Positions 1 to 64,000 of a stretch of 64,000 nt of DNA are shown one piece after another. The DNA is from Noviherbaspirillum sp. Root189 (GTDB lineage Bacteria > Pseudomonadota > Gammaproteobacteria > Burkholderiales > Burkholderiaceae_D), in the NCBI RefSeq assembly GCF_001428545.1, contig NZ_LMHZ01000005.1, forward strand, positions 63,510 through 127,509, read 5' to 3'. Both the position numbers and the translations under genes were made by a program. Position 1 is the first letter of the stretch. Every line of letters begins with the position of its first letter. The notes under the pieces were generated by a model. The model was not told the origin of the DNA and made no database searches. It saw only the letters and a list, made by a program, of their open reading frames with translations.

Positions 1-378
1 CAGGCGTCAAAGATTCGCAGCGAAGTCTTTGAATTGTTTCCGGTGCTGAAGGAAATGCTGCACCGGCGTGGCGGCGATTTATCGGGCGGCCAACAGCAAC
101 AGTTAGCGATCGCACGTGCCCTGCTTGCCGATCCCAAACTCATCATCCTCGACGAGCCAACCGAAGGCATCCAGCCCTCCATCATCAAGGACATCGGCCG
201 CGTCATCCGCTTGCTGCGCGAACGCGGCGATATGGCCATCCTGCTGTGCGAGCAATACTTCGACTTTGCACATGAGTTGGCGGACAAGTTTCTTGTCATG
301 TCACGCGGTGAAGTCGTCGCCGCAGGCACACAAGCCGAGATGAACGGGGACGACGTCAAGCGTCACTTGGCGGTATAG
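1..378 (+). CDS. urtE: Urea ABC transporter ATP-binding subunit UrtE, C-terminal part
   Basis: This is the end of an ABC ATPase that powers uptake of urea across the inner membrane. The frame is open from base 1, so the 5' part (Walker A) lies outside the window. Visible are the signature LSGGQQQQ, Walker B LIILDEP followed by a D-loop region (TEGIQPS), and a switch region LLCEQ typical of the LivF/UrtE branch, where the usual His is replaced. UrtE is distinguished from the amino-acid transporter LivF mainly by position: it ends 8 bases before ureD, the common urtABCDE-ure arrangement. The family assignment is secure; the urea substrate is inferred from context. Confidence 0.9.
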   Translation, partial: QASKIRSEVFELFPVLKEMLHRRGGDLSGGQQQQLAIARALLADPKLIILDEPTEGIQPSIIKDIGRVIRLLRERGDMAILLCEQYFDFAHELADKFLVMSRGEVVAAGTQAEMNGDDVKRHLAV

Positions 379-386
379 TCTTGCCG

Positions 387-1247
387 ATGAAGCGCATCGC
401 TACAGATCCAGTTCTTGCTCCACCTTCGCATGCCCGGTGGCAAGCCCAGCTAACGCTCGGGTTCGTATCCGACCGCGATACCACGCGCCTGATGGAACGC
501 ACGCATAGGGGTCCGCTGCGGGTGCAGAAGCCACTGTATCCCGAAGGTGGGCAGGTTTGTCATGCGATCGTCGTGCACCCGCCCGGCGGCGTGGTAGGCG
601 GCGATGAACTCCGCATTGATGCCAGCGTCGGCCAGAATGCCGGCGCCTTGTTGACCACGCCCGGCGCAGCGAAATGGTACAAGGCCAACGGTCACATCTC
701 TCGACAGGACGTGCACTTGCAAGCGGGCGACAGCGCCACGCTGGAATGGCTGCCACAGGAGACGATATTCTTCGACGCCGCGCATGTCCGGCTGGACACG
801 GCGATAGAACTTGGAACGGACGCGACGTATATCGGAACTGAAATCCTTTGCTTTGGACGCACCGCCTCCGGCGAATCCTTCGATAGCGGCATGGTCGAGC
901 AAAAGACCAGCATCCGTCGCGACGGCAAGCTGCTGTGGTTTGAGCAAGGCATGCTGGCAGCCGGTAGTGCGGCAATGACGAGCCCGCTCGGACTGGCAGG
1001 CAATACCGTGTGCGCGACACTGATCGCGGTAGGCAAACCGCTTGCCGCCAGCATGATGGCAACGCTGCGTGAAGCCGACGTGAGCGACGGCGCATTTGGT
1101 GTCACGCAAATGAAATCCGTCATCGTCGCGCGCTATCTCGGACACTCGAGCCAGACCGCAAGGCGACTGATGATGCACACCTGGCAGCGACTGCGCCCGG
1201 CCCTTACCGGCCGGGAAGCCGTCGTACCGCGTATCTGGAACACCTGA
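387..1247 (+). CDS. ureD: Urease accessory protein UreD
   Basis: UreD (UreH) is the scaffold that binds apo-urease and, with UreF and UreG, channels nickel to the active site in the cytoplasm. The protein is about 286 residues, the usual size. It carries the family core GGVVGGDELRID and TTPGAAKWYKA near residues 70-95. The ATG at 387 is preferred; a TTG two codons upstream is in frame. It lies 8 bases after urtE and before ureA, so it is the first ure gene of the operon. Confidence 0.95.
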   Translation: MKRIATDPVLAPPSHARWQAQLTLGFVSDRDTTRLMERTHRGPLRVQKPLYPEGGQVCHAIVVHPPGGVVGGDELRIDASVGQNAGALLTTPGAAKWYKANGHISRQDVHLQAGDSATLEWLPQETIFFDAAHVRLDTAIELGTDATYIGTEILCFGRTASGESFDSGMVEQKTSIRRDGKLLWFEQGMLAAGSAAMTSPLGLAGNTVCATLIAVGKPLAASMMATLREADVSDGAFGVTQMKSVIVARYLGHSSQTARRLMMHTWQRLRPALTGREAVVPRIWNT

Positions 1248-1303
1248 CCTGATATGCCTGATTACCGGATCCGGGATCGGATTAACCTACTAGGAGAAAA
1301 TGG

Positions 1304-1606
1304 ATGGAGCTGACTCCACGCGAAAAAGACAAACTCCTCATCTTCACTGCTGCCCTGCTTGCTGAAAGGCGCAAGGCACGCGGCCTGAAACTGAATTATC
1401 CCGAAGCGGTCGCGCTCATCACCGCCGCCATCATGGAAGGAGCGCGCGATGGCAGGACTGTCGCCGAACTGATGTCCGAAGGCACACGCATCCTGACACG
1501 CAATGACGTCATGGACGGCGTGGCCGAGATGATTCCCGATATCCAGGTCGAAGCCACCTTCCCCGACGGCACCAAGCTGGTGACTGTCCACCATCCGATC
1601 CCATAG
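1304..1606 (+). CDS. ureA: Urease gamma subunit UreA
   Basis: The smallest urease structural subunit, 100 residues, full length for bacterial UreA. It begins [14 protein letters not shown] and contains the conserved [10 protein letters not shown] and EGARDG stretches, ending in a VTVHHPIP-like tail. A strong ribosome site (AGGAG at 1292-1296) precedes the ATG at 1304. An ATG at 1300 is out of frame. Together with UreB and UreC it forms the (UreABC)3 enzyme that hydrolyses urea to ammonia and carbamate. Confidence 0.97.
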
Positions 1607-1614
1607 GAGGCCAC

Positions 1615-1923
1615 ATGATTCCAGGAGAAATGCTGGTTGAACCCGGCGACATCGAACTCAATGCCGGCCGCGCGACAGTCACCGTGACGGTCGCCAATAG
1701 CGGCGACCGCCCGATCCAGGTGGGCTCGCACTTCCATTTTTTTGAAGTCAACCCGGCACTGCAATTCGACCGTCAGCTTGGCTATGGCATGCGGCTCAAT
1801 ATCGCCGCCGGCACGGCGGTCCGCTTTGAACCCGGACAGCAGCGCACGGTCGAGCTGCTCGCCCTGGGAGGGGATCGTACCGTGTACGGTTTTAACGGCA
1901 AAGTGATGGGGAAACTCAAATGA
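1615..1923 (+). CDS. ureB: Urease beta subunit UreB
   Basis: Urease beta subunit of 102 residues with the typical opening [16 protein letters not shown], the [21 protein letters not shown] core and the FEPGQ...V.L...GG ending. It starts 8 bases after ureA behind an AGGAGG site, and its stop overlaps the ureC start by four bases (ATGA), which indicates translational coupling of the structural subunits. Confidence 0.97.
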
Positions 1924-3620
1924 CAAAAATTTCTCGTCAGGCGTATGCCGAAATGTTCGGGCCAACCGTGGGTGACCGGGTAAGGCTCGCCGATACCGAA
2001 CTGTTCATTGAAGTCGAGAAGGATTTCACCACCTACGGCGAAGAAGTGAAATTCGGCGGCGGCAAGGTGATCCGTGACGGCATGGGCCAGTCGCAGCGCA
2101 ATCACAAGGATGTGATGGACACCGTGATTACCAATGCGCTGATCGTCGACCATTGGGGCATTGTCAAGGCCGACATTGGATTGAAAAGCGGACGCATCGC
2201 CGGCATCGGCAAGGCTGGCAATCCCGATATTCAGCCGGACGTCACCATGGCCATTGGCGGCGCCACGGAAATCATTGCCGGCGAAGGCATGATCGTGACA
2301 GCGGGCGGCATCGATTCGCACATTCACTTTATCTGTCCCCAACAGATCGAAGAAGCACTGATGTCGGGCGTCACGACGATGCTCGGCGGAGGTACCGGCC
2401 CGGCGGTTGGTACGGCGGCGACCACATGCACGCCGGGTCCCTGGCATATTCATTCGATGCTGGCTGCAGCCGATGCCTTTCCCATGAATCTTGGCTTTCT
2501 CGGCAAGGGCAATGTCAGCCTGCCAGTACCGCTGGAAGAGCAAATCCGCGCCGGTGCCATTGGGCTCAAACTGCATGAAGACTGGGGCACGACGCCGGCC
2601 GCCATCGACAATTGCCTTTCGGTCGCCGACCGTATGGACGTGCAGGTAGCGATCCATACCGACACGCTGAATGAAGGCGGCTTTCTCGAGCACACGCTGG
2701 CGGCATTCAAGGATAGAACCATCCACACTTTCCATACCGAAGGTGCGGGCGGCGGTCATGCGCCTGACATCATTGCGGCAGTGGGGCAAGGCAATGTCCT
2801 GCCATCTTCAACCAATCCGACGCGACCGTACACGGTCAATACGCTGGATGAACATCTCGACATGCTGATGGTCTGTCACCATCTGGATCCGGCGATTGCG
2901 GAAGACGTTGCATTCGCGGAGTCACGCATCCGACGTGAAACCATTGCCGCCGAAGATATCCTGCATGACCTCGGTGCGATTTCGATGATGTCTTCCGACT
3001 CCCAGGCAATGGGCCGCGTGGGCGAAGTCATCATGCGCACCTGGCAGACCGCACACAAGATGAAAGTGCAACGCGGCTCCCTCGCTGAAGACAGCTCGCG
3101 CAGCGACAACTTCCGCGTCAAGCGTTACATCGCCAAGTACACGATCAACCCGGCGATCACGCACGGAATTTCGCATGTGGTTGGCTCGCTGGAAGTCGGC
3201 AAGATTGCCGACATCGTGTTGTGGAAGCCAGCATTCTTCGGCGTAAAGCCGTCGATGATCCTGAAGAGCGGCATGATTGCCGCTGCACAGATGGGCGATC
3301 CGAATGCGTCGATTCCGACGCCGCAGCCGGTGCACTACCGGATGATGTTCGGTGCCTTCGGCGGGGCGCTGCGCACTTCCTTCACCTTCGTTTCGCAGGC
3401 GGCAATCGATGCGGGAATAGGCGATGCGCTCAAGCTCAGCAAGTCCTTGATCGCGGTAAAGAACACCCGCCAGGTGCGCAAGGCCGACATGATCCATAAC
3501 GGATTGACGCCGCGCATGGAAGTCGACCCCGAGACCTATGAAGTACGCGCCGATGGTGAACTGCTGGTGTGCGAACCGGCGAAGGTCTTGCCGATGGCAC
3601 AACGTTACTTCCTGTTCTGA
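1920..3620 (+). CDS. ureC: Urease alpha (catalytic) subunit UreC
   Basis: Catalytic subunit, 566 residues, full length. All residues that build the di-nickel site are present: His134 and His136 (SHIHF), carbamylated Lys217 (KLHEDWG), His219, His246 (AIHTDT), His272 and Asp360 (SSDSQAMG). The mobile-flap Cys319-His320 (MVCHH) is also intact. The gene overlaps ureB by 4 bases. Nothing suggests loss of function. Confidence 0.99.
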
Positions 3621-3629
3621 CATTTATCG

Positions 3630-4148
3630 ATGCTTACACTTCATACCAAAATTGAGACCGCTGCCGAAGTCAGCGGCGAACTGATCCTCCCTTTCGAGCT
3701 TCGCGAAAAGAGCCGCCTGCGCGCGCAACTTGCCTCCGGCGAAGAAGTTGCTGTATTCACCGTGCGTGGAACGGTGCTTCGCAACGGCGATTTGCTCAAA
3801 GGCGACGACGGACGAGTCGTCCGGATCGTGGCGGCAAAGGAGTCCACGTATCGCGTGGAGTGCAATACGCCACGCACGCTGCTCCGTTGTGCCTTCCACC
3901 TTGGCAATCGTCATACGCAGGCACAGGTGGATGGTGACGATGGAAAGGGCTTCCTGCGTATCCGGAAGGATCCCGTACTCAAGGAAATGCTCGAAGGTCT
4001 CGGTGCAAAAGTAACTGAAGAACTTGCCGCGTTCGAACCGGAATCCGGTGCCTATGGCGGCGGCCACCATCACCATGGCGACGACCATCATCCACTGGCG
4101 CCGATTCCGTTGCGCCAGAAGATTCATCGTCCTTCCGACAAGAGCTGA
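3630..4148 (+). CDS. ureE: Urease accessory nickel-delivery protein UreE
   Basis: UreE is the nickel metallochaperone that hands Ni2+ to the UreDFG complex. The 172-residue protein has the family's N-terminal domain with the LPFELREKSRLRAQL segment, a central metal-binding fold (AFHLGNRHTQAQVD), and a His-rich C-terminal stretch (GGGHHHHGDDHHP) that can bind extra nickel, as in Klebsiella-type UreE. It starts 9 bases after ureC and ends 1 base before the ureF ATG. Confidence 0.96.
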   Translation: MLTLHTKIETAAEVSGELILPFELREKSRLRAQLASGEEVAVFTVRGTVLRNGDLLKGDDGRVVRIVAAKESTYRVECNTPRTLLRCAFHLGNRHTQAQVDGDDGKGFLRIRKDPVLKEMLEGLGAKVTEELAAFEPESGAYGGGHHHHGDDHHPLAPIPLRQKIHRPSDKS

Positions 4149-4149
4149 C

Positions 4150-4830
4150 ATGCAGGCCACCGCCTTGCTCCATCTGCTGCAGTTAGCTAGCCCGTCGTTG
4201 CCGATCGGCGCATACAGCTATTCGCAAGGGCTGGAAGCAGCATTGGAATCCGGCATCGTGCGTAATGATGCGACGGCGCGGCAGTGGATCGTGGATGCCC
4301 TGCATCATGTCATCGCGCGTTTTGAAGCGCCGGTGCTGTGCCGTCTGATGCAGGCTTTCGCGGCACGCGACGCGCAGGCTGTGGCTGAATGGAATGAACG
4401 TTTTATCGCGGCGCGCGACACCGCCGAGTTTCGTGCCGAAACCATACAGATGGGCTACTCGCTGTCGAAGCTGGCATTGGAGCTCGGACTGGGCGATGAA
4501 GCGCTGCGTGACATTCTCCAGGCGCAGACTGAAATTCCCTTGCCAACTGCGCTGGCTTTTGCTGCCGTGGCTCTGCAGGTTCCGCATGATGCCGCCCTGC
4601 TCGGCATGCTGTTTTCATGGGCGGAGAATCAGGTGCTGGTATGCGTCAAGTCCGTTCCGCTCGGTCAGGTCGCCGGACAGAAGCTGCTTCTTTCGCTGCA
4701 GCCTGAGCTGGAAGCGGCGGCGCGGTATGCCGAACAGTTACCCGATCATGAGCTGTCCAATTGGTCGCCCGGCCTGTCGCTGATGTCCATGCAGCACGAA
4801 GTACAGTACAGCCGACTTTATCGTTCCTGA
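4150..4830 (+). CDS. ureF: Urease accessory protein UreF
   Basis: UreF acts with UreD and UreG as a checkpoint for nickel insertion. From the ATG at 4150 the product is 226 residues and begins with the hallmark [15 protein letters not shown] segment. The frame stays open upstream inside ureE, but the homologous region starts at 4150, directly after the ureE stop. The C-terminal half carries the conserved LPLGQ-like segment (VPLGQVAGQ). Confidence 0.95.
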
Positions 4831-4843
4831 ATTTTTATTTCTG

Positions 4844-5479
4844 ATGACTATGAAACCATCCTCCAATCCTTTGCGTGTCGGCATCGGCGGTCCTGTCGGA
4901 TCGGGCAAGACGGCGCTTTGTGAAATGCTTTGCAAGTCCATGCGCGACCATTACGACATGGCGGTCATCACCAATGACATCTATACCAAGGAAGACATGG
5001 AAATCCTGCTGCGTGCTGATGCCTTGCCGGCGGAGCGCCTGATGGGCGTGGAAACCGGTGGCTGCCCGCACACGGCGATCCGCGAGGATGCCTCGATCAA
5101 TCTTGAAGCGATTGCACGAATGAGCGCGGATTTTCCGGACCTGGATCTGATCCTGGTCGAATCGGGCGGGGATAATCTTGCAGCGACCTTCAGCCCGGAA
5201 TTGTCGGACCTCACAATCTATGTGATCGACGTGGCGGGTGGGGAAAAGATTCCACGCAAGGGCGGACCGGGCATTACGCGGTCGGACCTGCTGATCATCA
5301 ACAAGACGGATCTTGCGCCTTATGTGGGAGCGAACCTGGACGTGATGGCGAGTGATGCGAAGAGGATGCGCGGCGATCGGCCGTTTATCTTTACCAACCT
5401 GCGCAGTGGTGAAGGCGTGGAAAAGGTCGTGGAGTTCATTCGCAGGCAAGGATTGCTGGATGAGGTGAAGGCTCGATAG
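4844..5479 (+). CDS. ureG: Urease accessory GTPase UreG
   Basis: SIMIBI-class GTPase that drives nickel transfer to urease. The 211-residue protein has the P-loop GGPVGSGKT at about residues 15-23, the metal-binding Cys-Pro-His motif ([11 protein letters not shown]), the [15 protein letters not shown] stretch, and [11 protein letters not shown] for guanine recognition. It starts 13 bases after ureF and closes the operon. No T-rich terminator is evident in the 112 bases that follow, before the convergent ubiT gene. Confidence 0.97.
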
Positions 5480-5591
5480 GGAACGACGCTACTTGATTCA
5501 GAAGTCTTGCATTAACCTACCTCTCTGTCAGTTGCTCCTCCGTCTTTTGTAAAAGGCAGCAAGAAGCGATGGCGCTATCTGGTGGGTTACT

Positions 5592-6089
5592 CTAAGGCTG
5601 TCCTTCTGTAAAACCTCCGCGATTTTTCAGTAAGGACAACATATGCCTTGGCGCCAGCCTAAGGAACTCGGGTGCGGTAAGGTCAAGGCCATCGAGGGCA
5701 TTCTTCACCCGTAAACCAAGTTCGGTATCCCCGGTGATCAACAGCCTGCGGGAAAAGAACAGCGTGTCCGGATCCACCTGGCGGCGCGCAAGCAACAAGA
5801 AGTCGTGTGCATTTGCGCTGATGGTGAGATCAACCTCCGGGGTGGGAGCACACGCCGAGAAGTGGCCGTTATTCCATCGGAAAGCGAAATTAGCGCCTGC
5901 ATCGATCACGCCGATACGTAAGGTCTTTCCCTGCAATGCTTCACACAGGTCGCCCGGCAAATGTCGGGTCAACCCAATATTAAGGCCGATGGTGAACAAT
6001 ACAGAGCCAGGGTAAGAAGGTAGCAACGACAACAGCCGGCCTACTGGGCCGGGCAGAACATAAGCCTGTTCCATCTCGCGTTCTTTCAT
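5592..6089 (-). CDS. ubiT: UbiT-like SCP2-domain protein (O2-independent ubiquinone synthesis)
   Basis: A 165-residue protein with a single SCP2 / sterol-carrier-like domain, containing segments such as CEALQGKTLRIGVID, FAFRWNNGHF and DLTISANAHDFLLLARRQVDPDTLFFSRRL. UbiT (YhbT) binds the hydrophobic ubiquinone precursors for the anaerobic hydroxylation pathway. The name rests on this domain and on the presence of ubiV and ubiU just upstream in the same direction. An ATG five codons in (MEQAYVL, 6074) is an alternative start. It is separated from ubiV by the TrhA-like gene. Confidence 0.85.
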   Translation of the reverse strand: MKEREMEQAYVLPGPVGRLLSLLPSYPGSVLFTIGLNIGLTRHLPGDLCEALQGKTLRIGVIDAGANFAFRWNNGHFSACAPTPEVDLTISANAHDFLLLARRQVDPDTLFFSRRLLITGDTELGLRVKNALDGLDLTAPEFLRLAPRHMLSLLKNRGGFTEGQP

Positions 6090-6127
6090 TCAGTTAAGTA
6101 TCAGGATGTGGCGCTTGCCAGCTCGGC

Positions 6128-6745
6128 TCATAGAACGTGGAAAGCAATTGCCGAATAATGGCAGGCACTGCCGCCAAGAACAAAAAGGTGCCAGACGCCA
6201 TGGCCATGAGGAATGCGTTTGTCCAGTGCATAGAACACGATGCCAATCGTGTAGACCACCCCGCCGGCGATCAACCAGGCCAGCCCGGTCCGGCTCAACA
6301 ACGCGCTCAGCGGCACGATCGCTCCCAATGCAAGCCAGCCCATCGCCAGATAGATGACGAGAGACGAAATGCGAGGCCCCCTGGCAAGCCAGATTTCCTG
6401 CGCAATGCCGACTGCAGCCAGCCCCCATATAGTGCCAAACAGGCTCCAACCGAGCCCACCTCGCAAAGTGACCAAGGTGAATGGTGTGTAGGAACCGGCA
6501 ATCAACAAATATATTGCGCAGTGGTCCATCTTGCGCATGATGTCTTTGGCCGGGCCGCGGGTGCCATGATAAAGCGCCGAAATGGCGTACAAGGCGGACA
6601 ACATTGCGCCATACACGCTGACGCTCACCACCTTCCATGGATCACCGCCACGGGCCGCGAGCAGGATGAGTATTGCGCTGCCGCAGAGCGCCAACACCGT
6701 ACCGGCAAGGTGCGTAACGACGTTGAGTCTTTCGCCATGGACCAT
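6128..6745 (-). CDS. trhA: TrhA / hemolysin III family membrane protein
   Basis: A 205-residue seven-helix membrane protein of the hemolysin III (PAQR-like) family. Recognisable motifs are GERLNVVTHLAG at the N-terminus, SALYHGTRG after helix 2, MDHCAIYLLIAGSYTPF in the middle and the C-terminal FYALDKRIPHGHGVWHLFVLGGSACHYSAI. These contain the conserved His and Asp residues of the family's predicted metal site. Bacterial members are linked to membrane-lipid homeostasis; haemolysis is not established for most. It sits between ubiT and ubiV (gaps 38 and 13 bases), so it probably shares their transcript. Confidence 0.92.
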   Translation of the reverse strand: MVHGERLNVVTHLAGTVLALCGSAILILLAARGGDPWKVVSVSVYGAMLSALYAISALYHGTRGPAKDIMRKMDHCAIYLLIAGSYTPFTLVTLRGGLGWSLFGTIWGLAAVGIAQEIWLARGPRISSLVIYLAMGWLALGAIVPLSALLSRTGLAWLIAGGVVYTIGIVFYALDKRIPHGHGVWHLFVLGGSACHYSAIAFHVL

Positions 6746-6758
6746 GCCGCATGTCTTC

Positions 6759-7646
6759 CTATGCAGCGATCTGGTTCAGACCGGGCTGGCCATGCCAGTA
6801 GCCGTCGCAGAACCGGTCGGGCGCCAGGGCTTCCATGTCCGCAAGAGCCTTTGAGACCGTCTTTTCGCCGTTCATCGCGGCATGGAAGAGCGTCACGATT
6901 TCGTCGGTATGGTTCGCCTGCGGACTGATACGGAGCACGCCGACACCCAGTTCGCGAAACGCATCCATTTCCCTTACCAGGTTATAGACAAGCGCCGACT
7001 GCGTCTGGATGCCATTCAATGTGAGGAAATGTTCCGACTCACGGGTTTTCATCAACAGGCCGTCCGGATACTCAAGGCATTTGAACTGACAGTCGTCCTT
7101 GGGTAAATTGTGATGACGAGCGGTGAAGCATCGGGCCGAATAGGCGAGGGGCATGCGGCCATAAGCAAAGAGTTCGGTTTCGATCTGCACCTTATCCTCA
7201 AGGACACAGGCAAGCGACTGTCGGCTTGTCTCGAGAGGAACGACCCAGCGCCGGGCGCCGAGTTTAGCCATAAGCTGCAGTGTTTGCGCGTTGTAGATGT
7301 TGAGCTGAGAGCCGGCAATGAAGGGAGCAACGTCGGCGAGCAAGCGAACGGCGCCGAAGTCATTGGCTTCCACCAGAAAACCGCCATTACCGGTAATTGC
7401 CTTCAGTACGGTGACGTCGGACTTCGACTCCAGCAATACCTGGGTTGAAAGAATCACTTCCTTTCCTGCGTCGCGCAGTTTTTCAGCAATGTTCGTCCAG
7501 TCTGCAAGGCGCAGTTCATGCCGGCGCGAGCATACGGTTTCGCCTAGATAGACAATATCCACCGGCGTTGCCGCGATGGATTTATAAAACCGGAAAACAG
7601 CATCACGTGGCCAGTAGTATTGAATGGGACCCAATGCGAGCTTCAA
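6759..7646 (-). CDS. ubiV: UbiV, O2-independent ubiquinone hydroxylase subunit (U32 family)
   Basis: UbiV pairs with UbiU as a [4Fe-4S] U32-family complex that hydroxylates the ubiquinone ring without O2. I place the start at a TTG (7646): it lies 6-7 bases after GGGGAG and gives MKLALGPIQYYWPRD, the family N-terminus; the frame is open further upstream but not homologous. The 295-residue product has cysteines at 39, 173, 186 and 190. Spacing of the last three (13 and 4) matches the cluster ligands of E. coli UbiV as I recall them (39, 180, 193, 197). Confidence 0.92.
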   Translation of the reverse strand: MKLALGPIQYYWPRDAVFRFYKSIAATPVDIVYLGETVCSRRHELRLADWTNIAEKLRDAGKEVILSTQVLLESKSDVTVLKAITGNGGFLVEANDFGAVRLLADVAPFIAGSQLNIYNAQTLQLMAKLGARRWVVPLETSRQSLACVLEDKVQIETELFAYGRMPLAYSARCFTARHHNLPKDDCQFKCLEYPDGLLMKTRESEHFLTLNGIQTQSALVYNLVREMDAFRELGVGVLRISPQANHTDEIVTLFHAAMNGEKTVSKALADMEALAPDRFCDGYWHGQPGLNQIAA

Positions 7647-7684
7647 GATATTCTCCCCAATGCGTGTTGAAGACAGGCCCTCAT

Positions 7685-8731
7685 CTATTTCCAGGGCCTG
7701 TGGTAAGCGCCAAGCGTGTGCTGCCGACCTTCGGCAACCGCATCGAGGGTATTCATCCAGATGGGCTTGATCGAGTAACGCTGCCCGGCGGCGTTGCAGG
7801 TGTCGATCGCAGCACGCCATACCTTTGTCACCTCCGCCACGTACGCAGGGCTGCGTTGCCTGCCCTCGATCTTGATTGCCCGTACGCCAATTTCGGCAAG
7901 GCGTGGAAGCAGCTCCAGGGTATTGAGGCTTGTCGGCTCCTCGATCGCGTAGTAGTTTTCATCATTGACATCAAACCGTCCCTTGCAGAGCGTTGGATAT
8001 CCGGCGTTTTCTCCGTCTTGGTAACGGTCGATGAGAACGCCGTTCAGGCGTGATTCAAGTCCCTGAGGTGTCTGATTCCAGCGCACTGCCTTGGCAGGCG
8101 AACAAACGCCATGGGTGTTTGGTGATTCACCGGTAACATAGGAAGATAGCGCGCAGCGTCCTTCCACCATGACGCACAAACTGCCGAAGCCAAAGACTTC
8201 GATCTCGACCGGCGTATGTTGCACCACATGTTCAACCTGCTGTAGCGACAGGACGCGAGGCAGCACCGCCCGCGCGACACCGAAGCGTTCACGGTAAAAG
8301 TTGATCGCTTCAACATTGGTCGCCGACCCCTGCACGGACAGATGCAACCGCAATTGCGGGTGCTTTTCCGATGCGTACTGCATCAGGCCGGGATCGGCCA
8401 GGATAACGGCGCTCACACCGAGATCCGCCGCACGGTCCACAGCATCCCGCCACTGCACCCATGAAGCGGCTTGCGGATACGTGTTCAGCGCAACCAGCAC
8501 CTTGCTGCCATGATCGTGAGCGTAGCGAATGCCTTTGGCAATGGCGTCATCGTCAAAGTTTAATCCGGCAAAATTGCGTGCATTGGTCGAATCGCGAAAG
8601 CCGATGTACACGCAGTCGGCACCATGTTCAACAGCTGCCTTCAACGCTGGAAGGCTTCCCGCCGGACAAATCAGTTCCATCTTGTTGGCGGGCACTGCAG
8701 CGTTGTCGCTGTTGGCAGGATTGGGCTTCAT
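7685..8731 (-). CDS. ubiU: UbiU, O2-independent ubiquinone hydroxylase subunit (U32 family)
   Basis: U32-family partner of UbiV. Counting from the internal MELICPAG (8680), cysteines fall at 169, 176, 193 and 232, the positions of the [4Fe-4S] ligands in E. coli UbiU, and the length would be 331 residues, equal to the E. coli protein. I annotate the ATG at 8731 (MKPNPANSD) because an AAGGA stretch precedes it, which adds 17 residues; 8680 is the alternative. The region RCALSSYVTGESPNTHGVCSPA is intact. It is first in the ubiU-ubiV-trhA-ubiT group, 38 bases before ubiV. Confidence 0.93.
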   Translation of the reverse strand: MKPNPANSDNAAVPANKMELICPAGSLPALKAAVEHGADCVYIGFRDSTNARNFAGLNFDDDAIAKGIRYAHDHGSKVLVALNTYPQAASWVQWRDAVDRAADLGVSAVILADPGLMQYASEKHPQLRLHLSVQGSATNVEAINFYRERFGVARAVLPRVLSLQQVEHVVQHTPVEIEVFGFGSLCVMVEGRCALSSYVTGESPNTHGVCSPAKAVRWNQTPQGLESRLNGVLIDRYQDGENAGYPTLCKGRFDVNDENYYAIEEPTSLNTLELLPRLAEIGVRAIKIEGRQRSPAYVAEVTKVWRAAIDTCNAAGQRYSIKPIWMNTLDAVAEGRQHTLGAYHRPWK

Positions 8732-8861
8732 CGTGAGGAGTTCCTTGGACAGACAGAGGTAAGACACATGCGCCGTGCGCGGCGCTGCCGTTTCTACTTC
8801 TGTGTCTGTATGTCATTTTGAAAACCTCGAGACTTTATCTTGAGGGTGCATCGCTAGTCCT

Positions 8862-8875
8862 TAGCACACATCAAG
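8862..8875 (-). promoter_or_regulatory. Possible degenerate FNR/ANR half-site upstream of ubiU
   Basis: The + strand reads TTAGCACACATCAA, so the minus strand begins with a perfect TTGAT half-site followed by a poor second half. It lies 130-190 bases upstream of either ubiU start. FNR control of ubiUVT is known in E. coli; a site here is only a weak guess. Confidence 0.2.
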
Positions 8876-9050
8876 AATTTCAATCTCTGCTGCACTTTGC
8901 ATGATGCCAAAGGAACTCTTAAGCGAAACGAGCGAAACTTCTTTGTGTGTCGAAGAAAATGACGTTCACGATGGCGGTCGCTCGTGGGCGATACCATCGG
9001 CGCACGCAAATGGATTTGCGTCCGCCGGACGCATTAAGGGAACGCTGAAT

Positions 9051-9110
9051 GAGCGGCCAGGGTTGACGTCTTTCTTCGACTACCCGGCCGAAATCCGGAA
9101 GGTATTACAG
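9051..9110 (+). pseudogene. Remnant of an IS256-family transposase
   Basis: In one frame this stretch reads GLTSFFDYPAEIRKV, close to the 'FF.yP.EIRKviYTTNAIES' block near the C-terminus of IS256-family (mutator) transposases. The match stops at the YTTNAIES position, and no transposase similarity is seen before about 9050. This is therefore a short decayed relic, not a gene. The surrounding gap 8768-9130 holds nothing else I recognise apart from the ubiU upstream region. Confidence 0.5.
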
Positions 9111-9130
9111 GCCACCTGCGTTGGTCCCCT

Positions 9131-9931
9131 TCAGCATCCCTGATACTCGGCCCCCAGGCGATCCAGTTCGCCCACCATCTTCGCAAAGGCCAGTTCCACC
9201 TGCGATGGCTCACCCTTCACCCCCAGCTCAATATGCCGGCGAATAGTCGCATCACCCACACTTGGCAGACTAAACACCTTCACCAGCGGGAATTCGCTTT
9301 CCAGCGCCTCCATTAAAGGCGTCAACCTCGACTCCGCCTGCTCAAACACCAGCACTGCCTTTTCCAGCCGCGGCACTTTCTGGAACAGGTGCGAATACCT
9401 GTTATCAAGCACCCACTCGATCATCGGCCACGCCATTACCGGAAAGCCCGGCACGAAATACGTCGCCCCGCCCACACCGTGTTCGACATAGAACCCGGGA
9501 ATTTTATTGTAGGGATTTGGAATGATCGACGCGCCTTCGGGAAACTCGCCCATCTTCAATCGGTGCGCGTTGTCCGCCGCGTTATAGTCAGGCGCCTTGC
9601 CGGCCTCTCGCGCCACATCCGCGATACGTTCCTCGATCTTTGCCTTTGCCTCGGGATGCAAGACAAGTGGCAGGTTCAACGCTGCCGCCGCACATTGACG
9701 CGTGTGATCGTCCGGCGTCGCACCGATGCCGCCGCAAGAAAATACGATGTCGTCAGTGGCAAACGCACGCGTCAGGACATTCGTGATACGCGCACGGTCG
9801 TCTCCGGCATATTCGGCCCAGGAAAGCTGCAGGCCGCGTGCGTTCAACAATTCGACGACTTTGGGAAAATGCTTGTCGGTACGTTTTCCGGAAAGGATTT
9901 CGTCACCGATGATAATCAGTCCAATGGCCAT
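9131..9931 (-). CDS. CinA N-terminal-type molybdopterin-binding domain protein
   Basis: A 266-residue protein made of the MoaB/Mog-like (COG1058) domain found at the N-terminus of CinA. It begins MAIGLIIIGDEILSGKRTDKH and has the family motifs FSCGGIGATPDDHTR and PGFPVMAWPM. In CinA this domain is linked to ADP-ribose pyrophosphatase activity. The C-terminal nicotinamide-nucleotide amidase domain is absent here and is encoded separately at 22082-22597. Specific substrate unknown. Confidence 0.88.
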   Translation of the reverse strand: MAIGLIIIGDEILSGKRTDKHFPKVVELLNARGLQLSWAEYAGDDRARITNVLTRAFATDDIVFSCGGIGATPDDHTRQCAAAALNLPLVLHPEAKAKIEERIADVAREAGKAPDYNAADNAHRLKMGEFPEGASIIPNPYNKIPGFYVEHGVGGATYFVPGFPVMAWPMIEWVLDNRYSHLFQKVPRLEKAVLVFEQAESRLTPLMEALESEFPLVKVFSLPSVGDATIRRHIELGVKGEPSQVELAFAKMVGELDRLGAEYQGC

Positions 9932-10006
9932 GGCAGCAAGTTGATTGGCAAAAGGACATTATGCCTCAGCCACTGAAATTCATCCTGTCGCCACCTTTGA
10001 TGGTTC

Positions 10007-10849
10007 TCAGTTGATATCCTTCATGGGCGGCGAAGTGGTTACCGGCATATTGGCCGCGCCACGAGATTGCGCCAGCGCATCAAGGCAATAGTGCTCGAAC
10101 CACAGGCCTGTAAACACGAATACCAGCACGTAGAGCCAGATCGCACCCGCGGCCAGCAGGGGAAAGAAAATGACCGACAGGGCGCCGCCGAGCCAGAGCA
10201 AGGTAGGCGCCGCGCCCATGGCGCCAGTGATGGCGCCGATGGCTAGCAGCGGCCAGCGATGCTGCCTGAGGACGAGCTTTATTTCCGAGGCATCCGCATG
10301 GTCGGCCAATGCGTCATAGGCCATGACCCGGTAAGTCAGCCAGCCCCAGAGTGCAGGCTGCACAATAAACGTCAATGGCGGAAACATGGATAGCGGCAAA
10401 GTGATCACCCACAACACCGCAAAGATAAGGAAGGAATAAGTCGCAATCCACAGGCTGCCCAGCACGGTCCCGCCCTTGCGTTGTTCCAGTAGCGGGTAAT
10501 GACGGCTGCCGATGTGACGCGCGATGATGGGCATGGCAAAAACGCCAACGAATACCAGCGCGGTCAGGATCATCAATGGCAGCAGCACCCACATTGCGAT
10601 CAGCGGGACAATGACCGTTTTGATGGCGCCAAGTCCGAACCAGCCGAGCATCTCGCCGGCTACCTGAAAACCATTGTTGTCGGCAAAATAGGCATGCAGC
10701 CAATCGATCATCGGCTGCAGCCCCAACCACAGCAGAACACCCCAAAGCGCGACCGACAGCACGAAGGGAAGGATGGTCAACAATAGCATGCGGAAATGCA
10801 GCTGTGACAGCAGCGCCTTGCCAAAGGCGACCAGAACCTTTTTCATCAA
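10007..10849 (-). CDS. EI24 / CysZ-like integral membrane protein
   Basis: A 280-residue multi-pass membrane protein of the EI24 domain family, which includes the sulfate channel CysZ. It has several hydrophobic helices (about residues 20-45, 65-90, 95-115, 150-185, 210-260) and the conserved PLIAMWVLLPLMILTALVFVG and PTLLWLGG-like segments. Its start overlaps the stop of the sterol-desaturase gene (ATGA), so the two are co-translated. A role in sulfate uptake is possible but there are no cys genes nearby. Confidence 0.8.
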   Translation of the reverse strand: MMKKVLVAFGKALLSQLHFRMLLLTILPFVLSVALWGVLLWLGLQPMIDWLHAYFADNNGFQVAGEMLGWFGLGAIKTVIVPLIAMWVLLPLMILTALVFVGVFAMPIIARHIGSRHYPLLEQRKGGTVLGSLWIATYSFLIFAVLWVITLPLSMFPPLTFIVQPALWGWLTYRVMAYDALADHADASEIKLVLRQHRWPLLAIGAITGAMGAAPTLLWLGGALSVIFFPLLAAGAIWLYVLVFVFTGLWFEHYCLDALAQSRGAANMPVTTSPPMKDIN

Positions 10850-11832
10850 GATGTTTTCCTGCGCGCGAACTCACGCATATGCTTCAGCCCCAGCCACTGC
10901 TGTGCCCAGAAGCCACGTCCGTAATCACGTCCTTTACCTTCAGGTGGCGGCAGCTGGTCACGAATACCTGTCATGGCAAATTCCCTGCTGAAGCGGGCAG
11001 TACGAAACACGATGTCCCATACCGGGAACAGGACCGCGAAATTGCAGCCACCCAAGGTTCCGCCGCCTTTTGATTCATGTCCGATCCCAATCGCATGATG
11101 AGTGCGATGGAAGCGCGGAGAAACCAGCAAACGCTCACCGATTGCACCGAAGTGAACACGTACATTGGCATGCTGCAAACTCTGCAACATGCGCGAGGCG
11201 GCGACCAGTAATACATATTGCGACGGTTCGACCCCAATGACCAGCGCGATGACCGCCAGATAAATGTCACGCAGCAAGTCGTCGAGTAGATGGTTGCGGT
11301 TATCCGACCACAGGTTCATATCCAGCTGGCTGTGGTGCAAACTGTGCAAGCCCCACCACCATCCGAACTGATGGCTGGCGCGGTGATACCAGTAATCGAA
11401 GAAATCGAGCACCACGAGATAAATCAGGAAAGCGACTACGGGAACATCCGTCACACTTGGCCACAGCGTTTCCAGATTGAAGTGAACGACGCCCAGCAGG
11501 CGCAAATGTCCGGCAATCAGGTCGAATAGCGGGTCCAGAAGAAAAAACACGACCAGCGTAAAGGCGCCGAGGCGGTGGATGCAGCTGTAAAGAAAATCGA
11601 TCCGCCGGGCTGACGGGTCAATATCTTTCTTGACCGGAATCCACGCTTCAAGCGGGCGCAGGACAATGAAGAGTATGGCAAGCTCAAGCAGGCCGAGTAA
11701 AAACCATTCGGTGCCGTCAAACGCTTCTTCAGTGACGTCGCCAAGTGTCAGCATGTACAGCAAGGGCTGCACGACGCTCTGGAATAACCAGCCATGGATA
11801 TCCGAAAACCATTCGACAAGGGTGTGGGTCAT
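10846..11832 (-). CDS. Sterol desaturase / fatty acid hydroxylase family membrane protein
   Basis: A 328-residue membrane protein of the fatty acid hydroxylase superfamily. The three histidine clusters that bind the di-iron centre are visible: HRASH, HSLHHS and FHRTHHAIG (about residues 151-155, 164-169 and 237-243). Members hydroxylate or desaturate lipids in the membrane. The substrate here is unknown. It is the first gene of a pair with the EI24 protein. Confidence 0.88.
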   Translation of the reverse strand: MTHTLVEWFSDIHGWLFQSVVQPLLYMLTLGDVTEEAFDGTEWFLLGLLELAILFIVLRPLEAWIPVKKDIDPSARRIDFLYSCIHRLGAFTLVVFFLLDPLFDLIAGHLRLLGVVHFNLETLWPSVTDVPVVAFLIYLVVLDFFDYWYHRASHQFGWWWGLHSLHHSQLDMNLWSDNRNHLLDDLLRDIYLAVIALVIGVEPSQYVLLVAASRMLQSLQHANVRVHFGAIGERLLVSPRFHRTHHAIGIGHESKGGGTLGGCNFAVLFPVWDIVFRTARFSREFAMTGIRDQLPPPEGKGRDYGRGFWAQQWLGLKHMREFARRKTS

Positions 11833-11943
11833 GTTGTCAGTGTCTGAAGGTTAATACGTTAATACACTCATGCATCACTCATGCATCGGGCCGATGCGTG
11901 AATGCCCGCGGGTGCACGCCCATCTCGGACTATGCGGCAACTG

Positions 11944-12726
11944 TCAGCGTTTCCTGCGGTAGGCGGGATGGTCTCGCAAGGTGGCAAAGCAAAAGCCCTT
12001 TTCCTTCAGCCCCGTGATCAGGGGATCAAGGACAGCGGGCGCCCATGGATCTTTGCGCGACCAGATGCCAAGATGCGCGACGAAGATATCACCGTCTTTC
12101 AATCCATTCAACGCACGCTGAAGCAAACGGCTGTTCGGCCACGTCTCGCTGGGCAATTCGTCGCCGGAAAAGCCGGCGCCATCCGTCCACCCCACATGGG
12201 CATAACCGCAGGATTCGCCCGCAGCGCGCAGTCCCGGGGTAAGCCGGCCACCCGGGGCACGCCATAGCGGATCGAGCCTGGCGCCGGTAAGATCGGTAAA
12301 TCGCTGTTCGACCCGTCGCAATTCGTTGCAGTATTGTTGCGCTGTCCACACCTGCTGCTTGCCGGCGTTCGGACCAAACTGAGGCTTCATGGCAAGCCGC
12401 CCGTCCGGCAGGTCACGCTGGACATAGACATGATCAAAAGTATGGGTGCCGAATGCATGCCCTTCCGCTACCCGCGCCTTCCAGTAAGGTGCCCAGGACG
12501 GGTCCAGGGAATAGTCGCCGTTGACGGTCTTCTCGTTGGCCAGGAAGAATGTCGCCTTGACATGATGCTTGTTCAGTGTGCTGGCGATATGGTCGGCCTG
12601 CGACTGGCTACCGGTGTCGAAGGTCAGGTAAATGGTGCCCTTGCAAACCGCATCCGCAGGACCGGCGCTGACATGTACGGGAACGGCCACCGTCATCAGG
12701 CTGGCGACGACCAGCAGGTTTTTCAT
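11944..12726 (-). CDS. Exported polysaccharide deacetylase (CE4 / NodB family)
   Basis: A 260-residue protein with a signal peptide (MKNLLVVASLMTVAVPVHVSA) and the NodB homology domain. TFDTGSQ corresponds to the TFDDG motif with its second Asp replaced by Thr, HTFDH is the metal-binding His motif, and RAPGG corresponds to motif 3. The second Asp of TFDD usually binds metal, so catalysis may be altered. The start overlaps the stop of the YVTN propeller gene (TGATG). A longer upstream reading frame exists but lacks homology. Confidence 0.85.
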   Translation of the reverse strand: MKNLLVVASLMTVAVPVHVSAGPADAVCKGTIYLTFDTGSQSQADHIASTLNKHHVKATFFLANEKTVNGDYSLDPSWAPYWKARVAEGHAFGTHTFDHVYVQRDLPDGRLAMKPQFGPNAGKQQVWTAQQYCNELRRVEQRFTDLTGARLDPLWRAPGGRLTPGLRAAGESCGYAHVGWTDGAGFSGDELPSETWPNSRLLQRALNGLKDGDIFVAHLGIWSRKDPWAPAVLDPLITGLKEKGFCFATLRDHPAYRRKR

Positions 12727-13694
12727 CACATCCGCGGAGCGTGGTTGGCAAAATATACACCGTGCGGCGAACGGCCGACGGGAATAGTCTTGACCACTTT
12801 CTTCGTTGCGACATCGATGACGGCGACCTTTTTCACCCAGCGCAGCGTTGTCCACAGTGTCTTGCCGTCATCGGTCAGCTCCATGCAATCGGGACCGCCG
12901 GGTACATTAATGGTGCCGACATTTTCCAGGGTCTGCTGGTCAATGATATTGATCGTGTTGGACACCCGATTCGACACGAAGATATGCCGCTTGTCACCCA
13001 TTGAGCGGAAGTTGTGCGCGCCTTCGCCAGCCTTGATTTTCTTGACCGTCTTTTGCGCGCGCCAGTCGATAACTTCAACATAATCGCTGCCCATGATGCC
13101 AACTAACAGATACTTGTCGTCGGGCGTCATGGAAATCCCTGCGGGAAGCTTGCCAACCGGGATGGTCCATTTCACGGTCTGGGTAGCAAGGTCAATCGCA
13201 CTGACTTGATCGGAACCCTGCTGGGTAATGAAAACGGTTTTACTGTCTGCGCTAAAGGCCATGTGGCTGGGCAGTTTCGCGAGCGGCATACGCTTGGCGA
13301 GCTTGAAGTCCTTGCCGTCATAGCTATAGATGTCGACATGGTCGAGTCGTAGTGCATTCGACACAAACCATTTCTGGTCAGGCGAAAAACCTATCTGGTA
13401 AGGATCGATGATGTCCTTGACACGATTCTGGACCTGTCCAGTCCTGGGGTCGAGAAAAACCAGTTCGTTTCCGAGGGCGCTACCGACGATCAGTGACTTA
13501 TTGTCGGGCGTGGCCATCAGGTGATGCGGCTCTTTACCGACGGTGATCGTGCCGATTTCCTTGTGCGAGGTCTGGTCCAGCAGACTAATGCTGGCGTCGC
13601 GCGAATTAAGTACGACAACCACATTCGCATGAGCGGCGGTCGCCAGCAACAAGGATGGCAGGACTGATAGAAGAAAGGCTGAAGGACGGAGCAT
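12726..13694 (-). CDS. Periplasmic YVTN-type beta-propeller protein
   Basis: A 322-residue protein with a signal peptide (MLRPSAFLLSVLPSLLLATAAHA) and repeated 40-45-residue blades of the YVTN/YncE kind, for example GTITVGKEPHHLMATPD, WTIPVGKLPAGISMTPDD and VGTINVPGGPDCMELTDDGKTLW. Such propellers are periplasmic binding or scaffold proteins. It is translationally coupled to the deacetylase, suggesting a joint role at the cell wall or a surface polysaccharide. No specific ligand can be read from the sequence. Confidence 0.85.
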   Translation of the reverse strand: MLRPSAFLLSVLPSLLLATAAHANVVVVLNSRDASISLLDQTSHKEIGTITVGKEPHHLMATPDNKSLIVGSALGNELVFLDPRTGQVQNRVKDIIDPYQIGFSPDQKWFVSNALRLDHVDIYSYDGKDFKLAKRMPLAKLPSHMAFSADSKTVFITQQGSDQVSAIDLATQTVKWTIPVGKLPAGISMTPDDKYLLVGIMGSDYVEVIDWRAQKTVKKIKAGEGAHNFRSMGDKRHIFVSNRVSNTINIIDQQTLENVGTINVPGGPDCMELTDDGKTLWTTLRWVKKVAVIDVATKKVVKTIPVGRSPHGVYFANHAPRM

Positions 13695-13976
13695 GGGAAC
13701 CAGTTAGTGAAAGGACGCCGCTTATTTTAACGCCCAGAAACTCCCACCTTGGAACAATATCGACCGGATGTTGCGTCAATTGGAGCATTCGCTCCTTTCA
13801 TTGGTCTAAGCGACAGGATCTGCAGTGCTGACCGGCGCCTTGCATCATGACGAACTGCAAAGACTTGCGGCGAATACCGGGCAGCAAACACTGCACTAAC
13901 GAACAGGGTCGTGCGGGCGTTGACCGCGCCGAGTCAACTAAGTCGCATTTTGTGTGAATTCCATTCTGATCTTCCC

Positions 13977-14282
13977 ATGCACCTCGTCCAGATTTTTTTA
14001 CCTCTTTATGACAACGTCGGCAATCGCCTACCGCCTTACTTGTTTACGACCACCCGAGACGAGATGATGGAACGCTTTGGTGGAATGACATCGTATAACC
14101 GCGTGCCGGCCAGCGGCCTTTGGCAGGACGACGGAAAGACTGTTCATGACGATCTTGTCATCTATGAAGTCATGACGGAGCCGTTGGATATGGCATGGTG
14201 GCGGCACTACCGGGATCAGCTCGAACACCGGTTCAGCCAGGACACCATCCTGATCCGGGTGCAGTGGATTGATTTGGTGTGA
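13977..14282 (+). CDS. Conserved hypothetical protein
   Basis: A 101-residue soluble protein beginning MHLVQIFLPLYDNVGNRLPP, with many aromatic and acidic residues and no membrane segment. The ATG at 13977 is preferred over an upstream open stretch because the composition becomes protein-like only from there. The pattern (a short beta-alpha-beta-like protein ending LIRVQWIDLV) suggests a small ferredoxin-like fold, but I recognise no named family. Confidence 0.6.
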   Translation: MHLVQIFLPLYDNVGNRLPPYLFTTTRDEMMERFGGMTSYNRVPASGLWQDDGKTVHDDLVIYEVMTEPLDMAWWRHYRDQLEHRFSQDTILIRVQWIDLV

Positions 14283-14386
14283 TACCAGTTCTGGCTGCGA
14301 TATAAACCGAACTTCTGCGTTCGGGATGATATTGGCGACAACTGCTACAATTTCGCCAATCTTGAACAAACGACAAAGGAAAACTC

Positions 14387-14743
14387 ATGTCCACCACAAT
14401 GACCGCATCCGGACTGCAATATGAAGACGTTACCGTCGGTTCCGGCGAGGAGGCCCAAGCCGGCCAGCAAGTGACGGTGCATTACACCGGCTGGTTGCAA
14501 AACAGCGATGGCAGTGCAGGCAAAAAGTTTGATTCCAGCAAGGACCGCAATGATCCTTTCGATTTTCCGCTGGGTGCCGGCCATGTCATCAAAGGTTGGG
14601 ATGAAGGCGTACAGGGCATGAAGGTCGGCGGCGTTCGTAAGCTGATCATTCCGGCTTCGCTTGGTTACGGTGCCCGTGGCGCGGGTGGCGTGATTCCCCC
14701 GAATGCAACACTTATTTTTGAAGTGGAACTTCTCGGCGTCTGA
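14387..14743 (+). CDS. FKBP-type peptidyl-prolyl cis-trans isomerase
   Basis: A single-domain 118-residue FKBP without a signal peptide. It has [39 protein letters not shown] and the [24 protein letters not shown] ending, which together form the complete active site. It catalyses proline isomerisation in the cytoplasm. The ATG follows an AAAGGA ribosome site. Confidence 0.95.
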
Positions 14744-14880
14744 CGACTCTTTCTCAAGAGCATCATTTCCCCGAATCGGTGGTTGGATAAACGTAAGTCT
14801 TGTCCGCTTTCCTCGCGGACGGTGCGATTTTCCAACCGGCGGCCATCCCCGCATGGCCGCTCTTCCGACCGGGATTGCGT

Positions 14881-15093
14881 TTGAAACACCTGCTTATCAG
14901 CCTTACCTCCGTCGTTCTTCTTATTCTCTGTACCGGTTGTGCGGTCGTCACCGTGGCTAGCACTGCAGTCTCGGTTGCCGGCACCGCCGTAAGCGTCGGC
15001 GTGACGGCGGGCTCAGTCGCCGTTGGCGCAGCGACCACTGTCGCCAAAGGGGCCGTTGCGGTTGGCGGCGCTGTAGTCGGGGACGACGAATAG
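14881..15093 (+). CDS. Small glycine/alanine/valine-rich lipoprotein
   Basis: Read from a TTG at 14881 this is a 70-residue lipoprotein: KHLLISLTSVVLLILCTGC is a signal sequence with a lipobox (LCTGC). The rest is a low-complexity run of Val, Ala, Gly, Ser and Thr with Gly-zipper spacing, ending in GDDE. Small lipoproteins of this type are common near the outer membrane in Burkholderiales. The frame is open 27 codons upstream, so the start is inferred from the signal peptide. Confidence 0.6.
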   Translation: MKHLLISLTSVVLLILCTGCAVVTVASTAVSVAGTAVSVGVTAGSVAVGAATTVAKGAVAVGGAVVGDDE

Positions 15094-15120
15094 ACGTCCT
15101 GCGCGGATGAAATTTCGCAA

Positions 15121-15144
15121 GAACCGGTCGCTGCGTACCGGTTC
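15121..15144. terminator. Stem-loop after the small lipoprotein gene
   Basis: GAACCGGT and ACCGGTTC form an 8-bp perfect stem around an 8-base loop, 28 bases after the lipoprotein stop. There is no T run, so it is at best a weak or Rho-assisted terminator. Confidence 0.3.
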
Positions 15145-15344
15145 GCGCTACCGTGCTGTCCATTGACATCCCACTTGAGCATGTCCTCTAGAGGATCGCT
15201 TTGGCAGCAGGTTTTTCTATGCTATTTTGGCACCGTCCTGGTCGCACACCACCGCGCGAACGCCCTGTATACATTGGCGCATCCGGGCATCTCGCAAGCG
15301 AACCATACCGATTCCATTCCGATTCCACTTCCAAAGGAGCATGC

Positions 15345-15599
15345 ATGAGCCTTCAAGCCCAGTTCGACCAGGCTGTCCTCGATTCAAAGAACCTGCCGGA
15401 ACGTCCGGACAATATGACCCTGCTCAAAATTTATGCACTCTTCAAGCAGGCAAGCACCGGCGACGCCAACGGTGATCGTCCGGGTTTCACCGACATGATC
15501 GGCCGCGCGAAGTACGATGCATGGGATGCGCTGAAAGGCACTTCCAAGGAAGACGCCATGCAGCAATATGTCGATCTGATTACCGATCTGAAGGGCTGA
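15345..15599 (+). CDS. Acyl-CoA-binding protein (ACBP)
   Basis: A compact 84-residue protein matching the whole ACBP family: FDQAVLDSKNLPERPDNMTLLKIYALFKQASTGD, then RPGFTDMIGRAKYDAWDALKGTSKEDAMQQYVDLI. The acyl-CoA contacting YALFKQAT-like and KYDAW motifs are present. It buffers and delivers long-chain acyl-CoA in the cytoplasm. It starts behind an AAAGGAG ribosome site. Bacterial ACBPs are scattered and common in Betaproteobacteria. Confidence 0.95.
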   Translation: MSLQAQFDQAVLDSKNLPERPDNMTLLKIYALFKQASTGDANGDRPGFTDMIGRAKYDAWDALKGTSKEDAMQQYVDLITDLKG

Positions 15600-15712
15600 T
15601 TGTCAGATTTTTTGGCGTTTTTCTGATTGTTGCTTGACCGGCGGAGTGAGCTCACACCGCCGGCATGCGCAGGCTGGTGGGTCCGACTCCCTCCGATCTC
15701 AGATTTCAGATT

Positions 15713-15997
15713 TCAGGCGTGGGCCGCAAAGACCTTCCGCATCTTTGCCGCCACCTTTTCCTCAATCGCCGCCGCAAACGCCTTGAACAGAAAACCGAGG
15801 CTGATTTCCACATGCGCTTCCCGTTCCGCCAGCGTGAGTGAGCCGGTTACGCCGGCGCGGTTGAACAGCAATACGTCGCCATCCCATTCGGATGTCATGT
15901 CATATTCCTGCGCCAGCTGGTCTGCGATGTGTTGCGCGGCGGCCCTGGCATGATGGTGTGGAAGCGTATGTCGCTGGATGATGCTGATATCTGCCAT
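15713..15997 (-). CDS. Polyhydroxyalkanoic acid granule-system family protein
   Basis: A 94-residue protein with the layout of the PHA_gran_rgn family: MADISIIQRHTLPHHHARAAAQHIADQLAQEYDM, then WDGDVLLFNRAGVTGSLTL and a C-terminal amphipathic helix ending KMRKVFAAHA. Members are found beside polyhydroxyalkanoate granule genes. None of those genes are in this window; the neighbour is a hydroxyacid dehydrogenase whose stop lies 4 bases upstream. Confidence 0.8.
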   Translation of the reverse strand: MADISIIQRHTLPHHHARAAAQHIADQLAQEYDMTSEWDGDVLLFNRAGVTGSLTLAEREAHVEISLGFLFKAFAAAIEEKVAAKMRKVFAAHA

Positions 15998-16001
15998 TCG
16001 T

Positions 16002-17006
16002 CTAACCCTTTGCCATTCCCTGTATCTTTGCCATCGCCTCGGGATTGAGAAGATTCGGCGGACTTATCCCGCCCAGCGCTGCAATCAGATTGTCGGCGGC
16101 GCAGTTGGCCATTGCGCGGCGTGTCGGTTCGGACGCGCTCGCGATATGCGGTGTCAGCACCACATTTGACAGGGTCAGGAAGCCAGGATCGAATGCCGGC
16201 TCATTTTCAAACACATCGAGCCCGGCCGCTGCGAGGCGGCCCGCACGCAAGGCCACGATCAAGGCCGCATCATCGACAATACCGCCGCGCGCAATATTGA
16301 CCAAGGTGGCAGAGGGCTTCATCTGCGCAAGTTCGGCCGCACCGATGGTGTGATGCGCTTCCGGCGAATAAGGCAAGGCCAACATCACATGGTCGGCTGT
16401 GCGCAGCAACTCTTCCTTGCTCACATAGCGGGCATTATTGGCACGCGCTTCCAGTTGTTCCGGTACACGCGACCGATTGTGATAAATCACGTTCATGTCG
16501 AAACCCATGGACCGTCGTGCAATCGCCTGACCGATGCGGCCCATGCCAATGATGCCGAGGGTAGCGCCATGGATATCGGCGCCGAGCAAGGTGTCGTAAC
16601 GCCACTTCTGCCATTTTCCGGCGCGCAGCCAGTGTTCGGATTCGGTTACGCGCCGGGCGGCCGCCAGCAGCAACGCCCACGCAAAATCCGCGGTAGTTTC
16701 ATTTAGCACATCAGGGGTATTGGTCACCAGGATGCCTGCCTGCGTAGCGGCTGCCACATCAATGTTATTGAAGCCGACAGCCATGTTGCAGATGGCCTTG
16801 AGCGACGGGCAGGCTGCGATGACTTCGGCCGTGATGCTGGAACTTGGCGTGGTGAACACACCTGCCTTGCCTTGCAGTTTCGCGATCAGTTCGTCCTTCG
16901 AATAGAGTTGATCGTCCGGATTCGCTTCGACTTCGAAGTATTGGGACAGACGTTCAACCACGTCGGGAAAGACAGCGCGCGTTACGAGGATTTCAGGTTT
17001 GGTCAT
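16002..17006 (-). CDS. D-2-hydroxyacid dehydrogenase (glyoxylate / hydroxypyruvate reductase type)
   Basis: A 334-residue NAD(P)-dependent oxidoreductase. The nucleotide fold motif GIIGMGRIGQAIARR is followed by HNRSR, which favours NADPH. The catalytic Arg (VNIARGGIVDD), Glu (NEPAF) and His (LTPHIASAS) are present. This pattern fits GhrB-type glyoxylate/hydroxypyruvate or D-glycerate dehydrogenases, which would link to the glyoxylate genes at 52-59 kb. The precise substrate is not determined by the sequence. Confidence 0.9.
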   Translation of the reverse strand: MTKPEILVTRAVFPDVVERLSQYFEVEANPDDQLYSKDELIAKLQGKAGVFTTPSSSITAEVIAACPSLKAICNMAVGFNNIDVAAATQAGILVTNTPDVLNETTADFAWALLLAAARRVTESEHWLRAGKWQKWRYDTLLGADIHGATLGIIGMGRIGQAIARRSMGFDMNVIYHNRSRVPEQLEARANNARYVSKEELLRTADHVMLALPYSPEAHHTIGAAELAQMKPSATLVNIARGGIVDDAALIVALRAGRLAAAGLDVFENEPAFDPGFLTLSNVVLTPHIASASEPTRRAMANCAADNLIAALGGISPPNLLNPEAMAKIQGMAKG

Positions 17007-17012
17007 GCAGCC

Positions 17013-18419
17013 TCAACGAAAGAAAATGAAGGTCATCACAATGAACAAGGGTACCAGCACCATGCACGACCATGCCATGTATCCGAAGAAGGAAGGCATC
17101 TTGATGCCACGCTCTTCCGCGATCGCTTTCACCATCATGTTTGGCGCATTGCCGATGTAGCTGTTGGCGCCCATGAATACCGAACCGCAGGAGATTGCGG
17201 CCAGCGTGCCCGCAAGCTTGGTCATCAGCACGCCTGCATCGCCGCCGGCCGTATTAAAGAATACCAGATAGGTCGGTGCGTTATCGAGGAAGGACGAAAG
17301 CACCCCTGACGCCCAGAAATACATGGCGTTGATCGGCTGGCCATTGCCGTCGGTCACTGCACGGATGACGGATGCAAAAGCGCCCGCCTCACCGGCACGC
17401 AACATGGCGATCACAGGAATGATGGTGATAAAGATACCGGCAAACAGTTTTGCGACTTCCTGAATGGGGCCCCAACTAAATTCATTGCCTTCGCGTGCGG
17501 ACTTCGGCGTAATTTTGAGGGAAATGAAAATGACCGCGATCAGAAGGATATCGCGCACCATATTCTGTAATTCCAGTTCGACACCGAATACGTTGAACAT
17601 CACCCCGGACTTCCAGAAACCGCTCATCAGCACCAGGCCGACGATGACCGCCAGCAAGATAAAGTTTGCCTTGCCTTCGAAGCGAAGGGGGGCGTCGGGC
17701 GTGGGGTCAAGCGAAACCGGCTTGACTTCTTCCTTGTTGCGGTAGTAATACCCATCAAGCAGGTAAAAGATTGCCAGTAGCGCCGTACAAAGGAACAGCG
17801 TTTCCGGGAAGATATTTTGCATTGTCCAAAAGAAATCAACGCCCTTCAAGAATCCGAGGAAAAGCGGCGGATCGCCAAGTGGCGTCAGTGAGCCGCCGGC
17901 ATTGGCCACCAGGAAAATAAAAAAGACCACGATATGCACCGCGTGCTTGCGGTTATCGTTGGCACGGATCAGCGGTCGGATCAGCAGCATTGATGCACCG
18001 GTCGTCCCCATGATGCTGGCTAGAATCGTCCCCAGTGCGAGCAGGCCGGTGTTCAAGGCCGGCGTTCCATGCAGGTTTCCATAGACGCAGATACCGCCTG
18101 CCACGACGAACAGCGATGTGATCAGGATGATGAAGGGAATGTATTCGCCGGCAAAAGCATGCAGCGCCCCGCCGCCGGCAGTGCCGGCACCGTAAATGAA
18201 GGCGCAAGGCAACAGAAAAGCCAGCGACCAGCCGAGAGCGATCTTGCCAAAGTGGTGATGCCAGAACATCGGCGTCAGTAGCGGGCAAAGCGCGATCGAC
18301 AGCAGCAATCCTGCGAACGGCACACCCCATAGCGCGGACACGCCACTGCCATTGAACTCGGCCGCCTGGCTCAATGCCGGCAGCAGTCCAGCCAAACCGA
18401 TCAGGATCTTTATGCGCAC
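17013..18419 (-). CDS. Sodium:proton antiporter (NhaD / ion-transporter superfamily)
   Basis: A polytopic membrane protein of 468 residues from a GTG start at 18419, preceded by a GGGGGAG site. The N-terminus MRIKILIGLAGLLPALSQA looks like a cleavable or first transmembrane segment. Hallmarks are GASMLLIRPLIRAN, NAGGSLTPLGDPPLFLG and a C-terminal SSFLDNAPTYLVFFN, the paired re-entrant motifs of NhaD-type antiporters. The open frame extends 42 codons further upstream without family similarity. It ends 6 bases before the dehydrogenase gene. Confidence 0.88.
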   Translation of the reverse strand: MRIKILIGLAGLLPALSQAAEFNGSGVSALWGVPFAGLLLSIALCPLLTPMFWHHHFGKIALGWSLAFLLPCAFIYGAGTAGGGALHAFAGEYIPFIILITSLFVVAGGICVYGNLHGTPALNTGLLALGTILASIMGTTGASMLLIRPLIRANDNRKHAVHIVVFFIFLVANAGGSLTPLGDPPLFLGFLKGVDFFWTMQNIFPETLFLCTALLAIFYLLDGYYYRNKEEVKPVSLDPTPDAPLRFEGKANFILLAVIVGLVLMSGFWKSGVMFNVFGVELELQNMVRDILLIAVIFISLKITPKSAREGNEFSWGPIQEVAKLFAGIFITIIPVIAMLRAGEAGAFASVIRAVTDGNGQPINAMYFWASGVLSSFLDNAPTYLVFFNTAGGDAGVLMTKLAGTLAAISCGSVFMGANSYIGNAPNMMVKAIAEERGIKMPSFFGYMAWSCMVLVPLFIVMTFIFFR

Positions 18420-18740
18420 TTTCTGTCTCCCCCTATTTTTAATGGGGGCCATTTTATCTCGGAAAAACCGCCGATCTGGTGGTGGAACCCTACGTAGTGA
18501 TACGTACCGGCGGCTGGTTTTCAACACGATTTCCCGCTTCGCCAAAGGCGAATCCGGGTTAAGACCTCACATGTCACTTGACGTGGTGCGCAAGCGCCGG
18601 CCATTCCGGCACACTTGTCCTACGCTTTTGTTGCATGCCCGACAATGACCAGAATGTCTGTAACGGCCGGCTTAAGCCTTTTTGCTCCATTGGCGCCGAA
18701 CAGGCTTCGCATTTGCTTATTTGTAATCTGTCTAAGTCCC

Positions 18741-18782
18741 GTTTGTTAGAAGTTTGTTAGAAACAGTCAAATATCTTAAAAT
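18741..18782 (+). promoter_or_regulatory. fdxA promoter with an 11-bp tandem repeat
   Basis: TTGTTA (18754-18759) and TAAAAT (18777-18782) are separated by exactly 17 bases, a good sigma70 pair, 110 bases before fdxA. Two adjacent copies of GTTTGTTAGAA (18741-18751, 18752-18762) overlap the -35 box and could be an operator. The rest of the gap 18420-18892 shows no gene. Confidence 0.55.
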
Positions 18783-18892
18783 ACAAGGCTTTGCAGCGGG
18801 CCGCATTATTTGGTGCGTCATACTGGCGCTTTTCAACCAGCCGCCCCGTCTTCAAGACAGATCAGGTTTAAAAATTTTCAGATAGGACTGTT

Positions 18893-19216
18893 ATGACCCA
18901 CGTTGTGACCGAATCCTGCATCCGCTGCCGTTATACCGACTGCGTGGATGTATGCCCGGTAGATTGCTTCCGCGAAGGCCCGAACTTTCTGGCGATCGAC
19001 CCCGATGAATGCATTGACTGCGCGGTGTGCGTGGCTGAATGCCCGGTCAATGCAATCTATGCCGAAGAAGACGTGCCGGCCGATCAGCAGCACTTTATCA
19101 AACTGAACGTCGACCTTGCCCGCAAGTGGCCTTCGATTACCAAGACCAAGGATCCGCTGCCAGACGCGGATGACTGGAAAGACGTCAAGGATAAGCTCAA
19201 GGAACTCGCCGAGTAA
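18893..19216 (+). CDS. fdxA: Seven-iron ferredoxin FdxA
   Basis: A 107-residue ferredoxin with a [3Fe-4S] and a [4Fe-4S] cluster, a cytoplasmic electron carrier. The N-terminal cluster region is [18 protein letters not shown] and the second is [20 protein letters not shown], followed by the long C-terminal tail of the Azotobacter FdI type. The gene stands alone behind a clear promoter with a 110-base leader. Confidence 0.96.
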
Positions 19217-19219
19217 GCG

Positions 19220-19304
19220 TGCGGAGCATTTCCTCGCTGCGGAGCATTTCTTCGCAATACCGGCATGCTGCTCTGACCAGGGTTTGGTTAGAGCAGCATG
19301 CCGG
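19220..19304 (+). terminator. 18-bp tandem repeat and long hairpin downstream of fdxA
   Basis: TGCGGAGCATTTCCTCGC is repeated in tandem with one mismatch (19220-19237, 19238-19255). Right after it a 15-bp perfect stem (19260-19274 with 19290-19304, CCGGCATGCTGCTCT and its complement) has a 15-base loop that can pair further. No T run follows, so it may be a Rho-assisted terminator or an mRNA-stabilising structure. Confidence 0.45.
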
Positions 19305-19407
19305 AGCAGCATCACCATCTTCATTTCTGCCTGTCGTATTTCCCCTCCACGCTGTTTCGTCATCTCGGCCTTTTCATTCGCCTTCCACATCACGGTCGGT
19401 GCTCGGG

Positions 19408-19905
19408 CTATTTTTCATGCACATATAAATCCAGCAGTTCCTGCAAGGCCTTGACGGTCGACGCATGATCACCGGTATGGAGAATTCCATAGCCACCGTG
19501 CTCAATCCAGCGCTCGATGTTTTCCGGTGTATCGTCGATCAGCACCTTGTGCGGGCCGCTAAATTCCTGTTTGAGTTTTTTTGGAACGACATGCACTGTG
19601 AATTCAGGGCCAAATATGCGAGCGACCCATTCACGTTTCTGTTCCTGAAAAATTCTTGAGGAAGGCGCCCCAGTCAAAAATATTGGCTCCAGGTCTCGCG
19701 TTGCTTCCCACAGCACCATGCAACCTTCGATCAGTTCCAGTTCCGCAAAAAATCGCTTGTCAGAATTCACCATCCTCCATAGACGGTTACGATCGAGTTC
19801 GCTGGGGTGCTTTCCGGTGAGATGCTTGACCCGTGCGTCAAAGTCGGCAAATACACCATCGAGGTCAAGAAATACCTGGAGCTTCGGTCGTTGCGATAGC
19901 GTCAT
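19408..19905 (-). CDS. HAD-family 5'(3')-deoxyribonucleotidase-like protein
   Basis: A 165-residue HAD phosphatase. The nucleophile motif FLDLDGVFADFD near residues 12-23 has both Asp residues. IFLTGAP supplies motif 2, a KREWV Lys is likely motif 3, and VLIDDTPENIERW is the final Asp motif. The spacing fits the NT5C (cytosolic deoxynucleotidase) branch, sometimes found in phages. The ATG at 19905 follows AAAAGGAAAAG. An upstream open stretch is not homologous. Confidence 0.75.
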   Translation of the reverse strand: MTLSQRPKLQVFLDLDGVFADFDARVKHLTGKHPSELDRNRLWRMVNSDKRFFAELELIEGCMVLWEATRDLEPIFLTGAPSSRIFQEQKREWVARIFGPEFTVHVVPKKLKQEFSGPHKVLIDDTPENIERWIEHGGYGILHTGDHASTVKALQELLDLYVHEK

Positions 19906-20090
19906 GTGCTTTTCCTTTTCATTGTGCCTATGCGTTTTATTGATGTCCGTGCCGGGCACCGGCGCTGGCACAATTAACATCCAGACATGATGATATTGAG
20001 CCGACTTTTCTACAAAAAGTGCAAGGCAAATAATAGAGGGCATTCAAAGAACATTTAAGTTTTTCAAATGGCCAAAACACAAAGCACAAA

Positions 20091-20127
20091 CACAAAGGCC
20101 GCCTTTCGGCGGCCTTTGTGTTTTTTT
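20091..20127. terminator. Rho-independent terminator
   Basis: CACAAAGGCCGCC and GGCGGCCTTTGTG form a 13-bp perfect stem around TTTC, followed on the + strand by seven T (20121-20127). On the minus strand the downstream sequence is also T-rich, so it could end the small minus gene at 20216. No + strand gene ends close by. Confidence 0.8.
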
Positions 20128-20215
20128 ATCGCATCGGTTTACAGGACGCAACAACGTTACTTCGCACTGACACCCTAGCAGTGCAAATCATCTGACGTGC
20201 AGTATGGCCTGCAGC

Positions 20216-20491
20216 TCAAGATCCCGAACGCATGAAGTCCGGTGTAAAAACCATAGCGGAGCCACCTTGCGTAGGGTCCATACCTTTTGCCGCCGCCTTG
20301 TGCGGCGACACCTGGCGGCTACGCACGCGACGGGAAAATGCAGTGATGAATGCAGCATAGCCATTCGATCCCGGCCTGATCCCCTCCTGTGCCGCTTTGA
20401 CAATCCCCATCTCGAACGTGTCGTCGAGGTCGTACGCAAGGTCGCCTTTGTCCCATGCGGATTCGTCGCGATGAACTAACTTCGGTTGCAT
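20216..20491 (-). CDS. Small hypothetical protein
   Basis: A 91-residue protein from the ATG at 20491, preceded by GGAAAC. It begins MQPKLVHRDESAWDKGDLAYDLDD with an acidic N-terminal half, then basic SRRVRSRQVSPHKAAAK and the ending GGSAMVFTPDFMRSGS. No membrane segment. I do not recognise a family. A stem-loop terminator lies about 100 bases downstream in its direction. Confidence 0.5.
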   Translation of the reverse strand: MQPKLVHRDESAWDKGDLAYDLDDTFEMGIVKAAQEGIRPGSNGYAAFITAFSRRVRSRQVSPHKAAAKGMDPTQGGSAMVFTPDFMRSGS

Positions 20492-20786
20492 TTTGTTTCC
20501 CAATATCAGACTAGAAGAATTCGTTGAACGTGCGGTGCTTGCATCGACGCGCGCCGTAATCAACTTTACCTGCGCGGCGTGCCTGAATTCAAGAGTTGTG
20601 TGTAACAGTTTGTTGAATCGTTAGAGCCGTACAACAAGCTTTGCAAGCTGTCATTGTGAACCTTGCCACGCTTGTGACGAAGATACGCCGAATGATGCCG
20701 CGCCCCTTGATCCATCTCTACACCGGCAACCGGACAAGCCTTATGTTGTCAGGAGGTGAACACGAATTGTCGAGCGAGAAATACCT

Positions 20787-21956
20787 ATGCGACAGGATGC
20801 AGAGATCAATGTGAACCATGGACAATTTGTCTATGATGAATCATCGTCACCGCTTCCATCGGCTGCCGCTGAAATAGTTGATTCGCGGATTTACGACGCC
20901 GACATTCCCGACTTCGCCGGGTCCGAACTGGACCGTCTGTATGGGTCGTTGTATTCGTCGCTGTCACACTTCCGCATCAACGGCGGGCTGGAAGATGCCA
21001 GCACCTACATTTCAGAAAGAAACGGAAAGCCAGCTGTTATTCTTTTGTTTCGTATCGAGCGGCGAAACGCAAGGGTGATCAATGAAGGCATGCGTCTGCG
21101 CGCCGAAGACGTCGAGCGGTTTTGCGTCAATTTGTTTCAGCGCTACCCCCTGGTGACTTCAGTCACTTTCCATGCGGTTCGCATCGTGAATACCGAGCGA
21201 CGCATCTCCTGCGTGCAGCAGCGCTTCTTTTGTGCCGAAGACTTCGTCGCCGATCTGCCGGACAGTGCTGAAGCTTATCTCGCCATGCTGGGCAATGCGA
21301 CGCGGAAGAATCTCAAACGTCATCGCAACCGGCTCGAGCGAGCATTCCCCGACTTCTCGTTCCGGGTTGATGAAAAAGACGCCATCCGTGAAGACGATGT
21401 GCGTCGCATCATCGCATTCAACCGCGTGCGCATGGCGCAGAAGCAGAAAGCGTCTTTCATTGACGAAGAAGAAACGCAGCGCATCCTGCAGCTTGTAAAA
21501 ACATGCGGAACGGTTTCCATCGTGACGATCGGCGGAGAACTCGCGGCGGGTGCAATCGCGGTCCGGATTGGTGACAGTGTCATATCCAAGGTCAATGCGC
21601 ATGACTCCCGCTATGACGATTATCGACTTGGCATGCTGTGCTGCTATCTGACGGTATGCGCGGCTATCGAGGCCGGGGCTCGCCGATTTCATTTCGGACA
21701 CGGGCGGTACGACTACAAGACCGCCCTGCTCGGCGCCCATGAAACTTATGACCACCTGGTGCTGTATCGCTCGCGCCTGCAACAGTTGCGCGACGGTCGC
21801 CGCGCGCTGGGAATCGCGTTATCCGGATATCGTGTCGAAGGAAGCCGATGGCTGCTCGACAAGATAGAGCGTGACAGCGGCGCCGGCTGGAATGTGATGC
21901 GCAAGGCCCTGGCCGCCTGGCGTGCCCGCAAGCAGCGTGGCGCCACAGCGACCTGA
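20787..21956 (+). CDS. GNAT-superfamily (FemAB / BioF2-like) acetyltransferase
   Basis: A 389-residue protein whose central and C-terminal part matches the 'acetyltransferase 6 / BioF2-like' GNAT branch (also called CelD-like): LGNATRKNLKRHRNRLERAFP, a second half with SIVTIGGELAAGAIAVRIGDSVISKVNAHDSRY, and FHFGHGRYDYKTALLGA. Members modify surface polysaccharides or lipids, but the substrate here is unknown. It stands alone, preceded by GTCAGGAGGTGAAC about 30 bases upstream, which may indicate an upstream start codon inside that leader. Confidence 0.7.
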   Translation: MRQDAEINVNHGQFVYDESSSPLPSAAAEIVDSRIYDADIPDFAGSELDRLYGSLYSSLSHFRINGGLEDASTYISERNGKPAVILLFRIERRNARVINEGMRLRAEDVERFCVNLFQRYPLVTSVTFHAVRIVNTERRISCVQQRFFCAEDFVADLPDSAEAYLAMLGNATRKNLKRHRNRLERAFPDFSFRVDEKDAIREDDVRRIIAFNRVRMAQKQKASFIDEEETQRILQLVKTCGTVSIVTIGGELAAGAIAVRIGDSVISKVNAHDSRYDDYRLGMLCCYLTVCAAIEAGARRFHFGHGRYDYKTALLGAHETYDHLVLYRSRLQQLRDGRRALGIALSGYRVEGSRWLLDKIERDSGAGWNVMRKALAAWRARKQRGATAT

Positions 21957-22081
21957 TACGGCGATCCCTCGCATTTAACCCGGCGACGTGGCCGGCAATG
22001 CTCGCTTGTGAGCGGTTGCACGGACGCGTCGTTTCGTCAGGCCAGTCAGCGGTGCCACATCACAGGCACCATCACCACACC

Positions 22082-22597
22082 CTAATCATTGCTTTCAACG
22101 ACCGGCGCGGGCACTTGGTTGTGGTAATGCCAGATGCGGCTGAGTGCATATTCGCTACCGGCTTGCCGCACCTCGTTGCGATCGCCGTTGAATCGACGTG
22201 TTTCCGAGAAAGTCGTCATGTTGCCATCGGTCTGAAATGACCATGCGAAGCAGATCGTTCCCGCCGGGATATCGCCATCGCCATTATCCGGCCCGGCGAC
22301 ACCCGTATCCGATATCGCGACGTTAGCTTTGCTGATGCGGAGTGCACCTTCCGCCATTTCGCGTGCGACTTCTTCGCTGGTCAGGTTATAGGTGTCAATG
22401 GTTTCGCGCTTGACGCCAAGACAGCGTATTTTTGCATCGGGAGAATAAGTCACGAATCCGCATTCAAGCCAGCTTCCGCAGCCGGGAATGTCCCCCAGCG
22501 TAGACGCAATCATGCCGGCGGTACAAGATTCGGCAGTAACGAGTTTAAGACGGTTTTCTTCAAGATAATGAACAACGCTCTCAAGGTGATGATTCAT
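22082..22597 (-). CDS. pncC: Nicotinamide-nucleotide amidase PncC / CinA C-domain
   Basis: A 171-residue single-domain amidase that deamidates NMN to nicotinate mononucleotide. Conserved motifs are LVTAESCTAGMIASTLGDIPG (with catalytic Ser), FVTYSPDAKIRCLGV, AEGALRISKANVAISDTGVAGPDNGDG and PAGTICFAW. The ATG at 22597 fits this family's length (E. coli PncC/YgaD, about 165). The N-terminal CinA domain is encoded separately at 9131-9931. Confidence 0.9.
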   Translation of the reverse strand: MNHHLESVVHYLEENRLKLVTAESCTAGMIASTLGDIPGCGSWLECGFVTYSPDAKIRCLGVKRETIDTYNLTSEEVAREMAEGALRISKANVAISDTGVAGPDNGDGDIPAGTICFAWSFQTDGNMTTFSETRRFNGDRNEVRQAGSEYALSRIWHYHNQVPAPVVESND

Positions 22598-22804
22598 AGA
22601 ATGTCCGGAATGTGGCGGGGGAGCCGCACGCAGCTTGATAGCGCGCCATGCAACCATGCGCTATATCGCGTAACGGCAACGGCGATGTTTTTTATACATC
22701 GATTGGACGTGCTTATAGCGAAAATGTTCGCGGGTCGAAGTATTGCCCCTTCAACCCTTCGACATTCCGCATGCCTTCCGCCGCGCACCAATGCCACAGC
22801 AGCG

Positions 22805-25114
22805 CTACGCGTTGACTTGTGAACGCAGCGCCGATACGTCCGCGACGGCTACTGCCGTCATATTGACGATCCGCCTCGACGTGGCGGCCGGATTCAAGAT
22901 GTGGACCGGTTTGGCAGCGCCAAGCAAAATCGGGCCTACGGTGACACCATAACCGCCGGTAATCTTGAGCAGGTTGAACGCGATGTTGGCCGCATCGAGG
23001 GACGGCATGATCAGCAGGTTGGCGCTGCCGCTCATCTTGGTGCCTGGCAGGAAATGACGCCGGACGTCTTCCACCAGCGCGGCATCGCCCTGCAATTCCC
23101 CCTCCACATCCAGCTGCGGTGCAATGTCAGCGAGGATATCGCGCGCCGCCCGCATCTTGCGGGCAGATGGGCGGTCGGATGAGCCGAACATCGAGTGCGA
23201 CAGCATCGCGACCTTGGGCTGGATGCCAAAACGCTGTATTTCTGCAGCGGCCAGTCGCGTAATGGCGGCGAGCTCCGCCGCACTCGGGTCGTCGTTTACA
23301 TAGGTATCGGCAATGAACAAGGTGTATTTTTCCAGCATCAGCGCATTCATTGTGGCAAACACGCCGGCGTCAGGCGCCAGGCCGATCACATTGCGCACAT
23401 GCTCAAGGTGGGCATCGAAGCGTCCCACCGTACCGCATAGCAAGGCGTCGGCGTCGCCCATATGAACCAGCATCGTGCCGATCAGGGTATTGGAGCGGCG
23501 CAATGCGGTCTTGGCCATATCGGGCGTGACGCCGTATCGTCCGCGCAGCTCATGGTAGGCCTCGTGATAGGCACGGTAACGCCGGTCGTTTTCCGGATCA
23601 ACAATCTCGACATCCGTCCCGGTTTTGAGGCGCAGGCCAGCCTTTTTGATACGCATGTCAATGACATGCGGCCGGCCGATCAGGATGGGTTTTGCCAGCC
23701 CCTCGTCGACCACCGTCTGGACAGCGCGCAAGACGCGCTCTTCCTCCGCTTCCGCGAACGCCACGCGCTGCGGCGCGGCCTTCGCAGCGGAGAAAACCGG
23801 CTTCATCATCAGGCCGGTGTAGTACACAAGATGGCTGAGCTGCTGGCGATAAGCATCGAGATCCTGGATCGGCCGGGTCGCCACGCCGGATTCCTGCGCG
23901 GCACGGGCAACCGCTGGAGCGATCTTTTCGATCAGGCGCTGATCGAAGGGCTTGGGAATAATATATTCGGGGCCAAAGCTCAATTCCTGGCCGGCATAGG
24001 CGGTAGCCACCGCATCATTGGTTTCGGCTTCAGCGAGTTCCGCGATGGCCTTCACGCAAGCCAGTTTCATTTCCTCGGTGATCTTGGTCGCACCGCAGTC
24101 GAGCGCCCCGCGGAAAATATACGGGAAGCACAACACGTTATTCACCTGGTTTGGATAATCCGAGCGCCCGGTCGCGATAATGCAATCCGGACGCGCAGCT
24201 TTGGCAACTTCCGGGCGGATTTCCGGCTCCGGGTTGGCCAGCGCCAGGATGATCGGCCGGTCAGCCATGGTCTTGACCATGTCGCCGCTCAGTACGCCGG
24301 ACGTCGAACAGCCAAGAAAGACATCCGCTCCCGCAACGATATCGGCCAGCGTCCGCGCGTCGGTCTGTTGCGCGTAACGCGCCTTGTTTTCTTCCATGCG
24401 TGCATCGCGGCCGACATGGATGACCCCGCGCGAATCCGCAACATAAATGTTTTCGTGCTTTGCGCCCAGGCTAACCATGGTGTCGAGGCAGGCGATGGCT
24501 GCCGCGCCGGCACCGGAGACCGCGATCTTGACCGAGGCAATCTGCTTGCCAACAACCTTCAGCCCATTCAATAGCGCCGCCGCCGAAATGATGGCGGTGC
24601 CATGCTGGTCGTCATGAAACACCGGGATATTCATGCGCTCCCGCAGTTTCTTTTCGATATAGAAACACTCGGGCGCCTTGATGTCCTCGAGGTTGATGCC
24701 GCCTACCGTCGGCTCCAGCATGGCGATCGCATCAACCAGTTTGTCGGCATCGTGTTCGGCCAGTTCGATGTCGAAGACATCGATGCCGGCGAATTTTTTA
24801 AACAGGCAACCTTTACCCTCCATCACCGGTTTGCCGGCAAGGGGGCCGATATCGCCGAGACCAAGCACCGCGGTGCCATTGGTGATCACCGCCACCAGGT
24901 TGGCGCGCGACGTGTATTCTGCTGCCGTTGCGGGATCACGGGCGATTTCTTCGCAGGCATAGGCGACGCCAGGGGAATAGGCTAGCGACAGGTCGCGCTG
25001 GTTAGATAGCGCCTTGGTGGCATTGACCTGGATTTTGCCCCTGGTGGGACTGCGATGGTATTCCAGCGCCGCTTCGCGCAATTGCGCATCCATGGTGGAT
25101 TTGGTATCAGTCAT
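22805..25114 (-). CDS. maeB: NADP-dependent malic enzyme MaeB (malic enzyme-PTA fusion)
   Basis: A 769-residue, two-domain enzyme converting malate to pyruvate with NADP. Residues 1-430 are the malic enzyme domain: [33 protein letters not shown], the metal-binding [10 protein letters not shown] and the cofactor motif [13 protein letters not shown]. The C-terminal 330 residues are the phosphotransacetylase-like domain, regulatory in MaeB (acetyl-CoA inhibition in E. coli). The start is [20 protein letters not shown]. It stands alone. Confidence 0.97.
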
Positions 25115-25212
25115 GTCGTTCCGTATGGTTGCAGTGGAAAGAAGACGACATCACGATGCGTCGCTGGTTCTATGGCTATGCGCGACTGCCAATCCCGGCC
25201 AGAGGCCGGAGG

Positions 25213-26001
25213 TCAGAGGTTGCCCGGACCGGGTTCCGCCTGCCAGACCACTTCCAGCTCGACCCGGATCGAGCGCGCCAGTCCGTCAAGATCCGGAAAA
25301 AGCGTCGCATTGGTGATGTTCATCCGGTACAAGGCTTTCATTGCCTGCTCTCGCATGGTTTGCGATAGCACAAGCTTTTTGATCAGACAGGTTCCGGCGT
25401 GGTATTCATTGAGAATCTTATCGAGGGATTTGTCGACCACGCCCGGAACCACCATGGTGCCGGACTGCGCAACCAGCCGTCGGTCCATTTCTTCCGGTTC
25501 GCCGATCCACAGAAGATCGCTATTGTTTTGCAGGAAATAGCGGTCAAAGTTCCCGTCGATGCGAGGATCGATCGCATCGCGGCTGAGCCCGGGATTGCTT
25601 GCCGGCGTGGCATGCCAGAGTTTCGGCGTATTGAGTGCAAATACGGCAGCATCCGAGTCGGCTTGTTCCAGCGCAAAAAACGCCGCGACAAACGGCGATT
25701 TGGTGAAATCCAGCAAACGGGTTGGCGCGCCGTGATGCTGCATGAGGGCGAGACAGCGTAAATCATTGTCAAGAACACGTGGATCGGGCAGATAGTTGTG
25801 CGCTTTACGCCGGAAAATGCGGATTGCCCGCTCTTCGCGGCTGCGCCATGTCGTCCGGTCCGGAATAAAAGAATTCAGATAGCGCGACAGGGAACTCAGC
25901 AAGGGCCAGCCTGCTTCTTCCTGTCCACGAAACGCCCACCCATCCAGTTCGGATGATAGACCGACAAATTCATTCCAGTTTGAAACGAGAATCTCTTCCA
26001 A
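25213..26001 (-). CDS. FRG-domain protein
   Basis: A 262-residue protein of the FRG domain family, named after the Phe-Arg-Gly at WAFRGQEEAGWPLLSSLSR. The remaining family signatures are visible: LALMQHHGAPTRLLDFTKSPFVAAFFAL and IFALNTP-like sheet segments. FRG proteins have no settled function and turn up in variable regions. This copy lies upstream of rpoD in the opposite direction with no obvious partner gene. Confidence 0.8.
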   Translation of the reverse strand: MEEILVSNWNEFVGLSSELDGWAFRGQEEAGWPLLSSLSRYLNSFIPDRTTWRSREERAIRIFRRKAHNYLPDPRVLDNDLRCLALMQHHGAPTRLLDFTKSPFVAAFFALEQADSDAAVFALNTPKLWHATPASNPGLSRDAIDPRIDGNFDRYFLQNNSDLLWIGEPEEMDRRLVAQSGTMVVPGVVDKSLDKILNEYHAGTCLIKKLVLSQTMREQAMKALYRMNITNATLFPDLDGLARSIRVELEVVWQAEPGPGNL

Positions 26002-26077
26002 GTGACGTCCTTTGACGTTGCGAGGGGAACCAGCGCGGCGCTGTGTGATCGGATGATTTTAAATTTGATGGTGCGCC

Positions 26078-26106
26078 GTGAAGATTTCCTAAAACAACAA
26101 TATAAT
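26078..26106 (+). promoter_or_regulatory. Possible rpoD promoter
   Basis: A perfect TATAAT (26101-26106) lies about 230 bases before rpoD, with a poor -35 (GTGAAG, 17 bases upstream). The leader 26107-26337 contains a 6-bp inverted repeat (AGCCCG / CGGGCT) and no gene. Confidence 0.4.
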
Positions 26107-26337
26107 ACGCCCCCTGCTCCACCGACTGCATCGAGTTCACCCTCAGCCCGCCGTCGAGAACCGGGCTAGTTTTCACAGCTGCAGTATCACTGATCTTTCA
26201 TCCGAATTTGAATACCCTGAACATCGACAAGAAAGCCTAGCGCATTCATGAAGGCATGGCGGAATTGTTAGCGTGCGGTTTGCCAGCGCGCCGATTCTAC
26301 CTGCCAATGTCGCGCCGACCCAGGTCGCGCGTCCGTG

Positions 26338-29037
26338 ATGTCTACTTTGTTGCCCATTGATTACGCAATGACAAAGCCTGCCAAGACCCTGACTCTGACT
26401 GCAAAACCTCGTACTGATGCTGCATCTTCCCCCGGACTGGTGAGGACGGTAACGCACGCGCTCGATCCGGAACAGACGCCCACTACGGTAAAAGTGCTGA
26501 CCAAGCGCTCACGCCTGGTGTCCACGGCCGTTCAGGCCGCCCCCGATGCCAGCGCCGTTTATGTGGCACCGGAAACCAATGCCGCTCCGGATACGGAGCT
26601 GCCGGCCGAATCGACGTCGCCAGCGCCCGCACCAAAGGTTACCGTCGTCGTACGCAAGGCGCCGAAGGTGCTGGCAGCGCCGGTGCCGACCGATGTTCAG
26701 ACGCCTGAACCGGCGCCGACGGCATCTGCATCTGCATCTGTTTCCGCCGATGCTCCGGTAGCGACTGAAACCGCACCGACGGCAAGTGCATCACTGCCCG
26801 CAGCCGACAGCGCTCCCGCGCCCAAAGCCAGGGTAGTGCGCCGCAAACCGGCGGCCGATGCGACACCGGCACCGAAAAGCAGTTCCGGCACAAGCGCGTC
26901 GCGTGCTGCGGCTACCGCTGTACCTGCCGCTGCTGCTGCTCCAGCACCGTCCATCGCTGAAATCGACACCTCGGGCTATGAACTGCCGGCCGTCAAGGTG
27001 CCGGCACGTCGTGGACGCCGTCCGTCCGAATACCGCCCTGAGCAGGATGAAGTCGCGGCGCTCAATGCCGTCGAACGCGCGGAAATCAATGCCGCGCGCA
27101 AGGCACGCGACCGTCGCACCGGCAAGGATGCGGAATCCGGTATGAGCGACGAGGAACTCGCCGTACGCCGCCAGAAGGTCTCTGCACTAGTCCGTGCCGG
27201 CAAGGAGCGCGGTTATCTGACACATGCCGAGATCTATGACCACCTGCCGGAAGAGTCGACCAGCCAGGAAGTCATCGAAGGCTTGATTTCGACCCTTGGC
27301 GACATGGGTATCACTGTATACGAGCAGGCACCCGACGCCGAGACACTGCTGTTGTCCGATAATGTTGCCAACGCCACCAGCGACGAAGATGCCGAAGCCG
27401 CCGTGCAAACCGCGCTGTCGACCGTCGATGCCGATTTTGGTCGTACCACCGACCCGGTGCGCATGTACATGCGTGAAATGGCGTCGGTACCATTGCTGAC
27501 CCGCCAAGGCGAAATCGACATCGCTCGCCGTATTGAAGCCGGCTTCAAGGACATGATGCAGGCCGTCTCCGCCTGCCCGACAACGATTGCCGAGATCCTC
27601 GCCCATGCGGAAAAAATCCGCAATGAGGAAGCGCCGATCGATGAACTGGTGGACAGCCTGGTCGATCCGACTACGCTGGACGACGCTCCCATGGTCGTGG
27701 CGGCAGCAGCGGCTTCCGACGACGAGGAAGAAGAAGACCTGGACGACGAGATCGAGGACGACGAGGAAGAGGAAAGCAGCTCCAGCGGTGGTGGCGCAGC
27801 CAACATGTCTGAGCAGCAGCTGGGCGAACTGCGCAGGCAGGCGCTGGAGAAGTTTGCGCTGGTGGCAACCGAATTCGGCAACATGCAGACCGCGCTCGAG
27901 AGCGACGGGTACAATTCGCCGGCCTATGTGCGTGCGCAGCAAGTGATTTCCCAGGAGCTGCTGAGCATGCGCTTTACTGCCAAGCTGGTCGAGAAGCTGT
28001 GTGACATGCTGCGCTCGCGCGTCGATGAAGTACGCCAGATCGAAAAGCAGATTCTCGACATCGCCGTCAACAAATGCGGTATGCCGCGCGGCCATTTCAT
28101 CAGCGTTTTCCCAGGCAAGGAAACCGATCTTGAGTGGGTCGATCGTGAAGCGGACAGCGACAAGGCCTATGCGCCGATCCTGCGCCGCAACGGCCCGGCC
28201 ATCAAGGAATACCAGAAAAAGCTGCTGGAACTGCAAAAGTCCGCAGGCGTGCCTTTGTCAGAGCTGCGCAAGATCAACAAGCAGATGACGACGGCCGAAA
28301 TGCGGGCGCGTCAGGCCAAGCGCGAAATGACCGAGGCCAATCTGCGCCTGGTCATTTCGATCGCCAAAAAATACGTCAATCGCGGCCTGCAATTCCTCGA
28401 CCTGATCCAGGAAGGCAATATCGGCCTGCTGAAGGCGGTCGACAAGTTCGAATACCGTCGCGGTTACAAGTTTTCAACGTATGCGACGTGGTGGATCCGC
28501 CAGGCGATTACCCGCGCGATTGCGGACCAGGCCCGCACCATTCGCGTTCCGGTGCACATGATCGAAACGATCAACAAGATGAACCGTATTTCGCGCCAAA
28601 TCCTGATGGAGACGGGCTCGGAGCCGGACTTGCCGACACTGGCCGCGAAGATGGATCTGCCGGAGAAAAAACTGCGCGAGATCATGAAGATCGCAAAGGA
28701 ACCGGTGTCGATGGACATGCCGATGGGCGACGATGGCGATTCGCAGCTTGGCGATTTCATCGAGGACAGCACGACGCTGGCGCCGGCCGATGCGGCGATG
28801 CATGCATCGATGCGCAGCGTCATCCGTGACGTGCTCGATTCACTGCCGCCGCGTGAAGCAAAAGTATTGCGCATGCGTTACGGCATTGACATGACCAGCG
28901 ATGCGACATTGGAAGAGGTAGGCAAGCAGTTCGATGTAACGCGTGAGCGTATTCGCCAGATCGAGAACAAGGCGATGAACAAGCTGCGTCACGCATCGCG
29001 TGCGGATCGCCTGAAGACCTTCCTGGAAAGCGATTAA
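26338..29037 (+). CDS. rpoD: RNA polymerase primary sigma factor RpoD (sigma70)
   Basis: An 899-residue sigma factor from ATG 26338 (GTG 26335 and ATG 26368 are alternatives). Residues 1 to about 265 are Ala/Pro/Thr-rich low complexity. Region 1.1 follows near 270-320 ([21 protein letters not shown]), region 1.2 near 373, an acidic stretch near 461-485, region 2 near 663 ([19 protein letters not shown] and [16 protein letters not shown]) and region 4 with [19 protein letters not shown]. Long N-terminal extensions occur in Burkholderiales RpoD. The usual upstream dnaG is absent. A strong terminator follows. Confidence 0.97.
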
Positions 29038-29124
29038 AGGTCAACCACGCGCGTATATTCACGTGAGGCTGCGATCTCGTACGCGGGATCGCAACCTCCC
29101 ATGATGACTCTGGCGCGTTGCAAG

Positions 29125-29173
29125 GCGGCCGGACACCGCAGGTAAATTGCCTGTGATGTCCGGCCGCTTTTTT
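29125..29173 (+). terminator. rpoD Rho-independent terminator
   Basis: GCGGCCGGACA (29125-29135) and its complement (29157-29167) form an 11-bp GC-rich stem, with an inner CAGG/CCTG pair, followed by six T (29168-29173). It ends rpoD transcription and touches the stop codon of the convergent kinase gene. Confidence 0.9.
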
Positions 29174-30431
29174 ATTCGGTGGTTACGTACTCCGCGATGA
29201 GCGAAAGCAGTGATTGCACGTTGATCGGCTTGACCATCAGTTCGTCAAAACCCGCTTCGATGGCGCGCTTCCGATCTTCAGGCTGACCATAACCGGTAAG
29301 AGCAACGAGTAGCGGACCAGCGATGCCGGAAAGCGCACGCATTTCCCTGGCGACGGCAAATCCATCAATACCCGGCAGGCCGATATCGCAAATGATCGCA
29401 TCGTAGATTTCCGCCTTTGCCATTGCCAGTCCGCTCAAGCCGTCATAAGCGGCACGGACCACGTGGCCTTGCAGGGAAAGGAAGTCAACCAGCGTCTGAT
29501 TGGCGTCCACGTTATCTTCGATGACGAGTATCCGGCGTGCGCTTGACACGCCATGGCTATTGGGCGTGACATCGTTGCCCGAAGTCGTGGATGCCGTATT
29601 CGGCAATATCACGGTAAAGCTGCTGCCGCGCCCTTCGCCGTCGCTGTGCGCGGCGACGGTGCCTCCATGCATTTGTACCAGGCTGCGCACGACGCTCAGG
29701 CCAATGCCAAGGCCACCTTCGGAGCGCGCCAGAGAACGCGGCCCTTGCACAAATAGATCAAAAATGCCCGGCAAGACATCAGCCGGAATGCCGACACCCT
29801 GATCGGAGATGACGACGGACAGCTGGCCGTCGCCATGCTCGTCATCCCGCGTCTTTACCGCGAGGCTGATCACGCTATGGTCAGGGCTGAACTTGGACGC
29901 GTTCAGCAGCAGGTTGGAGAACACCTGCGCGAGGCGTACCGGGTCGCCTTCCAGCATGGTGTCGACAGCAGGCATATCAAGACGCAAGGTCTGCTTGCGT
30001 TTTTGCAGATTTGGCTGACTAGCCTCTGTTGCCCGCTCGATAATTTCCGATAGCAGAATCGGTTTTTTCTTGAGCACGATACGGCCGCTGCTGATCCTTG
30101 CCGCATCGAGCAAGTCATCGAGCAGACTTGCCATTTGCTCGGTCTGACGCTGAATAACCGTATGCAGCTTTGGCAAGTCAGGATGGGCGTCTGCAATCCC
30201 CTCCAGCAGGGTCGCCGCCATGCTGATCGGTGCCAGCGGATTGCGCAACTCATGCGCGAGCATGGCGAGAAATTCGTTTTGCCGGCGATTGGCGGCTTCC
30301 GCCTCATCCTTCATGGTCTGCGCATGCACGGCGGCGAGCACGAGATTCTCGTTTGCGCTACGCAGTTGCCGGACCAGGTCAGTCAGGTCTTCGTTGCTGT
30401 CGGGAGCGGATGGCCTGTTGTCAGAAGTCAT
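29172..30431 (-). CDS. Hybrid sensor histidine kinase / response regulator
   Basis: A 419-residue soluble kinase. An N-terminal coiled helix precedes the HisKA H-box (FLAMLAHELRNPLAPIS), then the HATPase with its N box FSNLLLNASKFS, G1 DQGVGIP and GIGLSVVRSLVQMHGG, and a C-terminal receiver: ILVIEDNVDANQ, phospho-Asp in IICDIGLPG, and conserved Lys in MVKPINV. No sensor or membrane domain is present, so input probably comes from a partner. It overlaps the KaiC-like gene by 11 bases. The ATG at 30431 is preferred over an upstream open stretch. Confidence 0.92.
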   Translation of the reverse strand: MTSDNRPSAPDSNEDLTDLVRQLRSANENLVLAAVHAQTMKDEAEAANRRQNEFLAMLAHELRNPLAPISMAATLLEGIADAHPDLPKLHTVIQRQTEQMASLLDDLLDAARISSGRIVLKKKPILLSEIIERATEASQPNLQKRKQTLRLDMPAVDTMLEGDPVRLAQVFSNLLLNASKFSPDHSVISLAVKTRDDEHGDGQLSVVISDQGVGIPADVLPGIFDLFVQGPRSLARSEGGLGIGLSVVRSLVQMHGGTVAAHSDGEGRGSSFTVILPNTASTTSGNDVTPNSHGVSSARRILVIEDNVDANQTLVDFLSLQGHVVRAAYDGLSGLAMAKAEIYDAIICDIGLPGIDGFAVAREMRALSGIAGPLLVALTGYGQPEDRKRAIEAGFDELMVKPINVQSLLSLIAEYVTTE

Positions 30432-31902
30432 GGCGAATATCGGTGCCGGCCGCAGAAGGATGTGCCGACAGCACACCTTCATAAGCGACCATACTTTCCC
30501 CCACTTCTATGCCTTGGTCCGTAATCTCGAACTGCCTGAGTTCCCGGCTGTGGTTGCTGCCCCTGACCTTCACGATCGCAAGCACTTTGGTCAGCTTGCC
30601 TTCAACCGCCACATAGCGCATGGCCATTACGGCATCGGTTAAAAACGACAGGTCGGAACGACTGAAGCGCATTTCAGTAAACCGGTCTTCCATGCCAAGC
30701 GTGAGCATGACGGTCACGCCAGTCTTGGCCAGAGCGGTCAGTATCCGGAACACCGATTCCCTGAAATCCTGCCTGAATTCCGGCGCAAGGTAGAGGCTGA
30801 ACTCCGACAGCGAATCGATCACGACGCGCGTTGCGCCCGTACGCGCTATCGTATCGAGCAAGCTTTCGAGAACCTCTTCGACTGACAAATCCAGCGATCT
30901 GTTTTCAAGCACGGCAACATTGCCGGCCTGCACCATCTGCTCGAGGGCGGCATTGCGAAGTCGGGAGGTGCCTTTTTCAAAGGAAGCGATCACGCCTTTT
31001 TCACCGTGATCGACACCGTTTTTGAGAAAGGCCGTCGACAGGATGGTTTTACCCACGCCGGTCGGGCCAACCACAAGCAGCGAATGTCCGGCAGGCAGGC
31101 CGCCTTCCATCATGCGGTCGATGCCCGCCACGCCGGTTGGTACACGCGGCACATTCGTTTCGACCGGATCACCGTGGGTTCTTTCACCGGCGAGCGGCGG
31201 CAACAGACGGGGATAGACATGGACGCCACGGTCGCTGATGCGGAAGATATGGTAGCCGGCCATATGGTGCTGACCGCGCATCTTGACGACGCGTATCTTG
31301 CGCGTGACTGAATTGACCGCAACGTTTTGCGACAATGAAATCAGTCCGTCGGCCACGGTCAGAATCGGGTTCGCTTCGGCTTCCGGATGTGCGTATTCGC
31401 CAATCAGGAAGGTGGTCGCCTGCCAGCTTGCCATTCGGGTGCCGAGCTCCTGCACAAAGTACTGCAGGTCAGCCACCCCCTCGGTACCGGTCCGGGCAGT
31501 CTGCACCACCGAGCGGAAGGAATCGACGAATACCAGATCAGGGGAAAAGGCTTCTACTTCGCGTGAGATACGTTCAAGCACACCGCTGAAGTCCCCCATG
31601 CGCAAATCTTCGGCGAGATTGATGTATTGAATATTCTTGCCTACCTGGCTGACATCGAAAAACGCATACTGCTGCTGATAGCGCAGCATCTTGATCGGCG
31701 GCTCGCCCAGGACAGTAAAGAAAATCGCCTTGCGACCGGACTGGGTGAGCGCGAACATGATCTGGTGCGCCAGCGTGGTTTTGCCACTACCCGGCGCCCC
31801 GGCAATCAGGTTGAATGAAAACTCGGTGAGTCCACCTCCCAGCAAGGTATCCAGCCCTGGAACACCCGTCGACAGTTTCCCGAGGGTCACTTTGTCGCTC
31901 AT
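30421..31902 (-). CDS. KaiC-like double RecA-type ATPase
   Basis: A 493-residue protein with two KaiC domains, the layout of circadian KaiC. Walker A motifs are GAPGSGKT (35-42) and GPTGVGKT (279-286); Walker B motifs are LVFVDS (123-128) and VVIDS (360-364). In domain 2 the dual phospho-site Ser-Thr of cyanobacterial KaiC aligns with Ser419-Phe420 (SDLSFLTDAV), so the Thr is lost. The catalytic carboxylate pair is also partly changed: LGEPP in domain 1 and SFEKG in domain 2. No KaiA or KaiB gene is nearby. It overlaps both neighbours by a few bases, so all three are co-translated. Confidence 0.92.
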   Translation of the reverse strand: MSDKVTLGKLSTGVPGLDTLLGGGLTEFSFNLIAGAPGSGKTTLAHQIMFALTQSGRKAIFFTVLGEPPIKMLRYQQQYAFFDVSQVGKNIQYINLAEDLRMGDFSGVLERISREVEAFSPDLVFVDSFRSVVQTARTGTEGVADLQYFVQELGTRMASWQATTFLIGEYAHPEAEANPILTVADGLISLSQNVAVNSVTRKIRVVKMRGQHHMAGYHIFRISDRGVHVYPRLLPPLAGERTHGDPVETNVPRVPTGVAGIDRMMEGGLPAGHSLLVVGPTGVGKTILSTAFLKNGVDHGEKGVIASFEKGTSRLRNAALEQMVQAGNVAVLENRSLDLSVEEVLESLLDTIARTGATRVVIDSLSEFSLYLAPEFRQDFRESVFRILTALAKTGVTVMLTLGMEDRFTEMRFSRSDLSFLTDAVMAMRYVAVEGKLTKVLAIVKVRGSNHSRELRQFEITDQGIEVGESMVAYEGVLSAHPSAAGTDIRHDF

Positions 31903-32330
31903 TTACTTTTCTCCTGAATGTTCATGCCGTAAGACTCGTCGATCGATGCCGAGTTTAAGATTTGAGTGGTAAGGACCTCGCCGATCAGCGTGGACATAAG
32001 TCTCTTGAAGGTGGCCAGCAAAACGTGCTGGGCCTGGCTGGCGCTGTGTGGGTCGGCTGCGCGCAAATCCAGGAGCAAACGCTCCAGTGCGGTACGGAAA
32101 GGCTGTCCGGCGACAGGTGCCGTCAGCCACGAGAAATGAGGTTGGGTTAGCCGCAATGCACGGCCATACAGCGCGGAAAAACCGGCGTCCCCGATAAGAG
32201 GAGTAAGCTGGCTTTCAAGCTTGCGCCAGCATCTTAGTGCAGCGCCTGGCGGATCGTTGTCGCCGTCCGCCGCCGAACCGGCTGGCGCATCGGTGAGCAA
32301 TGGCTTACGCTCGTCGTCTCTATTGTGCAT
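31899..32330 (-). CDS. Hypothetical protein, first gene of the KaiC-like operon
   Basis: A 143-residue cytoplasmic protein with no recognisable motif. The first ~30 residues are hydrophilic; the rest is predicted helical, with LESQLTPLIGDAGFSALYGRALRLTQPHFSWL and TFKRLMSTLIGEVLTTQIL. Its stop overlaps the KaiC-like start by 4 bases (ATGA), so it is made together with that ATPase. A regulator or adaptor of the kinase/ATPase pair is plausible but unproven. Confidence 0.6.
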   Translation of the reverse strand: MHNRDDERKPLLTDAPAGSAADGDNDPPGAALRCWRKLESQLTPLIGDAGFSALYGRALRLTQPHFSWLTAPVAGQPFRTALERLLLDLRAADPHSASQAQHVLLATFKRLMSTLIGEVLTTQILNSASIDESYGMNIQEKSK

Positions 32331-32609
32331 GCGTAGCAGATGAAAAGTGCATTTACTGCGTCAACACCGCTTGAACCAACTGCGCTGACACAGAGTTACG
32401 GTCATTCATTTCCGGGCAAATTCCCGGAACAGGTAAAGGCAACTGCAACCATTGACCATTGACTGCTACCCGGGAAATACGGGCCATCAAGGTGTCGTCA
32501 TGACAAGCGTGCTACTACTGTTCCGCGCATTATACCTGTTCCAGGCTGCACTTCATTCGTGCTGCCGGACGGTGGATTTCAGCAGAGCAGCCAGCTTTAT
32601 TTCATTCAA

Positions 32610-33236
32610 TCACCGTGCCAGTGGATTGGGTGTCGGCTCGGCGATCCTGGTGAGCGTATTGCGGTCGCGGTGATGAAAGGGTTCCTCCTGATCCTTGATC
32701 ATCATTACCGTATCTTCGTCATAGGACCATGTTCCGTCGGCGTGAATGCTGACCTGAATCCGGTATTCTATCGTCTTGAATGCGTATTCCAGGAACGGGT
32801 TGGACAGGATGCCGTAGCTGTCGTCGCCACGTGTTGCCAGTAGTTCGAAACTGGTCGCATCGGCGCTGGCTTTACCCACTGCCATGGCAATTTGCCCGCG
32901 TGGAATAGCTAGCGTCTGGATGACCGTGCCGGTAGCCGGCTCCCAGAGCCAGTAGCCGACCTGATCGTGGTAGGTCTTTACCTGATCCGGTTTGGTGACA
33001 TGGGTATGATAGCGAAGTCCGTAAAATAGCTGTGGTCCGTTAGTGACAGGATCGATGGGCTGCAATTCAATGCGTTCCACAAAAGCCTGCTTGCGCGCGC
33101 CGTCCGCCTTGGGTTTGATATCCAGGCCACGGGTGCCTTCCCATACACCGGCCATTGCGCGCAGAGGGCCAAGGTTGTTCAGGGTAAGCACGTCCATGGA
33201 CGGCTCGGTAAATATGTCTTTCGGGAAATCGCTCAT
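32610..33236 (-). CDS. Nitrobindin-like FABP-fold heme-binding beta-barrel protein
   Basis: A 208-residue protein of the nitrobindin / THAP4-C family. It has LGPLRAMAGVWEGTRGLDIKP, a barrel with FYGLRYHTHVTKPDQVKTYHDQVGYWLWEPATGTVIQTLAIPRG, and a C-terminal IEYRIQVSIHADGTWSYDEDT. Family members bind ferric heme and NO; the heme His and its neighbours look present but cannot be assigned with certainty. The ATG at 33236 was chosen over an upstream open stretch. Confidence 0.75.
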   Translation of the reverse strand: MSDFPKDIFTEPSMDVLTLNNLGPLRAMAGVWEGTRGLDIKPKADGARKQAFVERIELQPIDPVTNGPQLFYGLRYHTHVTKPDQVKTYHDQVGYWLWEPATGTVIQTLAIPRGQIAMAVGKASADATSFELLATRGDDSYGILSNPFLEYAFKTIEYRIQVSIHADGTWSYDEDTVMMIKDQEEPFHHRDRNTLTRIAEPTPNPLAR

Positions 33237-33406
33237 GTGAAATCGGTGCAAATAGTTATATAGGGCGTGCCATGCCTCGCATGTCACTCTTGCACCATAT
33301 TACGCGAAGTTGAGCAGACGCAAGATTTGTGGCTTGATGCGCTGTCGGCGTCCTGAAATACCGCCGCCTGCCGCTTCGACTATGACTATGATTCAGCGCC
33401 CGTTTT

Positions 33407-34651
33407 TCAGCACCAGTTGGCATCGGGTCGATGTTGCAGCCGATGTGCCGCTTCGACGACATCCTGCAGGTCGACGGGATCGCTAAACGGGTCAGCATCC
33501 AGCTTGGTGACGCGATTCAATTCTTTTTGCCAGCGGCGCAGTTCATTGACATAGTCGCGGTCGGCTACCGGCCTGAGCACGCCATCCGTATCCTGCATAT
33601 CGCAGATGCCGTTATGCAGCCATTCACCGGTATGCCAGTCCGGCATGTCAACCGCCGGAAACAAACAGACGCCCTGCAGGTCCATGCCGCGATCGACGGC
33701 AGCAAGCGATTCTTCCATCACGTCCTTGAGCCATGCGTCCCGCCCTTTTCCCATGCCGCTGGTTTCGCCAATGATCATCGGTCGCCGGTAACGCTCCCAG
33801 ACAGTGCCGAGCAGATCGCATAGCGGCACGATGCGGTCGTCGTCAGGCGGCAGCGCGGCATGCGGTCCGTGTTCTCGGTATTCCATCTGGCCGAAGGAAT
33901 AGTTATTGGCGCCGACGATATCTAGCACCTCCGGCGTACCGCCGAGTTCCGGATATTCCTTGCCGAACAGGATGTCCCACGCCAGAAATGTATCGACGCA
34001 GGTCTCATGACGCGCTGCCTCGATCAGGTCGGGCCGGTCACGCGGCGCAACGACCTGTACCAGTGGATCAATATGAATCATCCGGGCGTCCGGGTCCACC
34101 TCGCGGATGGCCTTGACGCCGGCGATGGCTGCCTTGCAAAGCGCCAGGCGAAACGCAAATCGATCTTCCCTGCTGTTGAGATACGGCGCAACCCATCCCC
34201 ATTCGCCGCCGCAAAAGGAAAAGAAGGTGATTTCATTGATCGGCGTAAAGCAATGCGGTCCACGGGTCCTTGGCACCACGTATTCTGCCGCCGCCCTGCA
34301 GTAGTCGGCAAAGCGACTGGTGAAGTCATCCGAGAAGGGGTCCGTATCTTCCGGATAACCGTAATGACACAGGTCCCAGATCGGCAGGATCTGCGCTTTG
34401 TCCATTGCCTCGAGATAAGGATCGATCATGGAAAAATCATAATGCCTGTCCTTGTCCACCAACGGCCAGGGTATTCCTTCACGGGCGACGGCAATGCCCA
34501 GTTCACGCAGGATGTGATAGTCCTCCATGGCACGGCAGTCATGCTGGGTTTCCGCGACCAGGTTGCGCCTGCGCTTATCCTTCCATAAAAAGGTCGAGCA
34601 CTCGAAACCGGAAATGAAAAACGTGGGGAAGATGCCGGGACGTCTGGCCAT
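33407..34651 (-). CDS. GH1 / clan-A glycoside hydrolase-like protein
   Basis: A 414-residue (beta/alpha)8-barrel protein resembling beta-glucosidase-type hydrolases. The acid/base Glu is in FTPINEITFF, and the nucleophile candidate Glu is in MIIGETSG. The N-terminus FFISGFECSTFLWKDKRRRN matches the start of GH1-like barrels but lacks a signal peptide, so it acts in the cytoplasm. It is shorter than typical GH1 enzymes (about 450). It is followed by a DUF2269 gene and an SDR-DoxX gene in the same direction. Confidence 0.75.
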   Translation of the reverse strand: MARRPGIFPTFFISGFECSTFLWKDKRRRNLVAETQHDCRAMEDYHILRELGIAVAREGIPWPLVDKDRHYDFSMIDPYLEAMDKAQILPIWDLCHYGYPEDTDPFSDDFTSRFADYCRAAAEYVVPRTRGPHCFTPINEITFFSFCGGEWGWVAPYLNSREDRFAFRLALCKAAIAGVKAIREVDPDARMIHIDPLVQVVAPRDRPDLIEAARHETCVDTFLAWDILFGKEYPELGGTPEVLDIVGANNYSFGQMEYREHGPHAALPPDDDRIVPLCDLLGTVWERYRRPMIIGETSGMGKGRDAWLKDVMEESLAAVDRGMDLQGVCLFPAVDMPDWHTGEWLHNGICDMQDTDGVLRPVADRDYVNELRRWQKELNRVTKLDADPFSDPVDLQDVVEAAHRLQHRPDANWC

Positions 34652-34667
34652 GGAACACTCCTTGTTA

Positions 34668-35132
34668 TCAGGACGGCTTGGCGACCATCAGGTAGAAGAT
34701 TGCGATGAAGGTGAAAAAGGCCGGGATACCGAGCAATACCCAGTAACGGAAATAACGCCAGTAGGCATCGGGTAGCGGCGTACCGGAATCCGCCGCGATG
34801 CGGGAAAGCTGCTTGAGCTGCATCTGCAGCCACAGCACTGGCAGCCAGCAGGCAACGGCGATGACGTAGAGAATGACGGACCACATGATCCAGCGGCTGC
34901 TCATGGGAAATCCCGCCGTTCGCATCATCAGATAGCCGGTGAGCGGCTGAATGATGACGGTGGTCGAGGTGAACAGCCAGTCGGCAAGCACAACGATACG
35001 CGCCACCACCGCAATCGCGCGAACGTCGCGGCTCATGGTGGTAAACAGCAGATAGAATGCCGAGCCCACCCCGGTTCCGAACAGGAAGGTGGACGACATG
35101 ATATGCAGCCATTTGAGAACGACATAACTCAT
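34668..35132 (-). CDS. DUF2269-family integral membrane protein
   Basis: A 154-residue four-helix membrane protein, matching DUF2269: MSYVVLKWLHIMSSTFLFGTGVG in helix 1, TVIIQPLTGYLMMR, SRWIMWSVILYVIAVACWLPVLWLQ and a last helix. Conserved His and Gln near the first and second helices suggest heme or metal binding in the family, but that is not established. Its start overlaps the SDR-DoxX stop by 4 bases. Confidence 0.8.
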   Translation of the reverse strand: MSYVVLKWLHIMSSTFLFGTGVGSAFYLLFTTMSRDVRAIAVVARIVVLADWLFTSTTVIIQPLTGYLMMRTAGFPMSSRWIMWSVILYVIAVACWLPVLWLQMQLKQLSRIAADSGTPLPDAYWRYFRYWVLLGIPAFFTFIAIFYLMVAKPS

Positions 35133-36430
35133 CGGCGCTCCCTCAGTTCGGGCTCAAGTTCAAGCAATAACCAGATCGCTGCCAGCATGGGCAGGTTCTT
35201 TAGCAATGGTCCATAAGGGTGAAGCCAGAATTCGGGCAGCCTCCAGGTGATGATGGCGGTATAGAAAAGAATGACGGAAATCTGTGCCAGCCACAGCCAG
35301 CGACTACGCTTCATCAGCAGCGTAGTCACGCCGAAGGCGAAGTCCATCAGTGCCGCGCCGTACAACATCAGCGGCAAAAGCATGCCGCTGATGCCTACGC
35401 GTTCCAGCAAGGCATAGCTGTCGGCAACCGGATATAAACCCATGGACACGATGCCGGTGACAATCCATACCATCGCAATGCTGATACGCAGCATCGGCAG
35501 CAGCCAGTTCAGCTTGGCATGCAGTCGGGTGTCCGCAACGTTTCCCGGCGCAATGAAGTCACGAACCGCACGCGGTGCGCGACCGAGTAGCGAAGTAATT
35601 GCCGATGCACTGCCGGTGTTGCCACGTTCAAGCATCTGCAAGGTTTCGGGATCGAGCAGGCTCCCCGGAAGAAGGTTGGCAAGACGCGCGCCCAATCGCA
35701 CCAGCGGCATCGGCATGGGGATGCAATGTAAGCGCCCCATCCGCATCGCGGTACGGAGGGTCGCAATGAAATCGCGCAATGAAATCGGCTCCGAACCAAC
35801 CAGCGCAATACGCGTGCCTTTCGGCATATGTGGCCGCGTCGCATTGTCCAGCAAGGCCAGGATCGCTGCAACCACGTCGTCGATATACGCCGGCTGTACC
35901 TGCTGCTTCCCCGTTCCAGGCAAGGCAATCAAGGGCAGGCTCGCCAGCGTGGTGAATAAGCGGGCGCTGGTGCCGCCCGGTCCATAGACCAGGGACGGCT
36001 GCACGATGACCGACGGCAGGTCTAGGCTTGCCAGAAAATCGTCCGCCTGCTTTTTGCTGAGGTGATAGCGGCTCTGCGCATGCTGGTCAGCGCCCAGCGC
36101 GGAAATCTGCACGGCCAGCTTTACCTTGCTGTCGGCGGCTGCCTTGAACAGCGCGACCGGTCCGCGTACATGGATCGCGTCAAAGCTTTGCCGGCCCGTC
36201 TCGCGGATGATGCCTACCGCATTGATGATGACGTCAACACCGGACAGACGGGGCAGCCATGCATTGCTGTCAAAGTCACGGGTGAAGTCGGCGGCGATGT
36301 AGCCAAAGCGCGGATCGTGATGCGCGCCCGGATTGCGAACGGCGCATAGTACGCGATGTCCGGCGGCGGCGAGCGCATTTGCCAGATGGCTTCCTATGAA
36401 TCCGCTTGCTCCGGTCAGCAGCACGACCAA
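35129..36430 (-). CDS. NAD(P)-binding SDR protein fused to a DoxX-like membrane domain
   Basis: A 433-residue fusion. Residues 1-290 are an atypical short-chain dehydrogenase (NmrA/YbjT-like): GASGFIGSHLANALAAAGH for nucleotide binding, SALGADQHAQSRYHLSKKQAD, and QPSLVYGPGG. The C-terminal ~130 residues contain four hydrophobic helices of DoxX type (RISIAMVWIVTGIVSMGLYP onward). The start is a TTG at 36430, six bases after AAAGGAG; an open frame continues upstream without similarity. It is co-translated with the DUF2269 gene, suggesting one membrane complex. Confidence 0.78.
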   Translation of the reverse strand: MVVLLTGASGFIGSHLANALAAAGHRVLCAVRNPGAHHDPRFGYIAADFTRDFDSNAWLPRLSGVDVIINAVGIIRETGRQSFDAIHVRGPVALFKAAADSKVKLAVQISALGADQHAQSRYHLSKKQADDFLASLDLPSVIVQPSLVYGPGGTSARLFTTLASLPLIALPGTGKQQVQPAYIDDVVAAILALLDNATRPHMPKGTRIALVGSEPISLRDFIATLRTAMRMGRLHCIPMPMPLVRLGARLANLLPGSLLDPETLQMLERGNTGSASAITSLLGRAPRAVRDFIAPGNVADTRLHAKLNWLLPMLRISIAMVWIVTGIVSMGLYPVADSYALLERVGISGMLLPLMLYGAALMDFAFGVTTLLMKRSRWLWLAQISVILFYTAIITWRLPEFWLHPYGPLLKNLPMLAAIWLLLELEPELRERR

Positions 36431-36636
36431 TTGCAACTCCTTTGTTATGGGTGGCAGCGCCACACCGTATGGGCAATACGTGCTTGTCACTTTCTGTCTG
36501 GTTGCATTTCGCTGCGGGGAACCAGCCTTGTTTTTGCACGTCACAAATGCATGGTAAATACGACCGGTGCCGGCCACCGGGAGTTCATTGCGCGCACGCC
36601 AACCTGCGTGCCAGCGCCTTATTGCACGGAGGAAGC

Positions 36637-37116
36637 ATGAAGTCATGGCGTCAGGCGATGCGGGATGGTCTCATTTCGGGAAGCGTCGCCAGCGTGCTAT
36701 CGACAATTGTCCTGAGCGTGCGAGGAGAGCATGAAGAAGGTACGCCTTATGCGCCCACGAATGCGATCAGCCACTGGTTCTTTGGCGATCACGCCTTCTA
36801 TCGTAACGGGCGGACACTGCGTTACACCGGAACCGGCTATGCGATCCACCATGCCTCATCGACCTTATGGGCAGTGATCTACGAACGCTGGTTCGGAGAA
36901 CGTGCCGACAGGCGCGACTTGCCAACGGCATTGACAGGTGGAGCGACCGTTGCGGCGCTGGCCTGCTTCACCGACTATCACCTGACACCGCGGCGCCTGC
37001 ATCCCGGCTACGAAAAACGACTTTCCTCCGCGTCCCTTTTCCTTGTATATGCCGCATTCGGTGCCGGACTGGTTGTACGTGGCTTGACGACAAGCCCGGC
37101 TCGCACATGGCAATAG
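36637..37116 (+). CDS. Conserved hypothetical membrane protein
   Basis: A 159-residue protein with two or three likely membrane helices: GLISGSVASVLSTIVLSVRG near the N-terminus, the middle helix of TALTGGATVAALACF, and ASLFLVYAAFGAGLVVRG at the end. It begins at an ATG behind GGAGGAAGC. Segments AISHWFFGDHAFY and HHASSTLWAVIYERWFG are conserved-looking. No family named. It is divergent from the SDR-DoxX gene. Confidence 0.6.
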   Translation: MKSWRQAMRDGLISGSVASVLSTIVLSVRGEHEEGTPYAPTNAISHWFFGDHAFYRNGRTLRYTGTGYAIHHASSTLWAVIYERWFGERADRRDLPTALTGGATVAALACFTDYHLTPRRLHPGYEKRLSSASLFLVYAAFGAGLVVRGLTTSPARTWQ

Positions 37117-37818
37117 TTGTCTCCCTGCGGCTGTGTCAATGTGCGCGCATCACCGCGTATCCTCGACTGTTAACACTTCGTTACCCTATTGAGCAAAGTC
37201 GACGGTACGCATTGCAGCGCAAACTTTCTGCGCAGGTCCTGCCTCGAAAGAGCTTTCGTACTTTCGTAGATACGGGGTGTCGGATGATTGCCGAGGATGT
37301 CGTTGCGAATGTGTTATTCGCAATTGTGGCCGTAACTATCGCTTACTGGCTATTCGCGTAAACCAAGGGCGCGTGCTCCGGCATGCTCCCAATTACCTTC
37401 CCCTTTCGCTAATCAGGGTGACTGCATCTCATTATCGACTGGTCGCTCGGCGGAGGAAAACCATACCGCGGAAACCTTAATGGGCGGCCACACAGTGATG
37501 GCGACTGCCTCACCTGGCAGCACAGCACTCTCCCTTTCGTTTCCCATTCAAACTAATTGCATCTCTGCGTTTTTTGATAGCAATTGATTAAGGAACTTCA
37601 TGGGATTATCGGCTTCTTATAAAACCATTGTGGATTCGTCAACCGGTAACTGAATAGCTGACAGGAATCTTGCGCAGGACGCTTTGGCAATGCATGGGTC
37701 GGTCTAAAGGAGTTCAGACGTACGCCTTCGAGGAGTCTTTCAGGCTTGAAAGTTTAGTCGAAGCGCACTGTTGAATGCGAACCCGTGCTTCATACGTAAT
37801 CTGATTAGGAGATAGAAA
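37117..37818. other. Long leader region before the stress-protein gene; no certain gene
   Basis: About 700 bases with no confident gene. A 25-codon frame (37284-37361) could encode a small membrane peptide. Near 37592 a GGAACTT resembles an ECF sigma -35, but no matching -10 is clear. The gene at 37819 is preceded by AGGAG. Confidence 0.4.
37284..37361 (+). CDS. Possible 25-residue membrane peptide
   Basis: From ATG 37284 the frame MIAEDVVANVLFAIVAVTIAYWLFA is one hydrophobic helix with an acidic N-terminus and a stop straight after. No clear ribosome site. Such single-helix proteins are often missed, but this could also be chance. Confidence 0.25.
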   Translation: MIAEDVVANVLFAIVAVTIAYWLFA

Positions 37819-39555
37819 ATGGAAACAACCTCGACCAAGAAGAATCCGGGAATGCTAACTGGCCTGTTCTACGATAGGGATAGCGCTGAACGCGCATATC
37901 AAGGTCTGACGGAGCGCGGCTACGGCAAGGACGATATCAACGTCGTCATGTCGGACGATACCCGCAAACGCCATTTCGCCGACGGCGATGCGGCAACGAC
38001 AGAATTGGGCAACAAGGCCGCCGAAGGTGCCGGTGTAGGCGGGGCGGTCGGCGGCACCCTCGGTGCCGTGCTGGCAGCAATGACTGCCGCAGGGACAAGC
38101 CTGGCACTCCCAGGTCTTGGCCTGGTGATTGCCGGCCCACTTGCAGCAGCGGCTGCAGGCGCGGGTGCAGGTGCGGCAACGGGCGGCTTGCTCGGCGCAC
38201 TGATCGGCTGGGGTATTCCGGAAGAGCGTGTCAAGCGCTACGAAAGCGGCCTGAAGGAAGGCGGCATCCTGATGGGCGTGAAACCCCGTTCGGATGAAGA
38301 CGCAGCGCATTTCGAGCAGCACTGGCGGAGTAGTAACGGCCAGCAGATCTATCGCGAAGGCAGCACCTCGATTGACGGCGGAAGCAGTGACACCGTGGTC
38401 GGTGTCTACGATAACTTCACCGATGCGGAAAATGCGGTGCAAGCGCTTTTGACAGCAGGTTTCGAACGTTCCCGAGTTCAGCTCAACCCGGATCGTGACG
38501 ATGTCGGCACGACGGCCACGGCCACCGGCACGTCGACTGCCGACACACACGGTGCGAGCGGTATCAGCGGTTTCTTCCGCTCCTTGTTCGGTGGTGACGA
38601 CAACACGCAACATCATGATGTCTACGCCGAATCGGTGCGCCGTGGCAGTTATGTGCTGACCGTCGATGTCGACAGCGAGCAGGAGCAGGACCGCGCCGCT
38701 GATATCATGAACCGCTTCAATCCGGTCGATGTCGATGAGCGCAGCAGCCACTGGAAGCAGCAGGGCTGGTCCGGCTACGATGACAGCGCACCGCGCTATT
38801 CCCGCGATGAAATCGACAGGGAGCGCGCCACCTATGCACAAGCCGGTGGCACCACCGGCACCACCGGCATGACCAAAACAACCGATACCAAAGGATCGTC
38901 CCGCATCCCGGTGATCGAGGAAGAACTGAAGATCGGCAAGCGCCAGGTCCAGCGTGGCGGTGTGCGCGTGTTCCAGCGCGTTCGTGAAACACCGGTACAT
39001 GAATCCGTGCAATTGCGCCAGGAGCATGTAAAGGTTGAACGTCATGCGGTCGACAAGCCAGCTAGTGAGGCTGATCTCGCCGCATTCAAGGAGGGCTCGA
39101 TCGAACTGCGCGAAACCTCCGAGGAAGCAGTCGTCTCCAAGACCGCCCGGGTCGTTGAAGAAGTGGTCGTCGGCAAGGAAGTCTCGCAACGTACTGAAAA
39201 CATCAACGACACCGTGCGTCGTACCGACGTTGAAGTCGAGCAGCTTGGTGCCGGACGAACCACTGCGACCAGCGGCACAACAGGCAGTACACTGACTGGC
39301 GACGATGCGGACTTCCGTCGTCATTGGCAAACTGCCTATGGCACTTCAGGCGGACGCTATGAAGACTATGATGCTGCCTATCGTTATGGCTCGACCATGG
39401 CGGGCAGCGATCGCTACAAGAACTACCAGTGGAACGACGTAGAACCGCAACTGCGTAGCGATTGGGAATCCAACCATCCCGGCAGCACCTGGGACAAGGT
39501 GAAGGACGCTGTTCGTTACGGTGCCGAACGCGTGACCGGCAATCGTCGTCACTAA
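37819..39555 (+). CDS. General-stress / YsnF-type DUF2382 protein
   Basis: A 578-residue protein. Residues ~8-40 (MLTGLFYDRDSAERAYQGLT) and again ~193-225 (VVGVYDNFTDAENAVQALL) resemble general-stress-protein-17M domains. Between them is a glycine-rich hydrophobic stretch (about 65-140). The C-terminal half carries DUF2382: IPVIEEELKIGKRQVQRGG, VKVERHAVDKPA, and paired VV...K repeats. Such proteins are induced by desiccation or oxidative stress in other bacteria; the role is inferred only. No signal peptide. It sits alone behind an AGGAG site. Confidence 0.85.
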   Translation: METTSTKKNPGMLTGLFYDRDSAERAYQGLTERGYGKDDINVVMSDDTRKRHFADGDAATTELGNKAAEGAGVGGAVGGTLGAVLAAMTAAGTSLALPGLGLVIAGPLAAAAAGAGAGAATGGLLGALIGWGIPEERVKRYESGLKEGGILMGVKPRSDEDAAHFEQHWRSSNGQQIYREGSTSIDGGSSDTVVGVYDNFTDAENAVQALLTAGFERSRVQLNPDRDDVGTTATATGTSTADTHGASGISGFFRSLFGGDDNTQHHDVYAESVRRGSYVLTVDVDSEQEQDRAADIMNRFNPVDVDERSSHWKQQGWSGYDDSAPRYSRDEIDRERATYAQAGGTTGTTGMTKTTDTKGSSRIPVIEEELKIGKRQVQRGGVRVFQRVRETPVHESVQLRQEHVKVERHAVDKPASEADLAAFKEGSIELRETSEEAVVSKTARVVEEVVVGKEVSQRTENINDTVRRTDVEVEQLGAGRTTATSGTTGSTLTGDDADFRRHWQTAYGTSGGRYEDYDAAYRYGSTMAGSDRYKNYQWNDVEPQLRSDWESNHPGSTWDKVKDAVRYGAERVTGNRRH

Positions 39556-39608
39556 GGTCCGGTTCTCGGTTTCTCAATCGCTGAGTTACTGAGCCGCGTA
39601 GTCGAAAC

Positions 39609-39642
39609 GAATACAGCGGGGTGTCGCCACCCCGCTGTATTC
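39609..39642. terminator. Strong stem-loop after the stress-protein gene
   Basis: GAATACAGCGGGGTG and its complement form a perfect 15-bp stem with a TCGC loop, 54 bases after the stop. No T run follows, so it may act with Rho or protect the mRNA. Confidence 0.55.
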
Positions 39643-39736
39643 AGTACCAGTGCGGACTGTATGCATTTGCATCGCTGTCCGCGTTTTTTCGCGCATCTTT
39701 TCCGAGCTGCACACTTACACCTTGCGTAAGCCTCGT

Positions 39737-40072
39737 TTACTGACCGCGTGGATCGATCTGCCGCAACGCGTCCCGTATCGATTTTTCATCAGTCGGCCTG
39801 ACCAGCCGTGCCACTTCCTGACCATTATTCAGGAACACGAGCGTTGGCCATAGTTTGACTTTGAACGAGCGTCCAAGTCGACGCCCGCTGCCGTCCTCAA
39901 TCTTGATATGGCGTACGTCCGGATGCGTGGCAAACGCAGACGCAATCGGTACCTGCGCCGCGAGACAGAAGCCACACCAGGGTGCGCCGAATTCCACCAC
40001 CGCCGGGCCCTCCAGCGCATCGATTTCCGACCGGTCCGGCTCCTGCGCGGCATATTTATCGTTCATTCCCAT
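39737..40072 (-). CDS. Thioredoxin-family protein with a CGFC active site
   Basis: A 111-residue thioredoxin-fold protein: VVEFGAPWCGFCLAAQ holds the redox motif with Phe in place of the usual Pro (CGFC), and the cis-Pro segment is LWPTLVFLNNGQEVARLV. Without a signal peptide it acts in the cytoplasm. The start MGMNDKY (40072) follows AAGGGA by six bases; ATGs further upstream are possible. The CGFC change alters redox potential compared with classic thioredoxin. Confidence 0.85.
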   Translation of the reverse strand: MGMNDKYAAQEPDRSEIDALEGPAVVEFGAPWCGFCLAAQVPIASAFATHPDVRHIKIEDGSGRRLGRSFKVKLWPTLVFLNNGQEVARLVRPTDEKSIRDALRQIDPRGQ

Positions 40073-40217
40073 GTCATTTCCCTTCATTACCGCATGTGCG
40101 TAGGTAGATGCACATGCCATCGATCATCGCAAATCCTTATGTCGAATTGTTGCGCAACTTGTAGCGCCCTGCACGCTCTCATTCAACATGGACAATTATT
40201 CAACCAGGAGATTCATC

Positions 40218-40592
40218 ATGGCAAGCAACCAGCAATCGGCAGGCAAGGGCAATAGTGGCCAGGCAATGCCGCAAGGCTACCCGCAGCTTGATGAGAGTAC
40301 GCAGTCGGAGCACTCGCTGTCGCAGTCTTCCGAGAACAATCCGCAGGACGGCCGCTATTCGGTCGCAGAGGAACAAAATTTCGACGAGCAATCCGATGAA
40401 GCGCGACGCGTCGGCCGCATGCCGCAGAATGTCGGCGCGGAAGGACTGACGACACAGGCAAGCCCTTCGGAAGCCGTTGCAAAAACCGTCAGGAAAAAAT
40501 CCCCCGAGACCGCTGACCCGCTGCCAGAGTCGACGCAAGATGACGCGACCCTCAAACAGTCCATCGAGAGGGCTGTGCCGCCATCGGTTTAA
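40218..40592 (+). CDS. Hydrophilic hypothetical protein, likely disordered
   Basis: A 124-residue protein rich in Gln, Ser, Glu and Asn with no hydrophobic segment, beginning MASNQQSAGKGNSG. Composition suggests an intrinsically disordered, stress-related protein. A clear AGGAGATTCATC precedes the ATG. Not recognised. Confidence 0.6.
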   Translation: MASNQQSAGKGNSGQAMPQGYPQLDESTQSEHSLSQSSENNPQDGRYSVAEEQNFDEQSDEARRVGRMPQNVGAEGLTTQASPSEAVAKTVRKKSPETADPLPESTQDDATLKQSIERAVPPSV

Positions 40593-40681
40593 AAGAAAGA
40601 CGGCCCGCAGGGAATGCCGGCAACATCGATTCGGTGAACATGCTGCCTACGACACCAGCTGCAAGCCTTCTTTACAGGTGA

Positions 40682-41251
40682 TCAGGAATAGTACTTGGCA
40701 ACCACTTCATTAAACGCATCGGCGGCCGACTTACCGTTCTGCATCAGCGCGGTAATTTCATCGCTGTGTTCAGAGATCGTTGGCGGCAGGGTTTGCCGGT
40801 TGTTCTTGAAGTATTCGTAGCGTTCTACCGCGAACAGCTCGTTCGCCTTGGCTGCCGACGTGCGCTTGGTTCCCGGACTGGCGCGGGTGACCCGCACTGA
40901 TTTCGCCGTCGATCCAGAGTTGAGGCCTACGCCTGCAATGGCCGCCTTGATCTGGTCAATCGTCAACATGCCGGTTGCATTGGCGCCTGCAAAGTCCGCT
41001 TCGTCCGCATTCAACAAATGATGATTGCGGTCGAACGCCATTTTTTTCCCAAGTGTATTTGTCACCTGGTAGCTTGGATGCCCGCCACCGCTGACCAGGG
41101 AAAACTGAACCTTGTCGCCGTAGGCTTCCATTTTCGTCTGTACTTCCTTCAGGAAGTCGCGCGGAAGGCTGTCAAGATGTCCATTCCAGCGCTTGTTTCG
41201 TGTGGTATTCAATCTGCTATCAATCCTAAAGTGTTGACAATGAAAAAGCAT
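40682..41251 (-). CDS. Hypothetical protein
   Basis: Open frame of 189 codons. The part from about residue 30 (SLPRDFLKEVQTKMEAYGD) onward looks like a soluble protein with regular helices and ends with KSAADAFNEVVAKYYS. The start is uncertain: an ATG at 41131 (MEAYGDKVQFSLV) would give 149 residues. No family recognised. Confidence 0.5.
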   Translation of the reverse strand: MLFHCQHFRIDSRLNTTRNKRWNGHLDSLPRDFLKEVQTKMEAYGDKVQFSLVSGGGHPSYQVTNTLGKKMAFDRNHHLLNADEADFAGANATGMLTIDQIKAAIAGVGLNSGSTAKSVRVTRASPGTKRTSAAKANELFAVERYEYFKNNRQTLPPTISEHSDEITALMQNGKSAADAFNEVVAKYYS

Positions 41252-41560
41252 GCAGCGCGGCTGCGGGCAAAGCTACGCAACAGATCACGCGGCTGCGCGG
41301 CGGCTACATACCAGTTTACTGTGTCGGGGAAGCGCGCGTTTTGATCGCGCAGGGTCCAACATCGAATTCATTTGACAATGACATGCAGGTTTCATGGATT
41401 CGCATGCCGTTAGCCACTGAACTTGTTATGCCGCAAACGTCGATGTCCCCGTCAGCCGAAACGACGGGGACCGAGAGTATAAGCCTTATACGGCCGAAGA
41501 TGTCTTTTAGCACATAGAGCTCTCTCGCCGCGAAAGCCATGCGGAGTGAGCGGGATGGGC
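41252..41560. other. Intergenic region with hairpins, no gene
   Basis: No coding frame of note. A 9-bp inverted repeat (GTCCCCGTC, 41445-41453, with its complement at 41463-41471) and the palindrome GTATAAGCCTTATAC (41477-41491) lie close together about 70 bases before the stop of the small lipoprotein gene. Confidence 0.45.
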
Positions 41561-41734
41561 TCAGGGGTCGATCACGGCGGCGCAGGCGTCGGTCGGTACG
41601 GCGGCCACATGCCCGACAATCGGCACCATCTTGATACCGGCCGAAGCGACCCGGCAAGGCGCTGCAAGGACGCCGCAACCTGAAAGTACGAGTGGAAGGA
41701 GAAGAACTGCAGCGCAATACTTGAAAAATTTCAT
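41561..41734 (-). CDS. Small DUF6726-like lipoprotein
   Basis: A 57-residue lipoprotein: MKFFKYCAAVLLLPLVLSGCG has a lipobox (LSGC), followed by VLAAPCRVASAGIKMVPIVGHVAAVPTDACAAVID with paired cysteines. The Cys and PCRVASAG...VGH.AA.PTD pattern agrees with small lipoproteins annotated as DUF6726 in Betaproteobacteria. The function is unknown. The ATG at 41734 was chosen for the signal peptide. Confidence 0.7.
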   Translation of the reverse strand: MKFFKYCAAVLLLPLVLSGCGVLAAPCRVASAGIKMVPIVGHVAAVPTDACAAVIDP

Positions 41735-41888
41735 GATGACAAAAAAGCATGCCCGTGGCGTTTCAGACAGGGCAAGGCATTGAGTGGACAAGCAATATAC
41801 CGTGAGCAACAAAGTTCGCACAACAAGGTAAGTAATACGATTTGTTATCGTTGTTACCTTGCATCTATTTTGGACCCAGGCTAGCTGA

Positions 41889-42289
41889 GTGTCCGTCAAC
41901 GACTGGGCCGACCGTATTCATCCTGAAGACCGCCAAAAGACTGTAGATTTCTGCGTTTCGCAATCCCAACAAGGGTTGACCACGAGGCTGACTACCACGC
42001 CATTACGGCAGATGGAGAGTACATTTGGATTCGCGAAATTCCCCATGCCCAATCACATGTCGCCAGTAGCGTGACTGTCAGCATGGGCCTTGGAACGGTT
42101 GTGCCTGACCCGCAGGATGAATTAAGCAAATTCGCCGAACTCGTCGATCGCAGGCTCTATCAGGCAAAAGCCAAGGGCGTAATCGGATCGACGCTGGCGT
42201 TGATTAAGCGCTCATTGCGGGCTTCGGAAAACGACTCCTGCCAGGGACCCTTGCGATTTCCGAAAGTTGATGTCCGACACAACAAATGA
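41889..42289 (+). pseudogene. Broken PAS-GGDEF (diguanylate cyclase) gene remnant
   Basis: Two frames carry pieces of one protein. Frame 1 begins with a PAS fragment (DWADRIHPEDRQKTVDFC). Near 41980 the match continues one frame over (VDHEADYHAITADGEYIWIREI), completing the PAS fold, and runs straight into the C-terminal end of a GGDEF domain (VTVSMGLGTVVPDPQ and ELVDRRLYQAKAKG). The central GGDEF catalytic part is missing. So there are a frameshift and an internal deletion of several hundred bases. It cannot be a working cyclase. Confidence 0.7.
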
Positions 42290-42298
42290 TTGTTGCTG

Positions 42299-42925
42299 TC
42301 ATTTACTGTCCGTAGCGTTGTAGGTGAAATCATCAAAGACGGTCACGCTGTCGGCTTTGGTCCAGACGCCTACTTTGCCTGGACCGGAAATGTGACTGTC
42401 CCTCGTGTCGATGTACGCTTTACCATTCAGTAAAACTTGGATGCTGTTCCCTTTGTAGCTCACCCGCAAGGTATGCCAGACATTTGAAGTTACTGGCGCG
42501 TCGACATACTTGATCGTCTTGCGAACTCCATCAACGGTGTAATACAGCGAGACGTTACTTTCCAGTGCGTTGGCCCTGGCGACATAATAATTTTTTCCAT
42601 CCTTCCATCGCCAAACCAACCCGCCTGCCTGGTCTTCCTTTCCTGCCCGGGGCTTGAATTTCACCTCTACCGAGCCATCTTCGGATCCGGAATTACCCCG
42701 TACGCACCAGAGAAAAGGCGCGACGCCGCCTTGCTTCAATACATTGGGCTGACTGGGGGCTGTGGCGTCTTTCTCCACAACCCAATAGGGATTGCCTGCA
42801 CCTGTAGTGCCGCAATTCCAGCCAGTCGGGGGCTGGCCGGTAGTGTCAGAGTCAAAGTTGATGGTTTCACCGAGCACTGTTGGCGCCACGGTGAGGATGC
42901 TTATACCCAGAAGCAGGGTTTTCAT
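42299..42925 (-). CDS. Exported LamG / concanavalin-like domain protein
   Basis: A 208-residue protein with a signal peptide (MKTLLLGISILTVAPTVLG), then a jelly-roll domain of the LamG / DUF1080 kind: TINFDSDTTGQPPTGWNCG, AGGLVWRWKDGKNYYVARAN, and VWHTLRVSYKGNSIQVLLNGKAYIDTRD. It probably binds carbohydrate or a small ligand outside the cell. It ends the chromate operon, 13 bases after the ChrB_C gene. That association is unusual and the role unknown. Confidence 0.75.
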   Translation of the reverse strand: MKTLLLGISILTVAPTVLGETINFDSDTTGQPPTGWNCGTTGAGNPYWVVEKDATAPSQPNVLKQGGVAPFLWCVRGNSGSEDGSVEVKFKPRAGKEDQAGGLVWRWKDGKNYYVARANALESNVSLYYTVDGVRKTIKYVDAPVTSNVWHTLRVSYKGNSIQVLLNGKAYIDTRDSHISGPGKVGVWTKADSVTVFDDFTYNATDSK

Positions 42926-42938
42926 GGCAACCTCTCGT

Positions 42939-43409
42939 TCAAAGCTGGCCACTGTCATTTGTTCGGGGCGGCCAATTATGTGTCTCTGCCTGGCAATGTT
43001 GACACCAGGCGTAAAGTGCGTCGTACATGACCATCCCATGCTTAAGCATTTCATGGTCGTCAGCAAAAGTGGCGGAGAGACCAAGCGATATGGCAAACAG
43101 GCCGGCCGATTGCGGCGTCAGATCCAGCTTTGAGGTGTCGGCACCACGGACGATCTCGGCCAGCTGCAGGAGAGCCGGCTCTTTCAGTTCGTACTTTTTC
43201 AAGAAGGCGTCGAAACTGCAGAGATCCCCAACATGCGACATCTCAACATCGGGAATGTCATAGGGTATCGCCCCCCTCTCCTGAGCCACCGCAAGTACCT
43301 CCTTGGCTGGCACGTAAAGAAATTCCGGTTCCTCGTCGATGAATTTTGCGATGAGCCATGGACAGGCAATGCGATCAATCTTCGGACGTTCGCGGGTAAC
43401 CCATTTCAT
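42939..43409 (-). CDS. Standalone ChrB C-terminal domain protein
   Basis: A 156-residue protein matching the C-terminal domain of chromate-resistance protein ChrB: WVTRERPKIDRIACPWLIAKFID, GDLCSFDAFLKKYEL and LAEIVRGADT. The neighbouring full ChrB has the same domain (RVASAWLIRRFID, FEVLLDSF), so the two are paralogous domains in one operon. It has no ChrB N-terminal regulator part. Not exported. It may be a chromate-binding or detoxifying protein. Confidence 0.82.
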   Translation of the reverse strand: MKWVTRERPKIDRIACPWLIAKFIDEEPEFLYVPAKEVLAVAQERGAIPYDIPDVEMSHVGDLCSFDAFLKKYELKEPALLQLAEIVRGADTSKLDLTPQSAGLFAISLGLSATFADDHEMLKHGMVMYDALYAWCQHCQAETHNWPPRTNDSGQL

Positions 43410-43418
43410 AATTGCGCC

Positions 43419-44591
43419 TTAACCTTTCAGCAGCGGGTAGAGAACCAGTCCAACGACTGCAGCGGCCGCAATGATGACCGGCTCCTGCAGTCTCTTGAAT
43501 TTCCAAAGCAATGCGACCGTGACCAGGGCAATGAGCACGGTCGGGATGTCAATGATGGAGCGCTTGGCGATCACGATGACGGAGCCGGCAATAGCACCGA
43601 TCGCAGCCGCGGTGATGCCGTCAACGAAGGCAATTACACCGGGTAGCTTCCCGTATTTTTTGAAGTAAGGTGCCGGGATGACTGTGAAGAGGTAGCAAGG
43701 AATGAATGTGGCGAGCGATGCTACGACCGCCCCTGGCAAGCCCGCGATGAGGTAACCGATGAAGCCGACCGTAATAACCACTGGCCCAGGGGTAATCATG
43801 GCAACGGCGACGGCATCAACGAATTGCTTTTCGGTAAGCCACTGGTGTTCGGTCACGGTTCCGCCATAGAGAAACGGTACGATGGCAAGTCCTGAGCCAA
43901 ATACAAACGCACCTGCTTTGGCAAAGAACAGTCCGATCTGGGTCAGGAGCGACACGTCCATGGAGCCGAACAGGCTTCCAGCCATAGGAATTTGCGTCAT
44001 GGCAGCAGCATTCAGGCCACCTCTGCTGAGCCACTTGGGTGGCGCGCGCAGCAACCACACCAAAACGCCGGCGGCAATGAAGAGCCAGGCAATTTCAGAC
44101 TCGGTAATGATTGTGACAACAGCGAGAACCAGGTAGATAGCCCACAGCATTTTGTCCTTGCCCACGCTTTTTTCGGTGAGCTTTTTGGCGCTCATGGCGA
44201 TGATGCCGATAACGGCCGCGCCAACACCGTAGAAAACAGCTTGCATCCACGATATGCCGCCAAAGCGGACATATGCCCAGCCCAATGCAACCACGATCAG
44301 GAATGACGGAATAACGAAAGCGATTCCGGCCAGGGTCGCCCCGAGAATACGGTAGTGGACATAGCCCAGATAGATACCTAGCTGTGCAGCCAGAGGGCCT
44401 GGCGCCAACTGGGAGAGGGCCAGCCCTTCCTTGTAATCAGCTTCGGTAATCCATTTCCGATCCTCGACCAGGTCCCGGTGCATGTAGACAACCAGTGCGA
44501 CCGGCCCGCCAAATCCCAATGTCCCGAGCCGCAGCATGTACAACACCATCTGCCAAAGGGTATAGGTTGGCTTATCTTCAAACCTACTCAT
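43419..44591 (-). CDS. chrA: Chromate efflux transporter ChrA
   Basis: A 390-residue membrane protein of the CHR family (long-chain type with two CHR domains), which expels chromate from the cytoplasm. Domain 1 has LRLGTLGFGGPVALV and LSQLAPGPLAAQLGIYLGY; domain 2 has FFAKAGAFVFGSGLAIVPFLYGG and MITPGPVVITVGFIGY. The paired GGP and PGP motifs are intact. The start overlaps the chrB stop by four bases. Confidence 0.95.
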   Translation of the reverse strand: MSRFEDKPTYTLWQMVLYMLRLGTLGFGGPVALVVYMHRDLVEDRKWITEADYKEGLALSQLAPGPLAAQLGIYLGYVHYRILGATLAGIAFVIPSFLIVVALGWAYVRFGGISWMQAVFYGVGAAVIGIIAMSAKKLTEKSVGKDKMLWAIYLVLAVVTIITESEIAWLFIAAGVLVWLLRAPPKWLSRGGLNAAAMTQIPMAGSLFGSMDVSLLTQIGLFFAKAGAFVFGSGLAIVPFLYGGTVTEHQWLTEKQFVDAVAVAMITPGPVVITVGFIGYLIAGLPGAVVASLATFIPCYLFTVIPAPYFKKYGKLPGVIAFVDGITAAAIGAIAGSVIVIAKRSIIDIPTVLIALVTVALLWKFKRLQEPVIIAAAAVVGLVLYPLLKG

Positions 44592-45550
44592 TTTGCTTGT
44601 TCTTTGTTGTAATGAACATAGAGAGAATCGAGGACAGCACCGATTTCAGCCAGCAGGGCATCATCGCTGTTGAGGCGGGCACGCGCGCCCGTCAAGATGG
44701 CCTCAAATCCCGCTGCCTCCGGCAGGACAACACCGCCAACGTCAAGTGCATGAATGAGAGCAGCAAGCTTTGCCATACCCGGCGTCATTTCAATATTGAA
44801 GCTGTCGAGTAGTACCTCGAAAGTGACCTTGTCGTCGACGTGTGTGAATGCCGCATCGTTAAAATCAAACCCGAGCGCATCTGGAGGGCATTGCGCGGGG
44901 CTATCAAGCCAAAGAAATTTGGCATCGGAGTCAATAAACCGCCGTATCAGCCATGCGCTGGCAACCCGGTCGACCCATAGATTGCGGCGTGTCGCCCAGG
45001 TACGTCCCTGGTAATCCGCACGGAGCAGGTGTGGAATCGGTCGTTCTTGTGCCTGGGGCTCACCCGGTGATAACAATGCGTTCACAGCCTCTTCAAAATC
45101 TGCCCAGGCCGCCTCTGCATCAAGTGAGGCCTGATTCGGGAAGAAATCGATGCGCAGAAGAGCATCCCGTTCCTTGCGTAGGCGCTTGAGAGTTTTCGCA
45201 ATTTCGGCCGGTGTTTGGGAAGGCAGTGCTTTTCGCGCCTGGTTCAAGCCGGCATTCATTTCCGCGTACTCGGAAGACCGGTCGAAAAGTGCCTGGAATG
45301 CTTCATTATCGGCGACGGATCGCGGCACGACGTCCACTACCCATGCCTGTCCGCCTTCACTATTTGTCTGGGCAGCCAAGTCAGCCAAGGCGTCTGCGTG
45401 CTGCGGCCAGTCAACCAGAAGGTAAGCACCATCCCGCAACGCGACACAGCCAAGCGCCTTGATACCTCGCCAGAGGCGCATCCGCACAGTCGCACCGGAC
45501 GTAGGCAGCGAGGCAATAAGCAAGAGCCAACGGAATTCATCTTTTATCAT
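44588..45550 (-). CDS. chrB: Chromate resistance regulator ChrB
   Basis: A 320-residue protein with both ChrB domains: an N-terminal regulatory domain (LLLIASLPTSGATVRMRLWRGIKALGCVALRDGAYLL) and a C-terminal ChrB_C domain (WVDRVASAWLIRRFIDSDAKF). In other bacteria ChrB senses chromate and controls chrA. The ATG at 45550 fits the family start. It is the first gene in the chr operon, just downstream of the palindromic promoter region. Confidence 0.92.
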   Translation of the reverse strand: MIKDEFRWLLLIASLPTSGATVRMRLWRGIKALGCVALRDGAYLLVDWPQHADALADLAAQTNSEGGQAWVVDVVPRSVADNEAFQALFDRSSEYAEMNAGLNQARKALPSQTPAEIAKTLKRLRKERDALLRIDFFPNQASLDAEAAWADFEEAVNALLSPGEPQAQERPIPHLLRADYQGRTWATRRNLWVDRVASAWLIRRFIDSDAKFLWLDSPAQCPPDALGFDFNDAAFTHVDDKVTFEVLLDSFNIEMTPGMAKLAALIHALDVGGVVLPEAAGFEAILTGARARLNSDDALLAEIGAVLDSLYVHYNKEQAK

Positions 45551-45559
45551 GTAACGTAG

Positions 45560-45593
45560 TCTACACAAAGTAGAGATAGTTACAAGTAAACTA
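45560..45593 (-). promoter_or_regulatory. Candidate ChrB operator upstream of chrB
   Basis: Two adjacent inverted repeats lie 10 bases before the chrB start: TCTAC-ACAAA-GTAGA (45560-45574) and TAGTT-ACAAGTA-AACTA (45577-45593). They cover the likely promoter. Their position fits autoregulation by ChrB, but the site has not been shown. Confidence 0.4.
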
Positions 45594-45693
45594 TTCGTTT
45601 AACCAAGAAATACTTCGTTACAGTTTTTGCACCTGCTGCTTGGCTCATTGCAGCCAATGTCTCTATGATGAGAAAGAAAACCTTTAACTGACT

Positions 45694-46017
45694 ATGAAAA
45701 AACTTTCGATATATTTACTTTCTGCGGCAATTCTCTTCCCGATATCGGTCTTCGCTGACCCCGACAAAGATGAAAGCGGGCACGGCAAGGGACGTGGTCG
45801 CGGCCACGATCGTCACGAGTACAAGGAAGAGTATTGGGATGGCAACTGTAAGGTGGAGCGTAAACTCGAGAAGAGTGGCGAATACAAAGAGGAGCGCAAG
45901 TGCAAGGGAGCACGCCATGGTCACTACGCGCCCGCGCCGGTTTATGTTCCGGCTCCTCCGCCCGTGGTCGTCGAACCAGGAATTACCGTTCACGGCACCG
46001 TGAGAGTGCCCTATTAG
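45694..46017 (+). CDS. Small exported charged protein
   Basis: A 107-residue protein with a signal peptide (MKKLSIYLLSAAILFPISVFA), then a Lys/Glu/Arg/His-rich middle (GKGRGRGHDRHEYKEEYWDG, CKVERKLEKSGEYKEERKCKG with two Cys) and a Pro/Val-rich tail (YAPAPVYVPAPPPVVVEPG). A periplasmic or surface protein, not recognised. A strong terminator follows it. Confidence 0.7.
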   Translation: MKKLSIYLLSAAILFPISVFADPDKDESGHGKGRGRGHDRHEYKEEYWDGNCKVERKLEKSGEYKEERKCKGARHGHYAPAPVYVPAPPPVVVEPGITVHGTVRVPY

Positions 46018-46038
46018 GGACGACTTCCCTTACAGGAA

Positions 46039-46073
46039 AAAACCCGCATGCGGCGTTTGTCCATGCGGGTTTT
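46039..46073. terminator. Bidirectional Rho-independent terminator
   Basis: AAAACCCGCATG and CATGCGGGTTTT form a 12-bp stem with an 11-base loop, A-rich before and TTTT after, so it works for the small exported protein gene and for the convergent CNNM-family gene (stop at 46117). Confidence 0.85.
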
Positions 46074-46116
46074 ACGTTGTGGTGTGCATTCCTGCACAGT
46101 ACAGAAAGTCGATTAC

Positions 46117-47448
46117 CTACTGAGCCTGTTCAGTGGTTGTGGTCCCGGTTTTCGGTATGCGCGAGATGAGAAGCCGGTCAATCCGCTGGCGGTCCATATC
46201 AATGACTTCGAACCGGTACTCATTCCATTCAAAGTGTTCGGAAGCTTCCGGGATATGGCCAAGCTGCGCCAGGACAAAACCTGCAAGCGTATGGTAGTTC
46301 CCATTTGCCTCTTCAGGAAAGCGGACAGCGGCATCCATAATGTCACGGAAGCGGTCGAGCGACACTCCGGCATCAATCAGCCAGGAACCATCTTCCCGCT
46401 GTACGGCATCGGCCTCGTGTTCGTCATCATCGATGACCGACACATCGCCAACCAGCGCACCCATCACATCGCTTAACGTGACCATGCCCTGGATTTCACC
46501 ATATTCATCAATGACGAGAGCCAGTTCGGAACGATGCTTTTTCAACGTTTCCAGCAAATCCATCGCGCTGACCGATTCAGGCACGTATAGCGGTGGTTTG
46601 ACGGCCTGCTCGATATCGACACTCGACATGGCCTTGCCGCGGATCGCTTGCTCGAACAAGTCGCCGGCATGAACAATGCCAATCACTTCGGAGCGGTTGC
46701 CGCGGCAGACCGGGAAGCGGCTGAATGGACTGTCTGCAATCTTGGTCAGGTTTTGTTCAACCGTGTCGTTGAGGTCAATGAATTCAAGGTCCGTGCGCGG
46801 CGTCATCAGCGCGCCAAGACGCTGGTCGTCGAGGCGAAGTGCACGAGTGACGATGTCATGCTCGGTTTTTTCGAAGACGCCGGCATGTGTGCCTTCCTTG
46901 ATAAGGCCGGTGATTTCCTCTTCTGTCATCCTGGCCTCCTCATGCTTATGCAATCCAAGCAGGCGCATGATGGCCTCGGTGGCGACCGAAAGGATCTTTA
47001 CGAAAGGCGAGACAATGCGTGACAGCCACTGCATCGGCGTGGCAATGACTGTGGCAACTGCTTCCGGGTATTGCATGGCGATTCGCTTCGGGACGAGTTC
47101 GCCAAGCACAATCGAAGCAAAGGTAATGCCGACAACCACAATACCAAGTGCAATCTCGCGTGCGTATTCGGCCAGAGCCGGAATGCTTGCAACTTGTGGC
47201 GTCAGACGCGCGACAAGGGAGGCTTCGCCGAAAGCACCATTGAAGATGCCAATGAGGGTAATGCCTACTTGAACGGTGGAAAGGAAGCGACTTGGGCTAT
47301 CAGCGAGCTGTAAGGCTGCGCGCGCTCCGCGGCTGCCGTTTTCAGAGAGTTTTTCGAGCCGGATACGTTTGGAAGAAACGACGGCCAGTTCAGACATGGC
47401 GAAAACGCCATTGAGAAGAATGAGTCCAAGGATAATTACTATATCCAC
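46117..47448 (-). CDS. CNNM / hemolysin-family (CorC-CBS) membrane protein
   Basis: A 443-residue membrane protein. N-terminal DUF21 helices (MDIVIILGLILLNGVFAMSELAVVSSKR and VQVGITLIGIFNGAFGE) are followed by a CBS pair (LMTPRTDLEFIDL and LVIDEYGEIQGMVTLSDVMGALVGDV) and a C-terminal CorC_HlyC domain (LDRFRDIMDA, ALVLAQLGHIPE-like). Relatives act in Mg2+ or Co2+ handling and were once called haemolysins. The start is ATG 47448. It stands alone. Confidence 0.9.
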   Translation of the reverse strand: MDIVIILGLILLNGVFAMSELAVVSSKRIRLEKLSENGSRGARAALQLADSPSRFLSTVQVGITLIGIFNGAFGEASLVARLTPQVASIPALAEYAREIALGIVVVGITFASIVLGELVPKRIAMQYPEAVATVIATPMQWLSRIVSPFVKILSVATEAIMRLLGLHKHEEARMTEEEITGLIKEGTHAGVFEKTEHDIVTRALRLDDQRLGALMTPRTDLEFIDLNDTVEQNLTKIADSPFSRFPVCRGNRSEVIGIVHAGDLFEQAIRGKAMSSVDIEQAVKPPLYVPESVSAMDLLETLKKHRSELALVIDEYGEIQGMVTLSDVMGALVGDVSVIDDDEHEADAVQREDGSWLIDAGVSLDRFRDIMDAAVRFPEEANGNYHTLAGFVLAQLGHIPEASEHFEWNEYRFEVIDMDRQRIDRLLISRIPKTGTTTTEQAQ

Positions 47449-47574
47449 TGAGGCAGGATTACGCGGTTATCCCGTTGATCCCTGTTGTTAACGAAGCGGT
47501 ATTGTACATGTACAACTAAAGACTTCTAGATGTGTTCCGAAACCGGAATAGCAAGGTTCGAATGGAGAAGTTTT

Positions 47575-48630
47575 ATGCATAGTGGTGTCTTTTATGCGCT
47601 GATGGCTGCCGTGCTTTTTGGCGCCAGTACGCCGTTTGCAAAGACACTGGTCGGCCAGATTGCGCCCGTTACCCTGGCGGGGCTGTTGTATTTAGGCAGC
47701 GGGCTCGGATTGCTGACCTGGTTTGTTTTCAGAAAAACAGCGACCCGGAAAAAACGGCAGTCCGATGTGGCTCCCTTGACCAAGCCGGACTTGCCATGGC
47801 TGGCTGGCGCGATTGTCGCGGGCGGCATCGCCGGGCCGTTGCTCTTGATGGCCGGCCTGACCCTCACACCCGCATCTTCAGCCTCGCTTCTGCTCAACAT
47901 GGAAGGCGTGCTTACCGCGCTGCTGGCCTGGTTTGTCTTCAAGGAAAATTTCGATAAACGGATTTTTGCCGGCATGGTGTTGATTGTGGTGGCAGGGGCT
48001 CTCCTTTCCTGGAGCGAACGTCCGACGCTGGGCGTTCCTTGGGGCGCGATTGCCATCGTCGGCGCCTGCCTCTGCTGGGCGATTGACAACAACCTGACCA
48101 GAAAGGTCTCCGCGAGCGATGCAGTGCAGACCGCCGGCATCAAAGGTCTGGTAGCCGGTTCGGTCAACCTGGGGCTTGCCCTTGCTCTGGGGTACGAGCT
48201 GCCGGAAACAAGCATAGCGGTCGCCGCCGGCATCGTCGGCTTTTGTGGTTATGGCCTGAGCCTGGTCATGTTCGTGCTCGCACTTCGCCACCTGGGCACA
48301 GCCAGGACCGGCGCTTACTTTTCGGCGGCGCCTTTTGTCGGGGCGGCGCTTTCTCTCTTCATGCTGGGTGAATCTCCGGAGCTGGTGTTCTGGATCGCGG
48401 CGGCGTTGATGGGAGCAGGTATCTGGATCCATCTGACCGAATCGCATGAGCATGAGCATACCCATGAGCCGATGGACCATACCCACGCGCACCGGCATGA
48501 CGCACATCACCAGCACAAGCACGATTTTGACTGGGATGGCAGCGAACCGCATGTTCATCCGCACTCCCATGGCGTACTCCGGCATTCGCACAAGCATTAC
48601 CCGGACATCCACCATCGACATGGGCACTAG
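47575..48630 (+). CDS. DMT/EamA transporter with a His-rich C-terminal tail
   Basis: A 351-residue transporter with ten predicted helices in two EamA halves (AVLFGASTPFAKTLVGQIAPVTL; LALRHLGTARTGAYFSAAPFVG). After helix 10 comes a ~55-residue cytoplasmic tail crowded with His and Asp: HEHEHTHEPMDHTHAHRHDAHH and so on. Such tails bind metal and suggest regulation by or transport of a divalent metal or metal complex. The ATG at 47575 follows GGAGAAG. It is divergent from the CNNM-family gene. Confidence 0.88.
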   Translation: MHSGVFYALMAAVLFGASTPFAKTLVGQIAPVTLAGLLYLGSGLGLLTWFVFRKTATRKKRQSDVAPLTKPDLPWLAGAIVAGGIAGPLLLMAGLTLTPASSASLLLNMEGVLTALLAWFVFKENFDKRIFAGMVLIVVAGALLSWSERPTLGVPWGAIAIVGACLCWAIDNNLTRKVSASDAVQTAGIKGLVAGSVNLGLALALGYELPETSIAVAAGIVGFCGYGLSLVMFVLALRHLGTARTGAYFSAAPFVGAALSLFMLGESPELVFWIAAALMGAGIWIHLTESHEHEHTHEPMDHTHAHRHDAHHQHKHDFDWDGSEPHVHPHSHGVLRHSHKHYPDIHHRHGH

Positions 48631-48815
48631 ATGGCAAAGTGCCAATGGACAAAAGGGAAATGTTTATGGGCAGATTGCTTCCAGGTAATTTTCCTTGTAG
48701 TTGGTTCTGGTACTTTTTTATGAATCACGCTTATACTGTATAAACATACAGTCCATTTACCGTGATGACATGTCGCTAATCCTGACTTGAACGGGATGGC
48801 GAACGGAGAGCCGCC

Positions 48816-49340
48816 ATGAACACTACTTCCCTGATCGTTACCGATGCCCAACCCCTGATCGACCTGGCCGATGTCGACGAACTCGATACCTTGCTATCGC
48901 TTGCACCTGACATCCGCATTCTGATTCCCGACATGGTCAGGCATGCCCTGCTGTCCCACATCGACATTCCCGGCGTGCCGGATGCCCTTGAATGGATACG
49001 TACAAACGATGGTCACGGTGTCAGTGTGCAGTGCACCGAAGAGTTCGAAGAATTCATTGTGCTCAAGCGCAGGCACAGCGACGAGGTGGAGCGCCACCAG
49101 AACGAGCAGGCGGCGGGAGAAATCCTCGGAAGGGAACTGGCGCGCGGAACGGAAGCAATCGTGCTGCTGATCGGCGATGCAGAAGCCGAGCATGCAAGCG
49201 TGCTCTCCAATTTGCCGGAGCGGGTTGTCCCTATGTCGACTTCTGCCTACCTGCAGGGTTTGCGCAGCAAACAGCGCCAGTTCAAGGTAGGGGCACTCCT
49301 GCAGCGCGTGCTGGCCTTAGGCCGTCCGACCGCGTCCTGA
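48816..49340 (+). CDS. PIN-domain protein
   Basis: A 174-residue protein with the PIN ribonuclease look: IVTDAQPLIDLADVDELDTLL supplies the first acidic residue (Asp9), and further Asp/Glu residues (RGTEAIVLLIGDAEAE) could fill the rest. No antitoxin gene is adjacent: the 185 bases upstream hold no small ORF with antitoxin character. So it may not be a toxin of a TA pair. It starts at an ATG behind GGAGAG. Confidence 0.7.
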   Translation: MNTTSLIVTDAQPLIDLADVDELDTLLSLAPDIRILIPDMVRHALLSHIDIPGVPDALEWIRTNDGHGVSVQCTEEFEEFIVLKRRHSDEVERHQNEQAAGEILGRELARGTEAIVLLIGDAEAEHASVLSNLPERVVPMSTSAYLQGLRSKQRQFKVGALLQRVLALGRPTAS

Positions 49341-49421
49341 GCGGATCGTCCGTCATGCGGGGCGACCGGAATCGCTCTGTACTACTTGCACTACCTGTAC
49401 TACCCCAATCCCACGACCAAC

Positions 49422-49675
49422 AAAAAAGGAGGCAGGTCTCCCTGCCTCCAACTCACACTCCCTTGGGAGTTACTACAGAACTCTGTTAACACCCCGTGCG
49501 ACCTTCCGGATCGCACGATGACATGATCCCGGCAGTGGCATCCCGATTAAATCGAACGAATTAGGCACGCTTCGCATGCCGGGAATGTTGAACTTCCGAT
49601 ATACCCGGCATTCACCCAATGCCGTTTGATGCGCCCCCATTACAAGATAGACTTTTTTGTAGCCCGAAGCATCGC
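49422..49675 (-). ncRNA. Candidate structured RNA with five hairpins and a terminator
   Basis: Five perfect inverted repeats lie in tandem: 49428-49449 (GGAGGCAGG), 49457-49470 (ACTCCC), 49475-49486 (ACAGA), 49495-49517 (CGTGCGA) and 49576-49611 (ATGCCGGG). On the minus strand the last hairpin runs into six T, an intrinsic terminator. A TATACT box at 49682-49687 (minus) gives a start near 49675. A 55-codon frame inside lacks a ribosome site. The spacer 49341-49719 has no other gene. Confidence 0.35.
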
Positions 49676-49719
49676 GCATCAAGTATATTTTGCATACCGA
49701 ACCCAATATAGAGGCTGTA

Positions 49720-50658
49720 ATGGCAGGCTTGCCAGATCACCTGGACATACATCTTATCCGCATTCTGTACCTGCTTTTGTCAGAGAAGAACGTCTCGCGC
49801 GTCGCATTGAAGCTCAATCAGCCGCAACCATCCATTTCCGCCTCGTTGCGCAAGCTGCGTGAACTGACCGGCGACCCTCTGCTGGTACGCGGTGCGCGCG
49901 GGATGGTGCCGACCCAGCATGGCGAAAGCCTGCTGAAGCCGGCCAAGCAGATACTCGACGAAACGGAAAAGCTGTTTGCACACAAGGCGGCTTTCGCACC
50001 GCAGCATGAGGCTCGCACCTTCCATATCGCGGCGCCCGATTATCTCGACAGTCAGTTTTTGCCCAACATTGTCGCCGGCGTGCGCCGTGAATCGCCTCGC
50101 AGCCGGATCGTGATCCACGGGCTGGGACCGGAGATCGATTACCTGAAACTGCTGTCGGATGGTGAACTCGACCTTGTCATCGCCAACTGGGAAGAGCCGC
50201 CTCAGCACCTGCACATGTCCAAGCTGTTCGAAGATGAGATCGCCTGCATCATGCGCGCCGACTGTGCGTATGCGCTGCGCACCGGCCCCGAAGAGATGAC
50301 CGTTGAAGATTACCTGTCTCTGCCGCATGTCGCGCCATCGCAGATGCTGGCCGGCTACTTCGGCGTGATCGAGTCCTTCCTCGCGCGCCAGAACCTGCAC
50401 CGCAATGTCGTGGTCGAGTCGGCATATTTCGGCCTGATCCCGTATATGCTGACCCGCAGCGACCTGGTACTGACGACCGGCCGGCAGTTCATGCGTTTCT
50501 ATGAAAAGAACCTACCGCTGAAAACCTTCACCGTGCCGATCAAGTTTCCCGCCATGCGCTTCTATCAGCTATGGCATGAACGTGTCCACCATGCACCCGA
50601 ACATAAATGGCTGCGCGAACTGATTTCAGGAACGGCGAAGTCCCTATTGCCAAAATAG
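49720..50658 (+). CDS. LysR-type transcriptional regulator
   Basis: A 312-residue LysR regulator with the N-terminal winged helix (LDIHLIRILYLLLSEKNVSRVALKLNQPQPSISASLRKLREL, residues ~7-50) and a C-terminal substrate-binding half. The ATG at 49720 follows GAGG. Its position right upstream of the 8-oxoguanine deaminase gene in the same orientation suggests it controls that gene. Confidence 0.92.
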   Translation: MAGLPDHLDIHLIRILYLLLSEKNVSRVALKLNQPQPSISASLRKLRELTGDPLLVRGARGMVPTQHGESLLKPAKQILDETEKLFAHKAAFAPQHEARTFHIAAPDYLDSQFLPNIVAGVRRESPRSRIVIHGLGPEIDYLKLLSDGELDLVIANWEEPPQHLHMSKLFEDEIACIMRADCAYALRTGPEEMTVEDYLSLPHVAPSQMLAGYFGVIESFLARQNLHRNVVVESAYFGLIPYMLTRSDLVLTTGRQFMRFYEKNLPLKTFTVPIKFPAMRFYQLWHERVHHAPEHKWLRELISGTAKSLLPK

Positions 50659-50721
50659 AGAGTAAATAACAAAGCCGGGCGTTGTGTCGCCGGCTTGCCC
50701 GTATGGCTGGCTGCGTTCTAT

Positions 50722-50848
50722 TAGAGCGGATTTCATCGTGGTGTACGGAGAATCGGGTCGACCTGGCGTGCAGGACAAGGCGCGCGAAGTGCCGTGTGGC
50801 GGGCCACACAAGCGACAAGCGACAGTACACACGATGAAATCCGCTCTA
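50722..50848. mobile_element. MITE-like 127-bp palindromic element
   Basis: An 18-bp perfect inverted repeat (TAGAGCGGATTTCATCGT at 50722-50739, complement at 50831-50848) extends to about 25 bp with one indel. Both ends are TA, so the outermost TA may be a duplicated TA target as in IS630/Tc1 elements. The inside codes for nothing. It lies between the LysR and deaminase genes. Confidence 0.55.
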
Positions 50849-51011
50849 GATACTTCCCGTAACTCCGGCTCACATATCGACATGCTGAAGCCGTCTATCA
50901 TTGGGAGCCAATATTCCCACAGTCAGCGGGCTTTACTATCGTTCATCATAATAGCCGGTCAGGCACTCCTGCCCTCGTAAGGCGTGACCGGTCTCTCTCT
51001 CTTAAAACATC

Positions 51012-52379
51012 ATGAGCAAAACCCTTCTTATCAAGAACGCACATGTGCTGGTAACGATGGACAAGGACCGGCGTGAAATCGCCGATGGTGGCGTGTTCAT
51101 CCGCGATAATGTGATCGAACAGGTTGGCACCACCGACTCGCTGCCGCCAGTGGCGGACGAAGTCATCGATGCACGCGGCCATGTCGTCATGCCCGGCCTG
51201 ATCAATACCCATCACCACATGTATCAAAGCCTGACGCGTGTCATTCCGGCGGCGCAGAACGGCGAACTGTTCAACTGGCTGCAGAACCTCTACCCTATCT
51301 GGGCCAATCTGACACCGGAGATGGTCAGCGTGTCGACACAGACCGCAATGACGGAACTGCTGCTGTCAGGCTGCACCACGACCAGCGATCATCTCTACAT
51401 CTATCCGAACGGTTGCCGTCTTGATCACAGTATCGAAGCGGCGCATCAGATCGGCATGCGCTTTCATGCGGCGCGCGGTTCGATGAGCGTTGGCGAGAGC
51501 AAAGGCGGCTTGCCGCCCGATCGAGTGGTCGAAGAAGAAGATGCCATCCTCAGGGATACGCAACGTCTCATCGAGACCTGGCACGACCCGTCGCGGCATG
51601 CGATGCAACGCATTGTCGTTGCGCCCTGCTCGCCGTTCTCGGTATCGCGCGACCTGATGCGCGAATCGGCAACCTTGGCGCGTCATTTCGGCGTCTCCCT
51701 GCATACGCACCTCGCCGAGAGCGTGACCGACATTGACTACAGCCGCGAAAAATTCAACATGACGCCGGCGCAGTACGCAGAAGACTGCGGCTGGATAGGG
51801 CATGACGTCTGGCACGCGCATTGCGTACAGCTGGACGATGACGGCATTCGTGTGTTCGCGCATAGCGGCACCGGCATTGCACACTGTCCCTGTTCGAACA
51901 TGCGCCTGGCCTCGGGCATTGCGCCGGTACGTAAAATGATCGATGCCGGTGTACCCGTGGGTCTGGGTGTCGACGGCTCGGCATCCAACGATTCAGGTCA
52001 CATGCTCGGTGAAGTGCGACAGGCGATGCTGCTGCAACGCGTGGGTTACGGACCCGATGCAATGACGGCACGTCAGGCCCTGGAGATCGCGACGCTGGGC
52101 GGCGCGAAGGTATTGAACCGCGACGATATCGGTGCACTGGCGCCCGGCATGTCGGCGGATATCGTACTGTTCGACCTGAACCACATCGGCTTTGCCGGTG
52201 CGCTTCACGACCCGGTTGCCGCGCTCGTGTTCAGCACGCCGGTCAATGTCGCCTACAGCATCGTCAATGGCCGCGTCATCGTGCGCGAAGGTCGTTGCAC
52301 CACGGTAGAAACGGAGCCACTGATCGCAACGCACCAAAAACTGGCACTTCAGCTTGCGGAGAGTGCACGACGTATGTAG
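51012..52379 (+). CDS. 8-oxoguanine deaminase (amidohydrolase)
   Basis: A 455-residue cytosine-deaminase-like amidohydrolase. Metal ligands are visible: NTHHHMYQSL, the central HTHLAES, the HAHCVQLDDDGIRVFAHSGTGIAHCPCSNMRLASG stretch, and the catalytic Asp in GLGVDGSASNDSGHMLGEVR. This combination fits the 8-oxoguanine deaminase family (urate from 8-oxoguanine) that is also annotated as hydroxydechloroatrazine hydrolase-like. It follows a LysR gene. Substrate choice is inferred from the family and the neighbours. Confidence 0.85.
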   Translation: MSKTLLIKNAHVLVTMDKDRREIADGGVFIRDNVIEQVGTTDSLPPVADEVIDARGHVVMPGLINTHHHMYQSLTRVIPAAQNGELFNWLQNLYPIWANLTPEMVSVSTQTAMTELLLSGCTTTSDHLYIYPNGCRLDHSIEAAHQIGMRFHAARGSMSVGESKGGLPPDRVVEEEDAILRDTQRLIETWHDPSRHAMQRIVVAPCSPFSVSRDLMRESATLARHFGVSLHTHLAESVTDIDYSREKFNMTPAQYAEDCGWIGHDVWHAHCVQLDDDGIRVFAHSGTGIAHCPCSNMRLASGIAPVRKMIDAGVPVGLGVDGSASNDSGHMLGEVRQAMLLQRVGYGPDAMTARQALEIATLGGAKVLNRDDIGALAPGMSADIVLFDLNHIGFAGALHDPVAALVFSTPVNVAYSIVNGRVIVREGRCTTVETEPLIATHQKLALQLAESARRM

Positions 52380-52410
52380 GTACATGAAGAGGAACCAAGC
52401 AGTTCCGCAA

Positions 52411-53838
52411 TCATGCCGGCTGCTTCCAGATTTCGGCAATCCGTAGCAGATTGGTGGTCCCCGATTCGGCGAACGGCATGCCAGCGGCAATCGCCACCTG
52501 GTCGCCCGGCTGTGCAAATCCTTCCCTCAGTGCGGTACGGCAGGCTGCAGCGACCATTTCATCGACGCTACGCACATCCGGGCTGACCGTGGTGTGCACT
52601 CCCCAGGCCAGCGCCAGTTTGCGGGCTGTGGACAGATGCGGCGTGATGCTCAGGATCGGTGCCGCGGGTCGTTCACGTGCGGCGCGCAAGCTGGTATGGC
52701 CGGAAGTCGTGTAGGTGATCGTGACGCGCGCACCAAGAATTTGCGTCACGCTGCGTAGTGCCGCACAGATCGCATCGCCACGCGTCGGCAATGGATCGCC
52801 GCGCTGCGCATCAATGAGGCCGCGGTAGAGCGGGTCACGTTCGACTTCGACAATGATGCGGTCCATCATGGCAACCGCCTCGACCGGATAGGCACCGCTT
52901 GCCGATTCGGCTGACAACATGACGGCATCCGCGCCGTCATAGATTGCGGTGGCGACATCGGAGGCTTCCGCCCGTGTCGGTACCTGTGCCGAGATCATTG
53001 ACTCCAGCATCTGGGTGGCGATGACGACCGGTTTCCCCTGCTGGCTGCACGTGCGCAGGATACGCTTCTGCACACCGGGTACGCGTTCTGGCGGCAGCTC
53101 CACGCCGAGGTCGCCACGCGCCACCATGATGGCGTCGGACACACGCACGATATCGTCGAGACGATCTAGCGCAGCGGGCTTTTCCAGCTTGGCCAGCAGG
53201 CCGGCGCGTCCCCGGATCAGTTCGCGGGCTTCCAGCAGGTCTTCCGGCCGCTGCACGAAAGACAAGGCGATCCAGTCGACGCCGAGAGCCAGCGCGAAGT
53301 CGAGATCGCGTCTGTCCTTTTCGGTCAATGCGGGAATCGGCAGCACGACATCCGGTACATTGACGCCCTTGCGGTCGGAAATGGTGCCGCCGGCGACAAC
53401 GGTGGTGCGAATCGTGTATCCGTCGCTCTCGATCACTTCCAGCCGCAGTTTGCCATCGTCGATCAGCAGGGACTGGCCTGCGGCAATGACATCGAACAGT
53501 TCGGTATGCGGCAGGCAGACGCGCTTGCGGTCTCCGGGCGCAGTATTGCGATCGAGCGTGAATTCCTGGCCGGCTTTCAGCACTTCCTTGCCTTCAGCGA
53601 ATTGCCCGATACGCAGTTTCGGTCCTTGCAGGTCGGCCAGGATGGCAATCGGACGGCCAACACTACGCTCGACTTCACGCACGATGTCGTAACGGGCGCG
53701 ATGGTCGTCGTGGGAGCCATGACTGAAATTGAAACGGAAGACATCGGCACCCGCTTCAAACAAAGCCTGTATGGCTTCCTTGCTCGAAGTGGCCGGCCCG
53801 AGAGTCGCTACGATTTTTGCCTTGCGTTGACGTCGCAT
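52411..53838 (-). CDS. pyk: Pyruvate kinase
   Basis: A 475-residue pyruvate kinase, which makes pyruvate and ATP from PEP. Conserved pieces: RRQRKAKIVATLGPATSSKEAI, FRFNFSHGSHDDH, LADLQGPKLRIG, the KLEKPAALDRLDDI active-site Lys and Glu region, VARGDLGVELP, ATQMLESMI and the C-terminal AVMLSAESASGAYPVEAV. The ATG at 53838 gives the usual N-terminus. It closes the glyoxylate operon, completing the path from glyoxylate to pyruvate. Confidence 0.95.
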   Translation of the reverse strand: MRRQRKAKIVATLGPATSSKEAIQALFEAGADVFRFNFSHGSHDDHRARYDIVREVERSVGRPIAILADLQGPKLRIGQFAEGKEVLKAGQEFTLDRNTAPGDRKRVCLPHTELFDVIAAGQSLLIDDGKLRLEVIESDGYTIRTTVVAGGTISDRKGVNVPDVVLPIPALTEKDRRDLDFALALGVDWIALSFVQRPEDLLEARELIRGRAGLLAKLEKPAALDRLDDIVRVSDAIMVARGDLGVELPPERVPGVQKRILRTCSQQGKPVVIATQMLESMISAQVPTRAEASDVATAIYDGADAVMLSAESASGAYPVEAVAMMDRIIVEVERDPLYRGLIDAQRGDPLPTRGDAICAALRSVTQILGARVTITYTTSGHTSLRAARERPAAPILSITPHLSTARKLALAWGVHTTVSPDVRSVDEMVAAACRTALREGFAQPGDQVAIAAGMPFAESGTTNLLRIAEIWKQPA

Positions 53839-53948
53839 AGTGTTCACTTTGCAGTTCGAACAGGCGCAAGCCGCCACCGAGCCCGGCTTACGGGACTCGC
53901 GCTGTTGGTTAAGAATGAATCAGGTCAGGGTATAGGCACCCTGGAAAC

Positions 53949-55217
53949 TCAAAGAATCAGGATGGCCCTGAAGTCATTGACGTTGGTGCGCGTCGCGCCG
54001 GTGACGACCAGGTCGCCCAGTGCGCTGAAAAAGCCATAGCCATCGTTGTTGTCGAGCATGGCGCGCGCGCGCATGCCGACCGCTTCGGCGCGCGCGACCG
54101 ATTGCGGGTTGTACAGCGCGCCCGCGTTGTCTTCGGAGCCATCGATGCCATCGGTATCGCAGGCGATGGCATGGACGCCCGGCATGCCGTTCATGGTGGC
54201 CGCAAAGCTGAGCAGGAATTCGGCATTGCGCCCGCCACGTCCCTTGCCGCGCACGGTGACCGTCGTTTCGCCGCCGGAAATGATGACGCATGGTTTGCTG
54301 AAGGGTTGGCCGCGCAAGGCGACCTGGCGTGCGAGGGCCGCATGCACCATGCCGACGTCGCGTGCTTCGCCTTCCATTTCGTCGGACAGAATATAAGGCG
54401 TAATGCCTGCGTTACGGGCAACATCGGCCGCCGCTTCCAGCGACTGCTGGGCGGTCGCAATCACATGGTGACTATTGCGTGCAAAGCGCGGGTCATCCGG
54501 TTTGGGTGTTTCGCCCGCGCCGGAGGCGAGATAGTCTTCCATGTTGGGAGGAATTGCGATCTCGTACTTGCGCAGGATGGCCAGCGCTTGCGCGCAGGTC
54601 GTGGGATCGGGCAAGGTGGGGCCGCTGGCGATGACGCCCGGATCGTCTCCCGGCACATCGGAAATCAACAGGGTCACGACGCGTGCCGGCGCGCATGCGA
54701 GCGCAAGACGGCCACCCTTGATGGCAGAGAAATGCTTGCGCACGCAATTCATTTCCGAAATGGTTGCACCGCTCTTGAGCAAGGCCTTGTTGACCGCCTG
54801 CTTTTGCTCCAGCGTGATGCCTTCGCCCGGCAAGGCCAGCAACGCCGAACCGCCACCGGAAATCAGGCACAGTACCAGGTCGTTTTCAGTCAGACCCTTG
54901 ACCATCTCCATCATGCGCCCGGCGGCACGGCGTCCTGCTTCATCCGGCACCGGATGGGCCGCTTCCACCACCTCGATGCGTTTGCATTCCGCACCGTGCT
55001 CGTAGCGGGTAACCACCAGCCCGCTGATGTCGCCTTCCCAATGCTGCTCGACAGTCCTTGCCATTGCCGCTGCGCCTTTGCCTGCACCGATCACCAGCGT
55101 ACGGCCGTTTGGAGACGGTTTCGGCAGGAAGGCAGGAAGACATTTTTCCGCACTGACGGCGTCGACGGCCGCAGTGTACATGTCGAGCAGAAGCTGGCGA
55201 GGATTGAGGTCAGGCAT
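53949..55217 (-). CDS. ttuD: Glycerate 2-kinase (MOFRL family, TtuD/GckA type)
   Basis: A 422-residue MOFRL-family kinase that phosphorylates D-glycerate to 2-phosphoglycerate. Hallmarks: VIGAGKGAAAMA near residue 40, LVLCLISGGGSALL, VRKHFSAIKGGRLA, LLISDVPGDDPGVIASGPTLPD, and the C-terminal MOFRL motif region (CDTDGIDGSEDNAGALY). It was often called hydroxypyruvate reductase. It lies between glxR and pyk, fitting its place in the pathway. Confidence 0.93.
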   Translation of the reverse strand: MPDLNPRQLLLDMYTAAVDAVSAEKCLPAFLPKPSPNGRTLVIGAGKGAAAMARTVEQHWEGDISGLVVTRYEHGAECKRIEVVEAAHPVPDEAGRRAAGRMMEMVKGLTENDLVLCLISGGGSALLALPGEGITLEQKQAVNKALLKSGATISEMNCVRKHFSAIKGGRLALACAPARVVTLLISDVPGDDPGVIASGPTLPDPTTCAQALAILRKYEIAIPPNMEDYLASGAGETPKPDDPRFARNSHHVIATAQQSLEAAADVARNAGITPYILSDEMEGEARDVGMVHAALARQVALRGQPFSKPCVIISGGETTVTVRGKGRGGRNAEFLLSFAATMNGMPGVHAIACDTDGIDGSEDNAGALYNPQSVARAEAVGMRARAMLDNNDGYGFFSALGDLVVTGATRTNVNDFRAILIL

Positions 55218-55315
55218 GAGCGTGATGTGGTTCGTTGACGAGCGGATGGTGAGTTATTTTACGCAATTACGGGGGTGAAGGAATTGATGGGCTTTTTGAT
55301 GCTCGATTCCGCTTC

Positions 55316-56203
55316 TTACCCTTTGGCAATCTCGTGATTTGACATCAACTCGATCGCACGGCACAGCGCCGAGTGATCCAGCCCGCTCATGCCGTTCGCC
55401 GCACAGGCATTCATCAATTCCTGCGCAGTTGCGGTGTTCGGCAGCGACACGCCCAGTGCCTTCGCGCCCTGCAATGCCAGGTTCAGATCCTTCTGGTGCA
55501 GCTCAATACGGAACCCCGGATTGAAGGTGCGTTTGACCATGCGTTCGCCATGCACTTCCAGGATGCGCGACGATGCAAAGCCGCCCATCAGCGCTTGCCG
55601 CACACGCGCCGGATCGGCGCCGGCCTTGGAGGCAAACAGCAACGCTTCCGCCACGGCCTGGATGTTCAGCGCAACAATGATCTGGTTGGCAACCTTGGTC
55701 GTCTGGCCGTCGCCGTTGCCACCGACCAGCGTGATGTTCTTGCCCATCAGTTCAAACAAAGGCTTCACATCGTTGAAGGCGCTCTCCGATCCGCCGACCA
55801 TGATGGTCAGCGATGCGGCTTTTGCACCGACTTCGCCGCCGGAGACGGGGGCGTCCAGATATTGGCAGCCAAGTTCATTGATCTTTTTGGCAAAGCCCTT
55901 GGTCGCGATCGGCGAAATCGAGCTCATGTCCACGACTGTCTTGCCCGCGGCCAATCCACTGGCAACACCATTCTCGCCAAACAGTACAGCTTCAACATGC
56001 GGTGTGTCGGGCACCATGATAATGATGATGTCGGCGCGCTTGGCGACTTCAGCACCGGATGTGCAGACGGTCGCGCCGCCTTCGATCAGTTCAAACGGGG
56101 GATTTTTTTGATCGTGCAGATACAGCTTATGTCCGCCGGCCTGCAAGTGACCCGCCATTGGCGCACCCATGATTCCCAATCCGATAAAGCCTACTTTTGC
56201 CAT
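55316..56203 (-). CDS. glxR: 2-hydroxy-3-oxopropionate (tartronate semialdehyde) reductase
   Basis: A 295-residue beta-hydroxyacid dehydrogenase that reduces tartronate semialdehyde to glycerate. It begins MAKVGFIGLGIMGAPMAGHL (cofactor motif), has the substrate motif DAPVSGGEVGA, and the catalytic Lys lies in GQTTKVANQIIVALNIQ. The ATG at 56203 is right; the frame is open well upstream without homology. Genes hyi and gcl precede it. Confidence 0.95.
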   Translation of the reverse strand: MAKVGFIGLGIMGAPMAGHLQAGGHKLYLHDQKNPPFELIEGGATVCTSGAEVAKRADIIIIMVPDTPHVEAVLFGENGVASGLAAGKTVVDMSSISPIATKGFAKKINELGCQYLDAPVSGGEVGAKAASLTIMVGGSESAFNDVKPLFELMGKNITLVGGNGDGQTTKVANQIIVALNIQAVAEALLFASKAGADPARVRQALMGGFASSRILEVHGERMVKRTFNPGFRIELHQKDLNLALQGAKALGVSLPNTATAQELMNACAANGMSGLDHSALCRAIELMSNHEIAKG

Positions 56204-56264
56204 TGTGTTCTCCAAGGTTTTTAGTGTTCTGTAACGTGCTTTACGTGTGTGATTAAGGTGTGAT

Positions 56265-57044
56265 TTATATGCCGTGCGCAGCGCGCCAGCCGAGGCCTTC
56301 GACGGTGCCGGCGCGCGGCTTGTATTCGCAACCGATCCAGCCGTCGTAACCGATTTCATCGAGCATCTTGAACAGATAGCGATAGTTGATTTCACCCGTG
56401 CCCGGTTCGAAGCGTCCCGGATTATCGGCAAGCTGGATATGCTTGATGATGTCCCGGTTGGCCTTGATGGTATTGGTGATTTCGCCTTCCATGCGCTGCA
56501 TGTGATAGATGTCGTACTGCACATAGATATTGCTCGATCCGGTGTCGCGGATCAGGTCCACGGCCTGTTGCGTGCGCGTCAGGAAGAAGCCCGGAATATC
56601 GAAGTGGTTGATCGGCTCGATCAGCAGGCGCAGCTTGTTTTCCTTGAGCATGTCGGCGGCGTACTTGAGGTTGCTGACCACCGTCTCGCGTGCCTGCTTG
56701 TGGCTCACGCCTTGCGGCACTTTGCCAATCAGGCAGTTGAGCTGCTTGGTGCCAAGCACTTTTGCATAACGGATTGCTTCGTCGACACCTTCCCGGAATT
56801 CAGCGACACGATCCGGATGGCAGGCGATGCCGCGTTCGCCCGCGTCCCAGTTGCCTGCGGGAAGATTGTGCAACACCAAGTCAAGCTGGAAGGCATTGAG
56901 CTTGTCGGCGATCTGGTCGGCGTGGAACGCATACGGAAACAGAAATTCCACGCCGCGGAAACCGGCACGCGCCGCCGCTTCGAAACGACCCATGAACGGC
57001 TGTTCATTAAACAGCATGGTCAGGTTGGCCGCTAACTTTGTCAT
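56265..57044 (-). CDS. hyi: Hydroxypyruvate isomerase
   Basis: A 259-residue TIM-barrel isomerase, interconverting hydroxypyruvate and tartronate semialdehyde. Typical segments: MTKLAANLTMLFNEQPFMGRFEAAARAGFRGVEFLFPY, NLPAGNWDAGERGIACHPDR, LLIEPINHFDIPGFFL and the C-terminal IQLADNPGRFEPGTGEINY. The metal-binding Glu (LLIEP) and others are in place. It lies 17 bases after gcl. Confidence 0.95.
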   Translation of the reverse strand: MTKLAANLTMLFNEQPFMGRFEAAARAGFRGVEFLFPYAFHADQIADKLNAFQLDLVLHNLPAGNWDAGERGIACHPDRVAEFREGVDEAIRYAKVLGTKQLNCLIGKVPQGVSHKQARETVVSNLKYAADMLKENKLRLLIEPINHFDIPGFFLTRTQQAVDLIRDTGSSNIYVQYDIYHMQRMEGEITNTIKANRDIIKHIQLADNPGRFEPGTGEINYRYLFKMLDEIGYDGWIGCEYKPRAGTVEGLGWRAAHGI

Positions 57045-57061
57045 GTATCCTCCTCTTCCTC

Positions 57062-58837
57062 TTAATCCAGCAAGGCAATCGCGGTCGGAGCGTGCTCCGG
57101 CTTCTCTGCCAGTTCTTCAAACTCGTTGATGTTATTGATTTCGGTGCCCATCGAGATATTGGTCACGCGCTCGAGGATGATCTCGACCACGACCGGCACG
57201 CGATGTTGCCGCATCAGCGCACGGGCCTGGCCGAAGGCATCCTGGATATCCTGCGGACGGGTAACACGGATCGCCTTGCAGCCCAGGCCTTCGACGACAG
57301 CGACGTGGTCGACGCCATAGCCGTTGAGTTCCGGCGCGTTGACGTTTTCAAATGCCAGCTGCACGCAGTAATCCATATCGAAGCCGCGTTGCGATTGGCG
57401 GATCAGGCCGAGGTAGGAATTGTTCACCACCACGTGCAGATACGGCAGCTTGAATTGCGCACCGACGGCGAGTTCTTCGATCATGAACTGGAAATCGTAA
57501 TCCCCCGAAATCGCGACAACCGGACGATCCGGATCAGCAGCGCAGACACCGAGCGCAGCCGGAATCGTCCAGCCCAGCGGGCCCGCCTGACCGCAGTTGA
57601 TCCAGTTGCGCGGCTTGTACACATGCAGGAATTGCGCGGCGGCGATCTGCGACAGGCCGATGGTGCTGACGTAGCAGGTCTCGCGGCCGAAGGCGCGGTT
57701 CATTTCCTCGTAGACGCGTTGCGGCTTGATCGGCTCGTTGTCGAAGCTGGTCCGACGCAGCATGGTGCGCTTGCGTTCCTGGCATGCGGATACCCACTGC
57801 TTGCGGTCCTTCAGCTTGCCTGCGGCCTTCCATTCTTTCGCGACTTCGACGAAGAGTTTCAACGCTGCCCCGGCGTCGGAGACAATGCCCAGGTCAGGAC
57901 CGAATACGCGGCCAATCTGTGTCGGTTCGATATCGACGTGGACGAACTTGCGTCCCTTGGTAAACACATCGACCGAACCGGTATGGCGGTTCGCCCAGCG
58001 GTTGCCGATGCCGAGCACGAAGTCGGATTCGAGCATGGTGGCGTTGCCGTAACGGTGACTGGTCTGCAGGCCGACCATGCCGGCCATCAACGGATGGTCA
58101 TCGGCAATCGCGCCCCATCCCATCAGGGTCGGGATCACGGGCACGCCGGTAACTTCTGCGAATTCAACCAGCAGCGCCGACGCATTGGCGTTGATGATGC
58201 CGCCACCCGCCGTGATCAATGGACGATCAGCGTCGTTCAGCATGTTCAGCGCTTTTTCGATTTGCGCCCGGGTCGCCGACGGCTTGTAGACCGGCAGCGG
58301 CTCATAGGTATCCGGATCGAACTCGATCTCGGCCATCTGCACATCGAATGGCAGGTCGATCAGCACCGGACCCGGACGTGCGGAGCGCATCAGGTGGAAA
58401 GCCTGCTGGAACACACGCGGCACCAGCGCCGGCTCGCGCACCGTGACCGCCCATTTGGTCACGGGCTTGGCAATGGATTCAATGTCCACAGCCTGGAAAT
58501 CTTCCTTGTACAGACGCGCACGCGGCGCCTGGCCGGTCACGCAGAGGATAGGAATGGAGTCGGCCTGGGCCGAATACAAGCCGGTGATCATGTCGGTGCC
58601 CGCGGGTCCGGAGGTACCGATACACAGGCCGATATTGCCCGGCCTGGCACGTGTATAGCCCTCAGCCATATGCGAAGCGCCCTCCACGTGGCGCGCGAGG
58701 ATATGCTTGATGCTCCCCCGCTTGCGCAATGCCGCGTAGAACGGGTTGATCGCCGCACCCGGCACACCGAAGGCCTGCGTCATGCCTTCCTTCTCCAGCA
58801 CATACACTGCCGCTTCCGCTGCGGTCATCCTTGCCAT
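57062..58837 (-). CDS. gcl: Glyoxylate carboligase
   Basis: A 591-residue thiamine-diphosphate enzyme that joins two glyoxylates into tartronate semialdehyde and CO2. The start [19 protein letters not shown], the Val-for-Glu change ([11 protein letters not shown]) typical of Gcl, [17 protein letters not shown] and the ThDP motif [14 protein letters not shown]...[12 protein letters not shown] are present. E. coli Gcl is 593 residues. It heads gcl-hyi-glxR-ttuD-pyk, divergent from a LysR gene. The frame is open upstream through the palindromic repeat region but is not coding there. Confidence 0.97.
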
Positions 58838-58920
58838 ACAACCTCCTGTACACAGTCGAAATTTTGATGTCTCGAGTCTATAGGCGACAATATAGTTTGA
58901 TAAGACGACAAATGATCGTT

Positions 58921-58940
58921 GTATTCGATACTTTGGGTAT
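58921..58940 (-). promoter_or_regulatory. Candidate LysR operator upstream of gcl
   Basis: GTAT-TCG-ATAC and ATAC-TTTGG-GTAT overlap by sharing ATAC, forming two dyads of the T-N11-A kind that LysR proteins bind, about 85-105 bases before gcl. The regulator at 59515 is the natural candidate. Confidence 0.4.
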
Positions 58941-59062
58941 GGAATAATGGTTGGTTGAGAGGGACGGGGTATGCCAGCGTGTCTGGGTTGCTGGTTGGAA
59001 CAAAGTATGAACGGTGAGGTTGGGTTAATTGGGAAGGAGATGTGGGTAGAGGATGTTGTTTT

Positions 59063-59297
59063 AACCCATCCCCACCCTAGCCCTCCCCTTGAAGGGGAGG
59101 GTACGTTCTTGATGTTGGGGAGCGATTGACTTGTATCACCATCGGAAGAAAGTGCCGTCCGAACAAGGCGCCGACAACGGCAATTGGCATTGGCATTGGC
59201 ATCGGCATCGGCATCGGCATTGGCAATGCGATGCGCAGCGAGCGAGCGAGCCGAGGTTCCCTCCCCTTCAAGGGGAGGGCTAGGGTGGGGATGGGTT
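59063..59297. repeat. 39-bp perfect inverted repeat flanking a hexamer tandem array
   Basis: AACCCATCCCCACCCTAGCC starts the left arm (59063-59101); the right arm (59259-59297) is its exact complement over 39 bases. Each arm itself ends in a small palindrome (CCCTCCCCTTGAAGGGGAGGG minus its tip). The 157-base centre holds a hexamer array. Arms of this kind are known repeated intergenic elements in beta- and gammaproteobacteria. Confidence 0.8.
59185..59226. repeat. Seven tandem copies of a GGCATY-type hexamer
   Basis: TGGCAT x3, CGGCAT x3, then TGGCAA, a 42-bp run of hexamers inside the repeat element between gcl and its regulator. Number likely varies between strains (slippage). Confidence 0.85.
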
Positions 59298-59317
59298 GAA
59301 AACCCCCTGTGCAGACG

Positions 59318-59413
59318 CCAAAAGAGCGCGGACCAAAACGGATAAAGAAGCGAAACCTGTCTGAGCCGCAGGCGAGTTTGTTTCGCTTCCCGTTTTGGCC
59401 CGCGCTCTTTTGG
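59318..59413. repeat. Long imperfect palindromic element next to the LysR gene
   Basis: CCAAAAGAGCGCGG (59318-59331) pairs with 59400-59413; CCAAAACGG and AAGCGAAAC also pair with CCGTTTTGG and GTTTCGCTT in between. This forms a ~96-base imperfect hairpin of a known interspersed kind. The LysR gene starts 102 bases later. Confidence 0.7.
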
Positions 59414-59514
59414 GTACCCGAAGGGCGGCGCAGTCCCGGCTAGCATCCACGAAGAACAAACAGCACCGATTCACCGAAGAAAAGCCCCTCAACAACGCAA
59501 CAAACCAAAGCCCC

Positions 59515-60426
59515 ATGGACAAATTCAAACAAATCGAAGCCTTCGTAGAAGTCGTAGAAAAAGGCAGCCTGGCCCGCGCCGCGCTAGAACAGAACATCAC
59601 CCCCGTCATGCTGGGCCGCCGCATAGACGCCCTCGAAAAGCGCCTCGGCGTAAAGCTGATGCACCGCACCACCCGCCATCTCACCCTCACCGAAGAAGGC
59701 GCCGTCTTCCTGGACCACTGCCGCAAACTGCTGGATGAACTCGACCACGCCGAAAAAATCATCTCGGAAGGCCGCCACAAGGCCACCGGCCACCTGGTGG
59801 TCTCCGCCCCCGCCGCCTACGGCCGCAAGCACGTCGCCCCGCACGCCCCCGGCTTCATCGCTGCCAATCCCGACGTCCAGATCTCTTTCAACCTAACTGA
59901 CCGCGTCGTCGACTTGGTACGCGAAGGCTACGACCTCAGCATCCGCATTGGCGGCGCAATCGATCCCAACTTCGTCGCAGTTAAACTGGCAAGCAACCGC
60001 CGTGTCGTCTGCGGCACCCCGGAATACTTTGAACGCAATGGCATCCCGCGCACACTCGACGACCTGGAACGCCACAATTGCCTCGCATTCAACCTGCAAG
60101 GCGGTCAGCAGCGCGGCTGGTATTTTCAGCAACATGGCAAGCCGGTCACCATCAAGGTCAGCGGCAGCCTGGACTGCAATGACGGCGAACTCCTGCACCG
60201 CTGGGCCTGCGAAAGTCTGGGCCTGGCATGGCGTTCGACCTGGGAAATCCAGAGCGAACTGGCTTCCGGACAGCTAATCACCGTACTCGACGACTACGCG
60301 CTCGACAACTACGACATCATGGCGGTGTATCCTCAACAACGTCATCTTCCCGCCAAGATACGGTTCTTTATTGACATGCTGAAATCGGTGTATGCACAGC
60401 CCGGATACTGGAGAAGAAGCGTGTAA
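59515..60426 (+). CDS. LysR-type regulator, divergent from gcl
   Basis: A 303-residue LysR regulator: N-terminal DNA-binding domain MDKFKQIEAFVEVVEKGSLARAALEQNITPVMLGRRIDALEKRLGVKLMHRTTR, then an effector-binding half with DLSIRIGGAIDPN and RWACESLGLAWRSTWEIQSELASG. Placement opposite gcl suggests control of the glyoxylate operon. The ATG at 59515 fits the family; the frame is open upstream through the palindrome. Confidence 0.92.
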   Translation: MDKFKQIEAFVEVVEKGSLARAALEQNITPVMLGRRIDALEKRLGVKLMHRTTRHLTLTEEGAVFLDHCRKLLDELDHAEKIISEGRHKATGHLVVSAPAAYGRKHVAPHAPGFIAANPDVQISFNLTDRVVDLVREGYDLSIRIGGAIDPNFVAVKLASNRRVVCGTPEYFERNGIPRTLDDLERHNCLAFNLQGGQQRGWYFQQHGKPVTIKVSGSLDCNDGELLHRWACESLGLAWRSTWEIQSELASGQLITVLDDYALDNYDIMAVYPQQRHLPAKIRFFIDMLKSVYAQPGYWRRSV

Positions 60427-60595
60427 TGATCAGGAGGAAGCGAGCGGGTGAAATCTGGTTGTAATCAGGTAAAAAGATCGAACATATGCGGCGTCAACTT
60501 TGACACAAGCTCCGGCCGATTCCCACTCCGTTGCACGGAGAAGGAACCGTACCAAGGCAGCCTATGCACTGCTCACTGAATATTGATTGAATTGA

Positions 60596-61291
60596 TTACG
60601 ACGCCCGGTCGTTACCCAGGCCCGGACGCCCCTTGCCGACTATCTTCGCGTAATACGCTGGTTGTGCGGATTCATAATAGCCTGTCGCAACACGCGCACA
60701 ATAAGTTGCGTCCTCAACCGGGGCAGCGACACGTGCACAATAGGATGTCTCAACGGGAGTAGCCACACGTGCACAATAGGCCGCATCGGGCTGCGCCACC
60801 CGTGCGCAGTAGGAAACTCCCTGGCCGGCAACACGAGCGCAATACGACCCTTCTTCACTTGTCACGCGCGCGCAATAGCTCTGCCCTGCCTTGGATGCCT
60901 TGCCAAATTCCTGTTCATACAAGCGGCGAGTCTGCGCTGCAGCTTCCACCAGGTTGGCGGCATCTTCGTCGTCACGCATGCCGAAATACGGAAAATGATG
61001 CAGGAAGTAGCCGAATACATGCGCACAGTCTTCCGCATATTTCATGGTATCGAGGATGTGCCCATGCCAGAATTTATCAACCTCGCTATTCGGCGTGATC
61101 GCCTCCTCCGGGTACTTCGCGATCAGTGCGAGAAAACGGCGATATTCCAGTTCGTGGCGGTCGGCTTCTTCGCGGCTCCAGCCGTGACCTTCCCTGGCAT
61201 CCATCAGCTTGAATTTGATCGCATCGAGATCCAATGCAAATACGGCATCAATCATTTGTTCCGGGGTCTTGTTGTGTGCTTGCTTATGCAT
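60596..61291 (-). CDS. Domain plus tandem YCARV-repeat protein (GRDP-like N-domain)
   Basis: A 231-residue protein. Residues 1 to about 135 resemble the glycine-rich-domain protein (GRDP / DUF1399-like) helical domain: VDKFWHGHILDTMKYAEDCAHVFGYFLHHFPYFG. The C-terminus (137-216) is six copies of YCARV spaced by 11-16 residues, and a seventh degenerate YYAKI. The codons for YCARV differ between copies, so the peptide repeat is under selection. The layout is like a RiPP precursor with a leader and multiple cores, but no modifying enzyme is near. ATG 61291 follows GGTGG. Confidence 0.75.
   Translation of the reverse strand: MHKQAHNKTPEQMIDAVFALDLDAIKFKLMDAREGHGWSREEADRHELEYRRFLALIAKYPEEAITPNSEVDKFWHGHILDTMKYAEDCAHVFGYFLHHFPYFGMRDDEDAANLVEAAAQTRRLYEQEFGKASKAGQSYCARVTSEEGSYCARVAGQGVSYCARVAQPDAAYCARVATPVETSYCARVAAPVEDATYCARVATGYYESAQPAYYAKIVGKGRPGLGNDRAS
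60644..60877 (-). repeat. Tandem YCARV peptide repeats (coding)
   Basis: Six YCARV units and one YYAKI at 11, 11, 11, 12, 13 and 16 residues apart, residues 139-216 of the gene at 60596. Spacers differ (TSEEGS, AGQGVS, AQPDAA and so on) and so do codons. Confidence 0.85.
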
Positions 61292-61660
61292 GTTGTGCCA
61301 CCTTTCTCGGTGAGTGAACGGGAGGTCTGGATCTTCATCTTTACAAGAAGAACAACGCGTCTTGCAACGTGGAAAATGTAGCACGCAGACAACCTTGCAA
61401 TCATGTAACTTGATTGAGCTGGCGCAAGCTTTTTGCATACCCTATTTCTTCGTGTCAATATACGCTCTGGTTATATGCACGAGCTTGAAAAACCGCCGTG
61501 GCCAGGCGTGTCATTGATGACGGTTTGCTGTAAAAAACCGTTACACTGCATTAATGCGTATCAGTCTCGTGTCGCCGGATATTCGTGACTTGTGCGTTCA
61601 GCCGTGTAGTCATCGCGCCATGCAAGGCTGATACGGCGAACAAATGGATTAAAAAGCAAG
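61292..61660. other. Divergent promoter region, no gene
   Basis: Lies between two divergent genes. ACGGTTT (61520-61526) and AAACCGT (61535-61541) form an inverted repeat about 120 bases before the kinase gene. No other feature is clear. Confidence 0.4.
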
Positions 61661-63862
61661 ATGAGCATTTCGCGCCGATTTCTGATTTCTCTCGTCATGT
61701 CTCCCGTCTGGTGGCTCGGCGTTGCCATTTCGCTTTTGCTCCATCTGCTTGTGGTACAGATTGTGGATGACAAAGCAAGGTCCCAGTTCGATTATCTCGC
61801 TGACAATGCGCAGACTGCGGTGCAGAGCCGGGTACGTTCGTACATCGATGTTCTGCGCGGCACGGCGGCGCTGTTTCAGACCGACGAAAAGATCACGCGC
61901 GAACAGTTCCGCGCCTATGTCCGCGAACTCAAACTCGAAAGCAGTTTCCCCGGTATTACCAATCTCAATTTTGCGCAGTACGTCGCAGGGGCGGACAAGC
62001 GCGCCTTTGAAGCATCGGTACGCCGCGATACCAGCGTTTCGTCGGTAGGCTATCCGGCCTTCGCCATCAAGCCGGCAGGCGAACGCAAGGAATACAACGT
62101 TCTGACCTATATCGAACCGATGGAAACCAACGCCGTCTCCTTCGGGATCGACATGGCGGCAAACAGCATTGCGGCAAATGCACTGGCGGTGTCGCGCGAT
62201 ACCGGCCAACTGGTGTCCTCCGGCAGGCTGATTCATATCACGGGACCGAATCAGCATATCGGCCTGGCCATGCGCGTGCCGCTGTATCGACTTGGCATGC
62301 CTGTGAAGAATGTCGCGCAACGGCGCGCCGCATACTATGGTTCGGTCGGCGCCGGTTTCGATATCAATCGCCTGATGCTGGGGGCCATCGACAAGAAAGT
62401 GCTGAGCACCATGCGGGTCCGGATATTCGATACCGGTCGCGATGATGAAAAGCGCGCCGCCGGGACCATGGATCCGCAGCATCTGATGTTCGATAGCGCG
62501 ACTTCTTCGAGCGCCGAGAACCGGTCTCCGGCGATCGATCCTTCCGTCGATGATCTGTTTGTCAAGCGGGTTTCAATGACCGTCGGCCCGCGCGTATGGG
62601 AAGCGGAAATCCTGGCGCGCAGATCAGCCCTGATCAACGGCTTCGATGTTTCCTTGTCCTGGATCGTGCTGATCGGCGGTCTGCTCGGCAGCACACTGCT
62701 GTACAGCATTTATTATTCGTTACTGACCGCGCGCCGGCGTGCGGTGGAACTGGCACGGGAAATGACGACTGATTTGCGCAACAGCGAGGCCAGTCTCGCC
62801 GAAGCGCAGCACATGGCGCGTCTGGGTAGCTGGACCATGGACCCTGCGTCCGAAGCCATGATCTGGTCCATGGAAACGTACCGGATATTCGGCGTGAGCC
62901 AGTCCCGCGACAGGCTGCGCTATCAGGAATTCCTTGCGCGGATTCATCCCGAAGACCGGGATCGCGTGCGCAAGGGATTGATCGATGGCCAGCCTGGTGA
63001 TGAAGGTTTCAATCATGAGCACCGCATCGTGCAGCTTGATGGCACAGTCCGATGGGTGCAGTCGATCGTCCGCTTCGGCAGCGATATGCAAGGCAAGGCC
63101 CTGCTGCGCGGAACGATCATGGACATCACCGACCGCAAGGAAACGATGGAGGCGCTGAAGCGCTCACAGGAGTTGTTGCGCGATCTGACCGCGCACCAGG
63201 ACCGCGTCAAGGAAGATGAACGCAAACGTATCGCCCGCGAGATTCATGACGAACTGGGCCAGACCCTGCTGGCGTTGCGCATCGATGTTTCCATGCTGGA
63301 TGCGCGCACCGCACAATCGCATCCGCGCCTCAATCAGAAGGTGCGCGACGCACTCAACCACCTCGATGCGACGGTGAAGACCATCCGCACCATCATCAAC
63401 AATCTGCGGCCCGCCGTACTTGACCTCGGGCTGACAGCGGCAATCGAATGGCAGGTCGCGGAGTTCCGCCGCCGTAGCGGCATCACCTGCGATCTCCTGA
63501 TGAGCGAGAAGGAGTTTTATCTTGACGATACGCGTGCAACCTCGCTGTTCCGCATCCTGCAGGAATCGCTCACCAATGTGATCCGTCATGCCAAGGCCAC
63601 GCACGTCGTCATTGAGTTGTATCGCGAGGCGGGACAGCTGGTCATGAAGATTACCGACAACGGCATCGGCATCTATCCTGAAACACGCAATTCGGCCAAT
63701 TCGTTTGGATTGGTCGGCGTGGAGGAGCGCATTCATGCGCTCAATGGAAAGTTTGTCATTACCAGTGCGCCCGGCAAAGGGACGACGCTGACAACTTATA
63801 TCCCGATAGACAGCGACGCGGTAGGAAACGCGCCGTTTAACCTGGTCGATACAAGCGGATAG
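61661..63862 (+). CDS. CHASE-PAS sensor histidine kinase (NarL-type, HisKA_3)
   Basis: A 733-residue membrane kinase. N-terminal helix ~11-37, a periplasmic CHASE domain ~70-225 (TREQFRAYVRELKLESSFPG; PAFAIKPAGERKEYNVLTYIEP), a second helix ~330-352, a PAS domain ~385-500 (MARLGSWTMDPASEAMIWSMETYRIFG), HisKA_3 H-box EDERKRIAREIHDELGQTLL (~525) and HATPase with FRILQESLTNVIRHAKA and KITDNGIGI. CHASE senses extracellular small molecules. The response regulator is not visible here. It starts at ATG 61661. Confidence 0.93.
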   Translation: MSISRRFLISLVMSPVWWLGVAISLLLHLLVVQIVDDKARSQFDYLADNAQTAVQSRVRSYIDVLRGTAALFQTDEKITREQFRAYVRELKLESSFPGITNLNFAQYVAGADKRAFEASVRRDTSVSSVGYPAFAIKPAGERKEYNVLTYIEPMETNAVSFGIDMAANSIAANALAVSRDTGQLVSSGRLIHITGPNQHIGLAMRVPLYRLGMPVKNVAQRRAAYYGSVGAGFDINRLMLGAIDKKVLSTMRVRIFDTGRDDEKRAAGTMDPQHLMFDSATSSSAENRSPAIDPSVDDLFVKRVSMTVGPRVWEAEILARRSALINGFDVSLSWIVLIGGLLGSTLLYSIYYSLLTARRRAVELAREMTTDLRNSEASLAEAQHMARLGSWTMDPASEAMIWSMETYRIFGVSQSRDRLRYQEFLARIHPEDRDRVRKGLIDGQPGDEGFNHEHRIVQLDGTVRWVQSIVRFGSDMQGKALLRGTIMDITDRKETMEALKRSQELLRDLTAHQDRVKEDERKRIAREIHDELGQTLLALRIDVSMLDARTAQSHPRLNQKVRDALNHLDATVKTIRTIINNLRPAVLDLGLTAAIEWQVAEFRRRSGITCDLLMSEKEFYLDDTRATSLFRILQESLTNVIRHAKATHVVIELYREAGQLVMKITDNGIGIYPETRNSANSFGLVGVEERIHALNGKFVITSAPGKGTTLTTYIPIDSDAVGNAPFNLVDTSG

Positions 63863-63892
63863 TCACGCCCGACACGCGCAGCAATGGATGTT

Positions 63893-64000
63893 TCAGGCGT
63901 AAGGTAAAGGCCTGCGCTCGGCCGCGGCGGCACGCAAAATGTTGATGAGGTCGCGCGCTGCCATGGACAAATTTGCATCGCTGCGATGAAAGAGTCCGAC
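63893..64000 (-). CDS. LysR-family regulator, C-terminal end only
   Basis: The last 35 codons of a minus-strand gene that runs off the window: VGLFHRSDANLSMAARDLINILRAAAAERRPLP. The pattern FHR.D..LS.AARDLI..LR is the usual C-terminus of LysR substrate-binding domains. It is convergent with the kinase gene. Confidence 0.6.
   Translation of the reverse strand, partial: VGLFHRSDANLSMAARDLINILRAAAAERRPLPYA

Follow-up and report, generated by a model that had tools for sequence, protein, structure and literature searches.

A hypervariable repeat gene beside a CHASE sensor gene: a candidate peptide ligand and receptor in Noviherbaspirillum and its relatives

The analysis of a 64,000-nucleotide stretch of DNA from Noviherbaspirillum sp. 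Root189 (the window) revealed a gene for a protein carrying six YCARV units next to a gene for a histidine kinase with a periplasmic CHASE domain. A sensor of this kind accompanies nearly every repeat-bearing relative of the gene, and the divergence of the repeated unit, or core, follows that of the CHASE ectodomain and not that of the linker or the kinase. The correlation is modest and is a demonstration of covariation, not of binding. From these comparisons of sequences we consider it moderately probable that the repeat protein is a precursor holding several copies of a short peptide ligand, for which the CHASE protein encoded next to it serves as receptor.

The repeat protein encoded in the window

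The features of the two genes are listed in Table 1. The ATG of the repeat gene at 61291 is preceded by a ribosome-binding-like AGGTGG, and its stop codon occupies 60596-60598 on the minus strand. Scanning 60430-61700 for promoters and terminators revealed no element.

Table 1. Features of the repeat gene and the sensor gene in the window, and flanking genes in related loci
Feature	Position	Strand	Basis
Repeat-protein gene, 231 aa	60596..61291	-	ORF translation, AGGTGG-like site before ATG
Helical N-domain, conserved, residues 1-131	60899..61291	-	20-sequence alignment, AlphaFold2, weak PF07173 match
Core unit 1, YCARV, residues 139-143	60863..60877	-	Sequence, codon comparison
Core unit 2, YCARV, residues 150-154	60830..60844	-	Sequence, codon comparison
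Core unit 3, YCARV, residues 161-165	60797..60811	-	Sequence, codon comparison
Core unit 4, YCARV, residues 172-176	60764..60778	-	Sequence, codon comparison
Core unit 5, YCARV, residues 184-188	60728..60742	-	Sequence, codon comparison
Core unit 6, YCARV, residues 197-201	60689..60703	-	Sequence, codon comparison
C-terminal KGRPGL, form of RPx[LIFV] ending	60617..60634	-	Tail comparison over N-domain ORFs
Divergent partner kinase, TM-CHASE (periplasmic)-TM-PAS_3-HisKA_3-HATPase_c, 733 aa	61661..63862	+	Pfam, TM-like segments
CHASE ectodomain, residues 77-263	61889..62449	+	Pfam; co-variation with core peptide
Cache-like GGDEF flanking gene	L060 7826-9400		
Cache-like GGDEF flanking gene	L062 7513-9288		
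Cache-like GGDEF flanking gene	L073 10102-11646		
Cache-like GGDEF flanking gene	L076 10726-12333		

The N-domain was modelled by AlphaFold2 with block pLDDT values of 91-97 over residues 11-100. Alignment of 20 sequences showed D72, W75-H76-x-H78-I79, D81-T82, Y85, D88-C89, F93-G94, H98-H99, P101-Y102 and G104 to be invariant. An earlier note, made from the letters of the window, had compared this domain with the GRDP family. The likeness stood as a distant relationship, since all 25 aligned members of PF07173 match the N-domain profile at E up to 1 (best 4.4e-6). Membership of the family was rejected: the window protein scores 18.6 bits against a gathering cut-off of 22.7, and only residues 50-88 are matched. 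No Pfam model was above cut-off for the window protein, and no NCBIfam family covers it. The N-domain profile had no match among PDB sequences at E up to 10, Foldseek found none for the protein in PDB at E up to 0.001, and PADLOC has no model for either the repeat protein or the neighbouring kinase.

The six exact units that follow the N-domain are separated by spacers of 6 to 8 residues, and a degenerate seventh unit, AYYAKI, can be read near the C-terminus. When the tail was shuffled 20,000 times, two YCARV motifs never appeared together. All 75 pairwise comparisons of core residues between the units gave the same amino acid, and in 45 of them the codon was different. Since the copies share residues while their codons differ, conservation is at the level of the peptide and the repeats are not a fresh duplication of the DNA, exactly as the earlier note had stated on describing an N-domain followed by six such units. 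The C-terminal RPx[LIFV] ending is found near the C-terminus in 87 of 143 N-domain ORFs, the window included. Three class-level relatives without repeats (L211, L212 and L213) have a common CPNCGRR ... RPSF tail, so the RPx[LF] ending also occurs where there are no repeats.

AlphaFold2 placed short strands on every repeat unit, and the amyloid FapC was among the non-significant Foldseek matches (E 1.6). These observations would suit a structural or self-assembling repeat protein, a beta-solenoid or functional amyloid monitored by the CHASE sensor, in which stacking keeps the repeats alike. However, the block pLDDT over residues 131-210 is only 45-56, and no signal- or TM-like segment was found in the window protein which could direct secretion. 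Spacing of the units is uniform in only 18 of 122 repeat proteins, although the median CV is moderate (0.14). For a relative with 19 repeats the mean pLDDT was 40 overall, N-domain included, and that model is uninformative on the fold of the repeats. We consider a structural role very unlikely.

Distribution of the family and variation of its cores

An N-domain model matched 144 of 343 genomes of the window's family, in 12 of 44 genera, and 17 of 369 genomes of its class at E up to 1e-15, the window genome being counted in both cases. At 1e-20, matches were obtained in 9 of 399 order genomes and 5 of 299 phylum genomes sampled, numbers which include the family's own members and the window genome. 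Loci were scanned from 101 of the 144 positive family genomes, hand-picked among the matches listed, and five of the 16 class-level positives (window genome apart) were taken at larger size. The scan comprised 119 loci, every one of them chosen for an N-domain match. Left out by choice were L001-L003, L005 and L008, which come from the same genomes as later loci, as well as L009, L013, L014, L015 and short search loci; L014, from a MAG, is a broken copy next to a related sensor. The 119 loci contain 144 N-domain ORFs. L209 duplicates L010 and was removed for all counts based on 143 N-domain ORFs and 122 repeat proteins.

At least three [YFWHM][CS] dipeptides were present in the tails of 123 of the 144 ORFs, with a median of 9 versus approximately 1.5 expected from shuffled tails, and the enrichment had p up to 0.005 in 122 of these 123 (200 tail shuffles each). 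Homologues with and without repeats had been proposed as a check on the earlier interpretation; without the duplicate, 122 of 143 N-domain ORFs carry three or more short repeats. The 122 proteins have 68 distinct consensus 5-mers, for example YSGRA, YSGRV, YSGVP, YCARV, WCAAP, FSGAP, HSGVV and WCTRT. The core consists of about six residues: Ala, then Tyr, Phe, Trp or His, then Cys or Ser, and then three or four variable residues. The consensus residue after the aromatic one is Ser in 68 of the proteins and Cys in 54.

Inside a protein, identity between units is 0.75-0.97 at positions -1 to +4 and 0.35-0.47 in the spacers (positions -6 to -2 and +6 to +12). Between proteins it is 21-50% at positions 0 to +4, and the preceding Ala (position -1) hardly varies (92%). 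The search pattern itself constrains positions 0 and +1 in part, but not -1 or +2 to +4. In 120 of the 122 proteins, different codons encode 10% or more of the identical core residues (median 42%), and very recent duplication is excluded for these. Only two proteins look freshly duplicated, and fresh DNA duplication was rejected as the source of the repeats; the earlier note had named recent duplication of the copies as a possible refutation. These data showed that codons turn over while the cores of one protein stay alike, and that cores differ strongly between lineages.

The remaining 21 ORFs have fewer repeats by this pattern. In the Thiomargarita MAG L007 six DTATCTDKI repeats are present, a type which falls outside the search pattern. 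Six loci of the same family (L077, L126, L193, L196, L204 and L205) have degenerate, truncated or fragmentary repeats beside a CHASE gene. Repeat-less relatives were also seen on plasmids. The one from Azospirillum (L226, 4971-6990) is followed by genes for a SAM methyltransferase and a TauD-type dioxygenase. The one from Halomonas (L227, 1999-4399) is annotated as a glycine-rich domain-containing protein-like and is adjoined by genes for an acyl-homoserine-lactone synthase and a LuxR regulator.

Linkage and co-variation with a CHASE sensor

The partner gene had been overlooked in the earlier note. The window kinase (also present as L058:11071-13269) scores 140.3 bits with the Pfam CHASE model against a cut-off of 25, and TM-like segments at residues 16-34 and 324-342 lie on either side of the domain. 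The test for TM segments on both sides is crude and was passed by only 61 of 109 CHASE ORFs.

A CHASE ORF was located within 500 bp of 101 of the 123 repeat ORFs and within 2.6 kb of 20 more; after removal of the duplicate, 120 of 122 repeat proteins have a CHASE sensor within 2.6 kb. In nineteen of the 20 farther cases the locus has another copy of the repeat gene within 500 bp of CHASE, and the twentieth is L004. The two repeat ORFs without a CHASE ORF are in L006, a contig of 7.8 kb, and in L207, whose genome has a further copy (L208) with CHASE at 154 bp. In 87 of 100 close pairs the sensor gene comes first on the same strand, ten pairs are divergent as in the window, and in three the repeat gene comes first. 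Fourteen of the 21 ORFs with fewer repeats are without CHASE, and the other seven, in the six same-family loci named above, have it. No CHASE ORF was found in the 13.6 kb around the repeats of L007 or in the stretches read around the repeat-less relatives of Azospirillum and Halomonas.

Nineteen loci (L066, L131, L133 and L135 among them) have two repeat genes, mostly with different cores, and one CHASE ORF, or two in the case of L143. Three repeat genes and three CHASE ORFs are present in L175, and two of each in L177. The CHASE domain is fused to GGDEF-EAL in Undibacterium (L010), two Cupriavidus replicons (L223 and L224) and Variovorax (L225); in the betaproteobacterial MAG L004, CHASE and PAS-GAF-GGDEF-EAL were read apart on two overlapping ORFs. 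Because the kinase output is swapped for GGDEF-EAL in several lineages, the constant partner of the repeat gene is the CHASE input domain. Clustering of neighbouring ORFs found no other gene common to the loci among the matches listed, apart from GGDEF/Cache-like genes in four. In these Noviherbaspirillum loci (Table 1) the repeat gene lies between the CHASE kinase gene and a gene for a GGDEF protein whose ectodomain is Cache-like; the Cache match in L060 is under the Pfam cut-off.

The kinase does not strictly depend on the repeat gene, since a close CHASE-kinase orthologue, 53-60% identical in the ectodomain, persists in four of the seven same-genus genomes that lack the N-domain gene (L216 6282-8657, L217 6118-8304, L218 6048-8312 and L219 7442-9643). 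Within 3 kb of the CHASE kinase, all four loci showed neither an N-domain nor any ORF bearing three identical cores. A dCache-GGDEF gene closely follows the kinase gene in L216 and L217.

Distances of core, CHASE, linker, kinase and N-domain were compared over 99 repeat/kinase pairs. With kinase, N-domain and linker controlled, core and CHASE distances were correlated at r=0.254, a value reached in 0 of 500 permutations. The corresponding value for core and linker was -0.062, although the linker has diverged about as much as CHASE (0.54 and 0.57), and that for core and kinase, given CHASE and N-domain, was -0.128. The N-domain also tracked the core (0.198, 0/500), as expected for two parts of one gene. 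When both pairs and permutation were confined to kinase clusters at three cut-offs, core and CHASE gave 0.147 (1/500), 0.361 (0/500) and 0.300 (20/500), and the linker gave -0.047 (318/500), -0.052 (26/500) and 0.048 (24/500). With all pairs kept and permutation inside the clusters, the observed values were reached in 4, 66 and 210 of 500; this test is not significant with fine clusters, which leave little to permute. Dereplication to 82, 64, 36 and 18 sequences gave 0.212 (0/500), 0.161 (0/500), 0.171 (3/500) and 0.123 (41/500).

The spacers between units served as a comparison from the same tails. For spacers and CHASE we obtained 0.067 (47/500) with all pairs, 0.021 (23/500) within clusters and -0.018 (98/500) with the core controlled, and in the same test the core gave 0.166 (0/500) and its positions +2 to +4 alone 0.09 (4/500). 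At kinase distances of 0.1-0.2, the CHASE distance was 0.276 for pairs with similar cores (86 pairs) and 0.391 for those with different cores (37 pairs), a contrast which weakens at large distances. Linkage or joint transfer alone would predict the opposite, because the kinase end of the sensor usually lies between CHASE and the repeat gene.

To our knowledge, few bacterial CHASE receptors have a known ligand. Among solved CHASE structures, those nearest to the window ectodomain were 6k62 (E 1.3e-9), which we take to be the cytokinin sensor PcrK, and 3t4j, the plant kinase AHK4 (E 6.2e-4). These kinases share the sensory domain of the window kinase and differ in having small-molecule ligands; we know of no repeat gene accompanying AHK4 or PcrK. 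Their cytokinin sensing would suit an arrangement in which a small molecule from outside (metal or metabolite) is bound or buffered by the repeats and is also what the CHASE domain senses, so that the two proteins never touch. Metal could be bound by the Cys repeats together with the invariant His and Cys of the N-domain. However, with Ser as the commoner consensus residue in place of Cys, and with a diversity of cores that would exceed the need of a common small ligand, we regard such indirect coupling as extremely improbable.

Ligand-contact residues of AHK4 are named in an excerpt of PMC3491891. CHASE columns aligned by hand with these contacts were coupled to the core more than others (p 0.038; five scored of six mapped). 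Inclusion of neighbouring columns gave p 0.074, and comparison of the stretch 157-207 with the rest gave p 0.0066. This weakly suggests that core-coupled columns are commoner in the stretch aligned with the cytokinin pocket of AHK4.

Export, modification and a proposed peptide signal

No signal- or TM-like segment was present in the first 60 residues of any of the 122 repeat proteins, and clustering of the neighbourhoods found no exporter, protease or modifying enzyme common to the loci among the matches listed. Of the features expected of a pheromone-type system, linkage of ligand and receptor genes and co-variation with the ectodomain were observed, and a recognisable export or processing route was not. 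The data suggest that the pair would work like a peptide pheromone and its receptor; we do not file it under a known pheromone family because an export route was sought and not found. The lack of an export-like segment and of a common exporter or protease speaks against a ligand-receptor relationship, as do the receptor-only genomes, the occurrence of L007 without CHASE, the six loci whose imperfect repeats lie beside CHASE, the stratified test that lost significance with fine clusters, and the CHASE ORFs that did not pass the TM test.

Linkage and co-variation fit equally well a repeat protein that stays uncut and acts as a polyvalent partner of the sensor, its cores being docking motifs which bind the ectodomain or cluster sensors. 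The many copies and the varying length of the spacers suit polyvalent motifs, and the short strands modelled on the units, though of low confidence, point the same way. However, a cytoplasmic protein without an export signal could not reach the ectodomain either, and hypervariable cores would be less expected of a purely intracellular scaffold. An uncut partner of this type appears to us rather unlikely.

If the gene does encode a ligand precursor, the repeat protein would leave the cytoplasm by an unlinked route or on lysis, and proteases would then free the cores. The near-invariant Ala before the aromatic residue suggests a cleavage site, with cutting after Ala. Interchange of Cys and Ser after the aromatic residue suggests a nucleophile at that position, and the freed peptide may be cyclised through it or use it otherwise. 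The peptide would bind the CHASE pocket and set phosphotransfer or c-di-GMP as a lineage-specific self-signal.

Among the matches listed, the open-access literature held no description of such a repeat-gene/CHASE pair. Autoinducers of Gram-negative bacteria are contrasted with the oligopeptides of Gram-positive bacteria in an excerpt of PMC5007282; if the proposal is true, linked multi-copy ribosomal peptide signalling would be added to the former. We tentatively suggest that these genes provide Gram-negative bacteria with hypervariable, lineage-specific peptide signals in multiple copies, and that CHASE receptors with exchangeable outputs (phosphorelay or c-di-GMP) read these signals. They would then be a bacterial counterpart of pheromone-repertoire evolution, in which receptor-only lineages are possible eavesdroppers. 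For about a hundred CHASE receptors a linked gene now supplies a candidate ligand, and such peptides (YCARV, YSGRV, WCAGP and HSGVV among them) are open to immediate synthesis, which makes ligand, specificity and co-evolution directly testable.

Several known systems share parts of this arrangement. The AcbA/SDF-2 precursor of Dictyostelium has a single core, which is not known to be hypervariable or genetically linked to its receptor; agr precursors also have one core each, and precursors of the alpha-factor type carry a secretory signal and Kex2 sites. The nearest likeness in receptor type is SDF-2, a processed peptide cut from a larger protein and acting via the CHASE domain of the histidine kinase DhkA (excerpt of PMC7316887), although its host is a eukaryote and AcbA is unrelated to the window protein. 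In agr, according to an excerpt of PMC5007282, a short variable peptide closed into a ring by Cys and processed by the membrane endopeptidase AgrB is sensed by AgrC, a receptor kinase varying in its ligand-binding part. The window system differs in having many cores, a CHASE ectodomain and Gram-negative hosts, and no processor was seen nearby. Fungal Kex2-processed precursors such as alpha-factor likewise hold repeated copies of a peptide (excerpt of PMC7329392). The repeat proteins described here, in contrast, showed no secretory signal.

Among multi-core RiPPs with large leaders, proteusins and cyanobactins have a conserved leader followed by one or more cores and are encoded adjacent to their modifying enzymes. 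Their layout of leader and cores is like that of the window protein; no modifying enzyme common to the neighbourhoods was found here among the matches listed. In a strict RiPP precursor the N-domain would be a leader for enzymes encoded elsewhere, which would modify the aromatic-Cys/Ser motif before release. The leader-like conserved N-domain with its multi-core tail would fit, and so would the interchange of Cys and Ser, as for a nucleophile residue. The earlier note had read the layout of the protein as that of a RiPP precursor and had reported no rSAM, YcaO or protease gene nearby. The latter agrees with the adjacent ORFs, as judged from their translations, and the former is half supported: the layout, the conservation at codon level and the lineage-specific cores bear it out, and a linked dedicated modifying enzyme was not found.

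Co-occurrence of YcaO or peptidase genes with the repeats, which the note had proposed to examine, did not single out a partner. YcaO was present in 12 of 12 carriers of the repeat gene and five of seven non-carriers (17 of 19 genomes), and C39 peptidase in all 19 genomes, carriers and non-carriers alike. MNIO genes tilt towards carriers, with 25 of 33 versus 12 of 25 non-carriers of the family; for the window genome and seven other carriers among these 33 there was no match. A dedicated MNIO, YcaO or C39 partner was therefore rejected, as all three occur in non-carriers. With MNIO only tilting to carriers and missing from the window genome, and with YcaO and C39 widespread, the window protein does not merit the name of RiPP, and a strict RiPP precursor seems unlikely. 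In 22 of 33 carriers the MNIO gene is on the same contig as the repeat gene at a distance of 46-83 kb (for instance, G689:C1:1379357 versus repeat genes at 1315156, and G620:C1:3056236 versus 3118549). MNIO genes with similarly long frames are also found in the non-carriers G015, G016 and G411, and the steady distance is thus probably plain synteny.
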